The position numbers and the translations under genes are program-made. 64,000 bases of DNA, taken from Oceaniglobus trochenteri (lineage in GTDB: Bacteria; Pseudomonadota; Alphaproteobacteria; Rhodobacterales; Rhodobacteraceae). The stretch covers positions 124,001 through 188,000 of the forward strand of contig NZ_JACNMM010000009.1 in NCBI RefSeq assembly GCF_020529025.1, written 5' to 3'. The notes beneath the pieces were generated by a model. The model made no database searches. It saw only the letters and a list, made by a program, of their open reading frames with translations, and was not told the DNA's origin. Positions 1 through 64,000 of this stretch are shown here, one piece after another; within the stretch, counting starts at the first letter, position 1, and the number at the start of each line of letters is the position of its first letter.

Positions 1-787
1 TGCCGCCAAGGATGTATTGCCGCATCCGCGACCGGCCGTAACCCCCCATCACGATCATGTCGGTGGCCTGGGCCTTGGCCTCGTTCATGATGACATCGGA
101 GATGCGCTCTCCGGCCGAGGGCAGGACGTTGATGCGCACCTTCGCGCCGTGGCGGTTCAGGAAGGCGGCCAGCGCGCCGCCCGGGTCCGACCGTTCGGGG
201 CCCTGGGACGGCGGGTCGATCACGCAGACGACCACCTCTTCCGCCTCGCGCAGGAAGGGCAGCGCGCCACGGGCCGCGGCCAGCGCGGGCGCCCCCTGAT
301 CCCAGGCCAGCAACACCCGTTCGGGCGCGGCCAGGGTCGTCTGGCCCTCGGGCAGGATCAGCACCGGCGCGGCGCTGTCCAGCAGGGCGGCTTCGGCGGC
401 GGCGATATCCACCTGTCCGCGCCATTTGCCATAGGGCTGGGGCAGGATGGTCAGATCCGAGAACCGCGCCTGCTGGGCCAGGGCATAGCCAAGCCCGGCC
501 GAGGGCGCGACGATCGAGATGTCGTCCCATGTCACGTCTTCGCGGGCCATGCGCCGGGCCAGGGCCGCGGCCATGTCGGCGGTCGAGGTATCGGCATCGC
601 TGAGCGCGGTGGTCAGCAGGGTGGTGTTGATGCCGGCATAGCTCAGCCCGGGATCGACGGCGTTCACCCCCACCAGAACCACGCTGAGATGCGCGTTCAG
701 GCGGCGCGCCAGGTCGATCGCGGCCTCGAGGACATCGGTGTTCTGCGTTTCGCTGTGCAAGAGCGTTGTTATCGTGCTGAAGTTCAT
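1..787 (-). CDS. Universal stress protein, UspA family (C-terminus cut by window edge)
   Basis: The minus-strand reading frame starts with ATG at 787 and is open to the left edge, giving about 262 residues. It begins MNFSTITTLLHSETQNTDVL and ends near MGGYGRSRMRQYILGG, which is the glycine-rich nucleotide-binding signature that closes Usp domains; only about 10-20 residues should be missing. Its length is that of the two-domain cytoplasmic Usp proteins of Rhodobacteraceae, in which only the second domain keeps a clear signature. It is divergent from ccoN, with an FNR-type box between them about 97 bases upstream of its start, so co-regulation with the cbb3 oxidase under low oxygen is plausible (inference). 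The family is clear; the physiological role is not. Confidence 0.85.
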   Translation of the reverse strand, partial: MNFSTITTLLHSETQNTDVLEAAIDLARRLNAHLSVVLVGVNAVDPGLSYAGINTTLLTTALSDADTSTADMAAALARRMAREDVTWDDISIVAPSAGLGYALAQQARFSDLTILPQPYGKWRGQVDIAAAEAALLDSAAPVLILPEGQTTLAAPERVLLAWDQGAPALAAARGALPFLREAEEVVVCVIDPPSQGPERSDPGGALAAFLNRHGAKVRINVLPSAGERISDVIMNEAKAQATDMIVMGGYGRSRMRQYILGG

Positions 788-883
788 TGTCGTGCCTCCG
801 GGATCAGGAGAATGCGGCGCCAGCGGTGACGCCGTGCCTTCGGGTTGTTCCGGCATCGGTGCCACAACCAAGTTTGGCCAGTA

Positions 884-897
884 TTGATCCAGATCAA
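884..897. promoter_or_regulatory. FNR/FnrL-type box between uspA-like gene and ccoN
   Basis: TTGATCCAGATCAA is a perfect match to the FNR consensus TTGAT-N4-ATCAA. It lies 92 bases before the ccoN start and 96 bases before the divergent stress-protein start. FnrL activation of ccoNOQP under low oxygen is established in Rhodobacter species; binding here is inferred from the motif alone. Confidence 0.85.
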
Positions 898-989
898 TGC
901 GCCCGCAACGCCCGAGTCTAGATCACCCCAATGAACAGGATCGGGATCGGAGTGTCGTCCCGACGAAAGACGAGAGCGGGGAACAGCGC

Positions 990-2588
990 ATGTTCAACAC
1001 ATTCAAACTCATCGCATTGGGGGGGATCGCGCTTTGTGCCGCCATCGCCGCCAATTACGGGCGGGACCTGGCCTATCAGGTTCATGCCATCATCATCATG
1101 CTGGTCGCCGCGGGCATGTTCGTCTGGGTCCTGCGGGGCGTGGACGTCGAAAGGCCGCAGGCCGATTCCGGCGGCTACATGGATGGCGTCATCCGCTATG
1201 GCGTGGTGGCCACTGCGGCTTGGGGAATCATCGGGTTCCTGGCCGGAACGTTCATCGCCTTCCAGCTGGCCTTTCCCGCGCTGAACCTCGAGTTCGCCCA
1301 GCCCTATGCCAATTTCGGCCGGCTGCGCCCGCTGCACACCAGCGCGGTGATCTTTGCCTTCGGGGGCAATGCCCTGATCGCCACGTCGTTCTACGTGGTG
1401 CAGCGCACCTGTGGCGCGCGCCTCTGGGGCGGCAACCTGGCCTGGTTCGTCTTCTGGGGCTACAACCTGTTCATCGTTCTTGCGGCCACCGGTTATGTGC
1501 TGGGTTCGACCCAGTCCAAGGAATACGCCGAGCCTGAATGGTACGTCGATCTCTGGCTGACGGTGGTCTGGCTGGCCTATCTGGCGGTGTTCATGGGCAC
1601 GCTGTTCATCCGCCGCGAAAAGCACATCTATGTCGCCAACTGGTTCTACCTCGGGTTCATCATCACCGTGGCCATGCTGCACGTGGTGAACAACCTGTCG
1701 ATCCCGGTGTCGATCTTCGGCAGCAAGTCGGTTCAGGTCTTCGCGGGGGTGCAGGATGCCATGGTGCAGTGGTGGTATGGCCACAACGCCGTGGGCTTCT
1801 TCCTGACCGCCGGTTTCCTGGGGATGATGTATTACTTCGTGCCCAAGCAGGCGGGCCGCCCCGTCTATTCCTACAAGCTGTCGATCATCCACTTCTGGGC
1901 GCTGATCTTCCTTTATATCTGGGCCGGTCCGCACCACCTGCATTACACGGCACTTCCCGACTGGGCGGCGACGCTGGGCATGGTGTTCTCGATCATCCTG
2001 TGGATGCCGTCCTGGGGGGGCATGATCAACGGGCTGATGACGCTTCAGGGCGCGTGGGACAAGCTGCGCACCGATCCGATCATCCGCATGATGGTGGCGG
2101 CGCTGGCCTTTTACGGCATGTCCACCTTCGAAGGGCCGATGATGTCGATCCGCGCCGTGAACTCGCTGTCCCACTACACCGACTGGACCATCGGGCACGT
2201 CCATTCCGGCGCCCTGGGCTGGAACGGGATGATCACCTTCGCCGCTCTTTACTTCCTGACCCCGCGTCTCTGGGGGCGTGAGCGGATGTATTCCATGGCG
2301 GCGATCAACTGGCACTTCTGGCTCGCGACCATCGGCATCGTTCTCTACGCGGCGTCGATGTGGGTCAGCGGCATCATGGAAGGCCTGATGTGGCGCGAAG
2401 TCGATGCGCAGGGTTTCCTGGTCAACAGCTTTGCCGACACCGTCATCGCCAAATACCCGATGTACGTCGTCCGGGGCCTCGGTGGGGTGATGTACCTGAC
2501 CGGCGGTCTGATCATGGGCTGGAACATGTGGATGACGATCCGGGGAGGCGTTCGCGTGAAAGCCCCCGTCGGCGTCCCGGCAGAATAA
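990..2588 (+). CDS. ccoN: cbb3-type cytochrome c oxidase subunit I (CcoN)
   Basis: This is the catalytic subunit of the cbb3 oxidase, a high-affinity terminal oxidase of the inner membrane carrying haem b and the haem b3-CuB centre. The 532-residue product is hydrophobic throughout, as expected for about 12 membrane segments. The invariant histidine segments are visible: [24 protein letters not shown] and [17 protein letters not shown] chose ATG 990 ([10 protein letters not shown]), which starts just before the first membrane helix; an in-frame upstream extension to 897 would put a charged, non-conserved stretch in front and run into the FNR box. It is the first gene of ccoNOQP, and ccoO follows after 13 bases. 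Confidence 0.97.
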
Positions 2589-2601
2589 GGAGGTCGAAAG
2601 C

Positions 2602-3426
2602 ATGGCCAAGAACCCCAAAATCACCGGCGCGGAAAAGGATCCGAAGGTCAGCACCCTGGACGATTTCCCCGAGGAGATCCCCAACGAGCTGCCTCATCAG
2701 ACCGCGTTCCTGAACCGTCACCAGATCCTGGAACGTTCGCCCACCCTGCTGCTGGTTGCCTCGCTTCTGGTGGTGGCAGTGGGGGGCGTGGTGGAAATCG
2801 CGCCGCTGTTCTACCTCGAGAACACCATCGAGGATGTCGAAGGCATGCGACCCTATTCGCCGCTGGAACTGGCCGGGCGCGACATCTACGTGCGCGAGGG
2901 CTGCTATCTTTGCCACAGCCAGATGATCCGCCCCATGCGGGATGAGGTCGAACGCTATGGCCACTACTCGCTGGCAGCGGAATCGATGTACGACCATCCG
3001 TTCCAGTGGGGCAGCAAGCGGACGGGCCCCGACCTGGCGCGCGTGGGGGGGCGGTATTCCGATGCCTGGCACGTCGATCACCTGAAAGACCCGCAATCGG
3101 TGGTGCCTGAATCGATCATGCCGAAATATGCCTTCCTGGCCGATACGCCGATCGAGGGCACCTATGCCGCCGACCTGCTGTCGACCAACCGTTTCGTCGG
3201 CGTGCCCTATACCGACGAGATGATCGAACTGGCCGCTGCCGATTTCTCCGTTCAGGCCGACCCCGAGGGTGACTATGACGGGTTGCTGGAACGCTATCCC
3301 GGCGCGGTGGTCAGCAACTTCGACGGCCAGCCGCAACTGACCGAGATGGACGCGCTGATCGCCTATCTCCAGATGCTGGGCACGCTGGTCGATTTCTCGA
3401 CCTTCACCCCCGACGCAAGCCGATAG
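2602..3426 (+). CDS. ccoO: cbb3 oxidase subunit II, monohaem cytochrome c (CcoO), with long N-terminus
   Basis: CcoO is a membrane-anchored c-type cytochrome that passes electrons to CcoN. One haem-binding CYLCH motif lies at residues 101-105, after a single membrane anchor at about 48-64, followed by the conserved [18 protein letters not shown] segment. An AGGAGG ribosome site seven bases upstream fixes the start. The product has 274 residues, about 30 more than I would expect for the Rhodobacter type. The excess is an N-terminal, charged, proline-containing stretch (residues 1-38) before the usual start region, and no internal ATG could give the short form. The gene is co-transcribed with ccoN and ccoQP by spacing. 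Confidence 0.95.
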
Positions 3427-3437
3427 GAGGCCGCGAA

Positions 3438-3620
3438 ATGGAAACCTATACCTTTCTGCGCGCGCTGGCCGACAGCTGGGTCCTACTGGCGATGACCCTG
3501 TTCTTCCTCGGGGTGATCCTCTGGGCCTATCGACCGGGCAGCCGCCGGATGCATGACGAAATCTCGCAGATCCCCCTGCGCGACGACACCGAAAGCCTTG
3601 GAAACGGGGGTGCGAAATGA
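3438..3620 (+). CDS. ccoQ: cbb3 oxidase small subunit CcoQ (CcoQ/FixQ)
   Basis: The 60-residue product has one membrane helix (about residues 13-30) and a short cytoplasmic tail, the usual form of CcoQ. An AGGAGG site lies upstream. It follows ccoO by 11 bases and overlaps ccoP by 4 bases (ATGA). CcoQ stabilises the oxidase and, in Rhodobacter, has been tied to redox signalling to PrrB; the latter is family knowledge and nothing in this sequence shows it. Confidence 0.9.
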   Translation: METYTFLRALADSWVLLAMTLFFLGVILWAYRPGSRRMHDEISQIPLRDDTESLGNGGAK

Positions 3621-4480
3621 GCAGGAAAGAAACAGACAAGATCACCGGTGTCGAAACCACCGGCCACGAATGGGACGGCATCAAGGAGCTGAACAACCCC
3701 CTGCCGCGCTGGTGGCTGTGGACGCTCTATGCCACCATCGTATGGTCCATCGGATATACCATCGCCTATCCCGCCTGGCCGCTGATCAAGGGCGCCACAT
3801 CGGGGCTTCTGGGCTATTCGACCCGGGGCGAGGTGGCGCAGAACATCGCTGCCGTCGAAGAGGCCAACGCGGCACTGACGGCGCAACTGGCTGCTGTCGA
3901 TCTCGCGACGCTGGAAGCCGACCCCGAGTTGAACCGCTTTGCCACGGCGGGCGGGGCGGCGGTGTTCCGCACCAACTGTTCCCAGTGTCACGGCTCGGGC
4001 GCGGCGGGGGCGTTGGGCTATCCCAACCTGCTGGATGACGACTGGCTTTGGGGCGGCGACATCGAGGCGATCGCCTATACGGTGCGCCACGGCATCCGCA
4101 ACGAGGCCGACCCCGACGCCCGCTGGTCGCAGATGCCCGCCTTCGGCGAATTGCTGGAGAAAGAGGAGATCGCCGCGCTGGTGGCCCATGTGCAGCAGAT
4201 TTCCGGGCAGGATCACGATGCCGCCCTGGCCGGGCAGGGGGCCGAACTGTACCTTGACAACTGTTCGTCCTGTCACGGGGAAAACGGCACGGGCGACCGC
4301 GAACAGGGCGCACCCAACTTGACCGATGCCATCTGGCTTTACGGTGGCGACGCCGAGGCGCTGGAATACACCATCCGCAACGCCCGCTTCGGCATCATGC
4401 CGCCTTGGACCCCGCGCCTGAGCGACGCCGAGATCAACGCCGTCGCCGCCTATGTCCACCAGCTGGGGGGCGGCGAATAG
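3617..4480 (+). CDS. ccoP: cbb3 oxidase subunit III, dihaem cytochrome c (CcoP)
   Basis: CcoP receives electrons from periplasmic cytochrome c. The 287-residue product has a cytoplasmic N-terminus with the GHEWDGIKELNNPLPRWW signature, one membrane helix at about residues 33-55, a coiled stretch, and two c-type haem motifs, CSQCH (121-125) and CSSCH (216-220). Methionine-containing segments that could supply the sixth ligands follow each domain (SQMPAFGE and IMPPWTP). It is the last gene of ccoNOQP; a GC hairpin follows the stop codon. Confidence 0.97.
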   Translation: MSRKETDKITGVETTGHEWDGIKELNNPLPRWWLWTLYATIVWSIGYTIAYPAWPLIKGATSGLLGYSTRGEVAQNIAAVEEANAALTAQLAAVDLATLEADPELNRFATAGGAAVFRTNCSQCHGSGAAGALGYPNLLDDDWLWGGDIEAIAYTVRHGIRNEADPDARWSQMPAFGELLEKEEIAALVAHVQQISGQDHDAALAGQGAELYLDNCSSCHGENGTGDREQGAPNLTDAIWLYGGDAEALEYTIRNARFGIMPPWTPRLSDAEINAVAAYVHQLGGGE

Positions 4481-4490
4481 CCCAAGGGAC

Positions 4491-4515
4491 ACCGCGGGTT
4501 CCCCACGCCCGCGGT
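4491..4515 (+). terminator. GC hairpin after ccoP (possible terminator or RNA-stability element)
   Basis: ACCGCGGG and CCCGCGGT form a perfect 8-bp stem with a 9-base loop, starting 10 bases after the ccoP stop. No T-run follows, so it is not a classical intrinsic terminator; it may separate ccoNOQP mRNA from ccoGHIS or protect its 3' end. Confidence 0.45.
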
Positions 4516-4642
4516 TGGCACCTCTGCCCCTTCTTCCTGTTCGCACTCGGGGAGGGGCGGGGGTGTTTTTCCGTTTGACGGCCCCCACGCATCTGCGCCG
4601 GGGGGCCGGGGCGAAGGCCAAAGTGTCGCGGTGATGTCGCCT

Positions 4643-4656
4643 TTGATCTGCATCAA
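4643..4656. promoter_or_regulatory. FNR/FnrL-type box upstream of ccoG
   Basis: TTGATCTGCATCAA is a perfect TTGAT-N4-ATCAA match, 57 bases before the ccoG start codon. It indicates that ccoGHIS has its own FnrL-dependent promoter in addition to any read-through from ccoNOQP. Confidence 0.85.
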
Positions 4657-4713
4657 TATCCCGCCGCTTCCGCCAGCTTAATGTGTTGTCGCGAACAGGA
4701 CCGGAGTCACGTC

Positions 4714-6336
4714 ATGGCATCAGATACGCCACCGCCGCTTTATGCGCCGCGCGAGCCCATTTTTCCGCGCCGCGTCAACGGCTTCTTCCGAAAGTTCAAG
4801 TGGTGGATCATGATCGTCACCCTTGGAATCTACTACCTTACCCCCTGGATCAGGTGGGATCGCGGCCCCGCGCTCCCGGATCAGGCGGTGCTGGTCGATC
4901 TGGCCGGGCGGCGCTTCTATTTCTTCTGGATCGAGATCTGGCCGCACGAATTCTATTTCGTTGCCGGCCTGCTGATCATGGCGGGGCTGGGTCTGTTCCT
5001 GTTCACCTCGGCACTGGGCCGGGTCTGGTGCGGCTATGCCTGCCCGCAGACGGTCTGGACCGATCTTTTCATCCTGGTGGAACGCTGGATCGAGGGCGAC
5101 CGCAACGCCCGCATCCGCCTGTGGAAGGCTGATTGGGACGCGCGCAAGTGGCGCCTTCGCATCACCAAATGGGCGGTCTGGCTGCTGATCGCCGTGGCCA
5201 CGGGGGGGGCCTGGGTGTTCTATTTCGCCGATGCGCCCACCCTGGCGCGCGACATCTTCACGCTGAACGCGGCCCCTGTCGCCTATGCCACCATCGCGAT
5301 CCTTACCGCGACCACCTTCATCTTCGGTGGCTTCATGCGCGAACAGGTCTGCATCTACATGTGCCCCTGGCCGCGCATCCAGGGCGCGATGATGGACAGC
5401 GGCACCCTGACCGTCGGCTATCGCCACTGGCGGGGCGAACCGCGCGGCAAGCACCGCAAGGGCGCGCGCGCCGCCGCCGAACTGCGCCAGGCAACACCCT
5501 ACAGCGTGGCCGAGAAGGACCTGCCCTCGGACGACACGGGGCAGATGGGCGACTGCATCGATTGCATGGCCTGCGTCAACGTCTGCCCCATGGGCATCGA
5601 CATTCGCGACGGTCAGCAGATGGAGTGCATCACCTGCGCCCTGTGCATCGACGCCTGCGACGACGTGATGGCCAAGATCGGCAAGCCGCGCGGGTTGATC
5701 GATTATCTTGCGCTGGACGACGAACCGCCGCTGGTGCCCGGTGATCTGGCCGCTGTCCGCCCCATGGGCACCGAGGCCACGGCAGGGGGCGCCACGGCGA
5801 CGGTGCCGGTGGCCGGGCGGGTGGCCGATGTGCCGCAAGCGGGCGATCAGCCGGTCGTCACCCGCCGCGCGACCGACTGGACGCCAAAGCCGCTGTGGAA
5901 GCATATCCTGCGGCCGCGCACCATCGTCTATTCCGTGCTGTGGTCGCTGATCGGGGTGGGGCTGATCTGGGCGCTTTTCGTGCGATCCGACATCGGGCTG
6001 ACGGTGGAGCCGGTGCGCAACCCCACCTTCATCACCCTGTCGGACGGATCGGTGCGCAATGCCTATGCCGTGCGGCTGCGCAACATGACGGGCGAGGATC
6101 GCCAGTTCCGCCTTCTGATCACCTCGGACGCGCCGCTGACGATCAGCCTTGAAGGGGCCGACGACACGGTGACCGTCCCGGCGCAGGAAACCCTGCAACA
6201 GCGGGTCTATGTCGTGGCGGCGCCGGGGTCGGTGCCGGCCAACAGCGATCTGACCGACCTTCGGATCTGGGTCGAAGACAGCGAAACCGGCGCGCGGGCC
6301 AGCCGGGAAACCACCTTCAACGGAAAGGGCGAATGA
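4714..6336 (+). CDS. ccoG: cbb3 oxidase assembly protein CcoG (FixG/RdxA), Fe-S copper reductase type
   Basis: This 540-residue membrane protein carries ferredoxin-like cysteine clusters. Visible are CIDCMACVNVCP and CITCALCIDACD (two 4Fe-4S sites), plus earlier WCGYACPQTVW and VCIYMCPWPR motifs. Several N-terminal membrane helices and an Ig-like C-terminal periplasmic domain (about residues 430-540) match FixG/RdxA. CcoG of Rhodobacter has been described as a cupric reductase that supplies Cu(I) to the P-type ATPase. I chose ATG 4714 (MASDTPPPLYAPREP), with GGAG upstream, rather than an in-frame ATG at 4681 that would add a non-conserved, cysteine-rich start. It overlaps ccoH by 4 bases. Confidence 0.95.
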   Translation: MASDTPPPLYAPREPIFPRRVNGFFRKFKWWIMIVTLGIYYLTPWIRWDRGPALPDQAVLVDLAGRRFYFFWIEIWPHEFYFVAGLLIMAGLGLFLFTSALGRVWCGYACPQTVWTDLFILVERWIEGDRNARIRLWKADWDARKWRLRITKWAVWLLIAVATGGAWVFYFADAPTLARDIFTLNAAPVAYATIAILTATTFIFGGFMREQVCIYMCPWPRIQGAMMDSGTLTVGYRHWRGEPRGKHRKGARAAAELRQATPYSVAEKDLPSDDTGQMGDCIDCMACVNVCPMGIDIRDGQQMECITCALCIDACDDVMAKIGKPRGLIDYLALDDEPPLVPGDLAAVRPMGTEATAGGATATVPVAGRVADVPQAGDQPVVTRRATDWTPKPLWKHILRPRTIVYSVLWSLIGVGLIWALFVRSDIGLTVEPVRNPTFITLSDGSVRNAYAVRLRNMTGEDRQFRLLITSDAPLTISLEGADDTVTVPAQETLQQRVYVVAAPGSVPANSDLTDLRIWVEDSETGARASRETTFNGKGE

Positions 6337-6791
6337 TGACAAGGGAACTGACAGGGCGGCATGTGCTGTTCATCATCGGTGGCGGGTTCGCCGTGATCGT
6401 GGCGGTGAACCTGACGCTGGCCTTCCAGGCGGTCGCCACCTTTCCGGGGCTCGAGGTGCAGAATTCCTACGTCGCCTCGCAAAGCTTCGATGCCGACCGG
6501 GCAAGCCAGGAGGCCCTGGGCTGGGACGTGTCGGCGGTGCTGGATCGCCAGGGGTCGCTGTTCCTGACCTTCGACAAGGACGGTTCGCCGGTGCAGCCCG
6601 AAATCGTCTCGGCCACCCTGGGGCGGGCCACCAGTGTCGCGCAGGATCAGACGCCCGCGTTCCATTTCGACGGGCGCAGCTTCGTGTCCCATGTCGAACT
6701 TGGGCGCGGCAACTGGAACCTGCGCCTTGTGGCGCGCGCCGAAGATGGCACCGAATTCAAGCAACGTATCGTGGTGAAGGTTCTGAAATGA
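6333..6791 (+). CDS. ccoH: cbb3 oxidase assembly protein CcoH (FixH family)
   Basis: The 152-residue product has one N-terminal membrane helix (about residues 10-30) with VAVNLTLAFQAV just after it, the usual FixH start, and a periplasmic beta-rich domain. The start overlaps the ccoG stop (ATGATG); the second ATG at 6336 is equally possible. CcoH is needed for stable cbb3 assembly and interacts with CcoN and CcoI in related species. It overlaps ccoI by 4 bases. Confidence 0.92.
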   Translation: MMTRELTGRHVLFIIGGGFAVIVAVNLTLAFQAVATFPGLEVQNSYVASQSFDADRASQEALGWDVSAVLDRQGSLFLTFDKDGSPVQPEIVSATLGRATSVAQDQTPAFHFDGRSFVSHVELGRGNWNLRLVARAEDGTEFKQRIVVKVLK

Positions 6792-8911
6792 CCGCTGCCT
6801 GCCCAGCCTGCCCCCCCATGCCCGATACCACCGGAGCCGCGCCCGAGGGGGGCGTGCAGATCTCGCTGCCCACGATCCATTGCGCGGCCTGCATGGCGGG
6901 CGTCGAGCGCGCGCTCAGCCGGGTGGATGGCGTGATCTCGGCGCGGGTGAACCTGGGGCTGAAGCGGGTGCGCATCGAAACCGTGCCGGGCCTGGGCGCC
7001 GAGCCCTGCCTGGCCGCCATCCGCGCCGCCGGCTACGACGCGCTGGAACTGGATACCGACGCGCTGGGGGGCGAGGGCGACGCGACGGGCCGGTCGCTGC
7101 TGATCGCCATCGGGGTGGCGGGTTTTGCCATGATGAACGTGATGCTGCTGTCGGTGTCGGTCTGGTCGGGGGCGACGGATGCGACGCGCGACATGTTCCA
7201 CTGGATCTCGGCGATGATCGCGCTGCCGGCCGTGGCCTATGCCGGACGGCCGTTCTTTTCCTCGGCCTGGGCGGCACTGCGGGCGGGGCGGCTGAACATG
7301 GAGGTGCCGATTTCCCTGGCGCTGATCCTGGCCTGTGGCATGTCGCTTTATGAAACGTTGGAAAGCGGGCGGCACGCCTATTTCGACGCCGCGCTGTCGC
7401 TGACCTTCTTCCTGCTGATCGGCCGATACCTCGATCACCGCACCCGGATCGCCGCGCGCTCGGCCGCGCGCGAACTGGCCGCGCTTGAGCCGTCGCGGGC
7501 CGAAAGGGTCACGCGGGGGGGCACCGAAACCGTGCCGGTGGCACAGGTGCAGGTGGGCGACCTGCTGCATGTGCCCGCAGGCATGCGCGTGCCGCTGGAC
7601 GGCGTCTTGATCCGGGGCGAAACGACGTTGGACCGGGGCCTTGTCACCGGCGAAAGCCAGCCGATGGCGGCGGGGCCGGGCGATACCCTTGTCGCGGGCG
7701 AGGTGAACCTGAGCGGCGCCATCAAGATGCGCGTGACGGCGGTGGGCGACGACACGACCCTGCGGCGCATGGCGGCCCTGGTCGAAGTGGCGGAAACCGC
7801 GCGCAACAAGTATTCGGGCCTGGCCGACCGGGCCGCCGCGATCTATGCGCCCGCCGTTCATCTTCTGGCGCTGCTGGCCTTTCTCGGCTGGGTCTGGGCC
7901 AGTGGCGATCTGCGCCTGTCGCTGAACATCGCCATCGCGGTTCTGATCATCACCTGCCCCTGTGCCCTTGGCCTGGCGGTGCCTGCGGTCAGCACTGCCG
8001 CCTCGGGGCGGCTGTTCAGGCGCGGTGTTCTGCTGAAGAACGCGACGGCGCTGGAGCGGCTGGCCGAGGTCGATTGCGTGGTCTTCGACAAGACCGGCAC
8101 CCTGACCGACGGGCGCGCGATCCCGCAACAGGGGCCGGATGCGGCGGGGATGGGCGTGCTGAAGGCGCTGGCGCTGGCCTCTCATCATCCGGTGGCGCGT
8201 GGTCTGCTGGCGGGGTTGCCCGACATCGTGGCGGCGGACCTGACCGAGGTGCAGGAGCATCGCGGCGACGGCGTAAGCGCCACCTGGCAGGGCCGCCCGG
8301 TGGCCCTGGGGCGGGGCGGCTGGTTGGGGGGCACGGCCAACCCGACGCTGAAGATCGGAGACAGGCTCTATCCGCTGCAGACCGGTGAACAGATGCGCCC
8401 GGGCGTGGCGCAGGCGGTGGCGGGCCTGCATGCCATGGGCATCGACACCCTGCTGCTGACCGGCGACACGGCTCATGCGGCCGACAAGATCGCCTTGGCC
8501 GCGGGAATCGCGCAGGCGCAGGCCGACATGCGCCCCGAGGACAAGGTGCGCGTGCTGGACGGGTTGCGCGCGCAGGGCCGCCGGGCGCTGATGGTGGGAG
8601 ACGGGCTGAACGATACGCCCGCACTGGCCAGCGCCTTCGTGTCGATGGCCCCGGCCAGCGCGATGGACGCGGCGCGGGTGGTGTCGGACATGGTGCTGCT
8701 GAACCCCGATGTGTCGGTCCTGCCCGAGGCGGTGGACCTGGCGCGCCGCGCCCGCAAGCGGATCGTCCAGAATTTCGCCACCGCCGGTCTTTACAACCTT
8801 GTCGCCGTACCGCTGGCGCTGGCCGGTTTCGCCACGCCGCTGATGGCGGCGCTGGCCATGTCGACCTCGTCGATCACCGTTCTTCTGAACGCCCTGCGGA
8901 TGCGGACATGA
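6788..8911 (+). CDS. ccoI: Copper-transporting P1B-type ATPase CcoI (FixI)
   Basis: CcoI exports copper across the inner membrane for cbb3 oxidase assembly. The 707-residue product has an N-terminal heavy-metal-associated domain with CAAC (Cys32, Cys35), a membrane CPC motif (Cys390-Pro-Cys392), the phosphorylation motif DKTGTLTDG (Asp434), the SHHP element of P1B ATPases and the hinge GDGLNDTPAL. An extra CPAC near the N-terminus (residues 5-8) could be a further metal site. The position between ccoH and ccoS, with 4-base overlaps on both sides, makes translational coupling likely. Confidence 0.96.
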   Translation: MTAACPACPPMPDTTGAAPEGGVQISLPTIHCAACMAGVERALSRVDGVISARVNLGLKRVRIETVPGLGAEPCLAAIRAAGYDALELDTDALGGEGDATGRSLLIAIGVAGFAMMNVMLLSVSVWSGATDATRDMFHWISAMIALPAVAYAGRPFFSSAWAALRAGRLNMEVPISLALILACGMSLYETLESGRHAYFDAALSLTFFLLIGRYLDHRTRIAARSAARELAALEPSRAERVTRGGTETVPVAQVQVGDLLHVPAGMRVPLDGVLIRGETTLDRGLVTGESQPMAAGPGDTLVAGEVNLSGAIKMRVTAVGDDTTLRRMAALVEVAETARNKYSGLADRAAAIYAPAVHLLALLAFLGWVWASGDLRLSLNIAIAVLIITCPCALGLAVPAVSTAASGRLFRRGVLLKNATALERLAEVDCVVFDKTGTLTDGRAIPQQGPDAAGMGVLKALALASHHPVARGLLAGLPDIVAADLTEVQEHRGDGVSATWQGRPVALGRGGWLGGTANPTLKIGDRLYPLQTGEQMRPGVAQAVAGLHAMGIDTLLLTGDTAHAADKIALAAGIAQAQADMRPEDKVRVLDGLRAQGRRALMVGDGLNDTPALASAFVSMAPASAMDAARVVSDMVLLNPDVSVLPEAVDLARRARKRIVQNFATAGLYNLVAVPLALAGFATPLMAALAMSTSSITVLLNALRMRT

Positions 8912-9078
8912 ACATTCTTGTGATCCTCGTGCCTGTGTCCCTGGTTCTTGGGGGCATCTGGCTGGGCGGGTTCATCTGGGCGCTGAAGGGCGACCAGTTC
9001 GAAGACCTGGAAGGCGATGCGCAACGCATCCTGTTCGACGAGGCCGATCAACCGCCCGAGGATACGCGCGAGGGTTGA
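8908..9078 (+). CDS. ccoS: cbb3 oxidase maturation protein CcoS
   Basis: This short gene encodes 56 residues starting [16 protein letters not shown]. One membrane helix occupies the N-terminus and is followed by the CcoS hallmark [20 protein letters not shown]. It overlaps the ccoI stop by 4 bases and ends the ccoGHIS operon. CcoS is needed for cofactor insertion into CcoN in Rhodobacter (family knowledge). Confidence 0.92.
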
Positions 9079-9130
9079 CGCGCCGGGCCATCCTGCCACT
9101 CTGACAATCAGGCAACCCCGGGAGGCGGCG

Positions 9131-10291
9131 ATGTTTACGGCAACCATGAATTTCGACCACGGCGAAGACATCGCGGCCCTGCGCGACATGACCCACCGCT
9201 GGGCGCAGGACAGGGTGAAACCCCTCGCGGCGCAGATCGACGCCGAAAACGACTTTCCCCGCGCGCTGTGGCGCGAAATGGGCGATCTGGGCCTGCTGGG
9301 CATCACCGTGCCCGAGGAATACGGCGGCGCCGACATGGGATACCTGGCCCATGTGATCGCGGTCGAGGAGATCGCGCGCGCCTCGGCCTCGGTTTCGCTG
9401 TCCTATGGCGCGCATTCCAACCTTTGCGTCAACCAGTTGGCCCTGAACGGGAGTGACGCGCAAAAGGCGAAATACCTGCCTGGGCTGGTGAGCGGTGAAC
9501 AGGTGGGCGCCCTGGCCATGTCCGAGGCGGGCGCGGGATCGGATGTGGTGGGGATGAAGCTGCGCGCCGAAAAGCGCAACGGGTACTACAACCTCAACGG
9601 CACCAAGTACTGGATCACCAACGGCCCCGACGCCGACACCCTGATCGTCTATGCCAAGACCGACCCCGAGGCCGGCAGCAAGGGCATCACCGCCTTCATC
9701 GTCGAACGGGACATGAAGGGGTTCTCCACCTCGCCCCATTTCGACAAGCTGGGCATGCGCGGCTCCAACACCGCCGAACTGGTGTTTGAGGATGTCGAGG
9801 TGCCTTTCGAGAACGTGCTGGGCGATGAAGGCAAGGGCGTGCGCGTGCTGATGTCGGGGCTGGATTACGAACGTGTGGTGTTGTCGGGCATCGGCACCGG
9901 CATCATGGCGGCCTGTCTGGATGAGATCATGCCCTACCTGGCCGAGCGCAAGCAATTCGGCCAGCGGATCGGGGATTTTCAGCTCATGCAGGGCAAGATC
10001 GCCGATATCTACACGAAACTCGGTTCGGCGCGGGCCTATGTCTATGCCGTGGCGGCGGCCTGTGATCGCGGGCAAGTGACGCGCGCCGATGCGGCGGCCT
10101 GCGTTCTTTATGCCAGCGAAGAGGCGATGACCTGCGCCCATCAGGCGGTACAGGCCATGGGGGGCGCCGGGTTCATGAACGAAAGCGCGGTCAGCCGCCT
10201 GTTCCGCGACGCCAAGCTGATGGAGATCGGCGCCGGCACCAGCGAAATCCGCCGAATGCTGATCGGGCGCGAAATGATGGGCGCCATGTGA
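9131..10291 (+). CDS. ivd: Isovaleryl-CoA dehydrogenase
   Basis: This is an FAD enzyme of leucine degradation that oxidises isovaleryl-CoA to 3-methylcrotonyl-CoA. The 386-residue product shows [13 protein letters not shown] and the C-terminal [11 protein letters not shown], both typical of IVD. It has Glu247 in [11 protein letters not shown], the position of the IVD catalytic base, whereas most acyl-CoA dehydrogenases use a glutamate in a C-terminal FEG motif that is absent here. I chose ATG 9131 because GGAGGCGG lies just upstream; an in-frame start at 9017 overlaps ccoS and adds unrelated sequence. The next leucine-pathway genes are not downstream in this window. Confidence 0.93.
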
Positions 10292-10617
10292 TGCGCACCG
10301 CGCCCCGGTTCCTCCAGGGCGGGGCAACCCTGCCGCGCCCGGTGCTCTGGGCACTGGCGGGGCTGTCGCTTTGCGCCGGGGTTCTTGGGTTTTCCACCGG
10401 CCAGCGGGTCAGCGAACTGACGGAAACCGACGTGATCGCGGCCTATGCCCAGATCTACGCCCAGGAAACCGGTGGAGATGTTTCCGACTGCGTCGCGATG
10501 CCGGGCCGCGATCCGGTCTGGCTGATCGTGCGCTGCACGGGCGCGCAGGGGGCGCGGGTGTTCCAGGTGGGGCATGACGGCGGGCTGATCGCGCGCCGCG
10601 ACGGAAAATCCGCGTGA
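10291..10617 (+). CDS. Small protein with one N-terminal membrane helix, unknown function
   Basis: I do not recognise this 108-residue protein. It has one hydrophobic segment (about residues 17-36) followed by an extracytoplasmic domain with two cysteines (in SDCVAMPG and VRCTGAQG) that could pair. The ATG at 10291 overlaps the ivd stop by one base (TGATG); an in-frame GTG at 10288 is also possible. Overlap with ivd suggests co-transcription, but the sequence gives no link to leucine metabolism. Confidence 0.65.
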   Translation: MRTAPRFLQGGATLPRPVLWALAGLSLCAGVLGFSTGQRVSELTETDVIAAYAQIYAQETGGDVSDCVAMPGRDPVWLIVRCTGAQGARVFQVGHDGGLIARRDGKSA

Positions 10618-10699
10618 ATGCGGGTGGAAACCGAATCTTAAGGGACAGGGCGCAAGACTGGCCGGGATCGTCACATGGCGATGACATGCAGGGGGCCAG

Positions 10700-12301
10700 A
10701 TGGCGTTCGTACCCACGACACTTGGAACTGGCACGGGGGGCTATGCCTTCCTGAAGCGCACACGCGACGCGCAGCAGGATCTTTTCGCCAGATCGCCGCA
10801 GGTTGCCCGCGAAACCCAGCGCTTTCTTGACCGGATCGCCGATATCCAGACCGCTGACCAATTGCTGGACGACCGCGCGATGCTTCGCGTGGCGTTGGGG
10901 GCCTTCGGGCTGGACGACGACATCAACAACCGCGCCTTCCTGCAGAAGATCCTTGAATCCGATCTGGACGATCCGAAATCCATGGCCAACCGCCTGTCGG
11001 ACAAGCGCTATCTCGCCCTGGCGGAAACCTTCAACTTCGCCGGCAAGGAGGGCCCGTCACTGGCACGCCTTTCACCGGTGGCGGCAGGGGCGGATGATCT
11101 GGCCGACATCCGGTCGGCTGACGCGTTGCTGAACGACCGGGCGCTGTTGAAGACCACGCTGGCGGCCTTCGGGCTGGAACGCGACATGGGCAACGGATAT
11201 TTCCTGAAACAGGTGCTTGAATCCGATCCTGCCGATCAGATGTCCTTTGCCAACCTCCTGTCCGATCCGCGCTATCGCGATCTTGCCCGCGCTGTCGGCC
11301 TTGCCGAAAAGGCACAGCAGCGGGGGGGGATGCAGGGTTTCGCGGCGCTTCTGGCCGCGCGCGATGCACCCGTGGCCACCGCCGCCGACCTGATGGAGGA
11401 TCCCGAACTCTATCAGGCAACGCTCGGGCTTTTCGGCCTTGGGCGCGACGCGGAACGTACCGCCTTCATCCAGACCGTTCTGGAATCCGACCCCACCGAC
11501 AGCGCTTCGGTGGCGAACACGCAGGAAGACAGGCGTTATCTTGCCCTGGCCAAGGCTTTCGGTTTCGTTGAACGCGCCGCGGCCGAGGCCGATGGCGACA
11601 GCTTCACCAGCCGCGTCGAAGCCTTCGCCGCGGCCGTGTCGAACCACGACGCCCCGATCCGCTCACCCCGTGATTTCTTCGGCGATGTCGATCTGATGCT
11701 GAAGTCCTACGCGCTGTTCGATCTGCCGCCGCGCCCCGATGGGGCCGCCTTCGTCAGCCGGATCCTGGACTCCGACCGCAGCAGCCCGACATCTTTGGTC
11801 AACGTCTACCCCGATCAGCGGTATCGCGCCTTTGCCGATGCCATCGACATGCAGCCCGAAAGCGACGAACGGATCTATCCCGAAGGCTTCGGCGCGGCGA
11901 TCGTCGGGGCCTATCTTGACCGCCAGTTCGAAGTGAGGGTCGGCGAAAGCGACCCGACCATGCGCTTCGCCCTCGCGCTGGAACGTGACCTGACCCAGAT
12001 CGTGAATCTTGGCACCAGCAACAACGCCCACTGGTTCTCGGTCATGTCCTCCAAACCGATGCGCGAGGTTTTCGAAACCGTCTTTCAGCTTCCGTCCAGC
12101 TTCGGAACACTGGATATCGACCGGCAGCTTGTCGAACTCAAGGACCGGTCGAACCGCTTTTTCGGCACCGACCGGCTGGCCGATTTCACCGGTCCGGACA
12201 AGCTGGAAGAACTGCGCCAGCGCTACCTGGTTCGAAGTCAGGTGGGTGATGGCATGTCCACAGCGCCCGGCAACCTCGTCCTCTCGCTGTTGCAGGGCTG
12301 A
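10700..12301 (+). CDS. DUF1217-type (flagellar-associated) protein with four internal repeats
   Basis: The 533-residue product has no signal peptide or membrane helix. It contains four tandem copies of a helical unit of about 60 residues (about 51-112, 140-202, 229-291 and 323-383). Each unit carries an AFGL/LFGL/LFDL element, an FLQKILESD-like element and a D.RYLALA.AF-like element. This is the pattern of DUF1217 proteins, which in Rhodobacteraceae are usually encoded in flagellar clusters. No flagellar gene is nearby here. It is a single gene, convergent with prs. The family call is from memory of the repeat pattern; the function is unproven. Confidence 0.75.
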   Translation: MAFVPTTLGTGTGGYAFLKRTRDAQQDLFARSPQVARETQRFLDRIADIQTADQLLDDRAMLRVALGAFGLDDDINNRAFLQKILESDLDDPKSMANRLSDKRYLALAETFNFAGKEGPSLARLSPVAAGADDLADIRSADALLNDRALLKTTLAAFGLERDMGNGYFLKQVLESDPADQMSFANLLSDPRYRDLARAVGLAEKAQQRGGMQGFAALLAARDAPVATAADLMEDPELYQATLGLFGLGRDAERTAFIQTVLESDPTDSASVANTQEDRRYLALAKAFGFVERAAAEADGDSFTSRVEAFAAAVSNHDAPIRSPRDFFGDVDLMLKSYALFDLPPRPDGAAFVSRILDSDRSSPTSLVNVYPDQRYRAFADAIDMQPESDERIYPEGFGAAIVGAYLDRQFEVRVGESDPTMRFALALERDLTQIVNLGTSNNAHWFSVMSSKPMREVFETVFQLPSSFGTLDIDRQLVELKDRSNRFFGTDRLADFTGPDKLEELRQRYLVRSQVGDGMSTAPGNLVLSLLQG

Positions 12302-12310
12302 GGGGGCATG

Positions 12311-13327
12311 TCAGCGGTTGTACATGCCCTCGTAGATCGGGCCCAGCGTGTCGGGATCGAACAGCGACGACACGCTGGTACCGTTCCAGATGTTCAGGAT
12401 TGCCTGGGTGAACATCGGCGCCGTCGGCACGATACGGATGTTGGGGCAGGCGCGCACGGCGGGCGAGGCTTCGATGCTGTCGGTGATGACAAGGCTCTTC
12501 ATCACCGAATTGGTCACCCGCTCGACCGCCGGGCCCGACAGGACGCCGTGAGTGATGTAGGAATGAACTTCGGTCGCGCCCGCCTCGATCAGGACTTCGG
12601 CCGCCTTGCACAGGGTGCCGGCGGTGTCGCAGATGTCATCGACAATCAGACAGGCCTTGCCGGTCACGTCGCCGATCACCGTCATCTCGGCCACTTCGCC
12701 CGCCTTTTCGCGTCGCTTGTCGACGATGGCCAGGGGGCAGCCGACCCGTTGCGCCAGCTCGCGCGCCCGGCCCACGCCGCCCACGTCGGGCGACACGACC
12801 ATCAGTTCGTCCATCCGCCCGGCAAACTGGTGCTTGATATCCAGCGCGAAGACCGGCGAGGCATAGAGGTTGTCGACCGGAATGTCGAAGAAGCCCTGGA
12901 TCTGCGCGGCATGCAGATCCATGGTCAGCACCCGCTCGATCCCGGCTTCGACGATCATGTTGGCCACCAGTTTCGCGGTGATTGGCGTGCGGGCCTTGGT
13001 GCGGCGGTCCTGCCGGGCATAGCCGAAATAGGGGATCACGGCGGTGATGCGCGCAGCGCTGGAGCGGCGCAGGGCATCGGCCATGATCAGCAGTTCCATG
13101 AGGTTGTCATTGGCCGGGTTGCTGGTTGGCTGGATGATGAACATGTCCTCGCCACGCACGTTCTCGTAGACCTCGACGAAGATCTCGGCATCGTTGAACC
13201 GCTCGACCCGGGCATCCAGCAGATTGACGCCCATGCCGCGGTGCAGCGACATGCGCCGGGCGATGGCCTGGGCGAGGGGGCGGTTGGAATTGCCGGAGAT
13301 CAGCTTGGGTTCGGACATGGCAGGCAT
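12311..13327 (-). CDS. prs: Ribose-phosphate pyrophosphokinase
   Basis: Prs makes PRPP from ribose 5-phosphate and ATP for nucleotide, histidine and tryptophan synthesis. The 338-residue product has the class I landmarks: [24 protein letters not shown], the divalent-metal/PRPP motif [13 protein letters not shown] and the flexible-loop sequence DKRREKAGE. It is longer than the roughly 315 residues usual in enterobacteria but within the alphaproteobacterial range. ATG 13318 (MSEPKLI) is an alternative start three codons in. It is monocistronic, divergent from the gene at 13434. Confidence 0.97.
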
Positions 13328-13433
13328 TTTGATGGGGTTCCCGTGGTGGCCAGTAACGGAATCGTCACGTTGACACCGCTTAGCATGGGGCTAGGGTGCC
13401 GCAAACCTTTTGCCCCCTCGGGAGACGCTGAAA

Positions 13434-14027
13434 ATGGCCCATATCGATTATTACCTCGCGACCATTTCGCCCTATACTTACATGGTGGGGGATCGGCTGA
13501 CCGAAATCGCCCAAAAGCACGGCGCAACGGTGACCTACAAGCCGCTGGATATCATGCAGTTGTTCGCCCGCACCGGGGGCCAGCCGCCCAAGGACCGCCA
13601 CGTGTCGCGCCAGGAATACCGCCTGATGGACATGGAGCGTTCGGCGAAACTTCTGAACATGCCGTTCAACGTGAAGCCCGCCCATTGGCCCACCAACATG
13701 GCGCCGTCCTCTTACGCCATTATCGCGGCGCAGAATGCCGGGGGTGGCGACCTGCCGGCGCTGGTGGCGGCGATCACGCGCGCCTGCTGGGCCGAAGACA
13801 AGGATATCGCCCAGGACGAGGTGATCCGCGACTGCCTGTCGGGCGCGGGGTTCGATCCGTCGCTGGCCGACAGCGGCCTGCTGAGCGGTGCCGAAACCTA
13901 TGCCGCCAACCTGGAAGAGGCGGTGATGCGCGGCGTCTTCGGCGCGCCATTCTTCATCACCGACGATGGCGCCCGGTTCTGGGGTGTCGACCGTCTGAGC
14001 CATCTGGACGCGCACCTGGCGGGCTGA
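13434..14027 (+). CDS. 2-hydroxychromene-2-carboxylate isomerase-like, DsbA-fold protein
   Basis: The 197-residue product begins MAHIDYYLATISPYTYM, the thioredoxin-fold start of HCCA isomerases and kappa-class GSTs. Ser12 stands where those enzymes keep a catalytic serine instead of the DsbA CxxC. The GVFGAPFFI segment is the conserved cis-Pro region. Such proteins are GSH-dependent isomerases of aromatic degradation, but many genomic members have unknown substrates and no naphthalene or aromatic genes are near. GGGAGA lies upstream of ATG 13434. It overlaps the next gene by one base. Confidence 0.8.
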   Translation: MAHIDYYLATISPYTYMVGDRLTEIAQKHGATVTYKPLDIMQLFARTGGQPPKDRHVSRQEYRLMDMERSAKLLNMPFNVKPAHWPTNMAPSSYAIIAAQNAGGGDLPALVAAITRACWAEDKDIAQDEVIRDCLSGAGFDPSLADSGLLSGAETYAANLEEAVMRGVFGAPFFITDDGARFWGVDRLSHLDAHLAG

Positions 14028-14818
14028 TGCCGACCGACGACAGGGCCGGGTTTCGAACCCACTGGGAAAGCTGTGGTGCGGGGGGGCGGCCCGCCCTCCT
14101 TGTCCACGGGATGCTGGCCCATTCCGGGGTCTGGCGCCAGGTGGCCACCGATCTGCTACTGTCCGCCGTTGCCTTCGATTTGCCCGGTCACGGGCGCAGC
14201 GCGGCCTGGAGCGGCGGTGATTATCACCGCGCCTGCACCGACATCGCGCTCAGCTTCTGTGATGCCCCGATGGATATCATCGGGCATTCCTTCGGTGGCA
14301 CGGTGGCCCTGCGCCTGTCCGTGGAACACCCGGAACTTTGCCGCAGTCTGACCCTGATCGAGCCGGTCTTCTTCGCCGCGGCCCGTGCCGACAATGCCGC
14401 CGAAATCGCCGCCCACGACGCCAGCTTCGTGCCGGTGATCGACGCGCTTGCCGCCGGTCGGTCCGAGGTGGCGGCGCGGCTGTTCACCGGCGCCTGGGGC
14501 GATGGTCGCCCCTGGGAGGCCCTGCCCGAGGCGCAACGTGCCGCCATGACGGCGCGCATGTCCCTGGTCACGGCGGGGGCGGCGGCGCATGATCGCGACG
14601 GCGCGGGCCTGCTAGTCCCCGGTCGGATGGAAAGGCTGACGATGCCGGTCACCCTGATCCGTGGCGAAAGATCACCGCCTGTGATCGCCGCCGTCCACCG
14701 CGCGCTGATCGCCCGCCTGCCGCAGGCGGAGGAGCGTGTGGTGGCCGGGGCAGGGCACATGCTGCCCCTGACCCATCCGGGCGAAACGGCCCGCGCGATC
14801 GTTACAGAAGGGCGATGA
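14027..14818 (+). CDS. Alpha/beta hydrolase
   Basis: The 263-residue product has the fold's landmarks: an oxyanion-hole HGML, FDLPGHGRSA, the nucleophile elbow GHSFGG (Ser88) and a late catalytic-histidine motif GAGHMLPL (about His244). ATG 14027 overlaps the preceding stop (TGATG), suggesting translational coupling with the isomerase-like gene. The substrate cannot be told from sequence. The 3' end overlaps the opposite-strand aldolase gene by 17 bases. Confidence 0.85.
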   Translation: MPTDDRAGFRTHWESCGAGGRPALLVHGMLAHSGVWRQVATDLLLSAVAFDLPGHGRSAAWSGGDYHRACTDIALSFCDAPMDIIGHSFGGTVALRLSVEHPELCRSLTLIEPVFFAAARADNAAEIAAHDASFVPVIDALAAGRSEVAARLFTGAWGDGRPWEALPEAQRAAMTARMSLVTAGAAAHDRDGAGLLVPGRMERLTMPVTLIRGERSPPVIAAVHRALIARLPQAEERVVAGAGHMLPLTHPGETARAIVTEGR

Positions 14819-15824
14819 AGCGGTCGATCTGGTCCTGCCCGATCGACCAGTCACAGACCAGCCGCGCGGCGAAGGTGCCATCCCCGGTTTCGGAGGCGAA
14901 ATATTCGGCACCGGCCTCTTGCAGGCGGGCATGGGTGGCGGCGGGCAGATCGGCAAAGATCATGTTGCCGGGCACCGGATAGCTGGGGGCGATGCCCGCC
15001 GCGCGCAGGCCCTGCGCAAGACGCGCGGCATTGGCGTTGGCCGCGCGGGCCGTTTCCAGCCAGAGATCGTCGGCCAGGTAGGCCCGCATCTGGGCGCTGA
15101 GATAGCGGTGTTTCGAAAACAGCTGCGCCCCGCGCTTGCGGCGCAACTCGAACTCCCAGGCCAGTTCTGGGTCGAAGATCACCGCCGCCTCGACCCCCAG
15201 AAGGCCGTTCTTGGTGCCGCCGAACGACAGGGTATCGACGCCCGCGCGCCATGTCATGTCGGCGGGGCTGCAGTTCAGTGCCGCGACGGCATTGGCGAAG
15301 CGCGCGCCGTCCATATGCACGCCCAGGCCGTTGGCGCGGGCGACATCGCACAGCGCCGTGACTTCGGCCACCGAATGCAGGGTGCCGAACTCGGTGATCT
15401 GGGTGATCGTCACCGGCCCCGGCTGCACACCATGCACCACGCCGCGCGGATGGCGGGCAATGGCTTGGGACAGGGCGGCAGGCGTCATCTTGCCCTCGGT
15501 GGTTTCGACGGTGGAAAGCTTGGCGCCGCCGGTGAAGAACTCGGGCGCGCCGCATTCATCGACATCGGCGTGGGCTGCACGGGCGCAGAAGATCGTCTCC
15601 CACGGGCGGGTCATGGTGCCCAGCAGAAGGGCGTTGGCGGCCGTGCCGGTGGCCACGAGATAGACCGCAGCCTCGGGCGCCTCGAACAGGTCGCGGACCT
15701 GGGCGCGCACCTCGTCCATGATCGGGTCGGTGCCATATCCCGGGGCATAGCCGGTGTTGGCATCCATGAGGGCCTGCATGACCCGCGGGTGCGCCGGGCC
15801 GGTGTTGTCGGAGGCAAAATGCAT
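14802..15824 (-). CDS. Threonine aldolase-like PLP enzyme (low-specificity, beta-eliminating lyase family)
   Basis: The 340-residue product begins MHFASDNTGPAHPRVM, the standard threonine aldolase opening. It contains HMDGARFANA and the PLP-lysine segment LSFGGTKNGLLG. The expected reaction is cleavage of L-threonine or allo-threonine to glycine and acetaldehyde. The start is the ATG overlapping the stop of the YcgN-type gene (TGATG), with GGAG upstream; an extension to 15857 would lie inside that gene. It is the last gene of a minus-strand run from 17235. Confidence 0.88.
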   Translation of the reverse strand: MHFASDNTGPAHPRVMQALMDANTGYAPGYGTDPIMDEVRAQVRDLFEAPEAAVYLVATGTAANALLLGTMTRPWETIFCARAAHADVDECGAPEFFTGGAKLSTVETTEGKMTPAALSQAIARHPRGVVHGVQPGPVTITQITEFGTLHSVAEVTALCDVARANGLGVHMDGARFANAVAALNCSPADMTWRAGVDTLSFGGTKNGLLGVEAAVIFDPELAWEFELRRKRGAQLFSKHRYLSAQMRAYLADDLWLETARAANANAARLAQGLRAAGIAPSYPVPGNMIFADLPAATHARLQEAGAEYFASETGDGTFAARLVCDWSIGQDQIDRFIALL

Positions 15825-16300
15825 CAGGTCGGCTCCTCGATGATGTAGTCTTCCCACTCGTCCTCGGGGACTTCGAATTCCGGCACGGTGAAGCCCTGCA
15901 CCGAGACGCCCGCATCATGCACCGATTGCGGCGTGCCCGAAATCAGCGGGTGCCAGGGAAACAGCGGCTTGCCCTCGTGCAGAAGGCGATAGGCGCAGGT
16001 GGTGGGCATCCAATAGGCGTTCTTCGCGATGTTGCCGGGCGTCAGGGTGATGCATTCGGGCACGAACTGATGGCGGATCGGATACTGCGCACAGCGGCAG
16101 CTTTCGCCATCCAGCAGCCGGCAGGCCACCCGGGTCAGCGCAACCTCGCCGGTATCCTCGTCTTCCAGCTTGTTCAGGCAGCATTTGCCACAGCCGTCGC
16201 AGAGTGCCTCCCACTCTTTCCTGGTGAGCTTGTTGAGCGGAACCCTTTCCCAGAATCGCTGGCGCAGCCCGTCGCGGTCGATCGGGTCATCCGCGCTCAT
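15824..16300 (-). CDS. YcgN-type cysteine-cluster protein (UPF0260)
   Basis: The 158-residue product carries the cysteine pattern CDGCGKCC (near residue 35), later CRCAQYP and single cysteines in PECITL and TTCAYRL. This is the layout of the YkgJ/YcgN Fe-S or zinc-binding family, of unknown function. The family starts with a FWE...KLTRKEWEALCDGCG-like segment, which is present. It overlaps ribF by 4 bases and the aldolase gene by 1 base, so the three genes form one operon. Confidence 0.85.
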   Translation of the reverse strand: MSADDPIDRDGLRQRFWERVPLNKLTRKEWEALCDGCGKCCLNKLEDEDTGEVALTRVACRLLDGESCRCAQYPIRHQFVPECITLTPGNIAKNAYWMPTTCAYRLLHEGKPLFPWHPLISGTPQSVHDAGVSVQGFTVPEFEVPEDEWEDYIIEEPT

Positions 16301-17235
16301 GATGCCGCCAGGATGGTGCGGGCGCGGGCGCTGTCGGCGTCCATCTGGGTGATCAGGGTCTCGATACTGTCGAATTTCTCTTCCCCGCGCAGGTAATCGA
16401 CCAGGGCCACCGACAGGTGGGTGCCGTAAAGATCGCCGGTGAAATCGAAAAGGAAGGTTTCGATATTGGGCCGGTTCACCCCGAACATCGGGCGCACGCC
16501 GATCGAACTGACGGCATCATAGGTGCCCGCATGGGGGCCGGAAAGAACATCGACCCGCACGGCATAGACGCCAAATTTCGGCGGATGCAGGCCTGCGATG
16601 CTCATGTTCGCGGTGGGATAGCCCAAGTCGCGGCCGCGCTGATCCCCTCGGATCACCTCGCCTTCGATGCGGTGCATGTGGCCCAGCATCGCCGCCGCGT
16701 CACGCGGGCGCCCCTCGGACAGGGCCTCGCGGATGCGGGTGGAGGAGACGGCGCCGTCGCGGGCCTGAAGCAGCGGCGCGATGGTAACGCCAAAGCCCAT
16801 GTCGGCCCCGAAGCGTTCAAGATCGGCGGCGCTGCCCGCGCGCCCCTTGCCAAAGCAGAAGTCGGCGCCCACCACCACATGCGACAACCCAAGGCCATCG
16901 GCCAGGACGTTGCGCGCGAAACCTTCGGGTGTGAGCGAGGAGAGCGCCTTGTTGAAGGCGATCTCGTACAGGCGGTCGATGCCCAGCTTGGCCAGCCGGT
17001 TCGCCTTGGCCTCGGCGTTCATCAGGCGGAAGGGCGGGGCGTCGGGGGCGAAGAATTCGCGGGGGTGGGGTTCGAAGGTCAGGACGCCAAGTGGGCAGGA
17101 CAGGCGCGTGGCCTGGCTGCGTGCGATATCGATGACGGCGCGGTGACCGCGGTGCACGCCGTCGAAATTGCCGATCGCGACGCTGGCGCCGCGATCCCCG
17201 GGTGAAACGAACTGATGATCCCGCACGATCCGCAT
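16297..17235 (-). CDS. ribF: Bifunctional riboflavin kinase / FAD synthetase
   Basis: RibF phosphorylates riboflavin to FMN and adenylates it to FAD. The 312-residue product has the N-terminal nucleotidyltransferase part (VAIGNFDGVHRGH, and the later SSTRIREAL) and the C-terminal riboflavin kinase part (GRDLGYPTANM and NIETFLFDF). I start it at ATG 17235 (MRIVRDHQFV), which fits the family start; a frame extension to 17370 would add a basic, non-conserved leader. A strong Shine-Dalgarno is not visible. Confidence 0.96.
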   Translation of the reverse strand: MRIVRDHQFVSPGDRGASVAIGNFDGVHRGHRAVIDIARSQATRLSCPLGVLTFEPHPREFFAPDAPPFRLMNAEAKANRLAKLGIDRLYEIAFNKALSSLTPEGFARNVLADGLGLSHVVVGADFCFGKGRAGSAADLERFGADMGFGVTIAPLLQARDGAVSSTRIREALSEGRPRDAAAMLGHMHRIEGEVIRGDQRGRDLGYPTANMSIAGLHPPKFGVYAVRVDVLSGPHAGTYDAVSSIGVRPMFGVNRPNIETFLFDFTGDLYGTHLSVALVDYLRGEEKFDSIETLITQMDADSARARTILAAS

Positions 17236-17355
17236 GGAGGACCGGATAGCTGCCGTTGGCGGGTGGTGCAAGCGGTCAGTGGCGCGCTGGGGTTTGCGCC
17301 GCCTGTCGGCGTCGCCCGGGGGCGCGCTCGAAACCTGCGGTTTCTCGCGCGCCCT

Positions 17356-17377
17356 GAGTATTTGAGGCAAGAAAGAG
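17356..17377 (+). repeat. Intergenic repeat, class A copy (plus orientation)
   Basis: GAGTATTTGAGGCAAGAAAG matches the GAGTATTT-N(5)-GCAAGAAAGA pattern found at seven other sites in this window. It lies between ribF and the HAD gene, 6 bases past the HAD stop codon, in the opposite sense to that gene. Confidence 0.75.
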
Positions 17378-17382
17378 GGGGA

Positions 17383-18255
17383 TCAGCGCAGTTGCCCCAT
17401 GGCAAAGGTCGGGCGGGCCGGGGCACCTTGCAGGAAGCTTTCGAGCGCGTCGGGATCGGGCTGATCGCGCGTGGCGGTCTGTTCGGCTGCAAGGCCGCCG
17501 GTGATGAAGAGGCAATCCATGTCTTCGCCGGCGGCCCCCAGCACGTCGGTGGCGATGCCGTCGCCGATACACAGGATGCGGCTTTCGGGAATGTCGCGGC
17601 CCAGTTCGGCCAGGCGGCGGCGGGCCAGGTCGTAGACCGGGGGGTGGGGTTTGCCGAACATCAGGGTTTCGCCGCCCATTTCGCGGTAGAGCTGGGCGAG
17701 GGCGCCGGCGCACCATTCGCGCGTGTCGCCGCGATCGACGATGATGTCGGGGTTGGCGCAGAGCATCTTCAGGCCAACGGCGATGGCCGACAGGAACTGC
17801 GGGCGCATTTCGGCGGGGTCGGCGAAGGGGTCGAAGGGGCCGCAGCAGAGGATGCCCGTCGCCTCGTCCAGGTCGGTGCGACGGATCGTTACCGGGTCGG
17901 TGACGATCTTGATCGGTTCGAAGAAGACCTCGTCATGAGGCTGACCGATGAAATAGACCTTTTCGCCGATGGCGCCCTGAAACATCGCAACCCGGGCCGA
18001 ATCGCCCGACGTGGCGATGCTGTCCCAGCAGTCGCGCGGGGTCGAGAACCGTTCGAGCTGTTTTTCGACACTGGCCCTCTGGCGCGGCGCGTTGGTGAGA
18101 AGGATCACCGTTCCGCCCTGCGCCCTGAAGGCGCGCAGCGCCTCGACGGCGGCGGCGTGGGCGGTGATGCCGTTATGCAGGCAGCCCCACAAGTCACAGA
18201 AGACAGCGTCGTAATCCTTGGCGATGTCAGCGAGTTTTTCGATGATCCGGGTCAT
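17383..18255 (-). CDS. HAD-superfamily class IIA hydrolase (TIGR01459 type)
   Basis: The 290-residue product resembles NagD-type sugar phosphatases: LLTNAPR (motif II), FGKPHPPVYDLA with the motif III lysine, and ILCIGDGIATDVLGA (motif IV). Motif I reads CDLWGCLHNG, so the second aspartate of DxD is tryptophan; from memory this is normal for the TIGR01459 branch. That aspartate is the general acid in ordinary HAD phosphatases, so activity cannot be assumed. It is transcribed towards ribF with 147 bases between, including a class A repeat. Confidence 0.82.
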   Translation of the reverse strand: MTRIIEKLADIAKDYDAVFCDLWGCLHNGITAHAAAVEALRAFRAQGGTVILLTNAPRQRASVEKQLERFSTPRDCWDSIATSGDSARVAMFQGAIGEKVYFIGQPHDEVFFEPIKIVTDPVTIRRTDLDEATGILCCGPFDPFADPAEMRPQFLSAIAVGLKMLCANPDIIVDRGDTREWCAGALAQLYREMGGETLMFGKPHPPVYDLARRRLAELGRDIPESRILCIGDGIATDVLGAAGEDMDCLFITGGLAAEQTATRDQPDPDALESFLQGAPARPTFAMGQLR

Positions 18256-18356
18256 GGTGCTCTGATGGTTGGGGCGAAGCCGGGGAAGGGAATGCGCCCA
18301 CTGCTAGCCCTTTCCGCCCGCGCTGGCCAGAGGCGGTGCGGTAAGCGGTGCACCCT

Positions 18357-18380
18357 CATCTTTGGTCTTTCAAATATCCC
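18357..18380 (-). repeat. Intergenic repeat, class B copy (minus orientation)
   Basis: Read on the minus strand this is GGGATATTTGAAAGACCAAA followed by GATG, the same pattern as the copy at 52969. A CCGCCGGAGG tract adjoins it on the GGG side, as it does in class A copies at 27462 and 59643. Confidence 0.65.
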
Positions 18381-18433
18381 CGCCGGAGGCACACCGCGCA
18401 GCGGTGTTTGCGGGTATCGCTGCCGTGACCGGC

Positions 18434-18461
18434 TTGACGCGCCTGTGCCGCTGTTCTAATC
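18434..18461 (+). promoter_or_regulatory. Candidate promoter of tRNA-Gly
   Basis: TTGACG (18434-18439) and a TCTAATC stretch (18455-18461) are spaced about 16 bases apart and end 12 bases before the mature tRNA start. This is a plausible sigma-70-type promoter; it has not been tested. Confidence 0.5.
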
Positions 18462-18473
18462 GTCCCGCATGGC

Positions 18474-18547
18474 GCGGGTATGGTGAAATGGTATCATAAG
18501 AGCCTTCCAAGCTTAAGGTGCGGGTTCGATTCCCGCTACCCGCTCCA
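18474..18547 (+). tRNA. tRNA-Gly, anticodon TCC
   Basis: The acceptor arms GCGGGTA (18474-18480) and TACCCGC pair perfectly. A D-arm with GGTA, an anticodon loop CTTCCAA (anticodon TCC), and a T-arm GCGGGTTCGATTCCCGC follow. The discriminator base is T (18544) and CCA (18545-18547) is encoded. The sequence is close to the bacterial glyT type. It stands alone between a minus-strand HAD gene and the dehydrogenase gene at 18710. Confidence 0.97.
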
Positions 18548-18709
18548 GATTCCTCTTCCCATGGCGTGATCATGTCTTCCGTTGGGCGGTTTCGGGCCGC
18601 CTGTCCGAACCGGCGGCGCGGAAAACTTGTGCGCGGGGCGTGATTGCCTGAAGGTTGCCATGTGGGGGCCGTGTTGCACCCGTAGGGCGTGGATGGTGAA
18701 GGGGGTTCG

Positions 18710-19651
18710 ATGGACAGCAGGATCGCAGTCTTGGGGCAGGGGCTGATCGGGCGGGCCTGGGCCATCGGTTTCGCCCGCGCCGGTGCCGACGTCACCCTCT
18801 GGGACGGGGTGGAGGGCGTGGCCGATGCCGCCCCGGCCCTGATCGCCCCGCTGGTCGAGGAGATGGCCACGCGCGGTTTGCTTTTTGATCCGGTCGATGC
18901 CGTGATGGCCCGCCTTCACCCCTGTGAGAATATCGCAGCGTCGCTGGAGGGGGCGGTGCATGTGCAGGAAAACACCCCCGAGAAGCTGGAGATCAAGCGC
19001 GAGGTTCTTGGTGAAATCGACAGGTTGGCGGCGCCGGATGCGGTGATTGCCAGTTCCACCTCGGGCCTGCTGCCCTCGGCGATGTTCGAGGGTTTGGAGG
19101 GGGCGCATCGCTGCCTTGTCGCTCATCCGCTGAACCCGCCCCATCTTCTTCCGGCGGTCGAACTGGTGCCCGGCCCGCAGACCGATGCGGCAACCCTTGC
19201 CGCCTGCCATGCCACGATGCAGGCGGCGGGCCACAGCCTGATCACCCTGAAACGGGAGATCCCGGGTTTCGTGATGAACCGCCTGCAGGGCGCCCTTCTG
19301 GACGAGGCGTTTCGCCTGGTGGAGGCGGGCATCGCCGACCCCGAGGATGTGGACATCGCCCTGCGCGACGGGCTGGCCCTGCGCTGGTCGATCATCGGGC
19401 CGTTCGAAACCATCGACCTGAACGCGCCGGGTGGCGTTTCGGATTATATCGACCGGTACGGGCCGATGTATGTCGACCTTGCCATCGGAACCGAAGGGCG
19501 GCCGGACTGGACTGGCCCGGTGCGCGAACAGGTCACGCAGGACCGGCGCGCCCGCCTGCCGCTTGCCGATATTCCCGCGCGAAGCGCCTGGCGCGATACG
19601 CGGCTGGCCGATCTTGCCCTGCATCGCCGCGACCTGAAACCGAAGGACTGA
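18710..19651 (+). CDS. Lambda-crystallin / L-gulonate 3-dehydrogenase-type 3-hydroxyacid dehydrogenase
   Basis: The 313-residue product has an N-terminal Rossmann motif (VLGQGLIGRAWAIGFA) and the 3-hydroxyacyl-CoA dehydrogenase folds. It closely resembles lambda-crystallin in HVQENTPEKLEIK, SSSTSG-like ASSTSGLLPS, VAHPLNPPHLLPAVELVP and GFVMNRLQGALLDEAFRLVE. Members oxidise beta-hydroxy acids or carnitine with NAD. AAGGGGG lies before ATG 18710; a GTG at 18689 would add only seven poorly conserved residues. The gene ends 4 bases before the BKACE gene, implying that the beta-keto product is the substrate of that enzyme (inference). Confidence 0.88.
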   Translation: MDSRIAVLGQGLIGRAWAIGFARAGADVTLWDGVEGVADAAPALIAPLVEEMATRGLLFDPVDAVMARLHPCENIAASLEGAVHVQENTPEKLEIKREVLGEIDRLAAPDAVIASSTSGLLPSAMFEGLEGAHRCLVAHPLNPPHLLPAVELVPGPQTDAATLAACHATMQAAGHSLITLKREIPGFVMNRLQGALLDEAFRLVEAGIADPEDVDIALRDGLALRWSIIGPFETIDLNAPGGVSDYIDRYGPMYVDLAIGTEGRPDWTGPVREQVTQDRRARLPLADIPARSAWRDTRLADLALHRRDLKPKD

Positions 19652-19655
19652 CCCC

Positions 19656-20588
19656 ATGGCCGCCATCGACGACGCCGTCATCATCACCTGTGCCGTGACC
19701 GGTGCGATCCATACGCCGGGCATGTCGCCGCACCTGCCTGTCACCGCCGACGAGATCGCGCAAGCGGCCATCGACGCGGCCGAGGCGGGGGCGGCCATCC
19801 TGCACCTGCATGCGCGCGATCCAGCAACCGGCAGGCCCGACCAGACGCCCGAGGGCTTTGCCGCCTTCCTGCCGCGGGTGAAACAGGCCACCTCGGCCGC
19901 CATCAACCTGACCACCGGCGGTTCCCCCTACATGAGCGTCGAGGAGCGCGCCCGCCCCGCGGCGCAATTCGCCCCCGAGGTTGCCTCGCTGAACATGGGG
20001 TCGATGAACTTTGGCCTATACGGCATGCTGAGCCGCTATCCCGACCTGCAAGGGTGGGAGCGTGAGCACCTGGAAGGATCGCGCGACCTGGTGTTCCGCA
20101 ATTCGTTCAAGGACATCGAATACGTGCTGAAGATGGCGGGCGAAAACGGCACCCGGTTCGAGTTCGAATGCTACGACATCTCGCATCTCTACAACCTGCA
20201 CCATTTCGTGCAGCGCGGGTTGGTGAAGCCGCCTTTTTTCGTACAGTCGGTCTTTGGCCTGCTGGGCGGCATCGGCAACCACGCCGAAGACGTGGCCCAC
20301 ATGAAGCGCACCGCCGACCGCCTGTTCGGCGCCGATCTGCGCTGGTCGGTCCTTGGCGCCGGGGCGGCGCAGTTCCGCATCGCGGCCCAGGCGGCGGCGC
20401 TGGGGGGCAACATCCGCGTGGGGCTGGAGGATTCGCTGTGGATCGGCAAGGGGCAACTGGCCGAATCCAATGCCCAGCAGGTGAAGAAGGCCCGCGCCCT
20501 GATCGAGGCCCTGGGCAAACGCGTCGCCACCCCCGACGAGGCGCGCGCGATCCTTAACCTGAAGGGTGGCGACCGGGTGAATTTCTGA
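19656..20588 (+). CDS. Beta-keto acid cleavage enzyme (BKACE, DUF849; Kce-like)
   Basis: BKACE enzymes condense a beta-keto acid with acetyl-CoA and release acetoacetate plus a new CoA ester. The 310-residue product starts with IITCAVTGAIHTP and has the zinc-binding HLHARDPATGRPD motif, LTTGG, and FECYDISHLYNL; these are core family features. The usual family length is about 300. It is immediately downstream of a beta-hydroxyacid dehydrogenase. Candidate substrates known for the family include 3-keto-5-aminohexanoate and dehydrocarnitine; neither lysine-fermentation nor carnitine-transport genes are here, so the substrate is open. Confidence 0.9.
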   Translation: MAAIDDAVIITCAVTGAIHTPGMSPHLPVTADEIAQAAIDAAEAGAAILHLHARDPATGRPDQTPEGFAAFLPRVKQATSAAINLTTGGSPYMSVEERARPAAQFAPEVASLNMGSMNFGLYGMLSRYPDLQGWEREHLEGSRDLVFRNSFKDIEYVLKMAGENGTRFEFECYDISHLYNLHHFVQRGLVKPPFFVQSVFGLLGGIGNHAEDVAHMKRTADRLFGADLRWSVLGAGAAQFRIAAQAAALGGNIRVGLEDSLWIGKGQLAESNAQQVKKARALIEALGKRVATPDEARAILNLKGGDRVNF

Positions 20589-20775
20589 CCCAACCGCCCC
20601 ACCTGCCGGCGCCGCGCGCAAGGTTGCGCTGAATCAAAGACCGCATGTTGCCCTCGGGTGCATAGGGGGCGCACAGCCGCGCCGCCCTTTCGGGGGACGA
20701 CGTGCCGCGGCGTGCATAACTTGTTCCGCGCGTCCGAAACGGCTAAGCCGCAGGCGCGCGGCAGAATGGTGGACC

Positions 20776-22563
20776 ATGGCAGAGAAATTCAGCGATCAGG
20801 AACGGGCGAAAAGCAAAAAGGTCGGCGCGCTGCGTGCGCTCTGGCCCTTCATGCGGCCCTATCGCGGGCTGGTCGCGCTGGCGCTGGGGGCGCTGGTGCT
20901 GACGGCCTGCGTGTCGCTGGTTCTGCCGCTTGCGGTGCGCCGGGTCGTCGACGGTTTCGAAACCAGCGCGGCGGCACTTCTGGATGAGTACTTCATGGCG
21001 GCCCTGGCGATTGCCGGGCTTCTGGCCGTGGGCACCGGGCTAAGGTACTATTTCGTGACCCGCCTGGGCGAACGTGTGGTGGCCGATATCCGCAAGGCGG
21101 TGTTCGACCGGGTGATCGGCATGTCGCCCACCTTCTATGAAAAGATCATGACCGGCGAGGTTCTGAGCCGGATCACCACCGACACGACGCTGATCCAGTC
21201 GGTTATCGGTTCGTCGGTCTCCATAGCCCTGCGCAACCTGCTGATCCTGACCGGCGGGCTTGTCCTGCTGTTCATCACCTCGATCAAGCTGACGGCGATG
21301 GTTCTCTTGATCGTGCCGCTGGTGATCGTGCCGATCATCGTGCTGGGCCGCCGGTTGCGGGTGCTGAGCCGCGAGAACCAGGACTGGATCGCGCAATCCT
21401 CGGGTTCGGCCAGCGAAACCCTGACGGCTGTGCAGACGGTGCAGGCCTTCACCCACGAAAGCATGAGCCGCCGCGCCTTTTCGGATGTGACCGAGAAAAG
21501 CTTCGATGCCGCGCGCCGGCGCATCTTCACCCGGGCGATCATGACCGTGATCGTCATCGCGCTGGTGTTTTTCGGCATTGTCGGAGTGCTGTGGATGGGT
21601 GCGCGCGATGTGCGCGCCGATCTGATGAGCGTGGGTGAGTTGGTCCAGTTCGTGATCTACGCGGTGATGGTGGCAGGGGGCGTGGCCGCCCTGTCGGAAA
21701 TCTGGGGCGAATTGCAGCGCGCCGCCGGGGCAACCGAACGCCTTGTCGAACTGCTGAGCGTGACGGATACCGTGAACGACCCCGCCGCGCCCAAGGCGCT
21801 GCCCCTGCCGGTGAAGGGCGCGATCACCTTCGACGACGTTTCCTTCCACTATCCCGCCCGCCCCGGCACCGCCGCGCTGGACGGGGTGAACCTGAAGGTC
21901 GAACCGGGCGAAACCGTCGCCCTGGTGGGCCCCTCGGGCGCGGGCAAGACCACGATCATCCAGTTGATCCTGCGGTTCTACGATCCCGACAGCGGCACGA
22001 TCCGGCTGGACGGGATGGACCTGCGCGATCTGGCCCGCGATGCATTCCGTGCCCATGTGGCCCTGGTGCCGCAAGACCCGGTGATCTTCGCCGCCTCGGC
22101 GCGTGAGAACATCCGCTTCGGCCGTCCCGGCGCAAGCGACGCCGATGTCGAACAGGCCGCCCGCGCCGCCGCCGCCCACGATTTCCTGACCGCCCTTCCC
22201 GATGGTTATGACACCTATGTGGGCGAGCGCGGCGTGATGCTGTCGGGCGGGCAGAAACAGCGTATCGCCATCGCCCGGGCCATCCTGCGCGACGCGCCGG
22301 TGCTGCTGCTGGACGAGGCGACAAGCGCGCTGGACGCCGAAAGCGAACGCGCGGTGCAAAGCGCCGTCGAAACCCTGGCCCGTGGCCGCACCACGCTGAT
22401 CGTGGCCCACCGCCTGGCGACCGTGAAGAAGGCCGACCGCATCGTCGTGTTTGAATCGGGCCGGATCGTGGCCACCGGCACCCATGATGCCCTGGTGGCC
22501 GAAGACGGGCTTTATGCCCGCCTGGCGCGGTTGCAGTTCACCGACGGCATCGCGGCCGAATGA
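20776..22563 (+). CDS. ABC exporter with fused membrane and ATPase domains (MsbA-related)
   Basis: The 595-residue half-transporter has six membrane helices (about residues 35-320) and a nucleotide-binding domain with Walker A GPSGAGKTT, signature LSGGQKQR, Walker B VLLLDEATSALD and switch VAHRLAT. It should act as a homodimer in the inner membrane. The membrane domain resembles the MsbA-related exporters common in alphaproteobacteria; the substrate cannot be inferred from its neighbours. It is a single gene with 187 bases of leader in which I see no clear regulatory motif. Confidence 0.92.
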   Translation: MAEKFSDQERAKSKKVGALRALWPFMRPYRGLVALALGALVLTACVSLVLPLAVRRVVDGFETSAAALLDEYFMAALAIAGLLAVGTGLRYYFVTRLGERVVADIRKAVFDRVIGMSPTFYEKIMTGEVLSRITTDTTLIQSVIGSSVSIALRNLLILTGGLVLLFITSIKLTAMVLLIVPLVIVPIIVLGRRLRVLSRENQDWIAQSSGSASETLTAVQTVQAFTHESMSRRAFSDVTEKSFDAARRRIFTRAIMTVIVIALVFFGIVGVLWMGARDVRADLMSVGELVQFVIYAVMVAGGVAALSEIWGELQRAAGATERLVELLSVTDTVNDPAAPKALPLPVKGAITFDDVSFHYPARPGTAALDGVNLKVEPGETVALVGPSGAGKTTIIQLILRFYDPDSGTIRLDGMDLRDLARDAFRAHVALVPQDPVIFAASARENIRFGRPGASDADVEQAARAAAAHDFLTALPDGYDTYVGERGVMLSGGQKQRIAIARAILRDAPVLLLDEATSALDAESERAVQSAVETLARGRTTLIVAHRLATVKKADRIVVFESGRIVATGTHDALVAEDGLYARLARLQFTDGIAAE

Positions 22564-22694
22564 CCAAACGGCACCTGCCGGTCTGACGTCGCGTCGCTTT
22601 GCCCGCCACGCTTGCGATGTGGCCGCTTTCCGCTCATTCTGAAGTTGTGAGAACGAGTGCGCGACAAGCGCCCCCCGGGAGGAGGAACTTTATC

Positions 22695-24578
22695 ATGGGC
22701 CAATATGCGGGTTACGCTGATCGTGACGCGATCGAGAACGAAATGCCCTGGGCCGAACGGGATGTGCCCAGGACGATGCACCGTTTCATGGCCGATGTGG
22801 CGGGGCGCCACGGGCCGCGCAACGCGATCACCTTCCAGCTTCTCTCGGGGCCGAAGGACAAGGCCGAAACCCTGACCTGGGATGCCTTCCACCGCCAGTC
22901 GACCCAGGCGGCGAACCTGTTTCGCGATCTCGGGGTGGGGCCGGATGACGTTGTGGCCTATCTGCTTCCCAACTGCCTGGAAACCGCCGTCACCCTGATC
23001 GGGGGCTGCATTGCCGGCATCGCCAACCCCATCAACCCGCTGCTGGACGCCGAACAGATCGCCGCGATCCTGCGCGAAACCGGTGCGAAGGTCCTGGTCA
23101 CGCTCAAGGCCTTCCCGAAAACCGATGTGCCGCAAAAGGCGGCCGAGGCGGTGAAGCTGGCCCCAGGGGTCACGACCGTGCTCGAGGTTGATCTCAACCG
23201 CTATCTCAGCCCACCCAAATCCTGGCTCGTGCCTTTCCTGCGGCCCAAGAACCCGGTGTCGCACAATGCCAAGGTGCTGGATTTCAGGGCCGAACTGGCC
23301 CGCCGCCCCGCCGACCGGCTTACCTTCGACGACCCCGAGGTCGACCGCGTCGCCGCCTATTTCCACACCGGCGGCACCACCGGGATGCCCAAGGTGGCCC
23401 AGCACAAGATTTCGGGCATGGTCTATAACGGCTGGCTGGGGCATCGGCTGCTGTTCACCGAACAGGACAACGTGATCTGCCCGCTGCCGCTGTTCCATGT
23501 CTTTGCCTGCCACGTCATCGTCATGGCCATGATCTCGTCCGGGGCGCATGTGGTGTTTCCGACGCCCGCAGGCTATCGCGGCGATGGTGTCTTCGACAAC
23601 TTCTGGAAGCTGATCGAACGCTGGAAGATCACCTTCGTGATCACCGTCCCCACCGCCATTTCCGCCCTGATGCAACGCCCGGTCGATGCCGATGTGTCCT
23701 CGATCAAGCAGGCCTTCTCGGGCTCGTCGCCGCTTCCGATCGAATTGTTCAAGCGGTTCGAAAAGGCCACGGGCGTGAAGATCTGCGAAGGCTACGGCCT
23801 GACCGAGGCGACCTGCCTCGTGTCGATCAACCCTGTCGATGGCGAAAAGAAGGTCGGTTCGGTGGGCATTCCCTTCCCCTATACCGAGGTGAAGATCCTG
23901 AAGAAGACGCCCGATGGCGTGCAGGAATGCGAAACCGACACCGTGGGCGAAATCTGCGTGGCCAACCCCGGTGTCTTCGCCGGGTCCACCTATACCGAGG
24001 CCGACAAGAACCATGATCTGTTCCACCACGACATTTACCTGCGCACCGGCGATCTGGGCCGGATGGACGCCGACGGCTATCTCTGGATCACCGGCCGGGC
24101 CAAGGATCTGATCATCCGGGGCGGGCACAACATAGACCCGGCCGAAATCGAAGAGGCGCTGGCCGGGCACGAGGCTGTGGCCATGTGCGGCGCCATCGGC
24201 CAGCCCGACGCCCACTCGGGCGAGCTGCCCTGCGCCTATGTCGAACTGGTTTCGGGCAGCGACTGCACGGTGGAAACCCTGATGGAGCATGCCCGCAAGA
24301 CGGTGCATGAACGCGCGGCTCAGCCCAAGTACATCGAAATTCTCGACGAACTGCCGAAAACGGCGGTGGGCAAGGTGTTCAAGCCCGACCTGCGCCGCAT
24401 GGCCATCACCCGCGTCTATGACGGTGCGCTGAAAGAGGCGGGGCTTGATGTCCGGGTGAAAGAGGTGATCGAGGACAAGAAGCGCGGCCTCGTCGCCCGG
24501 CTGTCCCCGAAAGCCGACGAAGCGAAGGTCACCGAGGTGCTGGGCGCCTTCACCCGGCCCTGGGAATGGGCCGACTGA
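22695..24578 (+). CDS. Acyl-CoA synthetase (AMP-forming)
   Basis: This enzyme activates a carboxylic acid to its CoA ester through an acyl-adenylate. The 627-residue product shows the AMP-binding P-loop YFHTGGTTGMPK, GYGLTEATC, YLRTGDLG, ITGRAKDLIIRGGHNIDP and the C-terminal lysine motif PKTAVGKVFKP. ATG 22695 has an excellent GGAGGA site 9 bases upstream; an earlier frame start at 22599 has none. It is about 70 residues longer than typical long-chain synthetases, with extra sequence around residues 160-200. Chain-length specificity cannot be read from the sequence. Confidence 0.9.
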   Translation: MGQYAGYADRDAIENEMPWAERDVPRTMHRFMADVAGRHGPRNAITFQLLSGPKDKAETLTWDAFHRQSTQAANLFRDLGVGPDDVVAYLLPNCLETAVTLIGGCIAGIANPINPLLDAEQIAAILRETGAKVLVTLKAFPKTDVPQKAAEAVKLAPGVTTVLEVDLNRYLSPPKSWLVPFLRPKNPVSHNAKVLDFRAELARRPADRLTFDDPEVDRVAAYFHTGGTTGMPKVAQHKISGMVYNGWLGHRLLFTEQDNVICPLPLFHVFACHVIVMAMISSGAHVVFPTPAGYRGDGVFDNFWKLIERWKITFVITVPTAISALMQRPVDADVSSIKQAFSGSSPLPIELFKRFEKATGVKICEGYGLTEATCLVSINPVDGEKKVGSVGIPFPYTEVKILKKTPDGVQECETDTVGEICVANPGVFAGSTYTEADKNHDLFHHDIYLRTGDLGRMDADGYLWITGRAKDLIIRGGHNIDPAEIEEALAGHEAVAMCGAIGQPDAHSGELPCAYVELVSGSDCTVETLMEHARKTVHERAAQPKYIEILDELPKTAVGKVFKPDLRRMAITRVYDGALKEAGLDVRVKEVIEDKKRGLVARLSPKADEAKVTEVLGAFTRPWEWAD

Positions 24579-24614
24579 TCGTGCCTTGGGCGCCACGCGT
24601 GGGGGCGGAAAACT

Positions 24615-24669
24615 GAGTATCTGAGCGAGGAAGACCTACGGCCAGTTTCTTTCTTGCAGAAAATACTCA
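24615..24669. repeat. Head-to-head pair of class A intergenic repeats
   Basis: A degenerate plus-oriented copy (GAGTATCTGAGCGAGGAAG, from 24615) faces a good minus-oriented copy (24646-24669, TTTCTTTCTTGC...AAATACTC). The outer GAGTAT and ATACTC ends can pair. The pair lies between the converging acyl-CoA synthetase and hydroquinone-reductase genes. Confidence 0.7.
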
Positions 24670-24732
24670 ATTCCGCCGTCACGGGGCGCGGGCCCTTTCC
24701 GGGGCTTGTCCGTCCCCGCCGCGCCGGACGCC

Positions 24733-25707
24733 TCAGCCCCGTCCGTGCGGCGCCCACCAGTCGATCACCGGATTGATCGGGATGATCCGGTTCGGATTGA
24801 TGGTGTCGTGGCTGTAGTGGTAGTGGCGCACGATATGGTCGAAATTCACCGTGTCGGGGATTCCGGGCCACTGGTACAATTCGCGCGTGTAGGCCCAGAG
24901 GTTCGGGTAATCCACGATCCGCCGGCGGTTGCACTTGAAGTGCAGGTGATAGACCGGATCGAACCGCACCAGTGTCGAGAACAGCCGCCAATCGGCCTCG
25001 GTGATCCGGTCGCCCATGAGGTAGCGGTTCTCGCCCAGCCGCGCCTCAAGCCAGTCGAGACTGTCAAACAGCGGCACCACGCCCGCGTCATAAGCCTTTT
25101 GCGACGTGGCGAAGCCCGCCTTGTAGACGCCGTTGTTCACCGTGTCGTAGATGCGGTCGTTCACCGGTTCGATGGCGGCGCGCAGGTCTTCGGGCCAGTA
25201 ATCGTCGGTGTTGCCGGTCAACTGGTCGAAGGCCGAGTTGAACATGCGGATGATTTCGCTGCTTTCGTTGCTGACCACGGTTTCGCGCTGCTTGTCCCAC
25301 AGGATCGGCACCGTGACGCGGCCCGTCATGTCGGGCTTGGCCTTCAGATAGATGTCGCGGGCGAAGGGCAGACCATAAAGCCGGTCACCGGTCGTTCCGG
25401 GGTAATCCGTCGCAAAGGTCCAGCCTTCGGACAGCATCTCGGGGTGCACGACCGACACGTCGATCAGGTCGTCCAGCTCTTTCAGGGCGCGGAAGAACAG
25501 CGTGCGGTTGGCCCAGGGGCAGGCCAGCGAGACATAGAGGTGATAGCGCCCCGCCTCGGCCTTGAAACCGCCCTCGCCGCTGGGGCCGGGGCTGCCATCG
25601 GCGGTGATCCAGTTGCGGAACGAGGCATTGTCGCGCTTGAAGGCGCCGCCGTTGGATTCGGTGTCATACCATGTATCGTGCCATTCGCCGTCGACCAGTT
25701 GTCCCAT
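24733..25707 (-). CDS. yqjG: Glutathionyl-hydroquinone reductase (xi-class GST)
   Basis: These enzymes remove glutathione from glutathionyl-hydroquinones, cycling through a cysteine. The 324-residue product has the catalytic-cysteine motif LACPWANRT, SNESSEIIRMFNSAFD in the thioredoxin half, and the helical C-terminal half with LMGDRITEADWRLF and FDPVYHLHFKCN. Length and motifs fit the YqjG/PcpF/ECM4 family well. It has GGAGC-like sequence upstream of ATG 25707 and is monocistronic. Confidence 0.93.
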   Translation of the reverse strand: MGQLVDGEWHDTWYDTESNGGAFKRDNASFRNWITADGSPGPSGEGGFKAEAGRYHLYVSLACPWANRTLFFRALKELDDLIDVSVVHPEMLSEGWTFATDYPGTTGDRLYGLPFARDIYLKAKPDMTGRVTVPILWDKQRETVVSNESSEIIRMFNSAFDQLTGNTDDYWPEDLRAAIEPVNDRIYDTVNNGVYKAGFATSQKAYDAGVVPLFDSLDWLEARLGENRYLMGDRITEADWRLFSTLVRFDPVYHLHFKCNRRRIVDYPNLWAYTRELYQWPGIPDTVNFDHIVRHYHYSHDTINPNRIIPINPVIDWWAPHGRG

Positions 25708-26015
25708 CGTTCCGCTCCTGCTTTTTCCTGTCGTTCATACCTAGCGCGGGGCGTCTCCTGTGCATACCGGCACCAAGGCACGGCCACCTCGGCAAAGGCG
25801 CACAGGTCGCGCCGGGCGCGGCAGGTGCCGCATCGCGCATTGCGGCCCGGGGCCGCCCGGCCTATACCCGGGCCTGACGACGCCCCAGCGGGGGCCGGAC
25901 AGGTGGCCGTCTTGCGAACCGACCCAAACAGGGGGTGCGCGGATGGCATCGTCAGGCGGGGCAGGTGCCCCGACGCACCATCCGGCGCGCCCGCACAGCT
26001 GCGAAAGGATGCGCC
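25708..26015. other. 308-base intergenic region with structured leader of the cobalamin cluster
   Basis: The region separates the divergent yqjG and cbiX operons. It contains four CAGGT(G/C)-type words (around 25810, 25831, 25898 and 25962) and a long hairpin at 25934-25992. I looked for the cobalamin riboswitch core and its B12 box and did not find them. Confidence 0.5.
25934..25992 (+). promoter_or_regulatory. Long imperfect hairpin just upstream of the cobalamin operon
   Basis: Bases 25934-25953 pair with 25971-25992 through an imperfect stem of about 17 pairs (GGATGG against CCATCC at the core). The apical part contains a second small stem, GGGGC/GCCCC. It ends 23 bases before the first start codon of the operon, so it could act as an attenuator or translational control element. 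No known riboswitch class was recognised. Confidence 0.4.
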
Positions 26016-26222
26016 ATGCGACTGACCCTTCTTCTGATCCTCGCCCCGGGGGCCGCCCTGGCCCATGTGGGGCATATCGGTGAATATGCCGGGCACGATC
26101 ACTGGGTTGCCGGGGCGGCCATTGCCATCGCCATCGGGCTGGGCCTCTGGGCCGGGCTGAAGGGCAAGCGCGACGATGACGATGCGCAGGACGACAGCGA
26201 AGAAGCCGAGGCCGAGGCATGA
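26016..26222 (+). CDS. Small His-rich membrane protein preceding cbiX (DUF6732-like)
   Basis: The 68-residue product has a signal-like N-terminus (MRLTLLLILAPGAALA), a histidine cluster HVGHIGEYAGHDHW, one membrane helix (about residues 30-50) and an acidic tail. It overlaps cbiX by 4 bases (ATGA). I recall such proteins as DUF6732 members next to cbiX in Rhodobacteraceae, but the family name is not verified. The histidines and the partner gene suggest a role in cobalt or other divalent-metal handling (inference). Confidence 0.7.
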   Translation: MRLTLLLILAPGAALAHVGHIGEYAGHDHWVAGAAIAIAIGLGLWAGLKGKRDDDDAQDDSEEAEAEA

Positions 26223-27460
26223 AGACCGGCGTCATGATCTGCGGCCACGGGTCGCGCAGCCAGGCGGCGGTGGACGAATTCGCCGTGCTGGCCGAAAAGC
26301 TGCCCGCCTATCTGCCCGAGGACTGGCTGGTCGATTACGGCTACCTCGAATTCGCCAACCCGGTGATCCGCGACGGGCTGGACCGCCTGCGCGAGGCGGG
26401 GTGCGACCGCATCCTTGCCGTGCCGGGCATGCTTTTTGCCGCGATGCACGCCAAGAACGACATTCCGACCGTGCTGAATACCTATGGCGCCAGGCACGGG
26501 ATCACCGTGCAATATGGCCGCGAACTGGGGGTCGATCCGAAGATGATCGCCGCCGCCGGGGCGCGTATAGATGAGGCCGTGCAGCGCGCGAATGCCGAAC
26601 TGGGAGAGGTGCCGCTGCATGAAACCTGCCTCGTGGTCATCGGGCGCGGCGCGTCAGACCCCGACGCCAATGGCAACGTGGCCAAGATCGCGCGCCTGCT
26701 GCACGAGGGGATGGGGTTCGGCTGGGTCGAGGTGGGCTATTCCGGCGTCACCTTCCCGCTGGTCGAACCCTGCCTGACCCATGCGGCAAAGCTGGGTTAC
26801 AAGCGAATCGTCGTCTTTCCCTATTTCCTGTTCACCGGCATCCTGATCGACCGGATCTACGGATTTACCGATGAAGTCGCCGCGCGCCATCCCGATCTTC
26901 AGTTCGTGAAGGCGGGCTATCTGAACGATCACCCCAAGGTGCTGGAAACCTTCGCCGAGCGCATCATCGAACAGACCGGAAAGACACCGCCGCCCAATTG
27001 CGCCGCCTGTCCCTACCGCGCACAGGTTCTTGCCCCGGAAGGTGGTGCGCCGATCTCGATCCCGATCGCGGCCCGCCAGGATCACCCGGCCTTCGGCGAC
27101 ATTCCCCCGCCCACCTGTGCCATGTGCAAATATCGCGCCCAGGTGCTGGGCTTCGAGGCCGAGGTGGGGGCCGTGCAGGAATCCCACCACCACCACGTCG
27201 AAGGGCAGGGCGCCAGCGCGCCGGGCTCCAACGTCGAGGATTGCAGCCTCTGCGATACCTTCTGCACCGGTCTCTGCCGCCTGCTGATGGCGGAAGATCA
27301 CCACCACCATCATCATCACCATCACCATGGTGACGACCACCACCACGACCACAGCCACCACCATCATCATCACGACCACGATCACCACCACCACCACGCG
27401 CCGTACCCCCACGCCGATCACCCCCACGGCCCCGAATCCGCCCGCAAGACCCGCCGCTGA
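26219..27460 (+). CDS. cbiX: Sirohydrochlorin cobaltochelatase CbiX with Cys motifs and polyhistidine tail
   Basis: CbiX inserts cobalt into sirohydrochlorin. The 413-residue long form has two chelatase halves: MICGHGSRSQAAVDEF near the start, and LVVIGRGASDPDANGN in the second half. A cysteine region follows, with CAACPYRAQVL (near residue 262), CAMCKYRAQVLG, and CSLCDTFCTGLC. The C-terminus is a dense histidine run (about residues 361-400). The long CbiX proteins bind an Fe-S cluster through MxCxxC-type motifs, and the His tail is thought to store metal. It starts the corrin gene run. Confidence 0.93.
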   Translation: MKTGVMICGHGSRSQAAVDEFAVLAEKLPAYLPEDWLVDYGYLEFANPVIRDGLDRLREAGCDRILAVPGMLFAAMHAKNDIPTVLNTYGARHGITVQYGRELGVDPKMIAAAGARIDEAVQRANAELGEVPLHETCLVVIGRGASDPDANGNVAKIARLLHEGMGFGWVEVGYSGVTFPLVEPCLTHAAKLGYKRIVVFPYFLFTGILIDRIYGFTDEVAARHPDLQFVKAGYLNDHPKVLETFAERIIEQTGKTPPPNCAACPYRAQVLAPEGGAPISIPIAARQDHPAFGDIPPPTCAMCKYRAQVLGFEAEVGAVQESHHHHVEGQGASAPGSNVEDCSLCDTFCTGLCRLLMAEDHHHHHHHHHHGDDHHHDHSHHHHHHDHDHHHHHAPYPHADHPHGPESARKTRR

Positions 27461-27461
27461 C

Positions 27462-27482
27462 TCTTTCTTGCTGAAAATACTC
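27462..27482 (-). repeat. Intergenic repeat, class A copy (minus orientation)
   Basis: TCTTTCTTGCTGAAAATACTC begins one base after the cbiX stop codon, followed by CCGCCGGAGG. On the minus strand the order is a CTCC-GGCG-GGAG mini-stem followed by TATTTT and then GCAAGAAAGA. Confidence 0.8.
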
Positions 27483-27530
27483 CCGCCGGAGGCTCCGCCA
27501 TCTGCCACCGGCGCAACATCGGAAAACCGG

Positions 27531-28154
27531 ATGCGCCCCTACGAAAAAGACCCCGCCGCGATCTATGCGCAAAGCTTCGCCACGGTGCGCGCCGAGGCGC
27601 GGCTGGAGCGCTTTCCGCCGGGCATGGATGCGATGGTGGTGCGGCTGATCCACGCCTGCGGCATGGTCGAGATCGCGGACCGGCTGGCCTTTTCGCCCGC
27701 AGCCTTCTCGGCGGGGCAGGCGGCCCTGGCCGCCGGGGCGCCGGTGCTGTGCGATTGCGAAATGGTCGCCTCGGGGGTGATCCGCCGGTTCCTGCCCGCA
27801 TCGAACCAGGTGATCTGCACCCTGAACGCCCCCGGCGTGCCGGAACGGGCCAGCGACATCGGCAACACCCGCTCGGCCGCGGCGGTCGAGCTTTGGCGCG
27901 ACAGGATCGAAGGCGCTGTCGTGGCCGTGGGCAACGCGCCGACGGCCCTGTTTCACCTGCTTGAACTGCTGGATCAGGGATGGCCGAAACCTGCCCTGAT
28001 CCTGGGCTTTGCCGTGGGTTTTGTCGGCGCGGCCGAATCCAAGGCCGAACTGGCGCGCGATCCGCGCGGCTGTGATTTTGTGACCCTGCGGGGCCGGCGG
28101 GGTGGCTCGGCCATGGCCGCCGCCGCCGTCAACGCATTGGGAGCGACGCAATGA
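27531..28154 (+). CDS. cobH: Precorrin-8X methylmutase
   Basis: CobH moves a methyl group from C11 to C12 to give hydrogenobyrinate. The 207-residue product has the active-site histidine motif RLIHACGM, CDCEMVASGVIRR, and GNAPTALF with GFAVGFVGAAESK. I start at ATG 27531, preceded by GGAAAA; the longer frame to 27327 translates the cbiX polyhistidine region out of frame and is not credible. It overlaps cobL by 4 bases. Confidence 0.95.
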   Translation: MRPYEKDPAAIYAQSFATVRAEARLERFPPGMDAMVVRLIHACGMVEIADRLAFSPAAFSAGQAALAAGAPVLCDCEMVASGVIRRFLPASNQVICTLNAPGVPERASDIGNTRSAAAVELWRDRIEGAVVAVGNAPTALFHLLELLDQGWPKPALILGFAVGFVGAAESKAELARDPRGCDFVTLRGRRGGSAMAAAAVNALGATQ

Positions 28155-29353
28155 CCGAACCCTGGCTGCACATCGTCGGTATCGGAGAAGACGGGATCGA
28201 GGGCTTGGCCCCCGCCACCCGGGCCATTCTGGAAGCCGCCGAAGTGATCGTCGGCGGCGACCGGCATCACCGCCTGTCCGACAGCGTGACGGCCGAGCGC
28301 GTCTCGTGGCCCTCGCCCTTCGATGCGCTGATCGACATGCTGAAGGGGTTTGCCGGGCGGCGGGTCGTGGTGCTGGCCACGGGTGATCCGCTGTGGTTCT
28401 CGGTCGGGGCGCGGATCGGCCGGGCGATCCCGCCGGCGCAGATCGTGTTCCATCCGCAGCTGAGCGCCTTTCAACTGGCCGCCGCGCGCATGGGCTGGTC
28501 GATGGCGGATGTCGAAACGCTGACCGTGCATGGCCGCCCGGTGGAACAGATGATCGCCTTCATCCAGCCTGACGTGCGGCTGCTGATCCTCACCACCGGC
28601 GCCGAAACCCCGGCGCGGATCGCCCGGTTCCTGACGGAACGCGGCTTTGGCAAAAGTGCGATGACCGTGCTGGCGGCCATGGGCGGCAAGGAAGAACAGC
28701 GCTTCGATGGCCTTGCCGAAAGCTGGGATCACGCGGTGCCCGCCTTCAACACGCTGGCCGTCGAATGCGTGGCGGCGCCGGATGCCGCACTTCTGCCCCG
28801 GGTGCCGGGCCTGGCCGATGCCCTGTTCCAGCACGACGGCACCATGACGAAACAAGAGGTGCGCGCCATCACGGTGGCCAAGCTGATGCCGATGCGCGGG
28901 GCACTTCTGTGGGATATCGGCACCGGCTGCGGTTCGGTCGCCGTCGAATGGATGCGCGCGGCCCGGTATGCCCGCGCCATCGGCATCGAACCCCGCGCCG
29001 ACCGTCGCGCCATGGCCGCCGCCAACGCCCTGGCCCTTGGCACACCGCGCCTGGAACTGATCGAGGGCGAAGCGCCCGATGCCCTGGAGGGCCTGCCCGC
29101 ACCCGACGCGATCTTCGTTGGCGGCGGGCTGAGCGATGGTGTGTTTCAGGCGGCCTGGGGGGCATTGAAACCTCTGGGGCGGCTGGTGGCCAATGCCGTG
29201 ACCCTGGAATCCGAGGCGCAACTTCTGGCCCTTCACGCCGAACATGGCGGGGACCTGGTGAAGGTTCAGATACACCGGGCCGAACCGGTCGGCCCCTATC
29301 GCGGCTGGCGCCCCTCGATGCCTGTCACCCAGTGGAGCCTGATCAAGCGATGA
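28151..29353 (+). CDS. cobL: Precorrin-6Y C5,15-methyltransferase (decarboxylating), CbiE-CbiT fusion
   Basis: CobL methylates C5 and C15 of the corrin ring and decarboxylates the acetate at C12. The 400-residue product has an N-terminal CbiE-type domain (HIVGIGEDGIEGLAPATR, with ATGDPLWFSVG) and a C-terminal CbiT-type domain with the SAM motif LLWDIGTGCGSVAVEW (about residue 255). This is the aerobic-pathway fusion. ATG 28151 overlaps the cobH stop. Confidence 0.96.
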   Translation: MTEPWLHIVGIGEDGIEGLAPATRAILEAAEVIVGGDRHHRLSDSVTAERVSWPSPFDALIDMLKGFAGRRVVVLATGDPLWFSVGARIGRAIPPAQIVFHPQLSAFQLAAARMGWSMADVETLTVHGRPVEQMIAFIQPDVRLLILTTGAETPARIARFLTERGFGKSAMTVLAAMGGKEEQRFDGLAESWDHAVPAFNTLAVECVAAPDAALLPRVPGLADALFQHDGTMTKQEVRAITVAKLMPMRGALLWDIGTGCGSVAVEWMRAARYARAIGIEPRADRRAMAAANALALGTPRLELIEGEAPDALEGLPAPDAIFVGGGLSDGVFQAAWGALKPLGRLVANAVTLESEAQLLALHAEHGGDLVKVQIHRAEPVGPYRGWRPSMPVTQWSLIKR

Positions 29354-29387
29354 CGCAGAGTTCTTTAGGCCAGGCAGAAACGGCAGG

Positions 29388-30098
29388 GTGCGGGTCTTGA
29401 CCGGCGTTCTTTACGGTGTCGGACTGGGGCCGGGCGATCCCGAGTTGATCACGCGCAAGGCGGCGCGGCTGATTTCGGGCGCGGCGGTCGTGGCCTATCC
29501 GGCGCTGGCGGGCGGGGCAAGCCTTGCGCGCGCCATCGCCGCCGACCTGATCGCGCCGGGGGCCGAGGAGATCGTGATCGACGTCCCGATGAGCGTGGCG
29601 CGCGAACCGGCGCAGGCGGCCTATGACGCGGGCGCGGCGCAGATTGCCGCCGTGCTGGAGCAGGGCCGGGATGTGGTCTGCCTTTGCGAGGGCGATCCTT
29701 TTTTCTATGGGTCGTTCATGTATCTGCACGCCCGCCTGTCGCGTCGCTTCGCGGTCGAGGTGGTGCCGGGTGTCACCTCGGTCACGGCCTGTGCCGCCCG
29801 CGCCGCGATGCCGCTGGCCGCGCGCAACGAAAGGGTGACGATCCTGCCCGGCCCCTTGCCCGAGGCCGAGCTGCGCGCAAGGATCGAGGGCGCCGAAAGC
29901 GTGGCGATCATGAAGGTGGGCCGCCACCTCGGCAAGATCCGCGCGGTTCTGGCCGACCTGGGGCTGGAGGGGCGGGCGGTCTATGTCGCCCGCGCCACCC
30001 TGGCCGACGAGGTGGTCTGCCCATTGTCCGAAGCGCCCGAGGCGGCGCCCTATTTCTCGATGATCCTGCTGACCAAGGGGGCCGATCCATGGCTGTGA
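29388..30098 (+). CDS. cobI: Precorrin-2 C20-methyltransferase
   Basis: CobI methylates precorrin-2 at C20 with SAM. The 236-residue product begins LTGVLYGVGLGPGDPELIT, the tetrapyrrole methylase opening. It has CEGDPFFYGSFMYL, PGVTSVTACAA and MKVGRHLGKIR. The start is most likely GTG 29388 after CGGCAGG; TTG 29397 is possible. It overlaps the next gene by 10 bases. Confidence 0.94.
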   Translation: MRVLTGVLYGVGLGPGDPELITRKAARLISGAAVVAYPALAGGASLARAIAADLIAPGAEEIVIDVPMSVAREPAQAAYDAGAAQIAAVLEQGRDVVCLCEGDPFFYGSFMYLHARLSRRFAVEVVPGVTSVTACAARAAMPLAARNERVTILPGPLPEAELRARIEGAESVAIMKVGRHLGKIRAVLADLGLEGRAVYVARATLADEVVCPLSEAPEAAPYFSMILLTKGADPWL

Positions 30099-31927
30099 AA
30101 CCTGTCGTTCTGTGCCTGTCCCGCTCGGGTGAGCCGGTGGCGCACCGGATTGCTGCCCTGCTGGGGGCTGCGGTTCATGGGCGGTCGGGCCGGGTCGGGC
30201 GGGCCGATGCCCTGTTCGACAACGCGCTTGAGCATGCGCGCGATCTGTTCGCCGCCGGTGTGCCGATTGTCGGTGTCTGTGCCAGCGGCATCCTGATTCG
30301 CGGCGTCGCGCCCTTGCTGGCCGACAAGCGCAGCGAACCGCCCGTGGTTTCTGTGTCGGACGATGGCGCCGTGGTGGTGCCGCTTCTGGGCGGGCATCGC
30401 GGCGCGAACCGGCTGGCGCGCCAGATCGCCGAAGGGCTGGGCGGCGTGGCGGCGGTGACGACGGCGGGGGATGTCGCGCTTGGCGTTGCGCTGGACGAAC
30501 CGCCCGAGGGCTGGGCCCTGGGCACGCCCGACCTGGCCAAGGATGCCATGGCGCGGCTGCTGGGCGGCGAGCGGGCCCATATCAACGGCGACGAGGCGGG
30601 CAGGGCCCAATGGCTGCACGATCTGCCCCTGGCCGATGCGCCCGATCTCTCGGGCGTGGCGGTCGAGGCGACGATGATGCCCCCGGCGCCAGGCGTCCTT
30701 ACCTTTCACCCACAGCGCTGCGTGATCGGCGTCGGCTGCGCGCGGGACTGCCCGCCAGAAGAGCTTGAGCGGCTGGTCTTGCAGATGCTGGACGACCTTG
30801 AAATCGCTCCGGGCGCCGTGAAAGCGCTGTGCACGCTGGACCTGAAGGCGGACGAACCCGCCGTGCTGGCCCTGGCGCGCAAGCTGGACCTGCCGCTGCG
30901 CCTGTTCGATGCCGCCGAACTGGAGGCCGAGACACCGCGTCTGGAGAACCCCAGCGATGTCGTGTTTGCCGAGGTCGGCTGCCACGGGGTAAGCGAAGGC
31001 GCTGCCCTGGCAGGGGCAGGCCCCGACGCGGTCCTGTCGGCGCCCAAGCGCAAGACGGCCATGGCCACCTGCGCCCTGGCCACCGCCCCCGCGCCCCTCA
31101 CCGCCTTGCGAGGGCGGGGGCGCGGACGGCTTTCGGTGGTCGGGATCGGCCCGGGCCAGGCGGCCTGGCGCACGCCCGAGGTGTCGCGCCTGGTGGCCGA
31201 GGCCGAGGAACTGGTGGGCTATGGCCTTTACATCGACCTGCTGGGCCCGCTGGCGGCGGGCAAGCAGCGCACCGACTTCCCCCTGGGCGGCGAGGAAGAC
31301 CGCTGCCGCTATGCGCTGGAGCGGGCGGGCGAGGGGCGCGACGTTGCGCTGGTCTGCTCGGGGGATGCCGGGATCTATGCCATGGGGGCGCTGGTCTTCG
31401 AACTGCTGGACCGCACCGAACACGGTGTCAGTGACGCCGCCCGCCGGATCGAGGTGGTCTGTTCGCCCGGGGTTTCCGCGCTTCAGGGGGCGGCGGCGCG
31501 GGCAGGTGCGCCGCTCGGGCATGATTTCTGTGCAATCTCGCTGTCTGATCTTCTGACACCGCGCGATGACATCCTGCGCCGGTTGCAGGCGGCGTCCGAG
31601 GGCGATTTTGTCATCGCCTTCTACAACCCGGTGTCGATGCGCCGCCGCACCCTTCTGGCCGAGGCGCGCGACATCCTGTTGGCCCATCGCCCGGCCGACA
31701 CGCCGGTGATGCTGGCCTCGTCCCTTGGACGGCCCGAAGAACATATCCGCTATCGCCGCCTGGATGAATTGCAGGTCGACGAGGTGGACATGCTGACCGT
31801 GGTTCTTGTCGGGTCAAGCCAATCGCGCCTGGCACAGCTGGGCGAGGGGCCGCGCATGTACACCCCGCGCGGTTATGCCCGCAAGATCGACGGTGACCTG
31901 GCTCAGCCGGGCGGCGGCGAATCGTAA
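30089..31927 (+). CDS. cobJ: Fusion of CbiG-type protein and precorrin-3B C17-methyltransferase (CobJ)
   Basis: The 612-residue product joins two activities. Residues 1-125 resemble CbiG_N (GVCASGILIRGVAPLLADKR, LLGGHRGANRLARQIAE). About 205-330 resemble CbiG_C/CobE (VIGVGCARDCPPEELE, STVD-like CTLDLKADEPAVL). About 345-590 form the CobJ methylase (LSVVGIGPGQAAWRTPE, CSGDAGIYAMGAL, AFYNPVSMRRR). CobJ carries out ring contraction and C17 methylation. ATG 30089 lies inside the end of cobI. The 3' end overlaps the opposite-strand formylglycine-enzyme gene by 25 bases. Confidence 0.93.
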   Translation: MAVKPVVLCLSRSGEPVAHRIAALLGAAVHGRSGRVGRADALFDNALEHARDLFAAGVPIVGVCASGILIRGVAPLLADKRSEPPVVSVSDDGAVVVPLLGGHRGANRLARQIAEGLGGVAAVTTAGDVALGVALDEPPEGWALGTPDLAKDAMARLLGGERAHINGDEAGRAQWLHDLPLADAPDLSGVAVEATMMPPAPGVLTFHPQRCVIGVGCARDCPPEELERLVLQMLDDLEIAPGAVKALCTLDLKADEPAVLALARKLDLPLRLFDAAELEAETPRLENPSDVVFAEVGCHGVSEGAALAGAGPDAVLSAPKRKTAMATCALATAPAPLTALRGRGRGRLSVVGIGPGQAAWRTPEVSRLVAEAEELVGYGLYIDLLGPLAAGKQRTDFPLGGEEDRCRYALERAGEGRDVALVCSGDAGIYAMGALVFELLDRTEHGVSDAARRIEVVCSPGVSALQGAAARAGAPLGHDFCAISLSDLLTPRDDILRRLQAASEGDFVIAFYNPVSMRRRTLLAEARDILLAHRPADTPVMLASSLGRPEEHIRYRRLDELQVDEVDMLTVVLVGSSQSRLAQLGEGPRMYTPRGYARKIDGDLAQPGGGES

Positions 31928-32853
31928 ACGACGCGAAACCCCATGTGGGTGGTGGCGCTGTCGGGTGTGTTGCCCGTCCGCGCGGCGATCCGGTAGCGGT
32001 GGCAATAGGACGCATGACACAGGAACGAACCACCCTTCAGCATCTTTTGCGGCCCGTGGGGGGCGGCATTGCGGGCCGTCTTCTTCAGGCTGCGCAGGCG
32101 GAACGGATCGCCCGACCATTCCCACACATTGCCCACCATGTTGAAAAGCCCGTAACCGTTGGGCGCAAAGCTGATGGCGGGGGCCGTGGCCGAATGGCCG
32201 TCGGCGCAGGTATTGGTGCGCGGGAAATCGCCCTGCCAGATGTTGCAGGGCATGAATTCGGTGTCGTCGGGTTCGCGGTCGCCCCAGGGATAGCGCACAT
32301 CGCCCAGCCCGCCACGCGCCGCATGCTCCCACTCGGCCTCGCGGGGCAGGCGGCCCCCGGCCCAGCCGGCATAGGCGCGGGCATCGGCCCAGGACATGTG
32401 AACGACCGGATGATCGGGGTCGGCGGGGGGGCCTTCGGGGCCGGTGGGATGCGCCCAGCAGGCGCCATCCACACGACGCCACCACTCAAGCCCGTCGACG
32501 GCGCGGGTCGTGTTCAGGGCTTCGGGAACATGCATCCAGAACACGAAGGACCAGCCGAAGCGTTCCGCCTCGCTCTGGTATCCGGTGGCGGCGACGAAGC
32601 GGGCGAAGGCGGCGTTCGTCGTCGTGCCACGCTCCCACCACAGGGGTTTGACGCGGGCGCGGCGCAGGGGCGATTCCTCGTCCGGCAAGATCACCGGGCG
32701 GTCGGTTCCGATCAGCGATGTGCCCCCCGGCACCGGGACGCAGTCGCGCAGGGAAGGGTCCATCCGGGCGTTCGCATCGAAGGTGGCAGGTGCGTCCGGG
32801 GCGCGCGCCCCGGCGGTGGGGGTGCAGCAGGCGGGCTTTGGGGAAGTTTTCAT
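31903..32853 (-). CDS. Formylglycine-generating enzyme family protein (SUMF1/FGE)
   Basis: FGE oxidises a cysteine in type I sulfatases to formylglycine. The 316-residue product contains VPGGTSLIGT, GGRLPREAEWEHAARGG, MVGNVWEWSGDPF and the terminal GGSFLCHASYCHRYRIAARTG. In that last segment Cys279 and Cys284 match the two active-site cysteines that separate true FGE from EgtB-like relatives. It may start with a weak signal or free N-terminus; ATG 32853 (MKTSPKP) is chosen over an extension to 32898. It lies opposite to the cobalamin genes, between cobJ and cobM, and no sulfatase is in the window. Confidence 0.9.
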   Translation of the reverse strand: MKTSPKPACCTPTAGARAPDAPATFDANARMDPSLRDCVPVPGGTSLIGTDRPVILPDEESPLRRARVKPLWWERGTTTNAAFARFVAATGYQSEAERFGWSFVFWMHVPEALNTTRAVDGLEWWRRVDGACWAHPTGPEGPPADPDHPVVHMSWADARAYAGWAGGRLPREAEWEHAARGGLGDVRYPWGDREPDDTEFMPCNIWQGDFPRTNTCADGHSATAPAISFAPNGYGLFNMVGNVWEWSGDPFRLRSLKKTARNAAPHGPQKMLKGGSFLCHASYCHRYRIAARTGNTPDSATTHMGFRVVYDSPPPG

Positions 32854-32918
32854 GGGCCGATAATCCGGCCGCCGACAGGGCCATGTCAAGGGCCGCAACG
32901 AATGGGAAAGTACTTGGA

Positions 32919-33686
32919 ATGACGGTTTATTTCATCGGCGCAGGGCCGGGCGACCCTGAACTTCTGACGCTGAAGGCTCAGCGCCTGATCGCGGCCTGTC
33001 CGGTCTGTCTTTATGCCGGATCGCTGGTGCCGCAAGAGGTGGTGGCAGGCGCGCCCGAGGGGGCGCTGGTGCGCGACACGGCGCCGATGACGCTGGAGCA
33101 GACCCACGCCGAGATCGTCGCCGCCCATGCCCGCGGACAGGACGTGGCGCGGGTGCATTCGGGCGATCCTTCGCTTTACGGCGCGATTGCCGAACAGATC
33201 CGCCGCCTGCGGGCCGATGGCATCGACTATCAGATCGTGCCCGGCGTGCCCGCCTATGCCGCCGCCGCCGCCGCGCTGGGGCAGGAGTTGACGATTCCCG
33301 AGGTCGCGCAGTCGATCGTGCTGACGCGGGTGTCGATGAAATCCACCTCGATGCCCGCCGGCGAAACGCTGGAGAACTTCGCCCGCACCGGCGCGACCTT
33401 GGCCATTCACCTGGGCATCCGCAACCTGCGCGAGATCGAGCGCGTGCTGACCCCCCACTACGGCGCCGACTGCCCGGTGGTGGTGGCCTATCGCGTCGGT
33501 TGGCCCGACCAGATGTTCCTGCGCGGCACACTGTCCGACATGCGCCAGAAGGTGCGCGACGAGAAGATCACGCGCACCGCGCTGATCCTGGTCGGCCCCG
33601 CCCTGGGCGAGGTGCAAGACTTTCGCGATTCGGCACTTTACGACCCGGCACGCCCCCATGTTCTACGACCAAAGGCCGAGGCTTAA
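32919..33686 (+). CDS. cobM: Precorrin-4 C11-methyltransferase
   Basis: CobM methylates precorrin-4 at C11. The 255-residue product has MTVYFIGAGPGDPELLTLKAQ, VHSGDPSLYGAIAEQIRRL, PGVPAYAAAAAALG and LTRVSMKSTSMPAGE, all standard for the family. The ATG at 32919 follows a weak GGAAAG site and lies 66 bases from the divergent FGE start, so it probably has its own promoter there. Other ring-synthesis genes (cobK, cobG or cobZ, cobN) are not in the window. Confidence 0.95.
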   Translation: MTVYFIGAGPGDPELLTLKAQRLIAACPVCLYAGSLVPQEVVAGAPEGALVRDTAPMTLEQTHAEIVAAHARGQDVARVHSGDPSLYGAIAEQIRRLRADGIDYQIVPGVPAYAAAAAALGQELTIPEVAQSIVLTRVSMKSTSMPAGETLENFARTGATLAIHLGIRNLREIERVLTPHYGADCPVVVAYRVGWPDQMFLRGTLSDMRQKVRDEKITRTALILVGPALGEVQDFRDSALYDPARPHVLRPKAEA

Positions 33687-33742
33687 CCGAACTGTCATGG
33701 AAATGCGCTCTATGCTTGTGGCGAGATACGGAACGACTTGAC

Positions 33743-33764
33743 GGATGCCCGGGGACGGGCATCC
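33743..33764 (+). promoter_or_regulatory. Hairpin upstream of hypothetical gene at 33794
   Basis: GGATGCCC and GGGCATCC form a perfect 8-bp stem with a 6-base loop, ending 21 bases before the GGAGG ribosome site region of the next gene. It could be a cobM 3'-end structure or a leader element. Confidence 0.4.
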
Positions 33765-33793
33765 TGTGGATGCATCGGCGAACCGGAGGCAAC

Positions 33794-34147
33794 ATGCTGG
33801 AAGATCTGCCACAAGAGGTGAAGGACGGGCTGAAGGCCGCGCGCGACAGGGCGCAGCGCCGCAAGGGGCGGATGCGCGTGGATGTCGGCGGCCAGACCTT
33901 CACTGTCCTGCGCTATTGGGATGAGGGGTTTTCGCTGCGCGCCGAAGATGCCCCAAGGATGCGCGGCCATGTCGATCTTTACGATGGCCCGCGCCACATG
34001 GGCCGCTGCCTGATCGTCGCCTCGGGGGCGGACGACGATGAAATGGTCTATGAATTCAAGCGGATGACGCCGGTCAGCGACCGTCCGCCGGTCGATTTCG
34101 CCCGGGGCGATTTCACGCCGGCCGCCCTGTTGCCGATCTTTCACTAG
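33794..34147 (+). CDS. Conserved-looking 117-residue protein, unknown function
   Basis: I do not recognise this protein. It is charged and soluble, with a basic RDRAQRRKGRMRV segment (about residues 17-29) followed by a beta-rich part (GGQTFTVLRYWDEGFSL, GHVDLYDGPRHMGRCLIVA). The RRKGRMRV...GFSL arrangement faintly recalls a PilZ domain, but the RxxxR and (D/N)xSxxG motifs are not clear. GGAGG precedes the ATG. It stands alone between cobM and a strong pair of hairpins. Confidence 0.7.
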   Translation: MLEDLPQEVKDGLKAARDRAQRRKGRMRVDVGGQTFTVLRYWDEGFSLRAEDAPRMRGHVDLYDGPRHMGRCLIVASGADDDEMVYEFKRMTPVSDRPPVDFARGDFTPAALLPIFH

Positions 34148-34149
34148 GG

Positions 34150-34216
34150 TCCGGTTTTGCACGCCGTGATGCGGCACGAAACCGGAATGGCCCGCCCCGG
34201 CTGAACGGGGCAGGCC
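34150..34216. terminator. Double hairpin between converging genes (bidirectional terminator candidate)
   Basis: TCCGGTTT (34150-34157) pairs with AAACCGGA (34179-34186), and GGCCCGCCCCG (34189-34199) pairs with CGGGGCAGGCC (34206-34216). The structures lie between the stop codons of the hypothetical gene and rhlE. The first stem has A and T runs at its base on both strands, which suits a bidirectional terminator. Confidence 0.55.
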
Positions 34217-34225
34217 GGTCGGCGA

Positions 34226-35485
34226 TCAGGCCGCGCGGCGCCGACGGCGGTTCTGGCTGCCACTGCCCGCGGGCTTGGCCGACTGCGGCTTGCGGTTGCC
34301 CTGGGGCTTGCCGCCACCACCACCGCGCCGACGGGCGGGTTTGGCCGCGCCGACAACCTCCCAGGGGCGGCCCGAGGCCACCTCGATGGACTGTTTCACC
34401 ACCTTCTCGATATCCTTGAGATAGGGCATCTCGTCGGGGGCGCAAAAGGCGATGGCCTGGCCACTGGCCCCCGCACGGGCGGTGCGCCCGATCCGGTGGA
34501 CATAGTTCTCGGCCACGTTGGGCAGGTCGTAGTTGTAGACGAACATGACCTCGGGGATGTCGATGCCGCGCGCGGCAACGTCGGTGGCCACCAGAACCTT
34601 GATCTTGCCGGCCTTGAAATCGGCGATGGCGCGGTCGCGCTGGCCCTGGCTCTTGTTGCCATGGATCGAGGCGGTGGCGAAACCGGCGCGATCCAGGTTC
34701 TTCATCAGCTTTTCGCTGCCATGCTTGGTGCGCCCGAAGACCAGGGCCCGTTCCTCGGGGTGCTTCTTCAGGAGTTCCATCAGAAGGCCCTGCTTTTCGG
34801 ACTGGGCGATGAAATGCACAGACTGGGTGATGTTGTCGGCCGTCTGGCCGGGGCGCGAGACCTCGACACGGACAGGATCGGTCAGGTAGGCGCTGGCGAT
34901 TTCGTTCATCTGCTTGGGCATGGTGGCCGAGAACAGCATGGTCTGGCGATCCTTGGCCAGAAGCGGCGCGATCTTGCGCAGGGCGTGGATGAAACCAAGG
35001 TCCAGCATCTGGTCAGCCTCGTCCAGCACCAGGAACTTGGCATCGCCCAAGGTGACGGCGCGCCGGTCCAGCAGGTCCATCAGGCGGCCGGGCGTGGCGA
35101 CCAGAAGGTCGACGCCCCGCTCCAGACGGTTGATCTGGCGGTTGATGCTGACGCCGCCCACGACAATGGCCACCGAGAGATGCGATCCGCCGGTATAGGC
35201 ACGCAGGTTCTCGGCGATCTGGTTGGCCAGCTCGCGCGTGGGGGCCAGGATCAGGCCATGGGCGCTGCGCGGCTTCGGCTTCACGCCCAGCTTCGACAGC
35301 GTGTGGATCAGCGGCAGACCGAAGGCGGCAGTCTTGCCGGTGCCGGTTTGGGCCAGACCCATCACGTCGCGCCCGTTCATGGCGTGGGGAATGGCCTGTT
35401 TCTGGATCGGCGTCGGATCGGTGATGCCAAGCGCGGTGAGGTTAGAGACGATCTTGGGCGCAAGGCCCAGCATGTCGAAATCCAT
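34226..35485 (-). CDS. rhlE: DEAD-box ATP-dependent RNA helicase, RhlE type
   Basis: The 419-residue product carries all helicase motifs: the Q-motif region around DPTPIQKQAIP, Walker A AQTGTGKT, PTRELANQI, the DEAD motif VLDEADQMLD, SAT, ARGIDIPEV and HRIGRTARAG. A basic Arg/Gly/Lys-rich tail (from about residue 375) is typical of RhlE and likely binds RNA. Members act in ribosome assembly, RNA decay and cold adaptation. The upstream non-coding stretch is long (over 500 bases), which could hold a leader. Confidence 0.93.
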   Translation of the reverse strand: MDFDMLGLAPKIVSNLTALGITDPTPIQKQAIPHAMNGRDVMGLAQTGTGKTAAFGLPLIHTLSKLGVKPKPRSAHGLILAPTRELANQIAENLRAYTGGSHLSVAIVVGGVSINRQINRLERGVDLLVATPGRLMDLLDRRAVTLGDAKFLVLDEADQMLDLGFIHALRKIAPLLAKDRQTMLFSATMPKQMNEIASAYLTDPVRVEVSRPGQTADNITQSVHFIAQSEKQGLLMELLKKHPEERALVFGRTKHGSEKLMKNLDRAGFATASIHGNKSQGQRDRAIADFKAGKIKVLVATDVAARGIDIPEVMFVYNYDLPNVAENYVHRIGRTARAGASGQAIAFCAPDEMPYLKDIEKVVKQSIEVASGRPWEVVGAAKPARRRGGGGGKPQGNRKPQSAKPAGSGSQNRRRRRAA

Positions 35486-35839
35486 GGGAAGTCCTTTGTC
35501 GCGGCCAGAGAAGGTTCCGGCCGCATGAATGCGGTGGTGCGCCCGGGATCGGACCCGGGAGCGGTGCAGGTTGCGCCGCGATCTGACTCCGATGGCCGAA
35601 TGCCGCCGAATGCCGTCAGGGCGCAGCCCCCCTGCGTGATGTGGGAAACTGTGGATGAACGCGACCCCGGTTCGGCCCAGGAGGGGCGGATCTGCTCACG
35701 CGGCAGAGGGTGGCGGTTGATGCGCATATCGGCGCCGGCGGGCTGAAAGTCAAGGAGTTTCCTCAGCAACCCTGTTGCGCCGCGCCTGCGCGCGTCGCCA
35801 TGGGGCGCGCTCGCCTGCTGCGCAGGCTCGCGCGGGATT

Positions 35840-35860
35840 GAGTATTTTTGGCAAGAAAGA
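35840..35860 (+). repeat. Intergenic repeat, class A copy (plus orientation)
   Basis: GAGTATTTTTGGCAAGAAAG is the cleanest copy in the window. It follows directly after a GC hairpin (GCCTGC-TGC-GCAGGC region), so hairpin plus TATTTTT resembles an intrinsic terminator reading rightwards. Confidence 0.8.
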
Positions 35861-35993
35861 AACAGGGCGGTGTGCCCCACCCGGGGAGCCTGTCGCCGGG
35901 CGGGGCGTCTCTTCCTTGCACGGTCATCGGCTCTCCAGCCTGTACCGTGCTTTCGGTCATAAGGGATTAAGGTTAACCGAGCGTTACCTCTTC

Positions 35994-36014
35994 TCTTTCT
36001 TGCTTCAAATACTC
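35994..36014 (-). repeat. Intergenic repeat, class A copy (minus orientation)
   Basis: TCTTTCTTGCTTCAAATACTC, the reverse complement of the class A pattern. It faces the copy at 35840 across 133 bases and lies 47 bases from the stop codon of the PatB-type gene. Confidence 0.78.
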
Positions 36015-36060
36015 TGGGGGCAAGGGGCGAAGCCCCAAACGGCCCGCAGGGCCGCCCCCC

Positions 36061-37230
36061 TTATTGCAGGTCGCCGAAGGCGTCCTTCAGGCGCGCCACG
36101 GCCTCGTCGATGCGGGCGCGGGGGGTGGCGATGTTGAAGCGCAGGAAGGATTCACCGCCCTTTCCGAAGGTGGGCCCTGCATTGGTGGCGATTCGCGCCT
36201 CTTTCGACACGCGGCCGGTGAACTCTTCAGGTGTCATGCCGGTGCCTTCGAAGCTGACCCAGCTGAGGTATGTCGCTTCGAGAGGGGCCGAGGCGAGGCC
36301 GGGGATCTGGGCGATCCCGGCGTCGAACACCTTCCTGTTGCCGTCGAGATAGACCATCAGGTCGTCGACCCAGGCCGCGCCCTCGGGGGAATAGGCGGCC
36401 GTCGCCATGATCAGGCCGAAAGAGTTGGGCGACATTCCCATGGCCGCCATGCGGGCGGCGAAGCGGGTGCGCAGGGCCGGGTCTGAGATGATGACATTGC
36501 CGACGTGCGATCCGGCGATGTTGAAGGTCTTGGTGGTTGCCGTCATCATCACCAGCCGGTCGGCGATCCCGTCGATATGGGCCATGGGGATATGGCGGTG
36601 GCCGGGATAGACCAGATCGTGGTGGATTTCGTCACTGACAAGGATAAGGTCGTGGCGGCGGGCGAATTCGGCCACCTGCTCCAGCTCGGTCCTTGTCCAG
36701 ACCCGCCCGCCGGGGTTGTGGGGCGAGCAGAGGATCAGCATCGTTTCGCTGCCGTCCATCCGGGCGTTCCAGCCTTCGATGTCGAGTTCGTAGCGGCCAT
36801 CGGCAAGGGGCATCTCGCATTCCACGACGCGCCGCCCCGCGGCCTCGATCACCCGGGCGAAGGCGTGATAGACCGGAGTGAACAGCACCACGCCGTCACC
36901 GGGCGCGGTGAAGGTGTCGATGCACATCGAGGTGCCGTTGACCAGGCCGTGAGTGGTGAAGATCCATTCGGGCTGTACCTGCCAGCCGTGGCGGTTCTCC
37001 ATCCACCACTGGATGGCGGCCTTGTATTCGCCATCGCCGCCGAAATAGCCATAGACGCCATGATCGGCCATGCCCTGCACCGCGTCCTGCACGCATTGGG
37101 GCGGGCGGAAATCCATGTCGGCCACCCACATCGACAGCCCGTCCTTGGCGGGGACGCCATAGAGTGTCTCCATCATGTCCCATTTTGCACTGTGGGTGCC
37201 GCGGCGGTCGATGATTTCGTCGAAACTCAT
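36061..37230 (-). CDS. PatB/MalY-type PLP-dependent C-S lyase (cystathionine beta-lyase-like aminotransferase fold)
   Basis: The 389-residue product is a fold-type I PLP enzyme. It shows WVADMDFRPPQCV, typical of MalY/PatB; FTPVYHAF; CSPHNPGGRVWTRTEL; VSDEIHHDLVYPGHRHIP; and the PLP-lysine segment TATTKTFNIAG. PatB enzymes cleave cystathionine or cysteine conjugates to pyruvate, ammonia and a thiol. It is monocistronic and divergent from the deformylase cluster. The exact substrate is not decidable from sequence. Confidence 0.9.
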   Translation of the reverse strand: MSFDEIIDRRGTHSAKWDMMETLYGVPAKDGLSMWVADMDFRPPQCVQDAVQGMADHGVYGYFGGDGEYKAAIQWWMENRHGWQVQPEWIFTTHGLVNGTSMCIDTFTAPGDGVVLFTPVYHAFARVIEAAGRRVVECEMPLADGRYELDIEGWNARMDGSETMLILCSPHNPGGRVWTRTELEQVAEFARRHDLILVSDEIHHDLVYPGHRHIPMAHIDGIADRLVMMTATTKTFNIAGSHVGNVIISDPALRTRFAARMAAMGMSPNSFGLIMATAAYSPEGAAWVDDLMVYLDGNRKVFDAGIAQIPGLASAPLEATYLSWVSFEGTGMTPEEFTGRVSKEARIATNAGPTFGKGGESFLRFNIATPRARIDEAVARLKDAFGDLQ

Positions 37231-37299
37231 GGGGGTGGTCCTCTTCGCTGATATGCGCCGATACCCTAAGCGGGCGTGGCGTGGCGTCCAGCCCTATTC

Positions 37300-37349
37300 G
37301 CCGACGCCCGGGTCCGGGCCTTCCCATTTGCCGACGCCCGGGTCCGGGC
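37300..37349 (+). repeat. Two tandem 20-base direct repeats, each a small hairpin, upstream of def
   Basis: The 20 bases at 37300-37319 recur exactly at 37330-37349 (period 30). Each copy contains GCCCGGGTCCGGGC, able to fold as a short GC stem. They lie 40-90 bases before the first deformylase start, where a promoter or leader is expected. Confidence 0.8.
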
Positions 37350-37388
37350 GATATTGCCAAACGCGGTCTCTCCGCTTACATCCGCGCC

Positions 37389-37910
37389 ATGGCATTGCTT
37401 GATATCCTCATCCATCCCGACCCGCGCCTGAAAAAGGCCGCCACCCCGGTTGCCGAGGTGACGCCCGCGTTGCGCACCCTGGCGGCGGACATGCTGGAAA
37501 CCATGTACGACGCGCCGGGCATCGGGCTGGCCGCGCCGCAGGTTGGCGTATTGCAGCGGCTGATCGTGCTCGACTGCGTCAAGGAGGAGGGTGCCGCGCC
37601 GCGCCCCATCGTCATGGTGAACCCCGAGGTGACCTGGGCGAGCGACGAACTCTCGGTCTATGACGAGGGCTGCCTGTCGATCCCCGAGCAATACGGCGAG
37701 GTCGAGCGGCCGGCCGAGGTTGACGTGCGCTGGCATGATCTGGACATGGCCGAGCATTCGGAGCGCTTCAGCGGGTTGTGGGCGACCTGCGTGCAGCACG
37801 AGATCGACCATATCGACGGCAAGCTGTTCATCGATTATCTCAAGCCCCTGCGCCGGCAGATGATCACCCGCAAGATGGTGAAGCTGAAGCGCGAGCGGAT
37901 GCGGGCCTGA
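37389..37910 (+). CDS. def: Peptide deformylase (canonical copy)
   Basis: Def removes the N-formyl group from nascent proteins. The 173-residue product has all three motifs intact: [10 protein letters not shown] (45-53), EGCLSIP with the metal-ligand Cys95, and QHEIDH with ligands His137 and His141 and catalytic Glu138. I start at ATG 37389, the only ATG at the conserved N-terminus. It is the first of three def-like genes in a row, 3 bases before the next, leading into fmt. Confidence 0.97.
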   Translation: MALLDILIHPDPRLKKAATPVAEVTPALRTLAADMLETMYDAPGIGLAAPQVGVLQRLIVLDCVKEEGAAPRPIVMVNPEVTWASDELSVYDEGCLSIPEQYGEVERPAEVDVRWHDLDMAEHSERFSGLWATCVQHEIDHIDGKLFIDYLKPLRRQMITRKMVKLKRERMRA

Positions 37911-37913
37911 GCG

Positions 37914-38405
37914 GTGCCGCTCGACATCCTGAAATGGCCCGACCCGGTGCTGTCGCAGGTCTGTGCGCCGGTTGCGCTTTTCGACGCGGGGCTTAAGGCC
38001 CTGATCGACGATATGTTCGCCACGATGTATGCCGCGCCGGGGCGGGGCCTTGCCGCACCGCAGGTCGGGCGCGCCCTGCGCCTTTTCGTCATGGATGTGA
38101 CCTGGAAGGAGGGCACCCCTTCGCCCTTCGCCTTCGTCAATCCGCAGATCCTCTGGGCGTCGGATGATCTTGGCACGGCCGATGAGCAATGCCTTTCGAT
38201 CCCCGACGTGCCGATGCCCGTCGAACGGCCGCAAACGGTGCGGATGCGCTGGCAGGGGCATGACGGCGCCTGGCAGGAACAGGAGCTTTCGGGCATGGCC
38301 GCCCGCTGTGCCCAGCACGAGCTGGACCATCTGGACGGGATCGTGATCTTCGATCGTGTCGCGCCCGACCTGCGCGCCGGGCTTGAGGCGGGGTATCTGG
38401 CATGA
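37914..38405 (+). CDS. Second peptide deformylase paralogue
   Basis: The 163-residue product starts with GTG and keeps [10 protein letters not shown], the ligand Cys93 and QHELDH (His135, Glu136, His139). The second motif reads EQCLSIP instead of EGCLSIP. All metal ligands and the catalytic glutamate are present, so it could be active, perhaps with altered substrate preference. It has a shorter C-terminus than the first copy, without its basic helix. It overlaps the third copy by 4 bases. Confidence 0.9.
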
Positions 38406-38896
38406 CGCCGCGCCCCTATGTCATGTGGCCCGACCGCCGGTTGCGCACGGCAGCCGAACCCGTCGAGCAGATCACCGACGATATCCGCGCCCTGTGGGAC
38501 GAGATGATTGCGGCGATGGATGCCATGCCCGGTGTCGGGCTGGCCGCGCCGCAGCTTGGGGTGATGCTGCGCCTTGCGGTGGTGGATGCCTCGGACAAGC
38601 GCGGGCAGGCCGTGCGCATGGCCAACCCCGAGGTTCTGCACGCCAGTGTCGAGCCGCGCTGGCACGAGGAGGCCTCGCCCAACCTGCCGGGGCTTTCGGC
38701 GCCGGTGGAGCGGCCCCGGGCCGTGACTGTGCGCTTTATGAACGAACGCGGCGAAAGCGAAGACCGCGATTTCGTCGGGCTTTGGGCCACGAGCGTGCAG
38801 CATCAGATCGATCACCTGAACGGGCGGATGTACTTCGACCGGCTGAGCCGGGTAAAGCGGGCCATGCTGCTGAAGAAGGCGGCAAAACTGCGCTGA
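38402..38896 (+). CDS. Third deformylase paralogue, active-site residues lost (probable pseudoenzyme)
   Basis: The 164-residue product aligns with its two upstream paralogues over the full length and keeps the first motif ([10 protein letters not shown]). Where they have EGCLSIP or EQCLSIP it has EASPNLP, so the metal-ligand cysteine is Ser92. Where they have HEIDH or HELDH it has HQIDH, so the catalytic glutamate is Gln135; both histidines (134, 138) remain. Such a protein should not deformylate peptides by the known mechanism. The frame is intact, start-stop overlap with its neighbour is kept, and codon use matches the region, so it looks maintained rather than decaying. Confidence 0.9.
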
Positions 38897-38931
38897 CGGT
38901 GGCCGTTGCGGGCCGGGGATGCCTGCGGCGC

Positions 38932-38953
38932 GAGTATTTTCAGCAAGAAAGAG
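38932..38953 (+). repeat. Intergenic repeat, class A copy, within the fmt leader
   Basis: GAGTATTTTCAGCAAGAAAG plus AG. It ends 14 bases before the fmt start, and its AAGAAAGAGGCGAGGG edge overlaps the place where the ribosome site should be. Confidence 0.78.
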
Positions 38954-38967
38954 GCGAGGGCGCACAG

Positions 38968-39867
38968 ATGCGGATCGTGTTCATGGGAACGCCGGATTTT
39001 TCGGTTCCGGTGCTGGAGGCATTGGTCGGGGCGGGGCACGAGATTGCCTGTGTCTATTGCCAGCCGCCACGCCCGGCGGGGCGGGGCAAGAAGGATCGTC
39101 CGACGCCGGTTCATGCCCGTGCGCAGGCACTGGGGCTGCGGGTGCGCCATCCGGTTTCTCTGAAAGGGGCCGAGGCGCAGGCCGAATTCGCCGCGCTGGG
39201 GGCGGATGTGGCCGTTGTCGTGGCCTATGGGTTGATCCTGCCGCAGGCGGTTCTGGATGCGCCGATGCTGGGCTGTCTGAACATCCACGCCTCGCTGCTG
39301 CCACGCTGGCGCGGGGCGGCGCCTATTCACCGGGCCGTGATGGCGGGGGACGGGGAGACCGGCGTCTGCATCATGCGGATGGAGGCGGGGCTGGACACCG
39401 GGCCGGTGCTGTTGCGCGCTGCCACGCCGATTGGCGCGGCCGAGACGACCGGCGATCTGCACGACCGGCTTTCGTCCACGGGGGCCGACCTGATCCTGCG
39501 GGCGCTGGAGGATCTGCCGAGGCTGGAGGCCGTGGCCCAGCCCGAAGAGGGCGTGACCTATGCCGCCAAGATCGACAAGGCCGAAGCGCGGATCGACTGG
39601 ACCCGCCCGGCGTCCGAGGTGGCACGGCATATCAACGGCCTTTCGCCCTTTCCGGGCGCCTGGTGCGAGGTGGCGGGCGAGCGGGTGAAGCTGCTGCGTG
39701 CCCTTGCCGTCGCGGGCGAGGGCGCGCCGGGGCAGGTGACGGAGGGCTTTACCGTGGCCTGCGGCACCGGCGCGGTGCGCATCGAACGGGCGCAGCGGGC
39801 CGGCAAGGGTGCCATGGCGGCAGAGGATGTGCTGCGCGGGCTTGCCCTGCCGCCGGTTCTGACCTGA
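38968..39867 (+). CDS. fmt: Methionyl-tRNA formyltransferase
   Basis: Fmt formylates initiator Met-tRNA with 10-formyl-tetrahydrofolate, the reaction that the deformylases undo. The 299-residue product has [19 protein letters not shown], the catalytic-region sequence [16 protein letters not shown], and the C-terminal tRNA-binding domain ([14 protein letters not shown]). ATG 38968 fits the family start exactly. It lies 71 bases downstream of the third def-like gene. Confidence 0.97.
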
Positions 39868-39896
39868 TCTGACGCGCGGTGGGCGCGCGCGATCGT

Positions 39897-40520
39897 TCAG
39901 GCGCGCGGTGGTCGCGCGCGATAGACCGGCATCCGCCACCCGAAGGCCAGAGACCCGCCCCTGAGTGCGAAGGTGACGATGCCCCCTCCGATCAGCGCCA
40001 GTTGCGGCACCGCGCCGAACTGTAGCGCGATCAGCGCCGCAGCGGCTCCGGCGAAGGCGGCGGTGGCATAGATTTCGCCCTGCTTCAGCAGCAGCGGAAT
40101 TTCGTTGGCCACCACGTCGCGCATCAGCCCGCCGGCGGTGCCCGTCGTCACCCCCATGACAAGGACAACCGCCGGGGAATGGCCCATGGCCAGCGCCACG
40201 CCGGCCCCCGCGGGCACGGCGAAGGCCAGGGCCGCGGCGTCCAGCCACAAGACCCAACGATAGCGGCTTTCCACCAGGTGCGCGGTGAAGAAGATCAGCA
40301 CCGCCGCCGCCACGATCAGCGCCAGGAAAGTGGGCTGGCCGACCCAGAACACCGGATCCCGGTTCAGCAGCACATCGCGCACCGTGCCGCCGCCCACGGC
40401 CGTCAGCCCCGAAAGCACGATGAAGCCAACGATATCAAGCTGCCCGCGGCTGGCCGTCAGCGCGCCCGTCAGCGCAAAGACGAAGACGGCGACGTGATCG
40501 AGCAGCCAGACCAGCGTCAT
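39897..40520 (-). CDS. TRIC/UPF0126 (YicG-type) membrane protein
   Basis: The 207-residue product has about seven membrane helices in two repeated halves, each with a glycine-rich segment: [21 protein letters not shown] and [21 protein letters not shown]. These are the signatures of the bacterial trimeric intracellular cation channel family. ATG 40520 overlaps the rnhA stop by 4 bases; an extension would run backwards into rnhA. Transported ion not known from sequence. Confidence 0.9.
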
Positions 40521-40987
40521 GCGCCGTTGCCCTTGCCGGGCTTGAAGGGCGCCATTCCGGCGCGGGCCAGTTCGTCGGCGCGTTCGTTTTCGGGGTGGCC
40601 GGCATGGCCCTTGACCCACTCCCAGGTGACGTCGTGGCGCTTTTGCGCCTCGTCGATGCGGCGCCACAGGTCTTCGTTCTTGACCGGTTTCTTCTGCGAG
40701 GTTCGCCAGCCGTTGCGCTTCCAGCCGTGAATCCAGCCGGTCACGCCGTTCTTCACGTAGGCGCTGTCGGTGACGATGGTGATCTTGCTGGGCCGCGACA
40801 GGGATTCCAGCGCGCTGATTGCGGCCAGAAGCTCCATCCGGTTGTTGGTGGTGTCAGGCTCGCCGCCTTTCAGCTCGCGCTCTTTCACCACCTTGCCGTC
40901 GCTGCGCGCGATCATCAGCGCGCCCCAGCCGCCGGGGCCGGGGTTTCCGCTGCAGGCGCCGTCGGTATAGGCAAGGATATCGGGCAT
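40517..40987 (-). CDS. rnhA: Ribonuclease HI
   Basis: RNase HI cuts RNA in RNA-DNA hybrids. The 156-residue product has the catalytic acids in [31 protein letters not shown] and NERADELA, and the basic handle region [16 protein letters not shown] prefer ATG 40987 ([10 protein letters not shown]), which gives the standard length, over an in-frame start at 41026. Confidence 0.96.
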
Positions 40988-41064
40988 CGGGCAGGCTCCG
41001 CTGTCGGTCAGGTTTGCCGCCCTCATAGGCCCTGCGGCGCCCGCTGAAAAGCCCGCGAGGCGCG

Positions 41065-42162
41065 CTATCGCGCTTCCGGGCCGCCCAGGAAGCGGCCGAT
41101 GATCTGGAGCCGGTCCACGTTGTCCGAGATCACCTTGAAGGCCACCAGCAGCGGCACGGCCACCAGCGCGCCGGGAATGCCCCAGAGCCAGCCCCAGACC
41201 ACCACCGTCAGGAAGACGGCGACCGGGTTCATCTCAAGCCGCCGGCCGACCATCCAGGGCGTGATGAACTGCCCTTCGATGGCGGTGAGAAACATGTAGG
41301 CAGCGGGCGCCAGCGCCGCATAAGCCAGCGAATCGAAGGACACGATGGCAAAGGCGGCAACAAGGGCGGCGCCGATCAGCCCGCCGATATAGGGCAGAAA
41401 GTTCAGGCAGAAGGCCAGGATCCCCCAGATATAGGGGTATTCCATCCCGATCAGCGCCAGCGCGCCGGTGACGGCCAGCCCCAGCGCCAGGTTGATCAGC
41501 GTGATCGTCAGCAGGTAGCGCGAGACATTGCGCTCGATGTCGTAGACGGTGTTCAGGGCGCGCTTCTTGTCGCTCATCCGGGGGAAGGCCTGCACCAGCT
41601 TGATCAGGAACAGTTCGCCCGAGGCCAGCAGGAAGGTGGCCAGCACCAGCGCGACGGCGACGGTGGCCCCGACGCGGCCGATCGAACTCATCGCGTTGTT
41701 CAGAAGCGAGGGTTGCTGTACCACCACCTCGCGCACGCCGTTCTCGCCCATGCTTGTCATCTGTTCGACCTCGCGCGAGGCGTCCTGCACGTCACGCACC
41801 GAGATCATGATCCGGGTCAGGCGCCTTTGCAGATCGGCCTGCATCTGCGCGCTGTCGGCCATCAGGGTGTTGATGGCCCCGGCCGAAAACAGCGCGGCCG
41901 CCAGAAGCGCAACGGCGATGCCCAGACAGAGGATCACCGCCGATACGGGTGCAGGCAGGCCCAGCCGCTGCATGCCCCGGGCAACCGGGCGCAGGGTCAG
42001 CGCGATGAGGATACCGCCGAGGATCGGCAGCAGCAGGTCGCGGGCGACATAGGCCGTCGAGAACAGCGAAATCACCACGAGGACGGTCACGCCCCTGCGG
42101 ATTGCATTCAATGTATCGAACTCGGGGGTTTCATGGCGGTCTGCGTTTTCGGGATGCGCCAT
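41065..42162 (-). CDS. AI-2E family transporter (PerM/YdiK type)
   Basis: The 365-residue product has about eight membrane helices with a soluble segment at about residues 100-165. The family motif region [23 protein letters not shown] and the later [18 protein letters not shown] are conserved. Named members export AI-2 or act in Na+/H+ antiport; the substrate here is unknown. It stands alone on the minus strand. Confidence 0.88.
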
Positions 42163-42256
42163 TTAAACCTCTTGCCATGCGATTGCCCTGCGGGCGCGCT
42201 TTACCGACAACGGCCCCTGTGGCGTTTGGTTCCCGCAGGGCGCGAAATTCGCGCGA

Positions 42257-42712
42257 TCAGATCACGCTTACCGAAAGGCAGGCGATCACGACGACGCTCA
42301 GCATCAGGCGAAGCTTCATCCACCAGGGCGGGGCAAGCCCCTGATGCCAGAAGACCGCGTCCAGCATGAGCAGCCCCAGGAAGCCGAAGATCAGGTACAT
42401 CGTGGCCGAGACCGGGCCGCCGCCGACGAAGAGGAAAGCCCAGAGCGCCGGCAGCACCGAAAGCGCATAACCGGTGCCGGCCACGCCGCCTTCGGCCCGG
42501 GTGGCAAAGCCCCAAAGCACCCCGGACATGAAGGCAAGGATCACACTGCCATAGGCGATCTGCACATAGGGGCCGACGAAGCGCGCGCCGATCAGTCGCG
42601 CCGCCGCAAGCCCGAGATCGGGCAGAAGGACGCTGAGCGCGCCCCAGATGAAGGGGACAAGCCCGGCCAGGCCAAGGCAAAGGGGAACGGTGGGAATGTT
42701 GTTGCGCTGCAT
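42257..42712 (-). CDS. DUF3429 domain membrane protein
   Basis: The 151-residue product has four to five membrane helices and the family's opening IPTVPLCLGLAGLVPFIWGAL, with ILAFMSGVLWGFATRA in the middle. DUF3429 proteins have no known function. ATG 42712 is chosen; a start 20 codons upstream adds a proline-rich, non-hydrophobic leader. Confidence 0.85.
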   Translation of the reverse strand: MQRNNIPTVPLCLGLAGLVPFIWGALSVLLPDLGLAAARLIGARFVGPYVQIAYGSVILAFMSGVLWGFATRAEGGVAGTGYALSVLPALWAFLFVGGGPVSATMYLIFGFLGLLMLDAVFWHQGLAPPWWMKLRLMLSVVVIACLSVSVI

Positions 42713-42778
42713 GGTGGCTCTGCCGGTGGGTTGCGTCGGGGTGACACTAGGGCGGAACGGGCCGGGGGCCAAGCGGGG

Positions 42779-43378
42779 CTATCCGGGGCGGCGGGCCAGG
42801 ATGATGACATGGGGGTCGGTCGTTCCGGCCAGCCCCCGGCCTTTGCCATGACGTGGCGGTTCCGCCGTCAGCCCCGCGCGGTCAAGATGCGCCACCAGAT
42901 CATCGGCACTGTAATAGGTATAGAGGCGCCCCAGGGCATCGCGATCTGTGCCGGTGCCCGTCTTCATGCCAAGATGAAGTATCCCGCCCGGTTTCAGGGC
43001 GCGGCAGATCCGGTCAAGATGCCCCGGAAAGGCGGCGCGCGGCGCATGCAGAAGCGAAAAGTTCGCCCAGATGCCGTGAAAGGCCGCCTCGTCCTTCAGA
43101 TCGTCGAAGCTCGCCTTCATGGCCTTCACCCCGGGGTGGCTGGCGGCAAGGGCGACCATTTCGGGCGAAAGATCGAAGGCGGTGGTCACCAGGCCGGCGC
43201 GCGCCATTTCCGCCGCAGCATGGCCCGGCCCACAGCCAAGGTCCAGCGCGGCGCCGCCACGGGGCAGGCGGGCGATGAAGCGGCGCAGGCTGTCGCGGGC
43301 CGAGGCGGGTTCGGTCAATGCCGCGTACTGGGCATGGTGGGCGGCATAGACCGCCAGGGTTTGGGGGTCGCCGCTCAT
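42779..43378 (-). CDS. Class I SAM-dependent methyltransferase
   Basis: The 199-residue product has the SAM-binding motif ALDLGCGPGHAAAEMA (about residues 44-60), DLSPEMVALA (acidic residue for ribose) and LKPGGILHLGMK. The substrate is unknown. Its start overlaps the stop of the LysE-type gene by 4 bases, suggesting co-transcription. Confidence 0.88.
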   Translation of the reverse strand: MSGDPQTLAVYAAHHAQYAALTEPASARDSLRRFIARLPRGGAALDLGCGPGHAAAEMARAGLVTTAFDLSPEMVALAASHPGVKAMKASFDDLKDEAAFHGIWANFSLLHAPRAAFPGHLDRICRALKPGGILHLGMKTGTGTDRDALGRLYTYYSADDLVAHLDRAGLTAEPPRHGKGRGLAGTTDPHVIILARRPG

Positions 43379-43989
43379 CTTGTTTCGGCGGCAAGCCGGG
43401 CGCCAAGGGCGGCGAAGACCGCCGCAAAGCCCCGGTTCAGCCAGGCCATGATCGTCGCGCTGCCCAGAACCCGGTTGCGCGCCGCGGCGGCGAAGACACC
43501 GTAGAGGGCGAAGACGGCAAAGGTCATCCCCATGAAAACGGCGCCCAGCAGGGCCATTTCCCCTGTGGCACTGGCCGGGTTGCCCGACAGGAAGGGCGGC
43601 AGGAGGGCGAGGAAGAAGATCGAAAGCTTGGGGTTGAGGATGTTGATCAGCGCGCCGCGCCGTGCGATCGCGATGCCGTCATGGCGCGTCCGGGTCGCGG
43701 TTATCGCCATGGCCCCGCCGCTGCGCAGGCTTTGCCAGGCGAGGTACAGCAGATAGGCGACACCGGCCCATTTCACCACGGCGAACAACAGCGCGCTGGT
43801 GTGCAGGATCGCCGCCAGCCCCAGCGTGGCCGCGGCAAGGTGCGGCAGGATGCCCAGCGTACAGCCGAAAGCGGCCCAGAGTGCCGATGCCCGTCCCTGA
43901 CCCAAAGCGATGGCCAGCGTATAGACAACCCCGGTGCCGGGCGCGCAGACGACGACAAGGGCGGTCAGCAGGAACTGGAGCGAGATCAC
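43375..43989 (-). CDS. LysE/RhtB family amino acid exporter
   Basis: The 204-residue product has six predicted membrane helices. It has the family's conserved segment APGTGVVYTLAIALGQGRASALWAAFGCTLG near the N-terminus (here cut to residues about 16-46) and NILNPKLSIFFLALLPPF in the middle. Members export amino acids or related small molecules. It is the first gene of a two-gene unit with the methyltransferase. Confidence 0.88.
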   Translation of the reverse strand: MISLQFLLTALVVVCAPGTGVVYTLAIALGQGRASALWAAFGCTLGILPHLAAATLGLAAILHTSALLFAVVKWAGVAYLLYLAWQSLRSGGAMAITATRTRHDGIAIARRGALINILNPKLSIFFLALLPPFLSGNPASATGEMALLGAVFMGMTFAVFALYGVFAAAARNRVLGSATIMAWLNRGFAAVFAALGARLAAETR

Positions 43990-44054
43990 CGGATCGGTCC
44001 TTTTTGCCGTTGGGGTGGCTTAGCGTTGCACCGAACCCGCAACCTGTCCAGCGG

Positions 44055-44519
44055 TCAGTCGGGGCGCGTGGCCAGGTCGGGCCCGGTGCGGAAGAACGAC
44101 ACGTCGTTGGTGAAGATGCTGTCGGGCGCCAGCCGGATCAGCCGGCCGGCCGGGTCGTCGATGCGGGCGATGGTGTCGATGAACCAGGGGTTCCAGCCGT
44201 CGGGCGCGCCAAGATAGCGTTGCAGCAGGCGGCGGAACAGGTCGGGGTTCATCGGGTGCACCTCGGCCCGGCCGCGCAGGCCCAGGTGGCGCAGGATGCC
44301 TGCGGGGTTGTCGTAATCCACGATCTCGACCGCGCAGGCGGGGTTTTCGGCCAGGCGGCGGGTGCTGGCGTTGTCCTTGCCGCCCAGCATCCACAGGGCG
44401 TCATCCTCCCATTGATACCACACCGGCGCATTGCGCGGCGTGCCATCGGCAGCGACGGTGGCCAGGTTGGCCATCAGCGGCCGCTCCAGCACCAGCCGGG
44501 GATCGAAGGGCGATTTCAC
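44055..44519 (-). CDS. PPOX-class (pyridoxamine 5'-phosphate oxidase fold) FMN/F420-binding protein
   Basis: The 154-residue product is a split-barrel flavin-binding type protein: [31 protein letters not shown], followed by [18 protein letters not shown]. These proteins reduce or bind small substrates with FMN, F420 or haem; the one here is undefined. Its start overlaps the ispH stop by 4 bases. Confidence 0.82.
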
Positions 44520-45466
44520 GCCGGTTCGCGCAGGACGCGCGGCACCTTGAATTCGACGTTCTCGATGGCTGTCTCCACCCGCTCGACCGTCAGGTCATAG
44601 CGTTCCTCGAAGGCGTCGATCACCTCGTTCACCAGAACCTCGGGGGCGCTGGCGCCCGCGGTGATGCCGATGGAGCCGATCCCGTCCAGCGCGCGCCAGT
44701 CGATGTCGCCCGCCCGCTGCACCAGTTGGGCATAGTCGCAGCCCGCGGTACGCCCGACTTCCACCAGGCGGCGCGAGTTCGAGGAATTGGGCGCACCGAT
44801 CACCAGGATCGCATCGCATTTTGGCGCCATCGCCTTGACCGATTCCTGCCGGTTGGTGGTGGCATAGCATATGTCTTCCTTGTGCGGCCCCACGATGGCC
44901 GGGAAGCGCGCCTTCAGGGCGGCGACGATGCCGGCGGTGTCATCCACCGAAAGCGTGGTCTGGGTAATGAAGGCCAGCTTTTCGGGATCGCGCGGCGCGA
45001 CCTTGGCCACATCCGCCACGGTTTCCACCAACAGAACCTCGCCTTCGGGCAGTTGCCCCATGGTGCCAAGGGTTTCGGGGTGGCCCGCATGGCCGATCAT
45101 CACCATCTGCAAGCCGTTTTCGGAATGGCGCGCCGCCTCGATATGCACCTTGCTGACAAGGGGGCAGGTGGCATCGACATAGATCATGTTGCGCGCCTCG
45201 GCGGCGGCGGGCACGGCCTTGGGCACGCCATGGGCCGAAAAGATCACCGGGCGGTCGGCGGGGCATTCGTCAAGCTCTTCGACGAAGACGGCGCCCTTTT
45301 CGCGCAGCCCGTCGACCACGTATTTGTTGTGCACGATCTCATGGCGCACATAGACCGGCGCACCCCATTTTCCGATCGCCATCTCCACGATCTTGATGGC
45401 GCGGTCCACGCCCGCGCAAAACCCGCGCGGCGCGGCAAGATATAGGGTGAGGGGGGGCTTGGCCAT
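44516..45466 (-). CDS. ispH: 4-hydroxy-3-methylbut-2-enyl diphosphate reductase (IspH)
   Basis: IspH is the last enzyme of the MEP isoprenoid pathway, making IPP and DMAPP with a 4Fe-4S cluster. The 316-residue product has the three cluster cysteines in [21 protein letters not shown] and [17 protein letters not shown]. It also has [19 protein letters not shown] and AGASAPE. ATG 45466 ([17 protein letters not shown]) has GGAG upstream. It is divergent from the cytochrome c gene. Confidence 0.97.
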
Positions 45467-45603
45467 GTCGTCACTCCGTCGGGGATGGCCCACAGGTAGG
45501 CAATGGCGCGCCGGTCGTCCAGCCCCTGGCGGATCGCGGAAACGTGAATTGGCTTCCCCCGGCTGGAATCCGTCACGGAGGGAAAAACCGTGAAGGAGCC
45601 GAA

Positions 45604-46071
45604 ATGAAAACCAAGGTCCTGCTGTCCGTCAGCGTGCTGGCGCTGGGCGCCCTTGCCCTTTGGAGCGTGACCCAGGCCGCACCCCGCAAGGGGCAGCTTC
45701 TGGCCTATGACGCCCCAAAGGTGGTGAAGGCCGGTCAGTCCATTTATGCCGAAACCTGCGCCAGCTGCCATGGCGCCGACCTGGGGGGCCAGCCCGATTG
45801 GCGCAGCGCCGGAGAAAACGGCCGGATGCCCGCGCCGCCCCATGATGAAACCGGCCACACCTGGCATCATCCCGATGCCGCCCTGTTCGCGCTGACCAGG
45901 AACGGCGTGGCGGCCATGGTGGGGCAGGGGTATGAAAGCGACATGCCGGCCTATGGCGGTGTGCTGTCGGATGCCGAGATCGCCGCGGTGCTGGCCTATA
46001 TCAAATCCACCTGGCCTGATGAGATCATCGCCCGGCACAACGCGATGAACGCCGCCACCGCACATGATTGA
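45604..46071 (+). CDS. Periplasmic monohaem cytochrome c
   Basis: The 155-residue product has a signal peptide or anchor (residues 1-25, ending SVTQA), a haem motif CASCH (52-56) and a methionine in [13 protein letters not shown] as the likely sixth ligand. A GAAGGAG site precedes ATG 45604. This resembles small class I cytochromes such as those that feed oxidases. It stands alone, and its redox partner is not evident. Confidence 0.88.
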
Positions 46072-46072
46072 C

Positions 46073-46501
46073 CTAGGCCAGAAGTCCGGCGGTGAGGGCG
46101 GCAAGGGCGATGTAACGCAGCGTCTTGGCGATGGCGACCAGCAGCAGGAACAGCCAGACCGGAGTGCGCATCGCGCCTGCCACCAGGGTGACGGCATCGC
46201 CCAAGGGCGCCCAGGACAGCAGCAGGGTCCACACGCCCCAGCGTGCGAACCAGGCCTGCGCCCGCGCCATCTGTTGCGGTTTGACTGGAAACCAGCGGCG
46301 CGACGAGAACCGGTCGACCTGCCGCCCGAGTGCATAATTGACCAGCGCGCCCAGGGTGTTGCCCAGGCTGGCCACCACGATCAGCCAACCGACCGGGGTT
46401 TCGCCCTGCAATTGCAGGGCGGCAAAGACGATTTCGGATTGCAGCGGCAGCAGGGTGGCCGCGCCGAAGGCCGCCGCGAACAGCATGGCAAGGCCTGTCA
46501 T
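46073..46501 (-). CDS. YqaA-type (DedA/SNARE-associated) membrane protein
   Basis: The 142-residue product has four membrane helices. It contains the YqaA signature region LPLQSEIVFAALQL, ASLGNTLGALVNYALGR and WAPLGDAVTLVAGAMR. DedA-superfamily proteins act in membrane homeostasis or lipid flipping. It ends one base after the cytochrome c stop codon on the other strand. Confidence 0.87.
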   Translation of the reverse strand: MTGLAMLFAAAFGAATLLPLQSEIVFAALQLQGETPVGWLIVVASLGNTLGALVNYALGRQVDRFSSRRWFPVKPQQMARAQAWFARWGVWTLLLSWAPLGDAVTLVAGAMRTPVWLFLLLVAIAKTLRYIALAALTAGLLA

Positions 46502-46522
46502 CCGCGCGCGCCCGGATGCGGA

Positions 46523-47098
46523 TCAGTCGTCGGCCAGCTCGCGCACCTGCCTGTCGTCCTCGCGCGGTTCACGGGGCGGGCGGCCGATCACGTCCTTCAA
46601 CTCGTCCAGCTCGATGAAATTGTCGGCCTGGCGACGCAGGTCGTCCGAGATCATCGGCGGCTGGCTGCGAATCGTCGACACCACCGAAACCCGCACGCCG
46701 CTGCGTTGCAGGCTTTCAACCAGAGGGCGAAAATCGCCGTCGCCCGAGAAGAGCACGATGTGATCGACCCGCGGCGCAAGCTCCATGGCATCGACACAAA
46801 GTTCGATATCCATGTTGCCCTTGACCTTCCGGCGGCCCTGGCTGTCGGTGTATTCCTTGGCCGGCTTTGTGACCATGCTGAAACCGTTGTAGTGGAGCCA
46901 GTCGACCAGCGGCCGGATCGGAGAATAATCGTCGTTTTCAAGAAGCGCGGTATAATAGAACGCCCGCAGCAATTTTCCGCGGCGCATGAATTCCTGGCGC
47001 AGCAGTTTATAATCGATGTCGAAACCCAAAGCCTTCGCAGCGGCGTAAAGGTTGGACCCATCGATGAACAGCGCAAGCCGTTCGTCCCGGTAAAACAT
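46523..47098 (-). CDS. NYN-domain protein (LabA/DUF88 type, putative RNase)
   Basis: The 191-residue product is a PIN-like NYN domain with acidic active-site candidates in FIDGSNLY, DIELCVDAM and LFSGDGDFRPLV. Start MFYRDERLAL at ATG 47098 follows GAAAGG; an upstream in-frame start at 47203 would overlap the folK leader. NYN proteins cut RNA, but the target is unknown. It is divergent from folK. Confidence 0.87.
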   Translation of the reverse strand: MFYRDERLALFIDGSNLYAAAKALGFDIDYKLLRQEFMRRGKLLRAFYYTALLENDDYSPIRPLVDWLHYNGFSMVTKPAKEYTDSQGRRKVKGNMDIELCVDAMELAPRVDHIVLFSGDGDFRPLVESLQRSGVRVSVVSTIRSQPPMISDDLRRQADNFIELDELKDVIGRPPREPREDDRQVRELADD

Positions 47099-47185
47099 GA
47101 AATAATGCCTTTCTGATCTTTCGGTTTGCTGGCTCCCGTGAGCAAGGAGTGCTAACGCAGACCGATTGTCTGGGGTAATCAAGGA

Positions 47186-47788
47186 ATGTCGGCGGTGGCG
47201 CAACTGTCCTTTCAGTCAGATTCCAATGCCCGAGTCTTGGTGGCATTGGGCGCGAATACAACCCTGGCGGGTCAAACGAGAGAAGAGGCGGTCATGTCGG
47301 CGCTGCAACGTCTCGACAGTTCCACTTGCCGATTGCTGAAATACAGCCGCATGTTCATGACGCCCTGTTTTCCGGCCGGAGCCGGCCCTGACTATATTAA
47401 TGCTGTCGCGTCATTCGAGACAAGGCTTACCGCGCGCAACTTTCTTGCAAGATTGCATTCTGTCGAAACAGACCTCGGGCGCGAACGGGTGCAACGCTGG
47501 GGCAGTCGCACCATGGACCTTGATTTGCTCGCCTATGGCGAAAGTGTGCTGCCCGACAGGGCGACATTCCTGCATTGGCATGATCTTGCCATCGAAGAGC
47601 AGAAAATGCGCGCTCCCGACAAGTTGATCGTGCCGCACCCGCGCATGGCCGAGCGGGCCTTTGTCCTGATTCCCCTGTTGGATATCGCGCCCGACTGGCG
47701 CCACCCGGTTTCGGGGATGACGGTGCGTCAGATGGCCGATGCCCTTCCCGAGGCCGAAAAATCGGCCGTGATCCCGATCACGAACTGA
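47186..47788 (+). CDS. folK: 2-amino-4-hydroxy-6-hydroxymethyldihydropteridine pyrophosphokinase
   Basis: FolK transfers pyrophosphate to the pterin precursor of folate. The 200-residue product has VLVALGANT near the start, [15 protein letters not shown] (the catalytic signature) and [21 protein letters not shown]. The N-terminal 15 residues before the fold are weakly conserved. It begins a long plus-strand run of housekeeping genes. Confidence 0.95.
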
Positions 47789-47874
47789 CGTTCCGGATTG
47801 TTTCTGGTTGTCAAGGCTTTTCAACGGGCATACAAGCGCCGTTCAGGCTTTCCTTGTCCCGACTGGAGATTCCA

Positions 47875-48228
47875 ATGGCCCGCGTTACGGTAGAAGATTG
47901 CGTCGATAAAGTCCCCAACCGGTTTGAACTGGTGATGTTGGCCGCGCATCGTGCGCGCGAGATCGCCTCGGGCGGTTCGCTGACCGTGGATCGGGACAAC
48001 GACAAGAACCCGGTCGTCTCGCTGCGCGAGATCGCCGAGGAAACCCAGCAGGCGGCCGATCTGCGCGAACGGATGATCGAATCGCACCAGACCCAGATCG
48101 AGGTCGACGAACCCGAAGAGGATTCGATGGCCCTGCTGATGGGCGGCGCCCCCGACAAGCCCGCCGAAGACGACATGAGCGAAGAGAAACTGCTGCGCGC
48201 CCTCATGGAAGCGCAGGGTCAGCAATAA
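47875..48228 (+). CDS. rpoZ: RNA polymerase omega subunit
   Basis: The 117-residue product opens [30 protein letters not shown], the omega signature, and has an acidic C-terminal extension usual in alphaproteobacteria. TGGAGA precedes ATG 47875; an upstream TTG at 47854 is not needed. It precedes rsh, the common rpoZ-spoT order. Confidence 0.96.
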
Positions 48229-48283
48229 TCGCGCGAACAGCGCTTGTGATATCCGCACGGAAACGTGCAAGGCGGCGGACCGG

Positions 48284-50404
48284 ATGACGACAGCCCAAGA
48301 CCTGATCACGCTGGTCCGCGCCTACAACCCCAAGACCAACGCACAGCTTCTGGCCGATGCCTATGCCTACGGCGAGGCGATGCACGAGGGCCAGTTCCGC
48401 CATTCCGGCGACCCCTATTTCACCCACCCCGTCGCCGTGGCCTGTATTCTGGCCGAAATGCAGCTGGACGATGCCACCATCGTCACCGCGCTGCTGCACG
48501 ACACCATCGAAGATACGAAATCGACCTACGGCGAAGTGGCGCTGAAGTTCGGCACCGAGGTGGCCGAACTGGTGGATGGCGTGACAAAGCTGACCAACCT
48601 GCAGCTTAACAGCACCGAAACCAAGCAGGCCGAGAATTTCCGCAAGCTGTTCATGGCCATGTCCAAGGATCTGCGGGTGATCCTGGTGAAGCTGGCCGAC
48701 CGTTTGCACAACATGCGCACGATCAAATCGATGCGCCCGGAAAAGCAGGTTCAGAAGGCCCGCGAAACCATGGACATCTTCGCCGCCCTGGCCGGGCGGA
48801 TGGGGATGCAGTGGATGCGCGATGAGCTTGAGGACCTGACGTTCCAGGTTCTGAACCCCGAGGCGCGCACCAGCATCATCCGGCGGTTCATCACCCTGCA
48901 ACGCGAAACCGGCGACGTGATCCACAAGATCACCGGCGACATCCAGCTTGAACTCTCGAAAGCCAATATCGAGGCTCAGGTCTATGGCCGGGCCAAGAAA
49001 CCCTATTCCATCTGGCGCAAGATGGAGGAGAAACAGCTCTCCTTCTCGCGCCTCTCGGACATTTACGGGTTCCGCGTGATCTGCCGCACCGAGATGGAGT
49101 GTTACCGCATCCTTGGCGCGATCCACCAGCGCTGGCGCGCGGTGCCGGGGCGGTTCAAGGATTACATCAGCCAGCCGAAATCCAACGGCTACCGTTCGAT
49201 CCATACCACCGTTTCCGGGCGCGACGGCAAGCGGGTCGAGGTGCAGATCCGCACCCGCCAGATGCACGAGGTGGCCGAAACCGGCGTGGCGGCCCATTGG
49301 TCGTATCGCGATGGCGTGCGGGTGCAGAACCCCTTTGCCGTCGATCCGGTGAAGTGGATCGCCTCGCTGACCGAGCGGCTGGACACCGCCGAGGATCACG
49401 AGGATTTCCTCGAGGCGGTCAAGCTTGAGATGTACCAGGACCAGGTGTTCTGCTTCACCCCCAAGGGCGACGTGGTGAAGCTGCCGCGCGGGGCGACGCC
49501 GCTGGATTTCGCCTATGCGATCCACACCCGCATCGGCGACAGCTGCGTGGGCGCCAAGGTCGATGCCATTCGCGTGCCTCTTTGGACACGGTTGAAGAAC
49601 GGCCAGTCGGTCGAGATCATCACCGCCGAGGGGCAGCGCCCCCAGACCACCTGGATCGACATCGTGGCGACGGGGCGGGCCAAGACCGCGATCCGCCGCT
49701 CCCTGCGCGAGGAAGACCGCGAAAGGTTCATCAAGCTGGGGCTGGAACTGGCCCGAGTCGCCTTTGACCACGTCGGCAAGCGGATGAGCGACCGCGCCCT
49801 GACCACCGCCGCCCGCCGCCTGTCGCTGAACAGCAGCGACGAATTGCTGGCGCGGCTGGGTTCGGCGGAACTGCCCGCGCGCAAGGTGGTGCAGGTGCTG
49901 TACCCTGAACTGACCGTCAAGCCGGGGGACGAGATCGAGCCGAGCCGCGCCATTGTCGGGCTGTCTCCGAACCAGACCTTCGCGCGGGCCGAATGCTGCC
50001 AGCCGGTGCCGGGCGAAAGGATCGTCGGAATCACCTATCGCGGCATGGGGGTGCGCATCCACGCCATCGATTGCCCCGCGCTGACCGATTTCGAAGAGGA
50101 AACCGACCGCTGGGTCGATCTGACCTGGCATTCCGGCCCCCATGCGGCGGTGCATACCGTGTCCTTCGACATGACCATCAGCAACGATGCCGGCGTCCTG
50201 GGGCGCATCTGCACCCTGATCGGCGAGCAGAAGGCGAATATCTCGGACCTGCGGTTCAGCGACAGGAAACAGGACTTTTTCCGCCTCGTCATTGACGTTG
50301 ACCTGAGGGACGCCGAACATATGCACGCGGTGCGCCTGGCGCTGGAGGCCGACAGCGATGTCGCAACCATTCGCCGTCACCGCGATCTGAAACGCAAACC
50401 CTGA
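48284..50404 (+). CDS. rsh: Bifunctional (p)ppGpp synthetase/hydrolase (Rsh, RelA/SpoT)
   Basis: Rsh makes and degrades the alarmone (p)ppGpp. The 706-residue product has an intact HD hydrolase domain (FTHPVAVACI with His48, LLHDTIEDT with His72-Asp73). The synthetase domain follows (LSDIYGFRVI, then GRFKDYISQPKSNGYRSIHT, where RFKD is the RxKD loop of bifunctional enzymes). After it come a TGS domain (VFCFTPKGDVVKLPRGATPLDFAYAI region) and a C-terminal ACT domain. It is the only Rsh in the window. Confidence 0.96.
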   Translation: MTTAQDLITLVRAYNPKTNAQLLADAYAYGEAMHEGQFRHSGDPYFTHPVAVACILAEMQLDDATIVTALLHDTIEDTKSTYGEVALKFGTEVAELVDGVTKLTNLQLNSTETKQAENFRKLFMAMSKDLRVILVKLADRLHNMRTIKSMRPEKQVQKARETMDIFAALAGRMGMQWMRDELEDLTFQVLNPEARTSIIRRFITLQRETGDVIHKITGDIQLELSKANIEAQVYGRAKKPYSIWRKMEEKQLSFSRLSDIYGFRVICRTEMECYRILGAIHQRWRAVPGRFKDYISQPKSNGYRSIHTTVSGRDGKRVEVQIRTRQMHEVAETGVAAHWSYRDGVRVQNPFAVDPVKWIASLTERLDTAEDHEDFLEAVKLEMYQDQVFCFTPKGDVVKLPRGATPLDFAYAIHTRIGDSCVGAKVDAIRVPLWTRLKNGQSVEIITAEGQRPQTTWIDIVATGRAKTAIRRSLREEDRERFIKLGLELARVAFDHVGKRMSDRALTTAARRLSLNSSDELLARLGSAELPARKVVQVLYPELTVKPGDEIEPSRAIVGLSPNQTFARAECCQPVPGERIVGITYRGMGVRIHAIDCPALTDFEEETDRWVDLTWHSGPHAAVHTVSFDMTISNDAGVLGRICTLIGEQKANISDLRFSDRKQDFFRLVIDVDLRDAEHMHAVRLALEADSDVATIRRHRDLKRKP

Positions 50405-50424
50405 CGGGGAAGGACGGCTAGCCA

Positions 50425-51090
50425 GTGGTGTTCAAACGACGCACCCCGCGTTCATACCTCCAGGCCATTGGCGAATTCTTCTATCCGCGCGGTGGCTGGT
50501 TGCGTGCCGCGCAATACGTCGCCCATCGCCTGCGCCGCCTTCCCGATCCGGCCCACAAGATCAGCCGCGGCCTGGCGGCGGGGGTCTTCGTCAGCTTCAC
50601 GCCGCTTTTCGGATTCCATTTCGTCACCGCCGCCGCCATCGCCTGGGTGATGCGCGGCAATATCCTGGCCTCGATCCTGGGCACCTTCGCGGGCAATCCG
50701 CTGACCTTTCCGATCATCGCCACGGGGTCGGTCGAACTGGGAAGCTGGATGCTGGGCGAACACAGCGGCAACCTGAACCACCCCTCGGTGGTCTCGGCCT
50801 TTTCCTATGCCTCGCTTGAGATCTGGCATAACCTGAAGGCGATCTTCACCGCCGAGCCGGTGCGCTGGGGCCATCTGAACGAATTTTTCGACAGGGTCTT
50901 CCTGCCCTACCTGGTGGGCGGTATCATTCCCGGCGTGATCTGCGGACTGGTGGCCTATTTCGCCTCGCGGCCCCTGATCACCGCCTATCAGAAATCGCGC
51001 ATCAAGCGGTTGAAGAAGAATTTCGCCAAACGGCGCGCCGCCGCCGAAGCGGCACGGCTGAAGCCCGCGCCGCCACCGCCCACCCGCTAG
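50425..51090 (+). CDS. DUF2062 membrane protein
   Basis: The 221-residue product starts with GTG, 20 bases after rsh. It has a DUF2062 core: [39 protein letters not shown] and [17 protein letters not shown], with about three membrane helices, and a basic C-terminal helix with prolines at the end. The family function is unknown; the position between rsh and pdxJ is conserved in related genomes as far as I recall. Confidence 0.88.
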
Positions 51091-51107
51091 CACCGAGGAA
51101 CCGAGAC

Positions 51108-51866
51108 ATGGCCCAAACCCCCGATCGCCTGCGCCTTGGCGTGAACATCGACCACGTGGCAACCGTGCGCAACGCCCGCGGCGGCGCCGTGCCCGACCCG
51201 CTGCGCGCCGCGCTGATGGTGCAGGAGGCCGGGGCGGACGGCATCACCGCCCACCTGCGCGAAGATCGCCGCCACATCCGCGACGATGACATCGCCCGCC
51301 TGATGGAACAGCTGAGCATTCCGCTGAACTTCGAGATGGCCGCAACCGAGGAGATGCAGGCCATCGCCCTGCGCCATCCGCCCCACGCTGTCTGCATCGT
51401 TCCCGAAAAGCGCGAAGAACGCACGACGGAAGGCGGGCTTGAGGTGGCGGGCGAGGAAAAGCGTCTGGCCGCCTTCATCGCCCCCCTGCGCGAGGCGGGT
51501 TGCCGGGTGTCGCTGTTCGTTGCGGCGGACGAGGCGCAGATCCGCGCCTCGGCCCGGATCGGTGCGGCGGTGGTGGAACTGCACACCGGCGCCTACTGCG
51601 ATTTCCACGTCGAGGGGAAGAGCGGCGAGCGCGACGGCGAACTGGCCCGCCTGCGCGACATGGCGGCGCTGGCCGCCGAGCTGGGCCTTGAGGTGCATGC
51701 CGGGCACGGATTGTCCTATGACACGGTGGGCCCCATCGCGGCGCTGCCGCAGGTGGTGGAACTGAATATTGGCCATTTCCTGGTGGGCGAGGCGATCTTC
51801 GTGGGCCTTCCCGCCGCCATGGCCGAGATGCGCCGCCTGATGGACGCGGCACGGTCGGCCCCGTGA
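51108..51866 (+). CDS. pdxJ: Pyridoxine 5'-phosphate synthase
   Basis: PdxJ condenses 1-deoxyxylulose 5-phosphate and 3-amino-2-oxopropyl phosphate to pyridoxine phosphate. The 252-residue product has [46 protein letters not shown] and [16 protein letters not shown]. All are family-defining segments. Its stop overlaps the next gene's GTG start (GTGA). Confidence 0.97.
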
Positions 51867-52480
51867 GCCTTGGCGATCTGCTGCAGGTCATGCTGGCCTT
51901 CGGGGTGGTCTGCGTTTCGCCGGGGCCGGCCAACCTTGCCCTTGCGGCACGGGCCATGGCGCAAGGGCGGCGGGCCGCGCTGCCCATGGCGGCGGGGCTT
52001 GCCCTGGGCCTTGCGCTTTGGGGCGTGGCAGCTGCGACCGGGCTGGGCGCGGTGCTGGCCGGATCGGCCGCCGCACTGGGCGCGCTGAAGGTGGTGGGCG
52101 CATGTTATCTCGGATGGCTTGCGCTGGGCGCGGCCCAGGGGGCGGCGCGGCGAGACGGGCCAGAGGCCCCGGTGGCCGGGCGGATGGGCGGGTTTCGGAC
52201 CGGCCTGTTGCTGAACCTGTCCAACCCCAAGGCGGTTCTGGCCTGGATGGCGGCGCTTTCCATGGGGCTGAGCCCTGAGGTGGGCGCCGGCGCCGTGCGG
52301 GGCGCGACGGCGGTTTGTGCGCTGATCGGTGTGGCCAATTACCTGCTCTGGGCGCTGGTGTTCTCGGCGGGCGGCGCGATGGCGTTTTATGCCCGCGCCC
52401 GGCGCGGGGTCGAGGCGGGCTGTGCCGCGCTCTTCTCGCTCGCAGCCTTCGGGCTGCTACGCTCGGCGTTTGCGCGATGA
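51863..52480 (+). CDS. LysE/RhtB family amino acid exporter (second copy)
   Basis: The 205-residue product starts with GTG overlapping the pdxJ stop by 4 bases. It has [24 protein letters not shown] near the start (here the SPGPAN motif marks the family) and [18 protein letters not shown] in the middle, with six helices. It is unrelated in close sequence to the LysE-type gene at 43375. Confidence 0.88.
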
Positions 52481-52517
52481 GGGGGGCCTGTTGGTCGGTC
52501 CGCAACGGGGGTGCTGC

Positions 52518-52916
52518 ATGATCCTGGGTATCGGCACCGACCTGTGCAACATCGACCGGATCGCGGGGGTGCTGGAGCGGCACGGCGACCGGTTCCGCAA
52601 CCGTGTCTTCACCGAAACCGAGCAGCGCAAGGCGGCCCGCCGCCCCGATGTGGCCGCCACCTATGCCAAACGCTGGGCCGCCAAGGAGGCCTGTTCCAAG
52701 GCCCTGGGCACCGGTCTGCGCATGGGGATCGCCTGGAAGGACATGGCCGTCAGCAACCTGCCCACCGGTCAGCCTGTCATGGCCGTGACCGGCTGGGCGG
52801 CAGAGCGCCTGGCGGGGATGACGCCGGCGGGTCACAAGGCCGTGATCCATGTCACCCTGACCGACGATCACCCCTGGGCCCAGGCCTTCGTGGTGATCGA
52901 GGCGCTGCCCGAATAG
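52518..52916 (+). CDS. acpS: Holo-[acyl-carrier-protein] synthase
   Basis: AcpS attaches 4'-phosphopantetheine to acyl carrier protein. The 132-residue product has [28 protein letters not shown] and the metal-binding [14 protein letters not shown]. The start is ATG 52518 (MILGIGTDL); the longer frame to 52329 overlaps lysE and is not needed. Confidence 0.96.
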
Positions 52917-52941
52917 GGCGGTTTGCGCGGCGGGCGGGGGA

Positions 52942-52961
52942 GCGAGAGGCCAGCCTCTCGC
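52942..52961 (+). terminator. Hairpin after acpS
   Basis: GCGAGAGG and CCTCTCGC form a perfect 8-bp stem with a 4-base loop, 26 bases after the acpS stop. The class B repeat, with its TATTTGT stretch, starts 8 bases later, so the two together may act as a terminator. Confidence 0.5.
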
Positions 52962-52968
52962 GCTCTCC

Positions 52969-52992
52969 GGGATATTTGTGGACCAAAGATGG
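52969..52992 (+). repeat. Intergenic repeat, class B copy (plus orientation)
   Basis: GGGATATTTGTGGACCAAAG followed by ATGG, matching the copy at 18357 on the minus strand. It lies between acpS and lepB. Confidence 0.68.
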
Positions 52993-53076
52993 GGGCGGCT
53001 GAATCGGCCGGCGATCTTGACTCCCCGGCATGGCCCGCTCATGTAGCGCGGGCATCAACAACAAGGCAGGCAGGCG

Positions 53077-53853
53077 ATGGCAGAGAAGAAGGACGGTATC
53101 ATGGAAACCGTGAAAACGGTGGTCTATGCCCTGTTGATCGCCGGTATTTTCCGCACCCTGTTCTTTCAGCCCTTCTGGATTCCCTCGGGCAGCATGAAGG
53201 ATACCCTGTTGGTGGGCGATTTCCTTTTCGTCAACAAGATGGCCTATGGCTATTCGCGCTATTCCTGCCCCTTCGCGATCTGCCCGATTTCCGGCCGCAT
53301 TTTCGGTTCCGAGCCCGAGCGGGGCGATGTGGTGGTGTTCCGCCATCCGGTGACGGGCAGCGATTTCATCAAGCGGCTGATCGGCCTGCCGGGCGACAGC
53401 GTCCAGGTGCAGGACGGTGTGTTGTTCATCAACGGCGAGGAAGCGGTGCAGACCCCCGATGGCGTTTTTGCCGAGGAGTTCGAGCAGCAGGGCCCGGTGG
53501 GCAACCTGCCCCAGTGCGAGAACGAGGGCGTGGGCATCGGCGGCACCTGCGAGAAATCGAAGTTCAGGGAGACGCTGCCGGGCGGGCCGACTCATTCGAT
53601 CCTGAACATCCGCGAGTCGCGGCTGGACAATACCCCCGTCTACACGGTGCCCGAGGGGCAGTATTTCTTCATGGGCGACAACCGCGACAACTCGACCGAC
53701 AGCCGGGTCAGCCAGAACGCCATGGGCGTCGGTTTCGTGCCCTACGAGAACCTGATCGGCCGGGCGGACCGGGTCATGTTCTCGTCCGCGGGCAAGTCGA
53801 TGCTGTTCTTCTGGACCTGGCGCAGTGACCGGTTCTTCAAGGCGATCGAGTGA
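53077..53853 (+). CDS. lepB: Signal peptidase I
   Basis: LepB cuts signal peptides on the periplasmic face. The 258-residue product has one membrane helix (about residues 13-33), the catalytic serine in IPSGSM (Ser39), the catalytic lysine in [14 protein letters not shown] (Lys99), and [12 protein letters not shown] near the end. An inserted YSCPFAICP stretch (about residues 62-70), with two cysteines, lies between the serine and lysine motifs. Its stop overlaps the rnc start. Confidence 0.96.
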
Positions 53854-54536
53854 AACTTTCCGCCGACCTCCTGGCCTTCAGCCGGCGCCTGGGGCACGAT
53901 TTCGCCACGCCCGAGCACCTGGTGCGCGCGGTGACCCATGCCTCGATTTCCTCGGCGACCCGGCCCGACAACCAGCGGCTTGAGTTTCTGGGCGACCGGG
54001 TTCTGGGCCTTGTGATGGCCGAGGAGGTGCTGAAGGCCGATCCGGATGCGGCCGAGGGCCAGCTTGCCCCGCGCTTCAACGCCCTTGTGCGCAAGGAGAC
54101 CTGCGCCGCCGTCGCACGCGAGATCGAGCTTGGCACGGTGTTGAAGCTGGGCCGCTCGGAGATGATATCGGGCGGGCGGCGCAAGGAGGCGCTGCTGGGC
54201 GACGGGATGGAGGCGGTGATTGCCGCGGTCTATCTGGACGGGGGGATCGACGCCGCGCAGAAGGTGATCCTGCGTCACTGGAAGACCCGCATCGCCAGCG
54301 TGGAGGCCGATGCCCGCGACCCCAAGACCAGCCTTCAGGAATGGGCCCAGGCCCGCAAGCTGCCCCCGCCGAAATACGTCGTCGTCTCGCGCGAGGGGCC
54401 CGACCATGCGCCGGTCTTCACCATCGAGGCCCGATTGCAGACCGGCGAGGCCGAGCGCGCGCAGGCCACCAGCAAACGTGCCGCCGAACAGGCCGCAGCA
54501 AGCGCGATGCTGGCGCGCATGGAGCATCAGACATGA
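53850..54536 (+). CDS. rnc: Ribonuclease III
   Basis: RNase III cuts double-stranded RNA. The 228-residue product starts with GTG overlapping lepB (GTGA). It has the signature [34 protein letters not shown], and a C-terminal double-stranded-RNA-binding domain ([11 protein letters not shown] through to the alanine-rich end). It overlaps era by 4 bases. Confidence 0.97.
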
Positions 54537-55447
54537 GTGAAGCCGAAACCCGCGCCGGATTTGTCGCCCTGATCGGGGAACCGAACGCCGGAAAATCCAC
54601 CCTGCTGAACCGCATGGTGGGCGCGAAGATTTCCATCGTGACCCACAAGGTGCAGACCACGCGCGCCCGCATCCGCGGCGTTGCCATCGAGGGGGCGTCG
54701 CAGATCGTCTTCGTGGATACGCCGGGGCTGTTCAAGCCGCGCCGCCGCCTGGACCGGGCCATGGTCAAGGCGGCCTGGGGCGGGGCGGGGGATGCCGATA
54801 TCGTCGTCCTGATGATCGAGGCACAGCGCGGTCTGACCGAAGGCGTCGCCGCCATTCTCGAGAACCTGGCCGAACATACCGAGGGCCGCCGCGTGGTTCT
54901 GGCCATCAACAAGATCGACCGGGTCGAGGCGAAGGTTCTTCTGGCGCTGACAAGGAAGCTGAACGAGGCCTTCGCCTTTTCGGAGACCTTCATGATTTCG
55001 GCCGAGAAGGGCCATGGGGTCGAGGATCTGCGCCGGTGGCTGGCGGCGGAACTGCCTGTCGGGCCCTGGCTGTACCCCGAAGACCAGATCGCCGACCTGC
55101 CCATGCGGATGATCGCGGCCGAGATGACCCGCGAAAAGCTGACCCTGCGCCTTCACCAGGAACTGCCCTACGAGCTGACCGTCGAGACCGAGAGCTGGGA
55201 CGAGAAGAAGGATGGCTCGGCCCGGATCGAACAGCTGATCTATGTGCAGCGCGACGGCCACAAGGGCATCATTCTTGGCAAGGGCGGCGAGACGATCAAG
55301 GCCGTGTCACAGGCCGCCCGCGCCGAGCTCGAGACGTTCCTGGGGCGCAAGGTGCACCTGTTCCTTCAGGTCAAGGTGCGGCCCGGCTGGCTGGACGAGG
55401 CGGCGCGGTATTCCGAGATCGGACTTGATTTCAAGGACGGCGACTGA
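54533..55447 (+). CDS. era: GTPase Era
   Basis: Era binds 16S rRNA and helps 30S assembly. The 304-residue product has [16 protein letters not shown] (G1), TTRARIRG (G2), DTPGLF (G3), NKID (G4) and a C-terminal KH domain with [20 protein letters not shown] 54533 overlaps the rnc stop; a longer frame to 54341 lies inside rnc. Confidence 0.97.
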
Positions 55448-55470
55448 GGCGCGCGCCAGGAGAGGCTGAC

Positions 55471-55800
55471 ATGCGGCTGACGGCGGATTTCTGGGTGGCG
55501 GCTTATCTGGCGCGGCTGCGTCTGGCCGATATCCCCGCCTTCGTGGTGGCCCATGGCGACGACACGGCAGGCGCGGTCCTGGTCAAGCTGAACACGCTGG
55601 ACGGTCAGGCGCGGGTGTTCCAGCGCCAGTTCGACATGATGAGTGACACCCGCCATTGGGCCGTCCTGACCGAGGGCGCCGAACCCGAGGTCGATGCCGC
55701 CATCGCCCGCCAACGCGGCTTTGATTCCGATCTCTGGGTGATCGAGGTCGAGGATCGCGCCGGGCGGCATCTTCTCGATGAACCGGGGCTTGGCGGCTGA
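55471..55800 (+). CDS. DUF1491 family protein
   Basis: The 109-residue product opens [22 protein letters not shown] and includes [12 protein letters not shown] and [13 protein letters not shown]. This matches DUF1491 proteins of alphaproteobacteria, of unknown function, commonly next to era and recO. It ends one base before recO, so co-translation is likely. Confidence 0.88.
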
Positions 55801-55801
55801 G

Positions 55802-56524
55802 ATGGAGTGGCGCGACCAGGGGGTTCTTCTGACCGTGCGCCGCCACGGCGAATCCTCGGCCATCATCGAGGTGTTCACCACCGCCCACGGGCGCCATGCC
55901 GGGGTGGTGCGCGGCGGGGCAGGGCGGCGCATGTCGCCCATCCTGCAACCGGGCGCCCAGCTTGACCTGACCTGGCGCGCGCGGCTTGAAGATCACTTGG
56001 GCGCCTTCACCGTCGAACCCCTGGCCAGCCGGGCCGCCCTGATGGCGGGGCGCCTGCCCCTGGCCGGACTGAACGCCATCACCGCGCTTCTGTCGTTCTG
56101 TCTCCCCGAACGCGAAAGCCACCCTCTGCTCTATGCTCGCTCGATCGCGCTGCTGGACCTTTTGGGCGACAACGACGACTGGCCGCTGGCCTATCTGCAC
56201 TGGGAACAGGCCCTGCTTGAGGAAACGGGTTTCGGGCTTGATCTGACCAGCTGCGCCGCCACGGGCAGTTTCGATGACCTGGCCTATGTCTCGCCGCGCA
56301 CGGGGCGGGCGGTCAGCCGTCAGGGCGCGGGCGAATGGGCCGACCGTCTTTTGCCGTTGCCGCTGTGCATGCTGGGGCAGGGCACGGCATCGGCGGGCGA
56401 GTTGCAGGAGGGGCTGCGCACCACCGGCCATTTCCTTGAAACGCATCTGGCACCCTCCCTTGGCAACCGCCCGCTACCGGCGGCACGCCAAAGGCTGATC
56501 GACCTGTTCCGCCGTCATTTCTGA
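55802..56524 (+). CDS. recO: DNA repair protein RecO
   Basis: RecO loads RecA on single-stranded DNA together with RecR. The 240-residue product has the N-terminal OB-fold part ([26 protein letters not shown]), a helical middle, and a C-terminal helical part with [22 protein letters not shown]. The cysteine zinc motif of some RecO proteins is not seen. Its 3' end overlaps an opposite-strand gene by 10 bases. Confidence 0.93.
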
Positions 56525-56901
56525 GCGCGGAACACCATCTCGCGCGCGTCGCCGTCGCTCAGGATCACGACCGTGCCGGTGGCCTCGATCAGGGTCATGG
56601 CGCGCAGGGCGTCGAAAAACGCGGTTTCGGCGGCCTGTTCAGGGCAGGCCCGGCGGGTGCTGAGGATCGGGCCGATCTTCACCCAAGGATAGGGTTCGGT
56701 CTGCGGCGCCGACCAGCGGTTGCAGGGCGCCTTGCCCAGAACCTTGCCTTCGCCCGGAAAGCTGATGGTTGCGGTTGCCGGAAAATCCTTGCCGGCAATG
56801 CTCTCAAGGCGGAATTCGGTGTCGGGATCGACGAAAGCCGAAATGGTTTCGTCAGAGGCGGCGCAGGCGCCCAGAAGGGCGAGGATCATGAGGTGTTTCA
56901 T
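56515..56901 (-). CDS. Small lipoprotein with META/HslJ-like domain
   Basis: The 128-residue product has a lipobox LLGAC (Cys13) in its signal peptide, so the mature form should be lipid-anchored. The domain contains [11 protein letters not shown], reminiscent of the HslJ CNxxxG motif, and [19 protein letters not shown], like the TRMAC...E..F..AL of META domains. Function unknown; related proteins affect novobiocin resistance or motility. ATG 56901 gives a normal signal peptide. Confidence 0.82.
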
Positions 56902-56989
56902 GGCGTCGGGATGCCAAGCGGCGGCGTGAAAGGCAAGTGGTGCCGTGGTGCCCCTTGGCAAGAATACGCCCGCCCACGGCCATCCATCA

Positions 56990-58678
56990 TCACCCCAGCA
57001 GGCGCCGGGCGATCACCTGTGCCTGGATCTCGGCGGCCCCTTCGAAGATGCTCAGGATTCGCGCATCGCAGAGGATGCGCGAGATCGGGTATTCCAGCGC
57101 AAAGCCGTTGCCGCCATGGATCTGCAATCCATTGTCGGCGGCGGCCCAGGCGACACGCGCCCCCAGCAGTTTCGCCATTCCCGCCTCAAGATCACACCGT
57201 TTGCCCGCATCCTTCTGGCGGGCGCTGAAATAGGTCAGCTGCCGCGCAACCATGATTTCAACGGCCATCATCGCCAGTTTGCCCGACACGCGCGGAAAGT
57301 CGATCAGCGCCTTGCCGAACTGCTTGCGGTCCTGCGCATAGGCAAGCGAGACATCCAGCGCCGATTGCGCCACGCCGATGGCGCGCGCGGCGGTCTGGAT
57401 GCGGGCGCTTTCGAAGGTTTCCATCAACTGCTTGAACCCCTGGCCGGTTTCCCCACCCAGCAGGTTGTCGCCCGCCACCGTGAAACCGTCGAAGGCCAGT
57501 TCGTATTCCTTCATCCCCCGGTAGCCCAACACGCCGATTTCGCCACCGCTCATCCCCGGGGTGGGGAAGGGGGCCGCGTCGTCCCCCGGCGTCTTTTCGG
57601 CCAGGAACATCGACAGCCCCCGGTAATCGCTGGTGGCGGGGTCGGTGCGGGCCAGCAGCGTCATCATATGGGTGCGGGCGGCATGGGTGATCCAGGTCTT
57701 GTTGCCGGTGATCCGCCAATCCGCGCCATCGCGCACCGCGCGGGTGCGCAACGCCCCGAGGTCCGAGCCGGTGTTGGGTTCGGTGAAGACCGCCGTCGGC
57801 AGGATCTCACCGCTGGCCAGCCCGGGCAGCCATTTCTCCTTCTGCGCCTCGGTGCCACCACAGAGGATCAGTTCGGCCGCGATCTCGCTTCGGGTGCCAA
57901 GGGAGCCGACACCGATATACCCGCGCGAAAGCTCTTCGCTCACCACGCACATGCTGGCCTTGGACAGGCCAAGCCCGCCATATTCCTCGGGAATGGTCAG
58001 GCCGAAGACCCCCAGGCCGGCCATCTCGGTGATGATCTCCATGGGGATCAGGCTGTCGGTCAGGTGCCAGCCATGGGCATGGGGGGCGACACGTTCCTGC
58101 GAAAAGCGGCGGAACTGGTCGCGGATCATCTCAAGCTCGTCGTCCAGGCCCGTCGCCCCCAGGGTGCTGCGCGCGGTCTGGTCCTGCATCAGCGCCACAA
58201 GCCGGCTGCGGGCGGCCTGGGTGTTGCCATCCCGGGTCAGGGCCATCACCGCGGGCACCATCAGCGCGCGCTGGTCCTCCTGCGACAGCCCGATATCCTG
58301 CGGGCGCAGCATTTCGCCCTGCGACATGGGCAGGCCGCCATAGACCTGCCAGAGGTATTCGCCAAAGGCGATCTGAAGGATCAACTGCTCGGTTTCCCCG
58401 AACCGCCCCTCCCCCTGAAGGGCAAGCGCCCAGCCCTGCATCTGGCGCAGCGCCTGGGCATAGGTGGCCAGCCAGGCCAGCCCGTGCGCCGCGACCTGAT
58501 GGGTTTCGATCAGCGGGCCCGAGACCTTGCCACCGGCCATGACCTTGCCGCGCAGGGTTTCGGTCGCCTTGGCGATCAGGGCGTCCAGGGCGGTCAGCGC
58601 CTCTTCGCACAGGGCCGGAAGGTCCTCCAGAAGTGGCTGATCGGGCGTTGCGGTCATCTGGTCGGCATCTCGGGGCAT
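56990..58678 (-). CDS. mcd: (2S)-methylsuccinyl-CoA dehydrogenase
   Basis: Mcd oxidises methylsuccinyl-CoA to mesaconyl-CoA in the ethylmalonyl-CoA pathway for acetyl-CoA assimilation. The 562-residue product has an N-terminal extension of about 160 residues (GGKVSGPLIETHQVAAHGLAWL, typical of Mcd) before an acyl-CoA dehydrogenase domain. The dehydrogenase part has FTEPNTGSDLGALRTRA and the catalytic-glutamate motif IFEGAAEIQ (Glu546). The length and the extension set it apart from ordinary acyl-CoA dehydrogenases of about 385 residues. ATG 58678 has GGAG 7 bases upstream. Other pathway genes (ccr, ecm, mch) are not in the window. Confidence 0.9.
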   Translation of the reverse strand: MPRDADQMTATPDQPLLEDLPALCEEALTALDALIAKATETLRGKVMAGGKVSGPLIETHQVAAHGLAWLATYAQALRQMQGWALALQGEGRFGETEQLILQIAFGEYLWQVYGGLPMSQGEMLRPQDIGLSQEDQRALMVPAVMALTRDGNTQAARSRLVALMQDQTARSTLGATGLDDELEMIRDQFRRFSQERVAPHAHGWHLTDSLIPMEIITEMAGLGVFGLTIPEEYGGLGLSKASMCVVSEELSRGYIGVGSLGTRSEIAAELILCGGTEAQKEKWLPGLASGEILPTAVFTEPNTGSDLGALRTRAVRDGADWRITGNKTWITHAARTHMMTLLARTDPATSDYRGLSMFLAEKTPGDDAAPFPTPGMSGGEIGVLGYRGMKEYELAFDGFTVAGDNLLGGETGQGFKQLMETFESARIQTAARAIGVAQSALDVSLAYAQDRKQFGKALIDFPRVSGKLAMMAVEIMVARQLTYFSARQKDAGKRCDLEAGMAKLLGARVAWAAADNGLQIHGGNGFALEYPISRILCDARILSIFEGAAEIQAQVIARRLLG

Positions 58679-58849
58679 CGGGGTCTCCGTCGCTGTGCAG
58701 TTGCAGCAATTGATAGGGTGGAATGCAGCGTGGCGCAATATAATTTCACCAGCGCCATAATTTACGAACATAAATGATCGGGTGGAAGGCCGTTGGCCCC
58801 CGCAGCCGACTGCGATAGAGAGGAGCGATGCGCAAGCCGGAGGCCGGAC

Positions 58850-59608
58850 ATGGATGAATTATCGCTTGCCGTCTGGGCGGCGATCTGCGGGGTGGCGGTT
58901 CTGGCGGGTTTCGTCAAGGGTGCGGTCGGCTTCGCGATGCCGACGATCATGATCTCCCTGCTCGGGTCGGTCCTGCCGCCCGACCGGGCGCTGGCGGCGC
59001 TGATCCTGCCCACGCTCTGCGCGAACGGCTGGCAGGCCCTGCGCGGCGGTTTGCCCGGCGCGCTGGCTTCGGCCCGGTTGCACTGGCGCTTCATTGCCAT
59101 GGTCATGATCTTCATCGCCCTTTCGGCGCAGATGGTGTCGCTACTGCCGACACGGGTGCTTTACCTGGTCCTCGGGGGGCCGATCATCCTTTTCGCCCTG
59201 GTGCAGCTTGCGGGCTGGACCCTGCGCATCGCGCCGCAATGGCGGGGCCGCGCCGAGCTGGGCATAGGTGCCTTTGCGGGCGCCATTGGCGGTGTCTCGG
59301 GGGTCTGGGGGCCGCCGACAGTGATGTATCTAACCGCGCTGGAAACCCCGAAGGTGGAACACATCCGGGTGCAGGGTGTGGTCTATGGCCTGGGGGCGGT
59401 GATGCTGCTGGGGGCGCATGTCCGCTCGGGCATCCTGAACGCCGAAACCCTGCCGCTGTCGCTGTTCATGCTGGTCCCCGCCGGGATCGGCCTGATGCTG
59501 GGCTTTCTCGCGCAGGACCGGCTGGATCAGGTGCGGTTCAAGAGGATGACCCTGATCGTGCTGGTGCTGGCCGGCGCAAACCTGCTGCGCCGCGGCCTGC
59601 TGGGATAG
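58850..59608 (+). CDS. TauE/SafE family permease
   Basis: The 252-residue product has seven to eight membrane helices and the family's paired segments, GFVKGAVGFAMPTIMISLLG (first half) and GAIGGVSGVWGPPTVMYLTAL (second half). TauE/SafE proteins export sulfite, sulfoacetate or other small anions. GGAGG precedes ATG 58850. It is divergent from mcd. Confidence 0.9.
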   Translation: MDELSLAVWAAICGVAVLAGFVKGAVGFAMPTIMISLLGSVLPPDRALAALILPTLCANGWQALRGGLPGALASARLHWRFIAMVMIFIALSAQMVSLLPTRVLYLVLGGPIILFALVQLAGWTLRIAPQWRGRAELGIGAFAGAIGGVSGVWGPPTVMYLTALETPKVEHIRVQGVVYGLGAVMLLGAHVRSGILNAETLPLSLFMLVPAGIGLMLGFLAQDRLDQVRFKRMTLIVLVLAGANLLRRGLLG

Positions 59609-59642
59609 GGGCGCCCCGTCGCGGAAGCGTACGACGCGCCCC

Positions 59643-59663
59643 TCTTTCTTGCCCGAAATACTC
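59643..59663 (-). repeat. Intergenic repeat, class A copy (minus orientation)
   Basis: TCTTTCTTGCCCGAAATACTC, followed by CCGCCGGAGG as at 27462. It lies between the converging tauE-like and pckA genes. Confidence 0.8.
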
Positions 59664-59712
59664 CCGCCGGAGGCCGGCGCCGCAAGGCGCCGATCCGGGG
59701 TTTGCGGCCATT

Positions 59713-61311
<1,599 letters not shown>

Positions 61312-61407
61312 GGTGCCGTTCTCCTGTAAGATCCATGATGCGGGGGCTGTTGCCTGTCTCCCCCGCCCGGGAAAAGGGAGAACATTTGTCGCCCGGGGCG
61401 CGCAAGT

Positions 61408-61442
61408 GTTTAGCGCAACCAGTTCCGGGTTTAGCGCAACCA
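61408..61442. promoter_or_regulatory. Two tandem GCGC-centred operator-like repeats upstream of pckA
   Basis: GTTTAGCGCAACCA occurs exactly at 61408-61421 and 61429-61442, 21 bases apart, which is two helical turns. Read on the pckA strand it is TGGTTGCGCTAAAC, a pseudo-palindrome around GCGC like LacI-family operators. In Rhodobacter the LacI-type regulator CceR controls central carbon genes from such sites, pckA among the expected targets; this identification is inference. Confidence 0.6.
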
Positions 61443-61500
61443 TGGCGCGCCGGGGGTTTTCCACAGCCCGGCGAACACCGCCAACGAAGGGAAAAGTGAG

Positions 61501-61539
61501 ACAATTTAGTCATTCCTAAGACCTTCGGGGCCAAATTGT
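61501..61539. promoter_or_regulatory. Inverted repeat upstream of chvI
   Basis: ACAATTT (61501-61507) and AAATTGT (61533-61539) are perfect reverse complements separated by 25 bases. It lies about 110 bases before the chvI start and could be a regulator site or leader stem. Confidence 0.4.
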
Positions 61540-61647
61540 GGCGCCGATACTGGCCTGATTCGCACTTAATTGTTGATTCTGGGACACCGAGACAGGATTA
61601 TGTTTGCAAAACAACAGAACAATAATCGAGCAGCACAAGGAAAACCT

Positions 61648-62349
61648 ATGTCGAGGATCGCATTGGTGGACGACGACAGGAACATCCTGACGTCCGTGTC
61701 CATGACTCTTGAGGCCGAGGGTTTCGAGGTTGAAACCTACAACGACGGGCAGGCCGCGCTGGATGCCTTCAACAAAAGACTGCCGGACATGGCCGTGTTC
61801 GACATCAAGATGCCGCGCATGGACGGGATGGACCTGTTGCAGCGCGTGCGCCAGAAAACCGCGATGCCCGTGATCTTCCTGACCTCGAAGGACGACGAGA
61901 TCGACGAGGTTCTGGGCCTGCGCATGGGCGCCGACGACTATGTGAAAAAGCCGTTTTCCCAGCGTCTTCTGGTGGAACGCATCCGCGCCCTGCTGCGCCG
62001 CCAGGAGGTGATCTCGGGCGATGACGTGACCGAGGCCGAGGCAAGCCAGGTCATGCAGCGCGGCGAATTGTCGATGGACCCGCTGCGCCATGCGGTGGTC
62101 TGGAAGGGCAAGGACGTATCGCTGACCGTGACCGAGTTCCTGCTGCTTCAGGCGCTGGCACAGCGCCCCGGTTTCGTGAAGTCGCGCGATCAGCTGATGG
62201 ACGTGGCCTATGACGATCAGGTCTATGTCGACGACCGCACCATCGACAGCCATATCAAGCGGTTGCGCAAGAAGATGCGCAGCGTCGACAACGATTTCTC
62301 GGCTATCGAAACGCTTTACGGTATCGGCTACCGCTACAACGAAGAGTAA
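61648..62349 (+). CDS. chvI: Response regulator ChvI (OmpR family)
   Basis: The 233-residue product has a receiver domain ([12 protein letters not shown], phosphorylation aspartate in [16 protein letters not shown], switch lysine in DDYVKKPF) and an OmpR-type winged-helix DNA-binding domain ([21 protein letters not shown] near the end). ATG 61648 follows AAGG. ChvI controls envelope, acid and host-association genes in alphaproteobacteria. It is followed by its sensor gene after 3 bases. Confidence 0.94.
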
Positions 62350-62352
62350 GCA

Positions 62353-64000
62353 ATGACGATGGCGTCGGGGATCGAGGTGGGCAAGGCAGGCAAGCAGCGC
62401 GGCGTTGTTCTGGGCGAGGACTGGACCAGCCCCGGCGCGGCCGTGGAGCAGGAGTTGCGCGATCGCCGCCAGAAACGCGGCCTGATCTCGATCAACCGTT
62501 CGCCGCTGGCGCGCAAGATCATCACCTTCAACCTGCTGGCGATCCTGGTTCTGGTGGCGGGGGTGCTTTATCTGAACCCCTTCCGCGACAGCCTTGTCGT
62601 GCAGCGCGAGGCATCCCTGGTCACCGAGGCCGGGCTGGTGGCCGATGTCTTTGCCGCGCGCATGGCCCGCGATGGCACGCCTGATACCGAAGCGGTGCTG
62701 GGCGATCTGAGCTTTGCCAATTCGAACGAGATTTTCGTCTATGACGCCACCGGTGCGCTGATTGGCTCCACCATAGGGATCGAACGGACACGGCCCGAAA
62801 CCTTCGCCCAGATCGACGCCGGGGAAGGGCGCACGATCATCACCGATTTCCTGAATTCCATCTGGGAAGGGCTTTCCGCCGTTTTCGCCGCGCGCAACGG
62901 CGATACCCCCGCCGCCGATTTCGAGGCGCAGGCCCGCCCCCTTGTCGAACGGACGCTGAGCGGAGCCGCCCAGGTGAACACCGGGGTCGATGCCAATGGC
63001 GGGGCGGTGTTCGCCGTCACCAGCCCGATCCGCCAGGGCGGCGATGTGGTGGGCGTGGTGGCCATCACCAGCGCCGCGGGCGAGATTGACCGCCTGGTGC
63101 GCGAAGAGCGCGAACAGGTGCTGCAGATGTTCGTCATCGCCATCCTTGTTTCCATCGGGCTGAGCCTGGTTCTGGCCTCGACCATTGCCAATCCCCTGTC
63201 CGATCTGGCGGCGGCGGCGGAAATCGGGCGTGACCGCAATTCGAAAACGGTCAAGCCCAGCCGCGTGCGCATTCCCGATCTGACGGCCCGCCCGGATGAG
63301 ATTGGCCGCCTGTCCGGTGCCCTGCGCGGCATGGTCGCCGCACTTTACGACCGGATCGATGCGAATGAACAGTTCGCCGCCGATGTCGCCCACGAAATCA
63401 AGAACCCGCTGGCCTCGTTGCGCTCGGCGGTGGGCAGCCTGCGGTTCGTCAAGAAAGACGAACAGCGCGAACGCCTTCTGGACGTGATCGACCATGACGT
63501 GCGCCGCCTTGACCGTCTGGTCAGCGACATTTCCAACGCCTCGCGGCTGGACAGCGAGCTGGTCAAGGAAGAGGAAGAAAGCTTCGATCTTCTGAACATG
63601 CTGGGCAACCTGACCGAGTATCTGGGCCAGGATGCCAAGAGCAAGGGGGTCGAGTTCATCTCGGACCTGCCGACCGATCCGATCATCATCGACGGGCTGG
63701 AAAGCCGGCTGGCGCAGGTCTTCGTGAACCTGATCACCAATGCCGTTTCCTTCTGCGAAGACGGCGACGCCATCCGCGTCTGGGCCCGCAAGCGTGAAAA
63801 CCGGGTGCTGATCGTGGTCGAGGATACCGGCCCCGGCATCCCCGAATCGGCGCTGAGCAAGGTGTTCAACCGCTTCTATTCCGAACGCCCGGAAGGTCAG
63901 TTCGGCAACAACTCGGGCCTCGGCCTCGCCATCTCCAAGCAGATCGTCGAGGCTCATGGCGGCGTGATCTGGGCCGAGAACATCCGCCCGACCGATGCCG
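62353..64000 (+). CDS. chvG: Sensor histidine kinase ChvG (cut by right window edge)
   Basis: The frame starts with ATG 62353 and is open to the end of the window (549 complete codons). It has an N-terminal cytoplasmic tail, a membrane helix (about residues 56-73), a periplasmic sensor domain, a second helix (about 256-275) with HAMP, and the kinase core. The phosphorylated histidine is His347 in DVAHEIKNPL; the N box (VNLITNAVSF) and the G boxes (EDTGPGI, NSGLGLAI) are intact. Only a short C-terminus is missing. ChvG pairs with ChvI; in relatives ExoR controls it, but no exoR is here. Confidence 0.93.
   Translation, partial: MTMASGIEVGKAGKQRGVVLGEDWTSPGAAVEQELRDRRQKRGLISINRSPLARKIITFNLLAILVLVAGVLYLNPFRDSLVVQREASLVTEAGLVADVFAARMARDGTPDTEAVLGDLSFANSNEIFVYDATGALIGSTIGIERTRPETFAQIDAGEGRTIITDFLNSIWEGLSAVFAARNGDTPAADFEAQARPLVERTLSGAAQVNTGVDANGGAVFAVTSPIRQGGDVVGVVAITSAAGEIDRLVREEREQVLQMFVIAILVSIGLSLVLASTIANPLSDLAAAAEIGRDRNSKTVKPSRVRIPDLTARPDEIGRLSGALRGMVAALYDRIDANEQFAADVAHEIKNPLASLRSAVGSLRFVKKDEQRERLLDVIDHDVRRLDRLVSDISNASRLDSELVKEEEESFDLLNMLGNLTEYLGQDAKSKGVEFISDLPTDPIIIDGLESRLAQVFVNLITNAVSFCEDGDAIRVWARKRENRVLIVVEDTGPGIPESALSKVFNRFYSERPEGQFGNNSGLGLAISKQIVEAHGGVIWAENIRPTDA

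Follow-up and report, generated by a model that had tools for sequence, protein, structure and literature searches.

The deformylase gene row of Oceaniglobus trochenteri includes a third copy, here called def3, whose product is very probably a pseudo-deformylase lacking deformylase chemistry, since three catalytic elements, namely the Cys90 metal ligand, the Glu133 general base, and the backbone NH of Leu91, have disappeared together (sites in E. coli numbering, with Met as 0). Judging from its substitution pattern across the Rhodobacteraceae, def3 is held under strong purifying selection, and it has probably been preserved to bind rather than to cut.

The window analysed here, a stretch of 64,000 nucleotides, carries three deformylase genes in tandem followed by fmt, all on the forward strand, in line with the original prediction of a tandem. 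The row opens with def1 (37389..37910, + strand), an ATG-initiated gene for a canonical peptide deformylase of 173 aa with the motifs GIGLAAPQ, EGCLS, and QHEIDH and a long basic C-terminal tail. It continues with def2 (37914..38405, +), which starts with GTG and encodes an accessory deformylase of 163 aa that retains the catalytic residues (GRGLAAPQ, EQCLS, QHELDH) and has lost the basic C-terminal tail, and with def3 (38402..38896, +), whose candidate pseudo-deformylase of 164 aa starts with ATG and reads GVGLAAPQ, EASPN, and QHQIDH. The predicted 4-base overlap of def2 and def3 is present at 38402-38405, but the interval first given for all three genes, 37914-38896, holds def2 and def3 alone, def1 sitting at 37389-37910. 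Directly downstream of def3, fmt (38968..39867, +) encodes a methionyl-tRNA formyltransferase of 299 aa (270.7 bits against TIGR00460, cutoff 201.5). The products of def1, def2, and def3 each score above the PF01327 cutoff (132.2 bits for def3, cutoff 22.8) and are the only PF01327 matches in the 4.59-Mb genome; def3 passes the TIGR00079 and NF001159 cutoffs as well. Upstream of the row, positions 37300-37349, which lie 40 to 89 bases ahead of def1, contain two copies of the 20-base GCCGACGCCCGGGTCCGGGC, with starts 30 bases apart, each including an inverted repeat (GCCCGG..CCGGGC) recognized by eye. These are its sole matches in the genome at up to two mismatches, and the pair is possibly a regulatory or hairpin element. 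As a separate observation, a search of the same genome for a GNVR-domain protein returned one match.

Homologs were collected from the family by several routes. A protein search gave a match in 117 of 120 family genomes, and a def3-like match, at an E value of 2.6e-50 or better and at least 52% identity, was present in 97 of the 120 sampled Rhodobacteraceae genomes (counted by hand from the match table) and absent from 23, six of which are less than 90% complete; the def3 sequence itself was read in 49 of the 97. A contig scan yielded 575 relatives of the query, of mixed or uncertain def3 status, and the best 80 of the 575 were retained, among them members of Oceaniglobus, Marivivens, Ruegeria, Phaeobacter, Paracoccus, Thioclava, and Yoonia. 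The resulting set of loci (L004-L147), including 20 picked because they were more divergent or negative for the DNA pattern described below and 10 that have no def3, provided 134 def3, 145 def1, and 56 def2 rows, and 128, 139, and 55 were left once identical DNA had been removed. The 139 def1 rows include the second copies of L044 and L093, two loci in which the row used as def1 may be that second copy.

The distribution was also screened with a pattern for DNA encoding E(A/G)SPNLPG. The pattern was found in 244 of 292 genomes of an own-family sample, in 4 of 385 genomes of a second sample (4/5 own-family, 0/380 others), and in 24 of 398 genomes of a third (22/27 own-family, 2/371 others); the family counts are lower bounds because the pattern overlooks variants such as EASPCL. 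Neither of the two matches outside the family had a deformylase around it according to phmmer, and no deformylase with the def3 signature was detected outside Rhodobacteraceae in the sampled genomes by DNA pattern and phmmer, a pattern that is blind to pseudo-deformylases having another signature. Carriage of def3 by phages was rejected, the best phage match reaching only 43% identity, as was carriage by plasmids, since the sole match above 60% in the plasmid collection was a 1.58-Mb Pseudorhodobacter replicon.

Gene order around def3 is recurrent. A Fmt-like frame was detected in 122 of 132 measured loci having def1 and def3; in 78 of these 122, its start is no more than 30 bases from def3. 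The overlap between def3 and its upstream neighbor is exactly 4 bases in 45 of the 53 loci that have def2 and in 31 of the 79 that lack it. For all these counts, starts were picked by a simple rule and near-duplicate loci were included. Since def3 overlaps the preceding gene and fmt starts close by, this arrangement supports coupled translation. Among the 10 loci from genomes without def3, fmt comes directly after def1 in seven (L138-L144), the order is def1-def2-fmt in one (L147), and the fetched stretch contains no fmt in the remaining two (L145 and L146). Given the 23 of 120 family genomes without def3 and the seven loci that run from def1 to fmt, def3 is dispensable in some lines.

The active site of def3 has been rebuilt in one uniform way. 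Alignment of the three window products bears out the substitutions noticed initially, with the metal-ligand position occupied by Cys95, Cys93, and Ser92 and the catalytic glutamate position by Glu138, Glu136, and Gln135 in def1, def2, and def3, respectively, while both histidines (His134 and His138) and motif I are intact in def3. Further changes relative to def1 are, in E. coli numbering, Gly89Ala, Leu91Pro, Ser92Asn, and Cys129Ser. Glu133 is the general base of deformylase, and the Leu91 backbone NH and Gln50 help hold the oxyanion. Conservation of the Ser and Gln changes among orthologues is complete: Ser90, Pro91, Ser129, and Gln133 were each found in 128/128 distinct def3 sequences, as were the retained Gln50, Glu88, His132, and His136, so that sites 50, 88, 90, 91, 129, 132, 133, and 136 read QESPSHQH throughout. 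The same sites read QECLxHEH in 138/139 rows assigned to def1 and 55/55 assigned to def2. At the level of individual residues, the canonical set is complete in 136 of the 139 def1 rows; two others depart from it at Cys129 only, and the last, the L093 second copy, is degenerate. Cys90, Glu133, and both histidines are present in all 55 def2 rows. In a Salmonella deformylase, Cys90 binds the metal and is required for activity, and a Cys130Ser change roughly halves activity (PMC7683392).

Two technical explanations for this signature were set aside. A first alignment, of 110 def3 rows, had one Arg90 row and one row gapped at motif III, but a later one, from which no row was excluded for shortness, placed Ser90 and Gln133 in 134/134 rows, arguing against an alignment slip; sequencing or assembly error is ruled out by recurrence in 128 distinct sequences. 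Ser90 is encoded by AGY in 83 def3 rows and by TCN in 45 (AGC in 77 rows), and Gln133 by CAG in 125. Reversion should be easy, as AGC to TGC and CAG to GAG are one change each, yet no return to Cys90 or Glu133 was seen among the 128 def3 rows. More broadly, of 157 comparable columns, 10 are near-fixed for one residue in def1 and for another in def3 (a frequency of at least 90% in both), and seven of these ten fall within 23 motif columns that we named from known motifs (hypergeometric P 5e-5); the def3-specific near-fixed residues outside the motifs are Trp32, Met42, and Leu156. Using our own list of pocket columns, mean entropy in def3 is 0.39 bits in the pocket versus 0.97 bits in the rest of the protein, the pocket value being higher than that of def1 (0.25 bits). 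Mean cysteine content is 0.74 per protein for def3 and 3.5 for def1.

Constraint on def3 matches that on the catalytic copy. Over 2019 non-independent pairs with dS between 0.1 and 1.0, the median dN/dS is 0.30 for def3, like the 0.28 of def1, and the highest value of any single def3 pair is 0.97. In the 379 pairs with def2, the medians are 0.29 for def1, 0.49 for def2, and 0.29 for def3. Protein distances agree: across 127 loci (8001 pairs) the medians are 0.293 for def3 and 0.297 for def1, and in the 53 three-gene loci they are 0.285 for def1, 0.495 for def2, and 0.290 for def3. The proposal that the third copy is maintained despite having lost deformylase chemistry thus came through both of its sequence tests, namely the Ser and Gln substitutions in 128/128 orthologues and a constraint like that of def1.

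By both measures, def2 evolves faster than def1 and def3. In all 56 def2 rows, Arg replaces the Ile44 of motif I, and the rows vary at Gly89 and are without the basic C-terminal tail; def2 may be a specialised deformylase. A separate case is the middle copy of L093 (2491-2995, Rhodobacter sp. NTK016B), which is degenerate at scattered sites (GAGSLSAPQ, EHCLS, QHGLDLL) and provides a natural contrast to the uniform def3.

The origin of def3 was addressed with quick trees of 148 to 173 columns, with SH-aLRT support only, from 35 of the 128 def3, 45 of the 139 def1, and 30 of the 55 def2 rows plus 30 outgroup rows. The 35 def3 rows formed one clade (SH-aLRT 100) nested inside a Rhodobacteraceae deformylase clade (SH-aLRT 97). 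That the motif columns drive this grouping was rejected, as def3 was still one clade after their removal. On a def1 plus fmt tree, def3 presence changes 7 times over 131 loci, with a shuffled mean of 7.8, a result given little weight because only 8 of these loci are without def3 and two long branches meet. Most likely, def3 arose a single time, by duplication of a deformylase gene within the Rhodobacteraceae lineage, and then lost its hydrolytic machinery along one definite path.

The predicted structure of def3 retains an intact fold. An AlphaFold2 model built from a 49-sequence alignment (mean pLDDT 93.9) displays the deformylase fold with a C-terminal helix at residues 150-163, and its best PDB match is 5j46 (Z 26.7, rmsd 1.6 over 164 residues), with E. 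coli deformylase 4az4 at Z 26.5. The three best PDB matches are all deformylases and superpose on the model over 161 to 164 residues with rmsd values between 1.5 and 1.6, and the 50 solved structures among the matches listed are all named deformylases. Median net charge of the C-terminal tail is +6 for def3, +8 for def1, and -1 for def2, and median tail length is 16 residues for def3 and 22 for def1. Deformylase is reported to dock on ribosomal protein L22 via its C-terminal helix, near the ribosomal tunnel exit (PMC8712518; PMC5591237). As the def3 tail is about 6 residues shorter than that of def1, docking by def3 may be weaker.

Binding would be the simplest function for a protein that preserves Gln50 and Glu88 of the groove together with both histidines and the basic helix. 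Most likely the target would be formyl-Met N-termini, the exit site, or both; otherwise it would be a partner protein. The hypothetical roles suggested at the outset, i.e., binding of the other copies, of the ribosome exit site, or of formylated peptides, fit the predicted fold and basic C-terminal helix equally. We tentatively propose, at somewhat less than even confidence, a mechanism in which def3 docks at the tunnel exit and holds formyl-Met N-termini uncut. Here, Def3 would use its peptide groove and basic C-terminal helix to settle at or close to the tunnel exit and to grip formyl-Met N-termini without cutting, and this hold would adjust the moment at which the chain passes to Def1 or to the processing factor that comes next; as an alternative output, Def3 might report a build-up of formylated peptides. 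Counting against this mechanism, loss of the Leu91 NH would weaken the holding of the formyl oxygen too; in addition, some deformylases with altered motifs are reported active, e.g., the T. brucei type 3 enzyme (PMC12690207). A more elaborate version, which we consider unlikely, would make Def3 a dedicated reader or receptor that recognizes formyl-Met at the ribosome exit, whether the chain is nascent or free, and relays the signal to Def1 or into a pathway of degradation or stress.

Nearly as likely as formyl-Met or exit-site binding, although still on the unlikely side when taken by itself, is a pseudoenzyme that works away from nascent chains, with Def3 binding and regulating Def1, Fmt, or an unrelated signalling protein. 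The frequent overlap of def3 with the preceding def gene, its position before fmt, and the near-fixed Trp32, Met42, and Leu156 outside the motifs would suit such a partner role, as would the precedent of DefA and PtkA, in which a deformylase has a non-catalytic function (PMC11194573). However, seven of the ten near-fixed differences from def1 fall in motif columns, and a pure scaffold would have no need for the invariant Gln50, Glu88, His132, and His136. That def3 is a redundant duplicate in decay, for which one could cite the 23 of 120 family genomes without def3, the step from def1 to fmt in 7 of 10 fetched def3-less loci, and the single def3 pair at dN/dS 0.97, is scarcely credible: true decay looks different, as in the L093 second copy, and this explanation was rejected on the uniform site and def1-like median constraint.

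Two further explanations would keep def3 an enzyme. The new residues Ser90, Pro91, Ser129, and Gln133 match catalytic residues in their invariance (128/128), which makes a changed chemistry conceivable, whether Ser90 with His132 and His136 formed a metal-free Ser-His pair or an altered metal site acting on another substrate; the three former metal-ligand positions should be near one another, making a Ser-His contact conceivable. We nevertheless judge this quite improbable, as Glu133Gln and Leu91Pro deprive the site of its general base and of an oxyanion donor, and the 50 listed structural matches are all named deformylases, which does not reveal function. We know of no relative with such Ser-His or altered-metal chemistry. 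Less probable again, with only a slight chance in our estimation, is a weak or conditional deformylase that would work, e.g., with another metal under oxidative stress. The loss of Cys at sites 90 and 129 and the low Cys content would be expected to confer resistance to thiol oxidation, and the authors of a survey voiced this idea for type 3 copies (PMC12690207). Set against this, Cys90 is required in Salmonella (PMC7683392), the general base is lost as well, and oxidation protection alone needs neither Leu91Pro nor Glu133Gln.

Among known systems, def3 can be compared with type 1B deformylases (E. coli Def; PF01327), with which it shares the fold, motif I, the HxxxH histidines, a C-terminal alpha helix, and an adjoining fmt, whereas motif II is EGCLS in type 1B and E(A/G)SP(N/C) in all def3 rows read, and motif III is HEXXH versus HQXXH. 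Type 3 accessory deformylases of S. aureus, S. pneumoniae, archaea, and trypanosomes resemble def3 as additional copies whose motifs are altered and whose activity is low or absent (PMC12690207, PMC5591237), with inactive copies reported for S. aureus and S. pneumoniae (PMC12690207). Apparently unlike these, def3 has one fixed signature through a family, is set in a def-fmt row, and groups inside Rhodobacteraceae deformylases in a tree without type 3 rows. In B. subtilis, an E133A variant of DefA that is enzymatically inactive continues to inhibit the kinase PtkA, and the inhibition exerted by DefA becomes stronger with formyl-Met peptides (PMC11194573). This parallels the role proposed for def3 in that a deformylase is used apart from catalysis, although DefA is still an enzyme with a highly negative C-terminal helix (PMC11194573), whereas def3 has lost catalytic residues and has a basic tail.

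Clusters of the same kind as def1-def2-def3 have been surveyed by Lamberioux et al. 2025, who reported deformylase genes clustered in 98.1% of Rhodobacterales reference species and three together in 62.5%, and called the rationale of these clusters elusive; no member is described as inactive in the relevant portions of that survey (PMC12690207). The available text of PMC3024229 contains nothing on the Rhodobacteraceae def cluster, and our literature search found no description of def3 or of a family-wide pseudo-deformylase with a fixed signature in this cluster, although absence from print is unproven. Thus, while Rhodobacterales def clusters and inactive accessory deformylases elsewhere are already published (PMC12690207), a family-wide pseudo-deformylase with a fixed replacement signature is apparently new. 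Because def3 passes the TIGR00079 and NF001159 cutoffs, we suggest that a non-enzyme present across the family is being counted as a deformylase by automatic annotation and in surveys of copy number. If def3 binds formyl-Met or the exit site, it would offer a natural tool for studying control of the first step of protein maturation, and if it is a formyl-Met reader, the def-fmt operon of one bacterial family would contain a formyl-Met checkpoint. For the Rhodobacterales, def3 provides a concrete, testable reason for their deformylase clusters.
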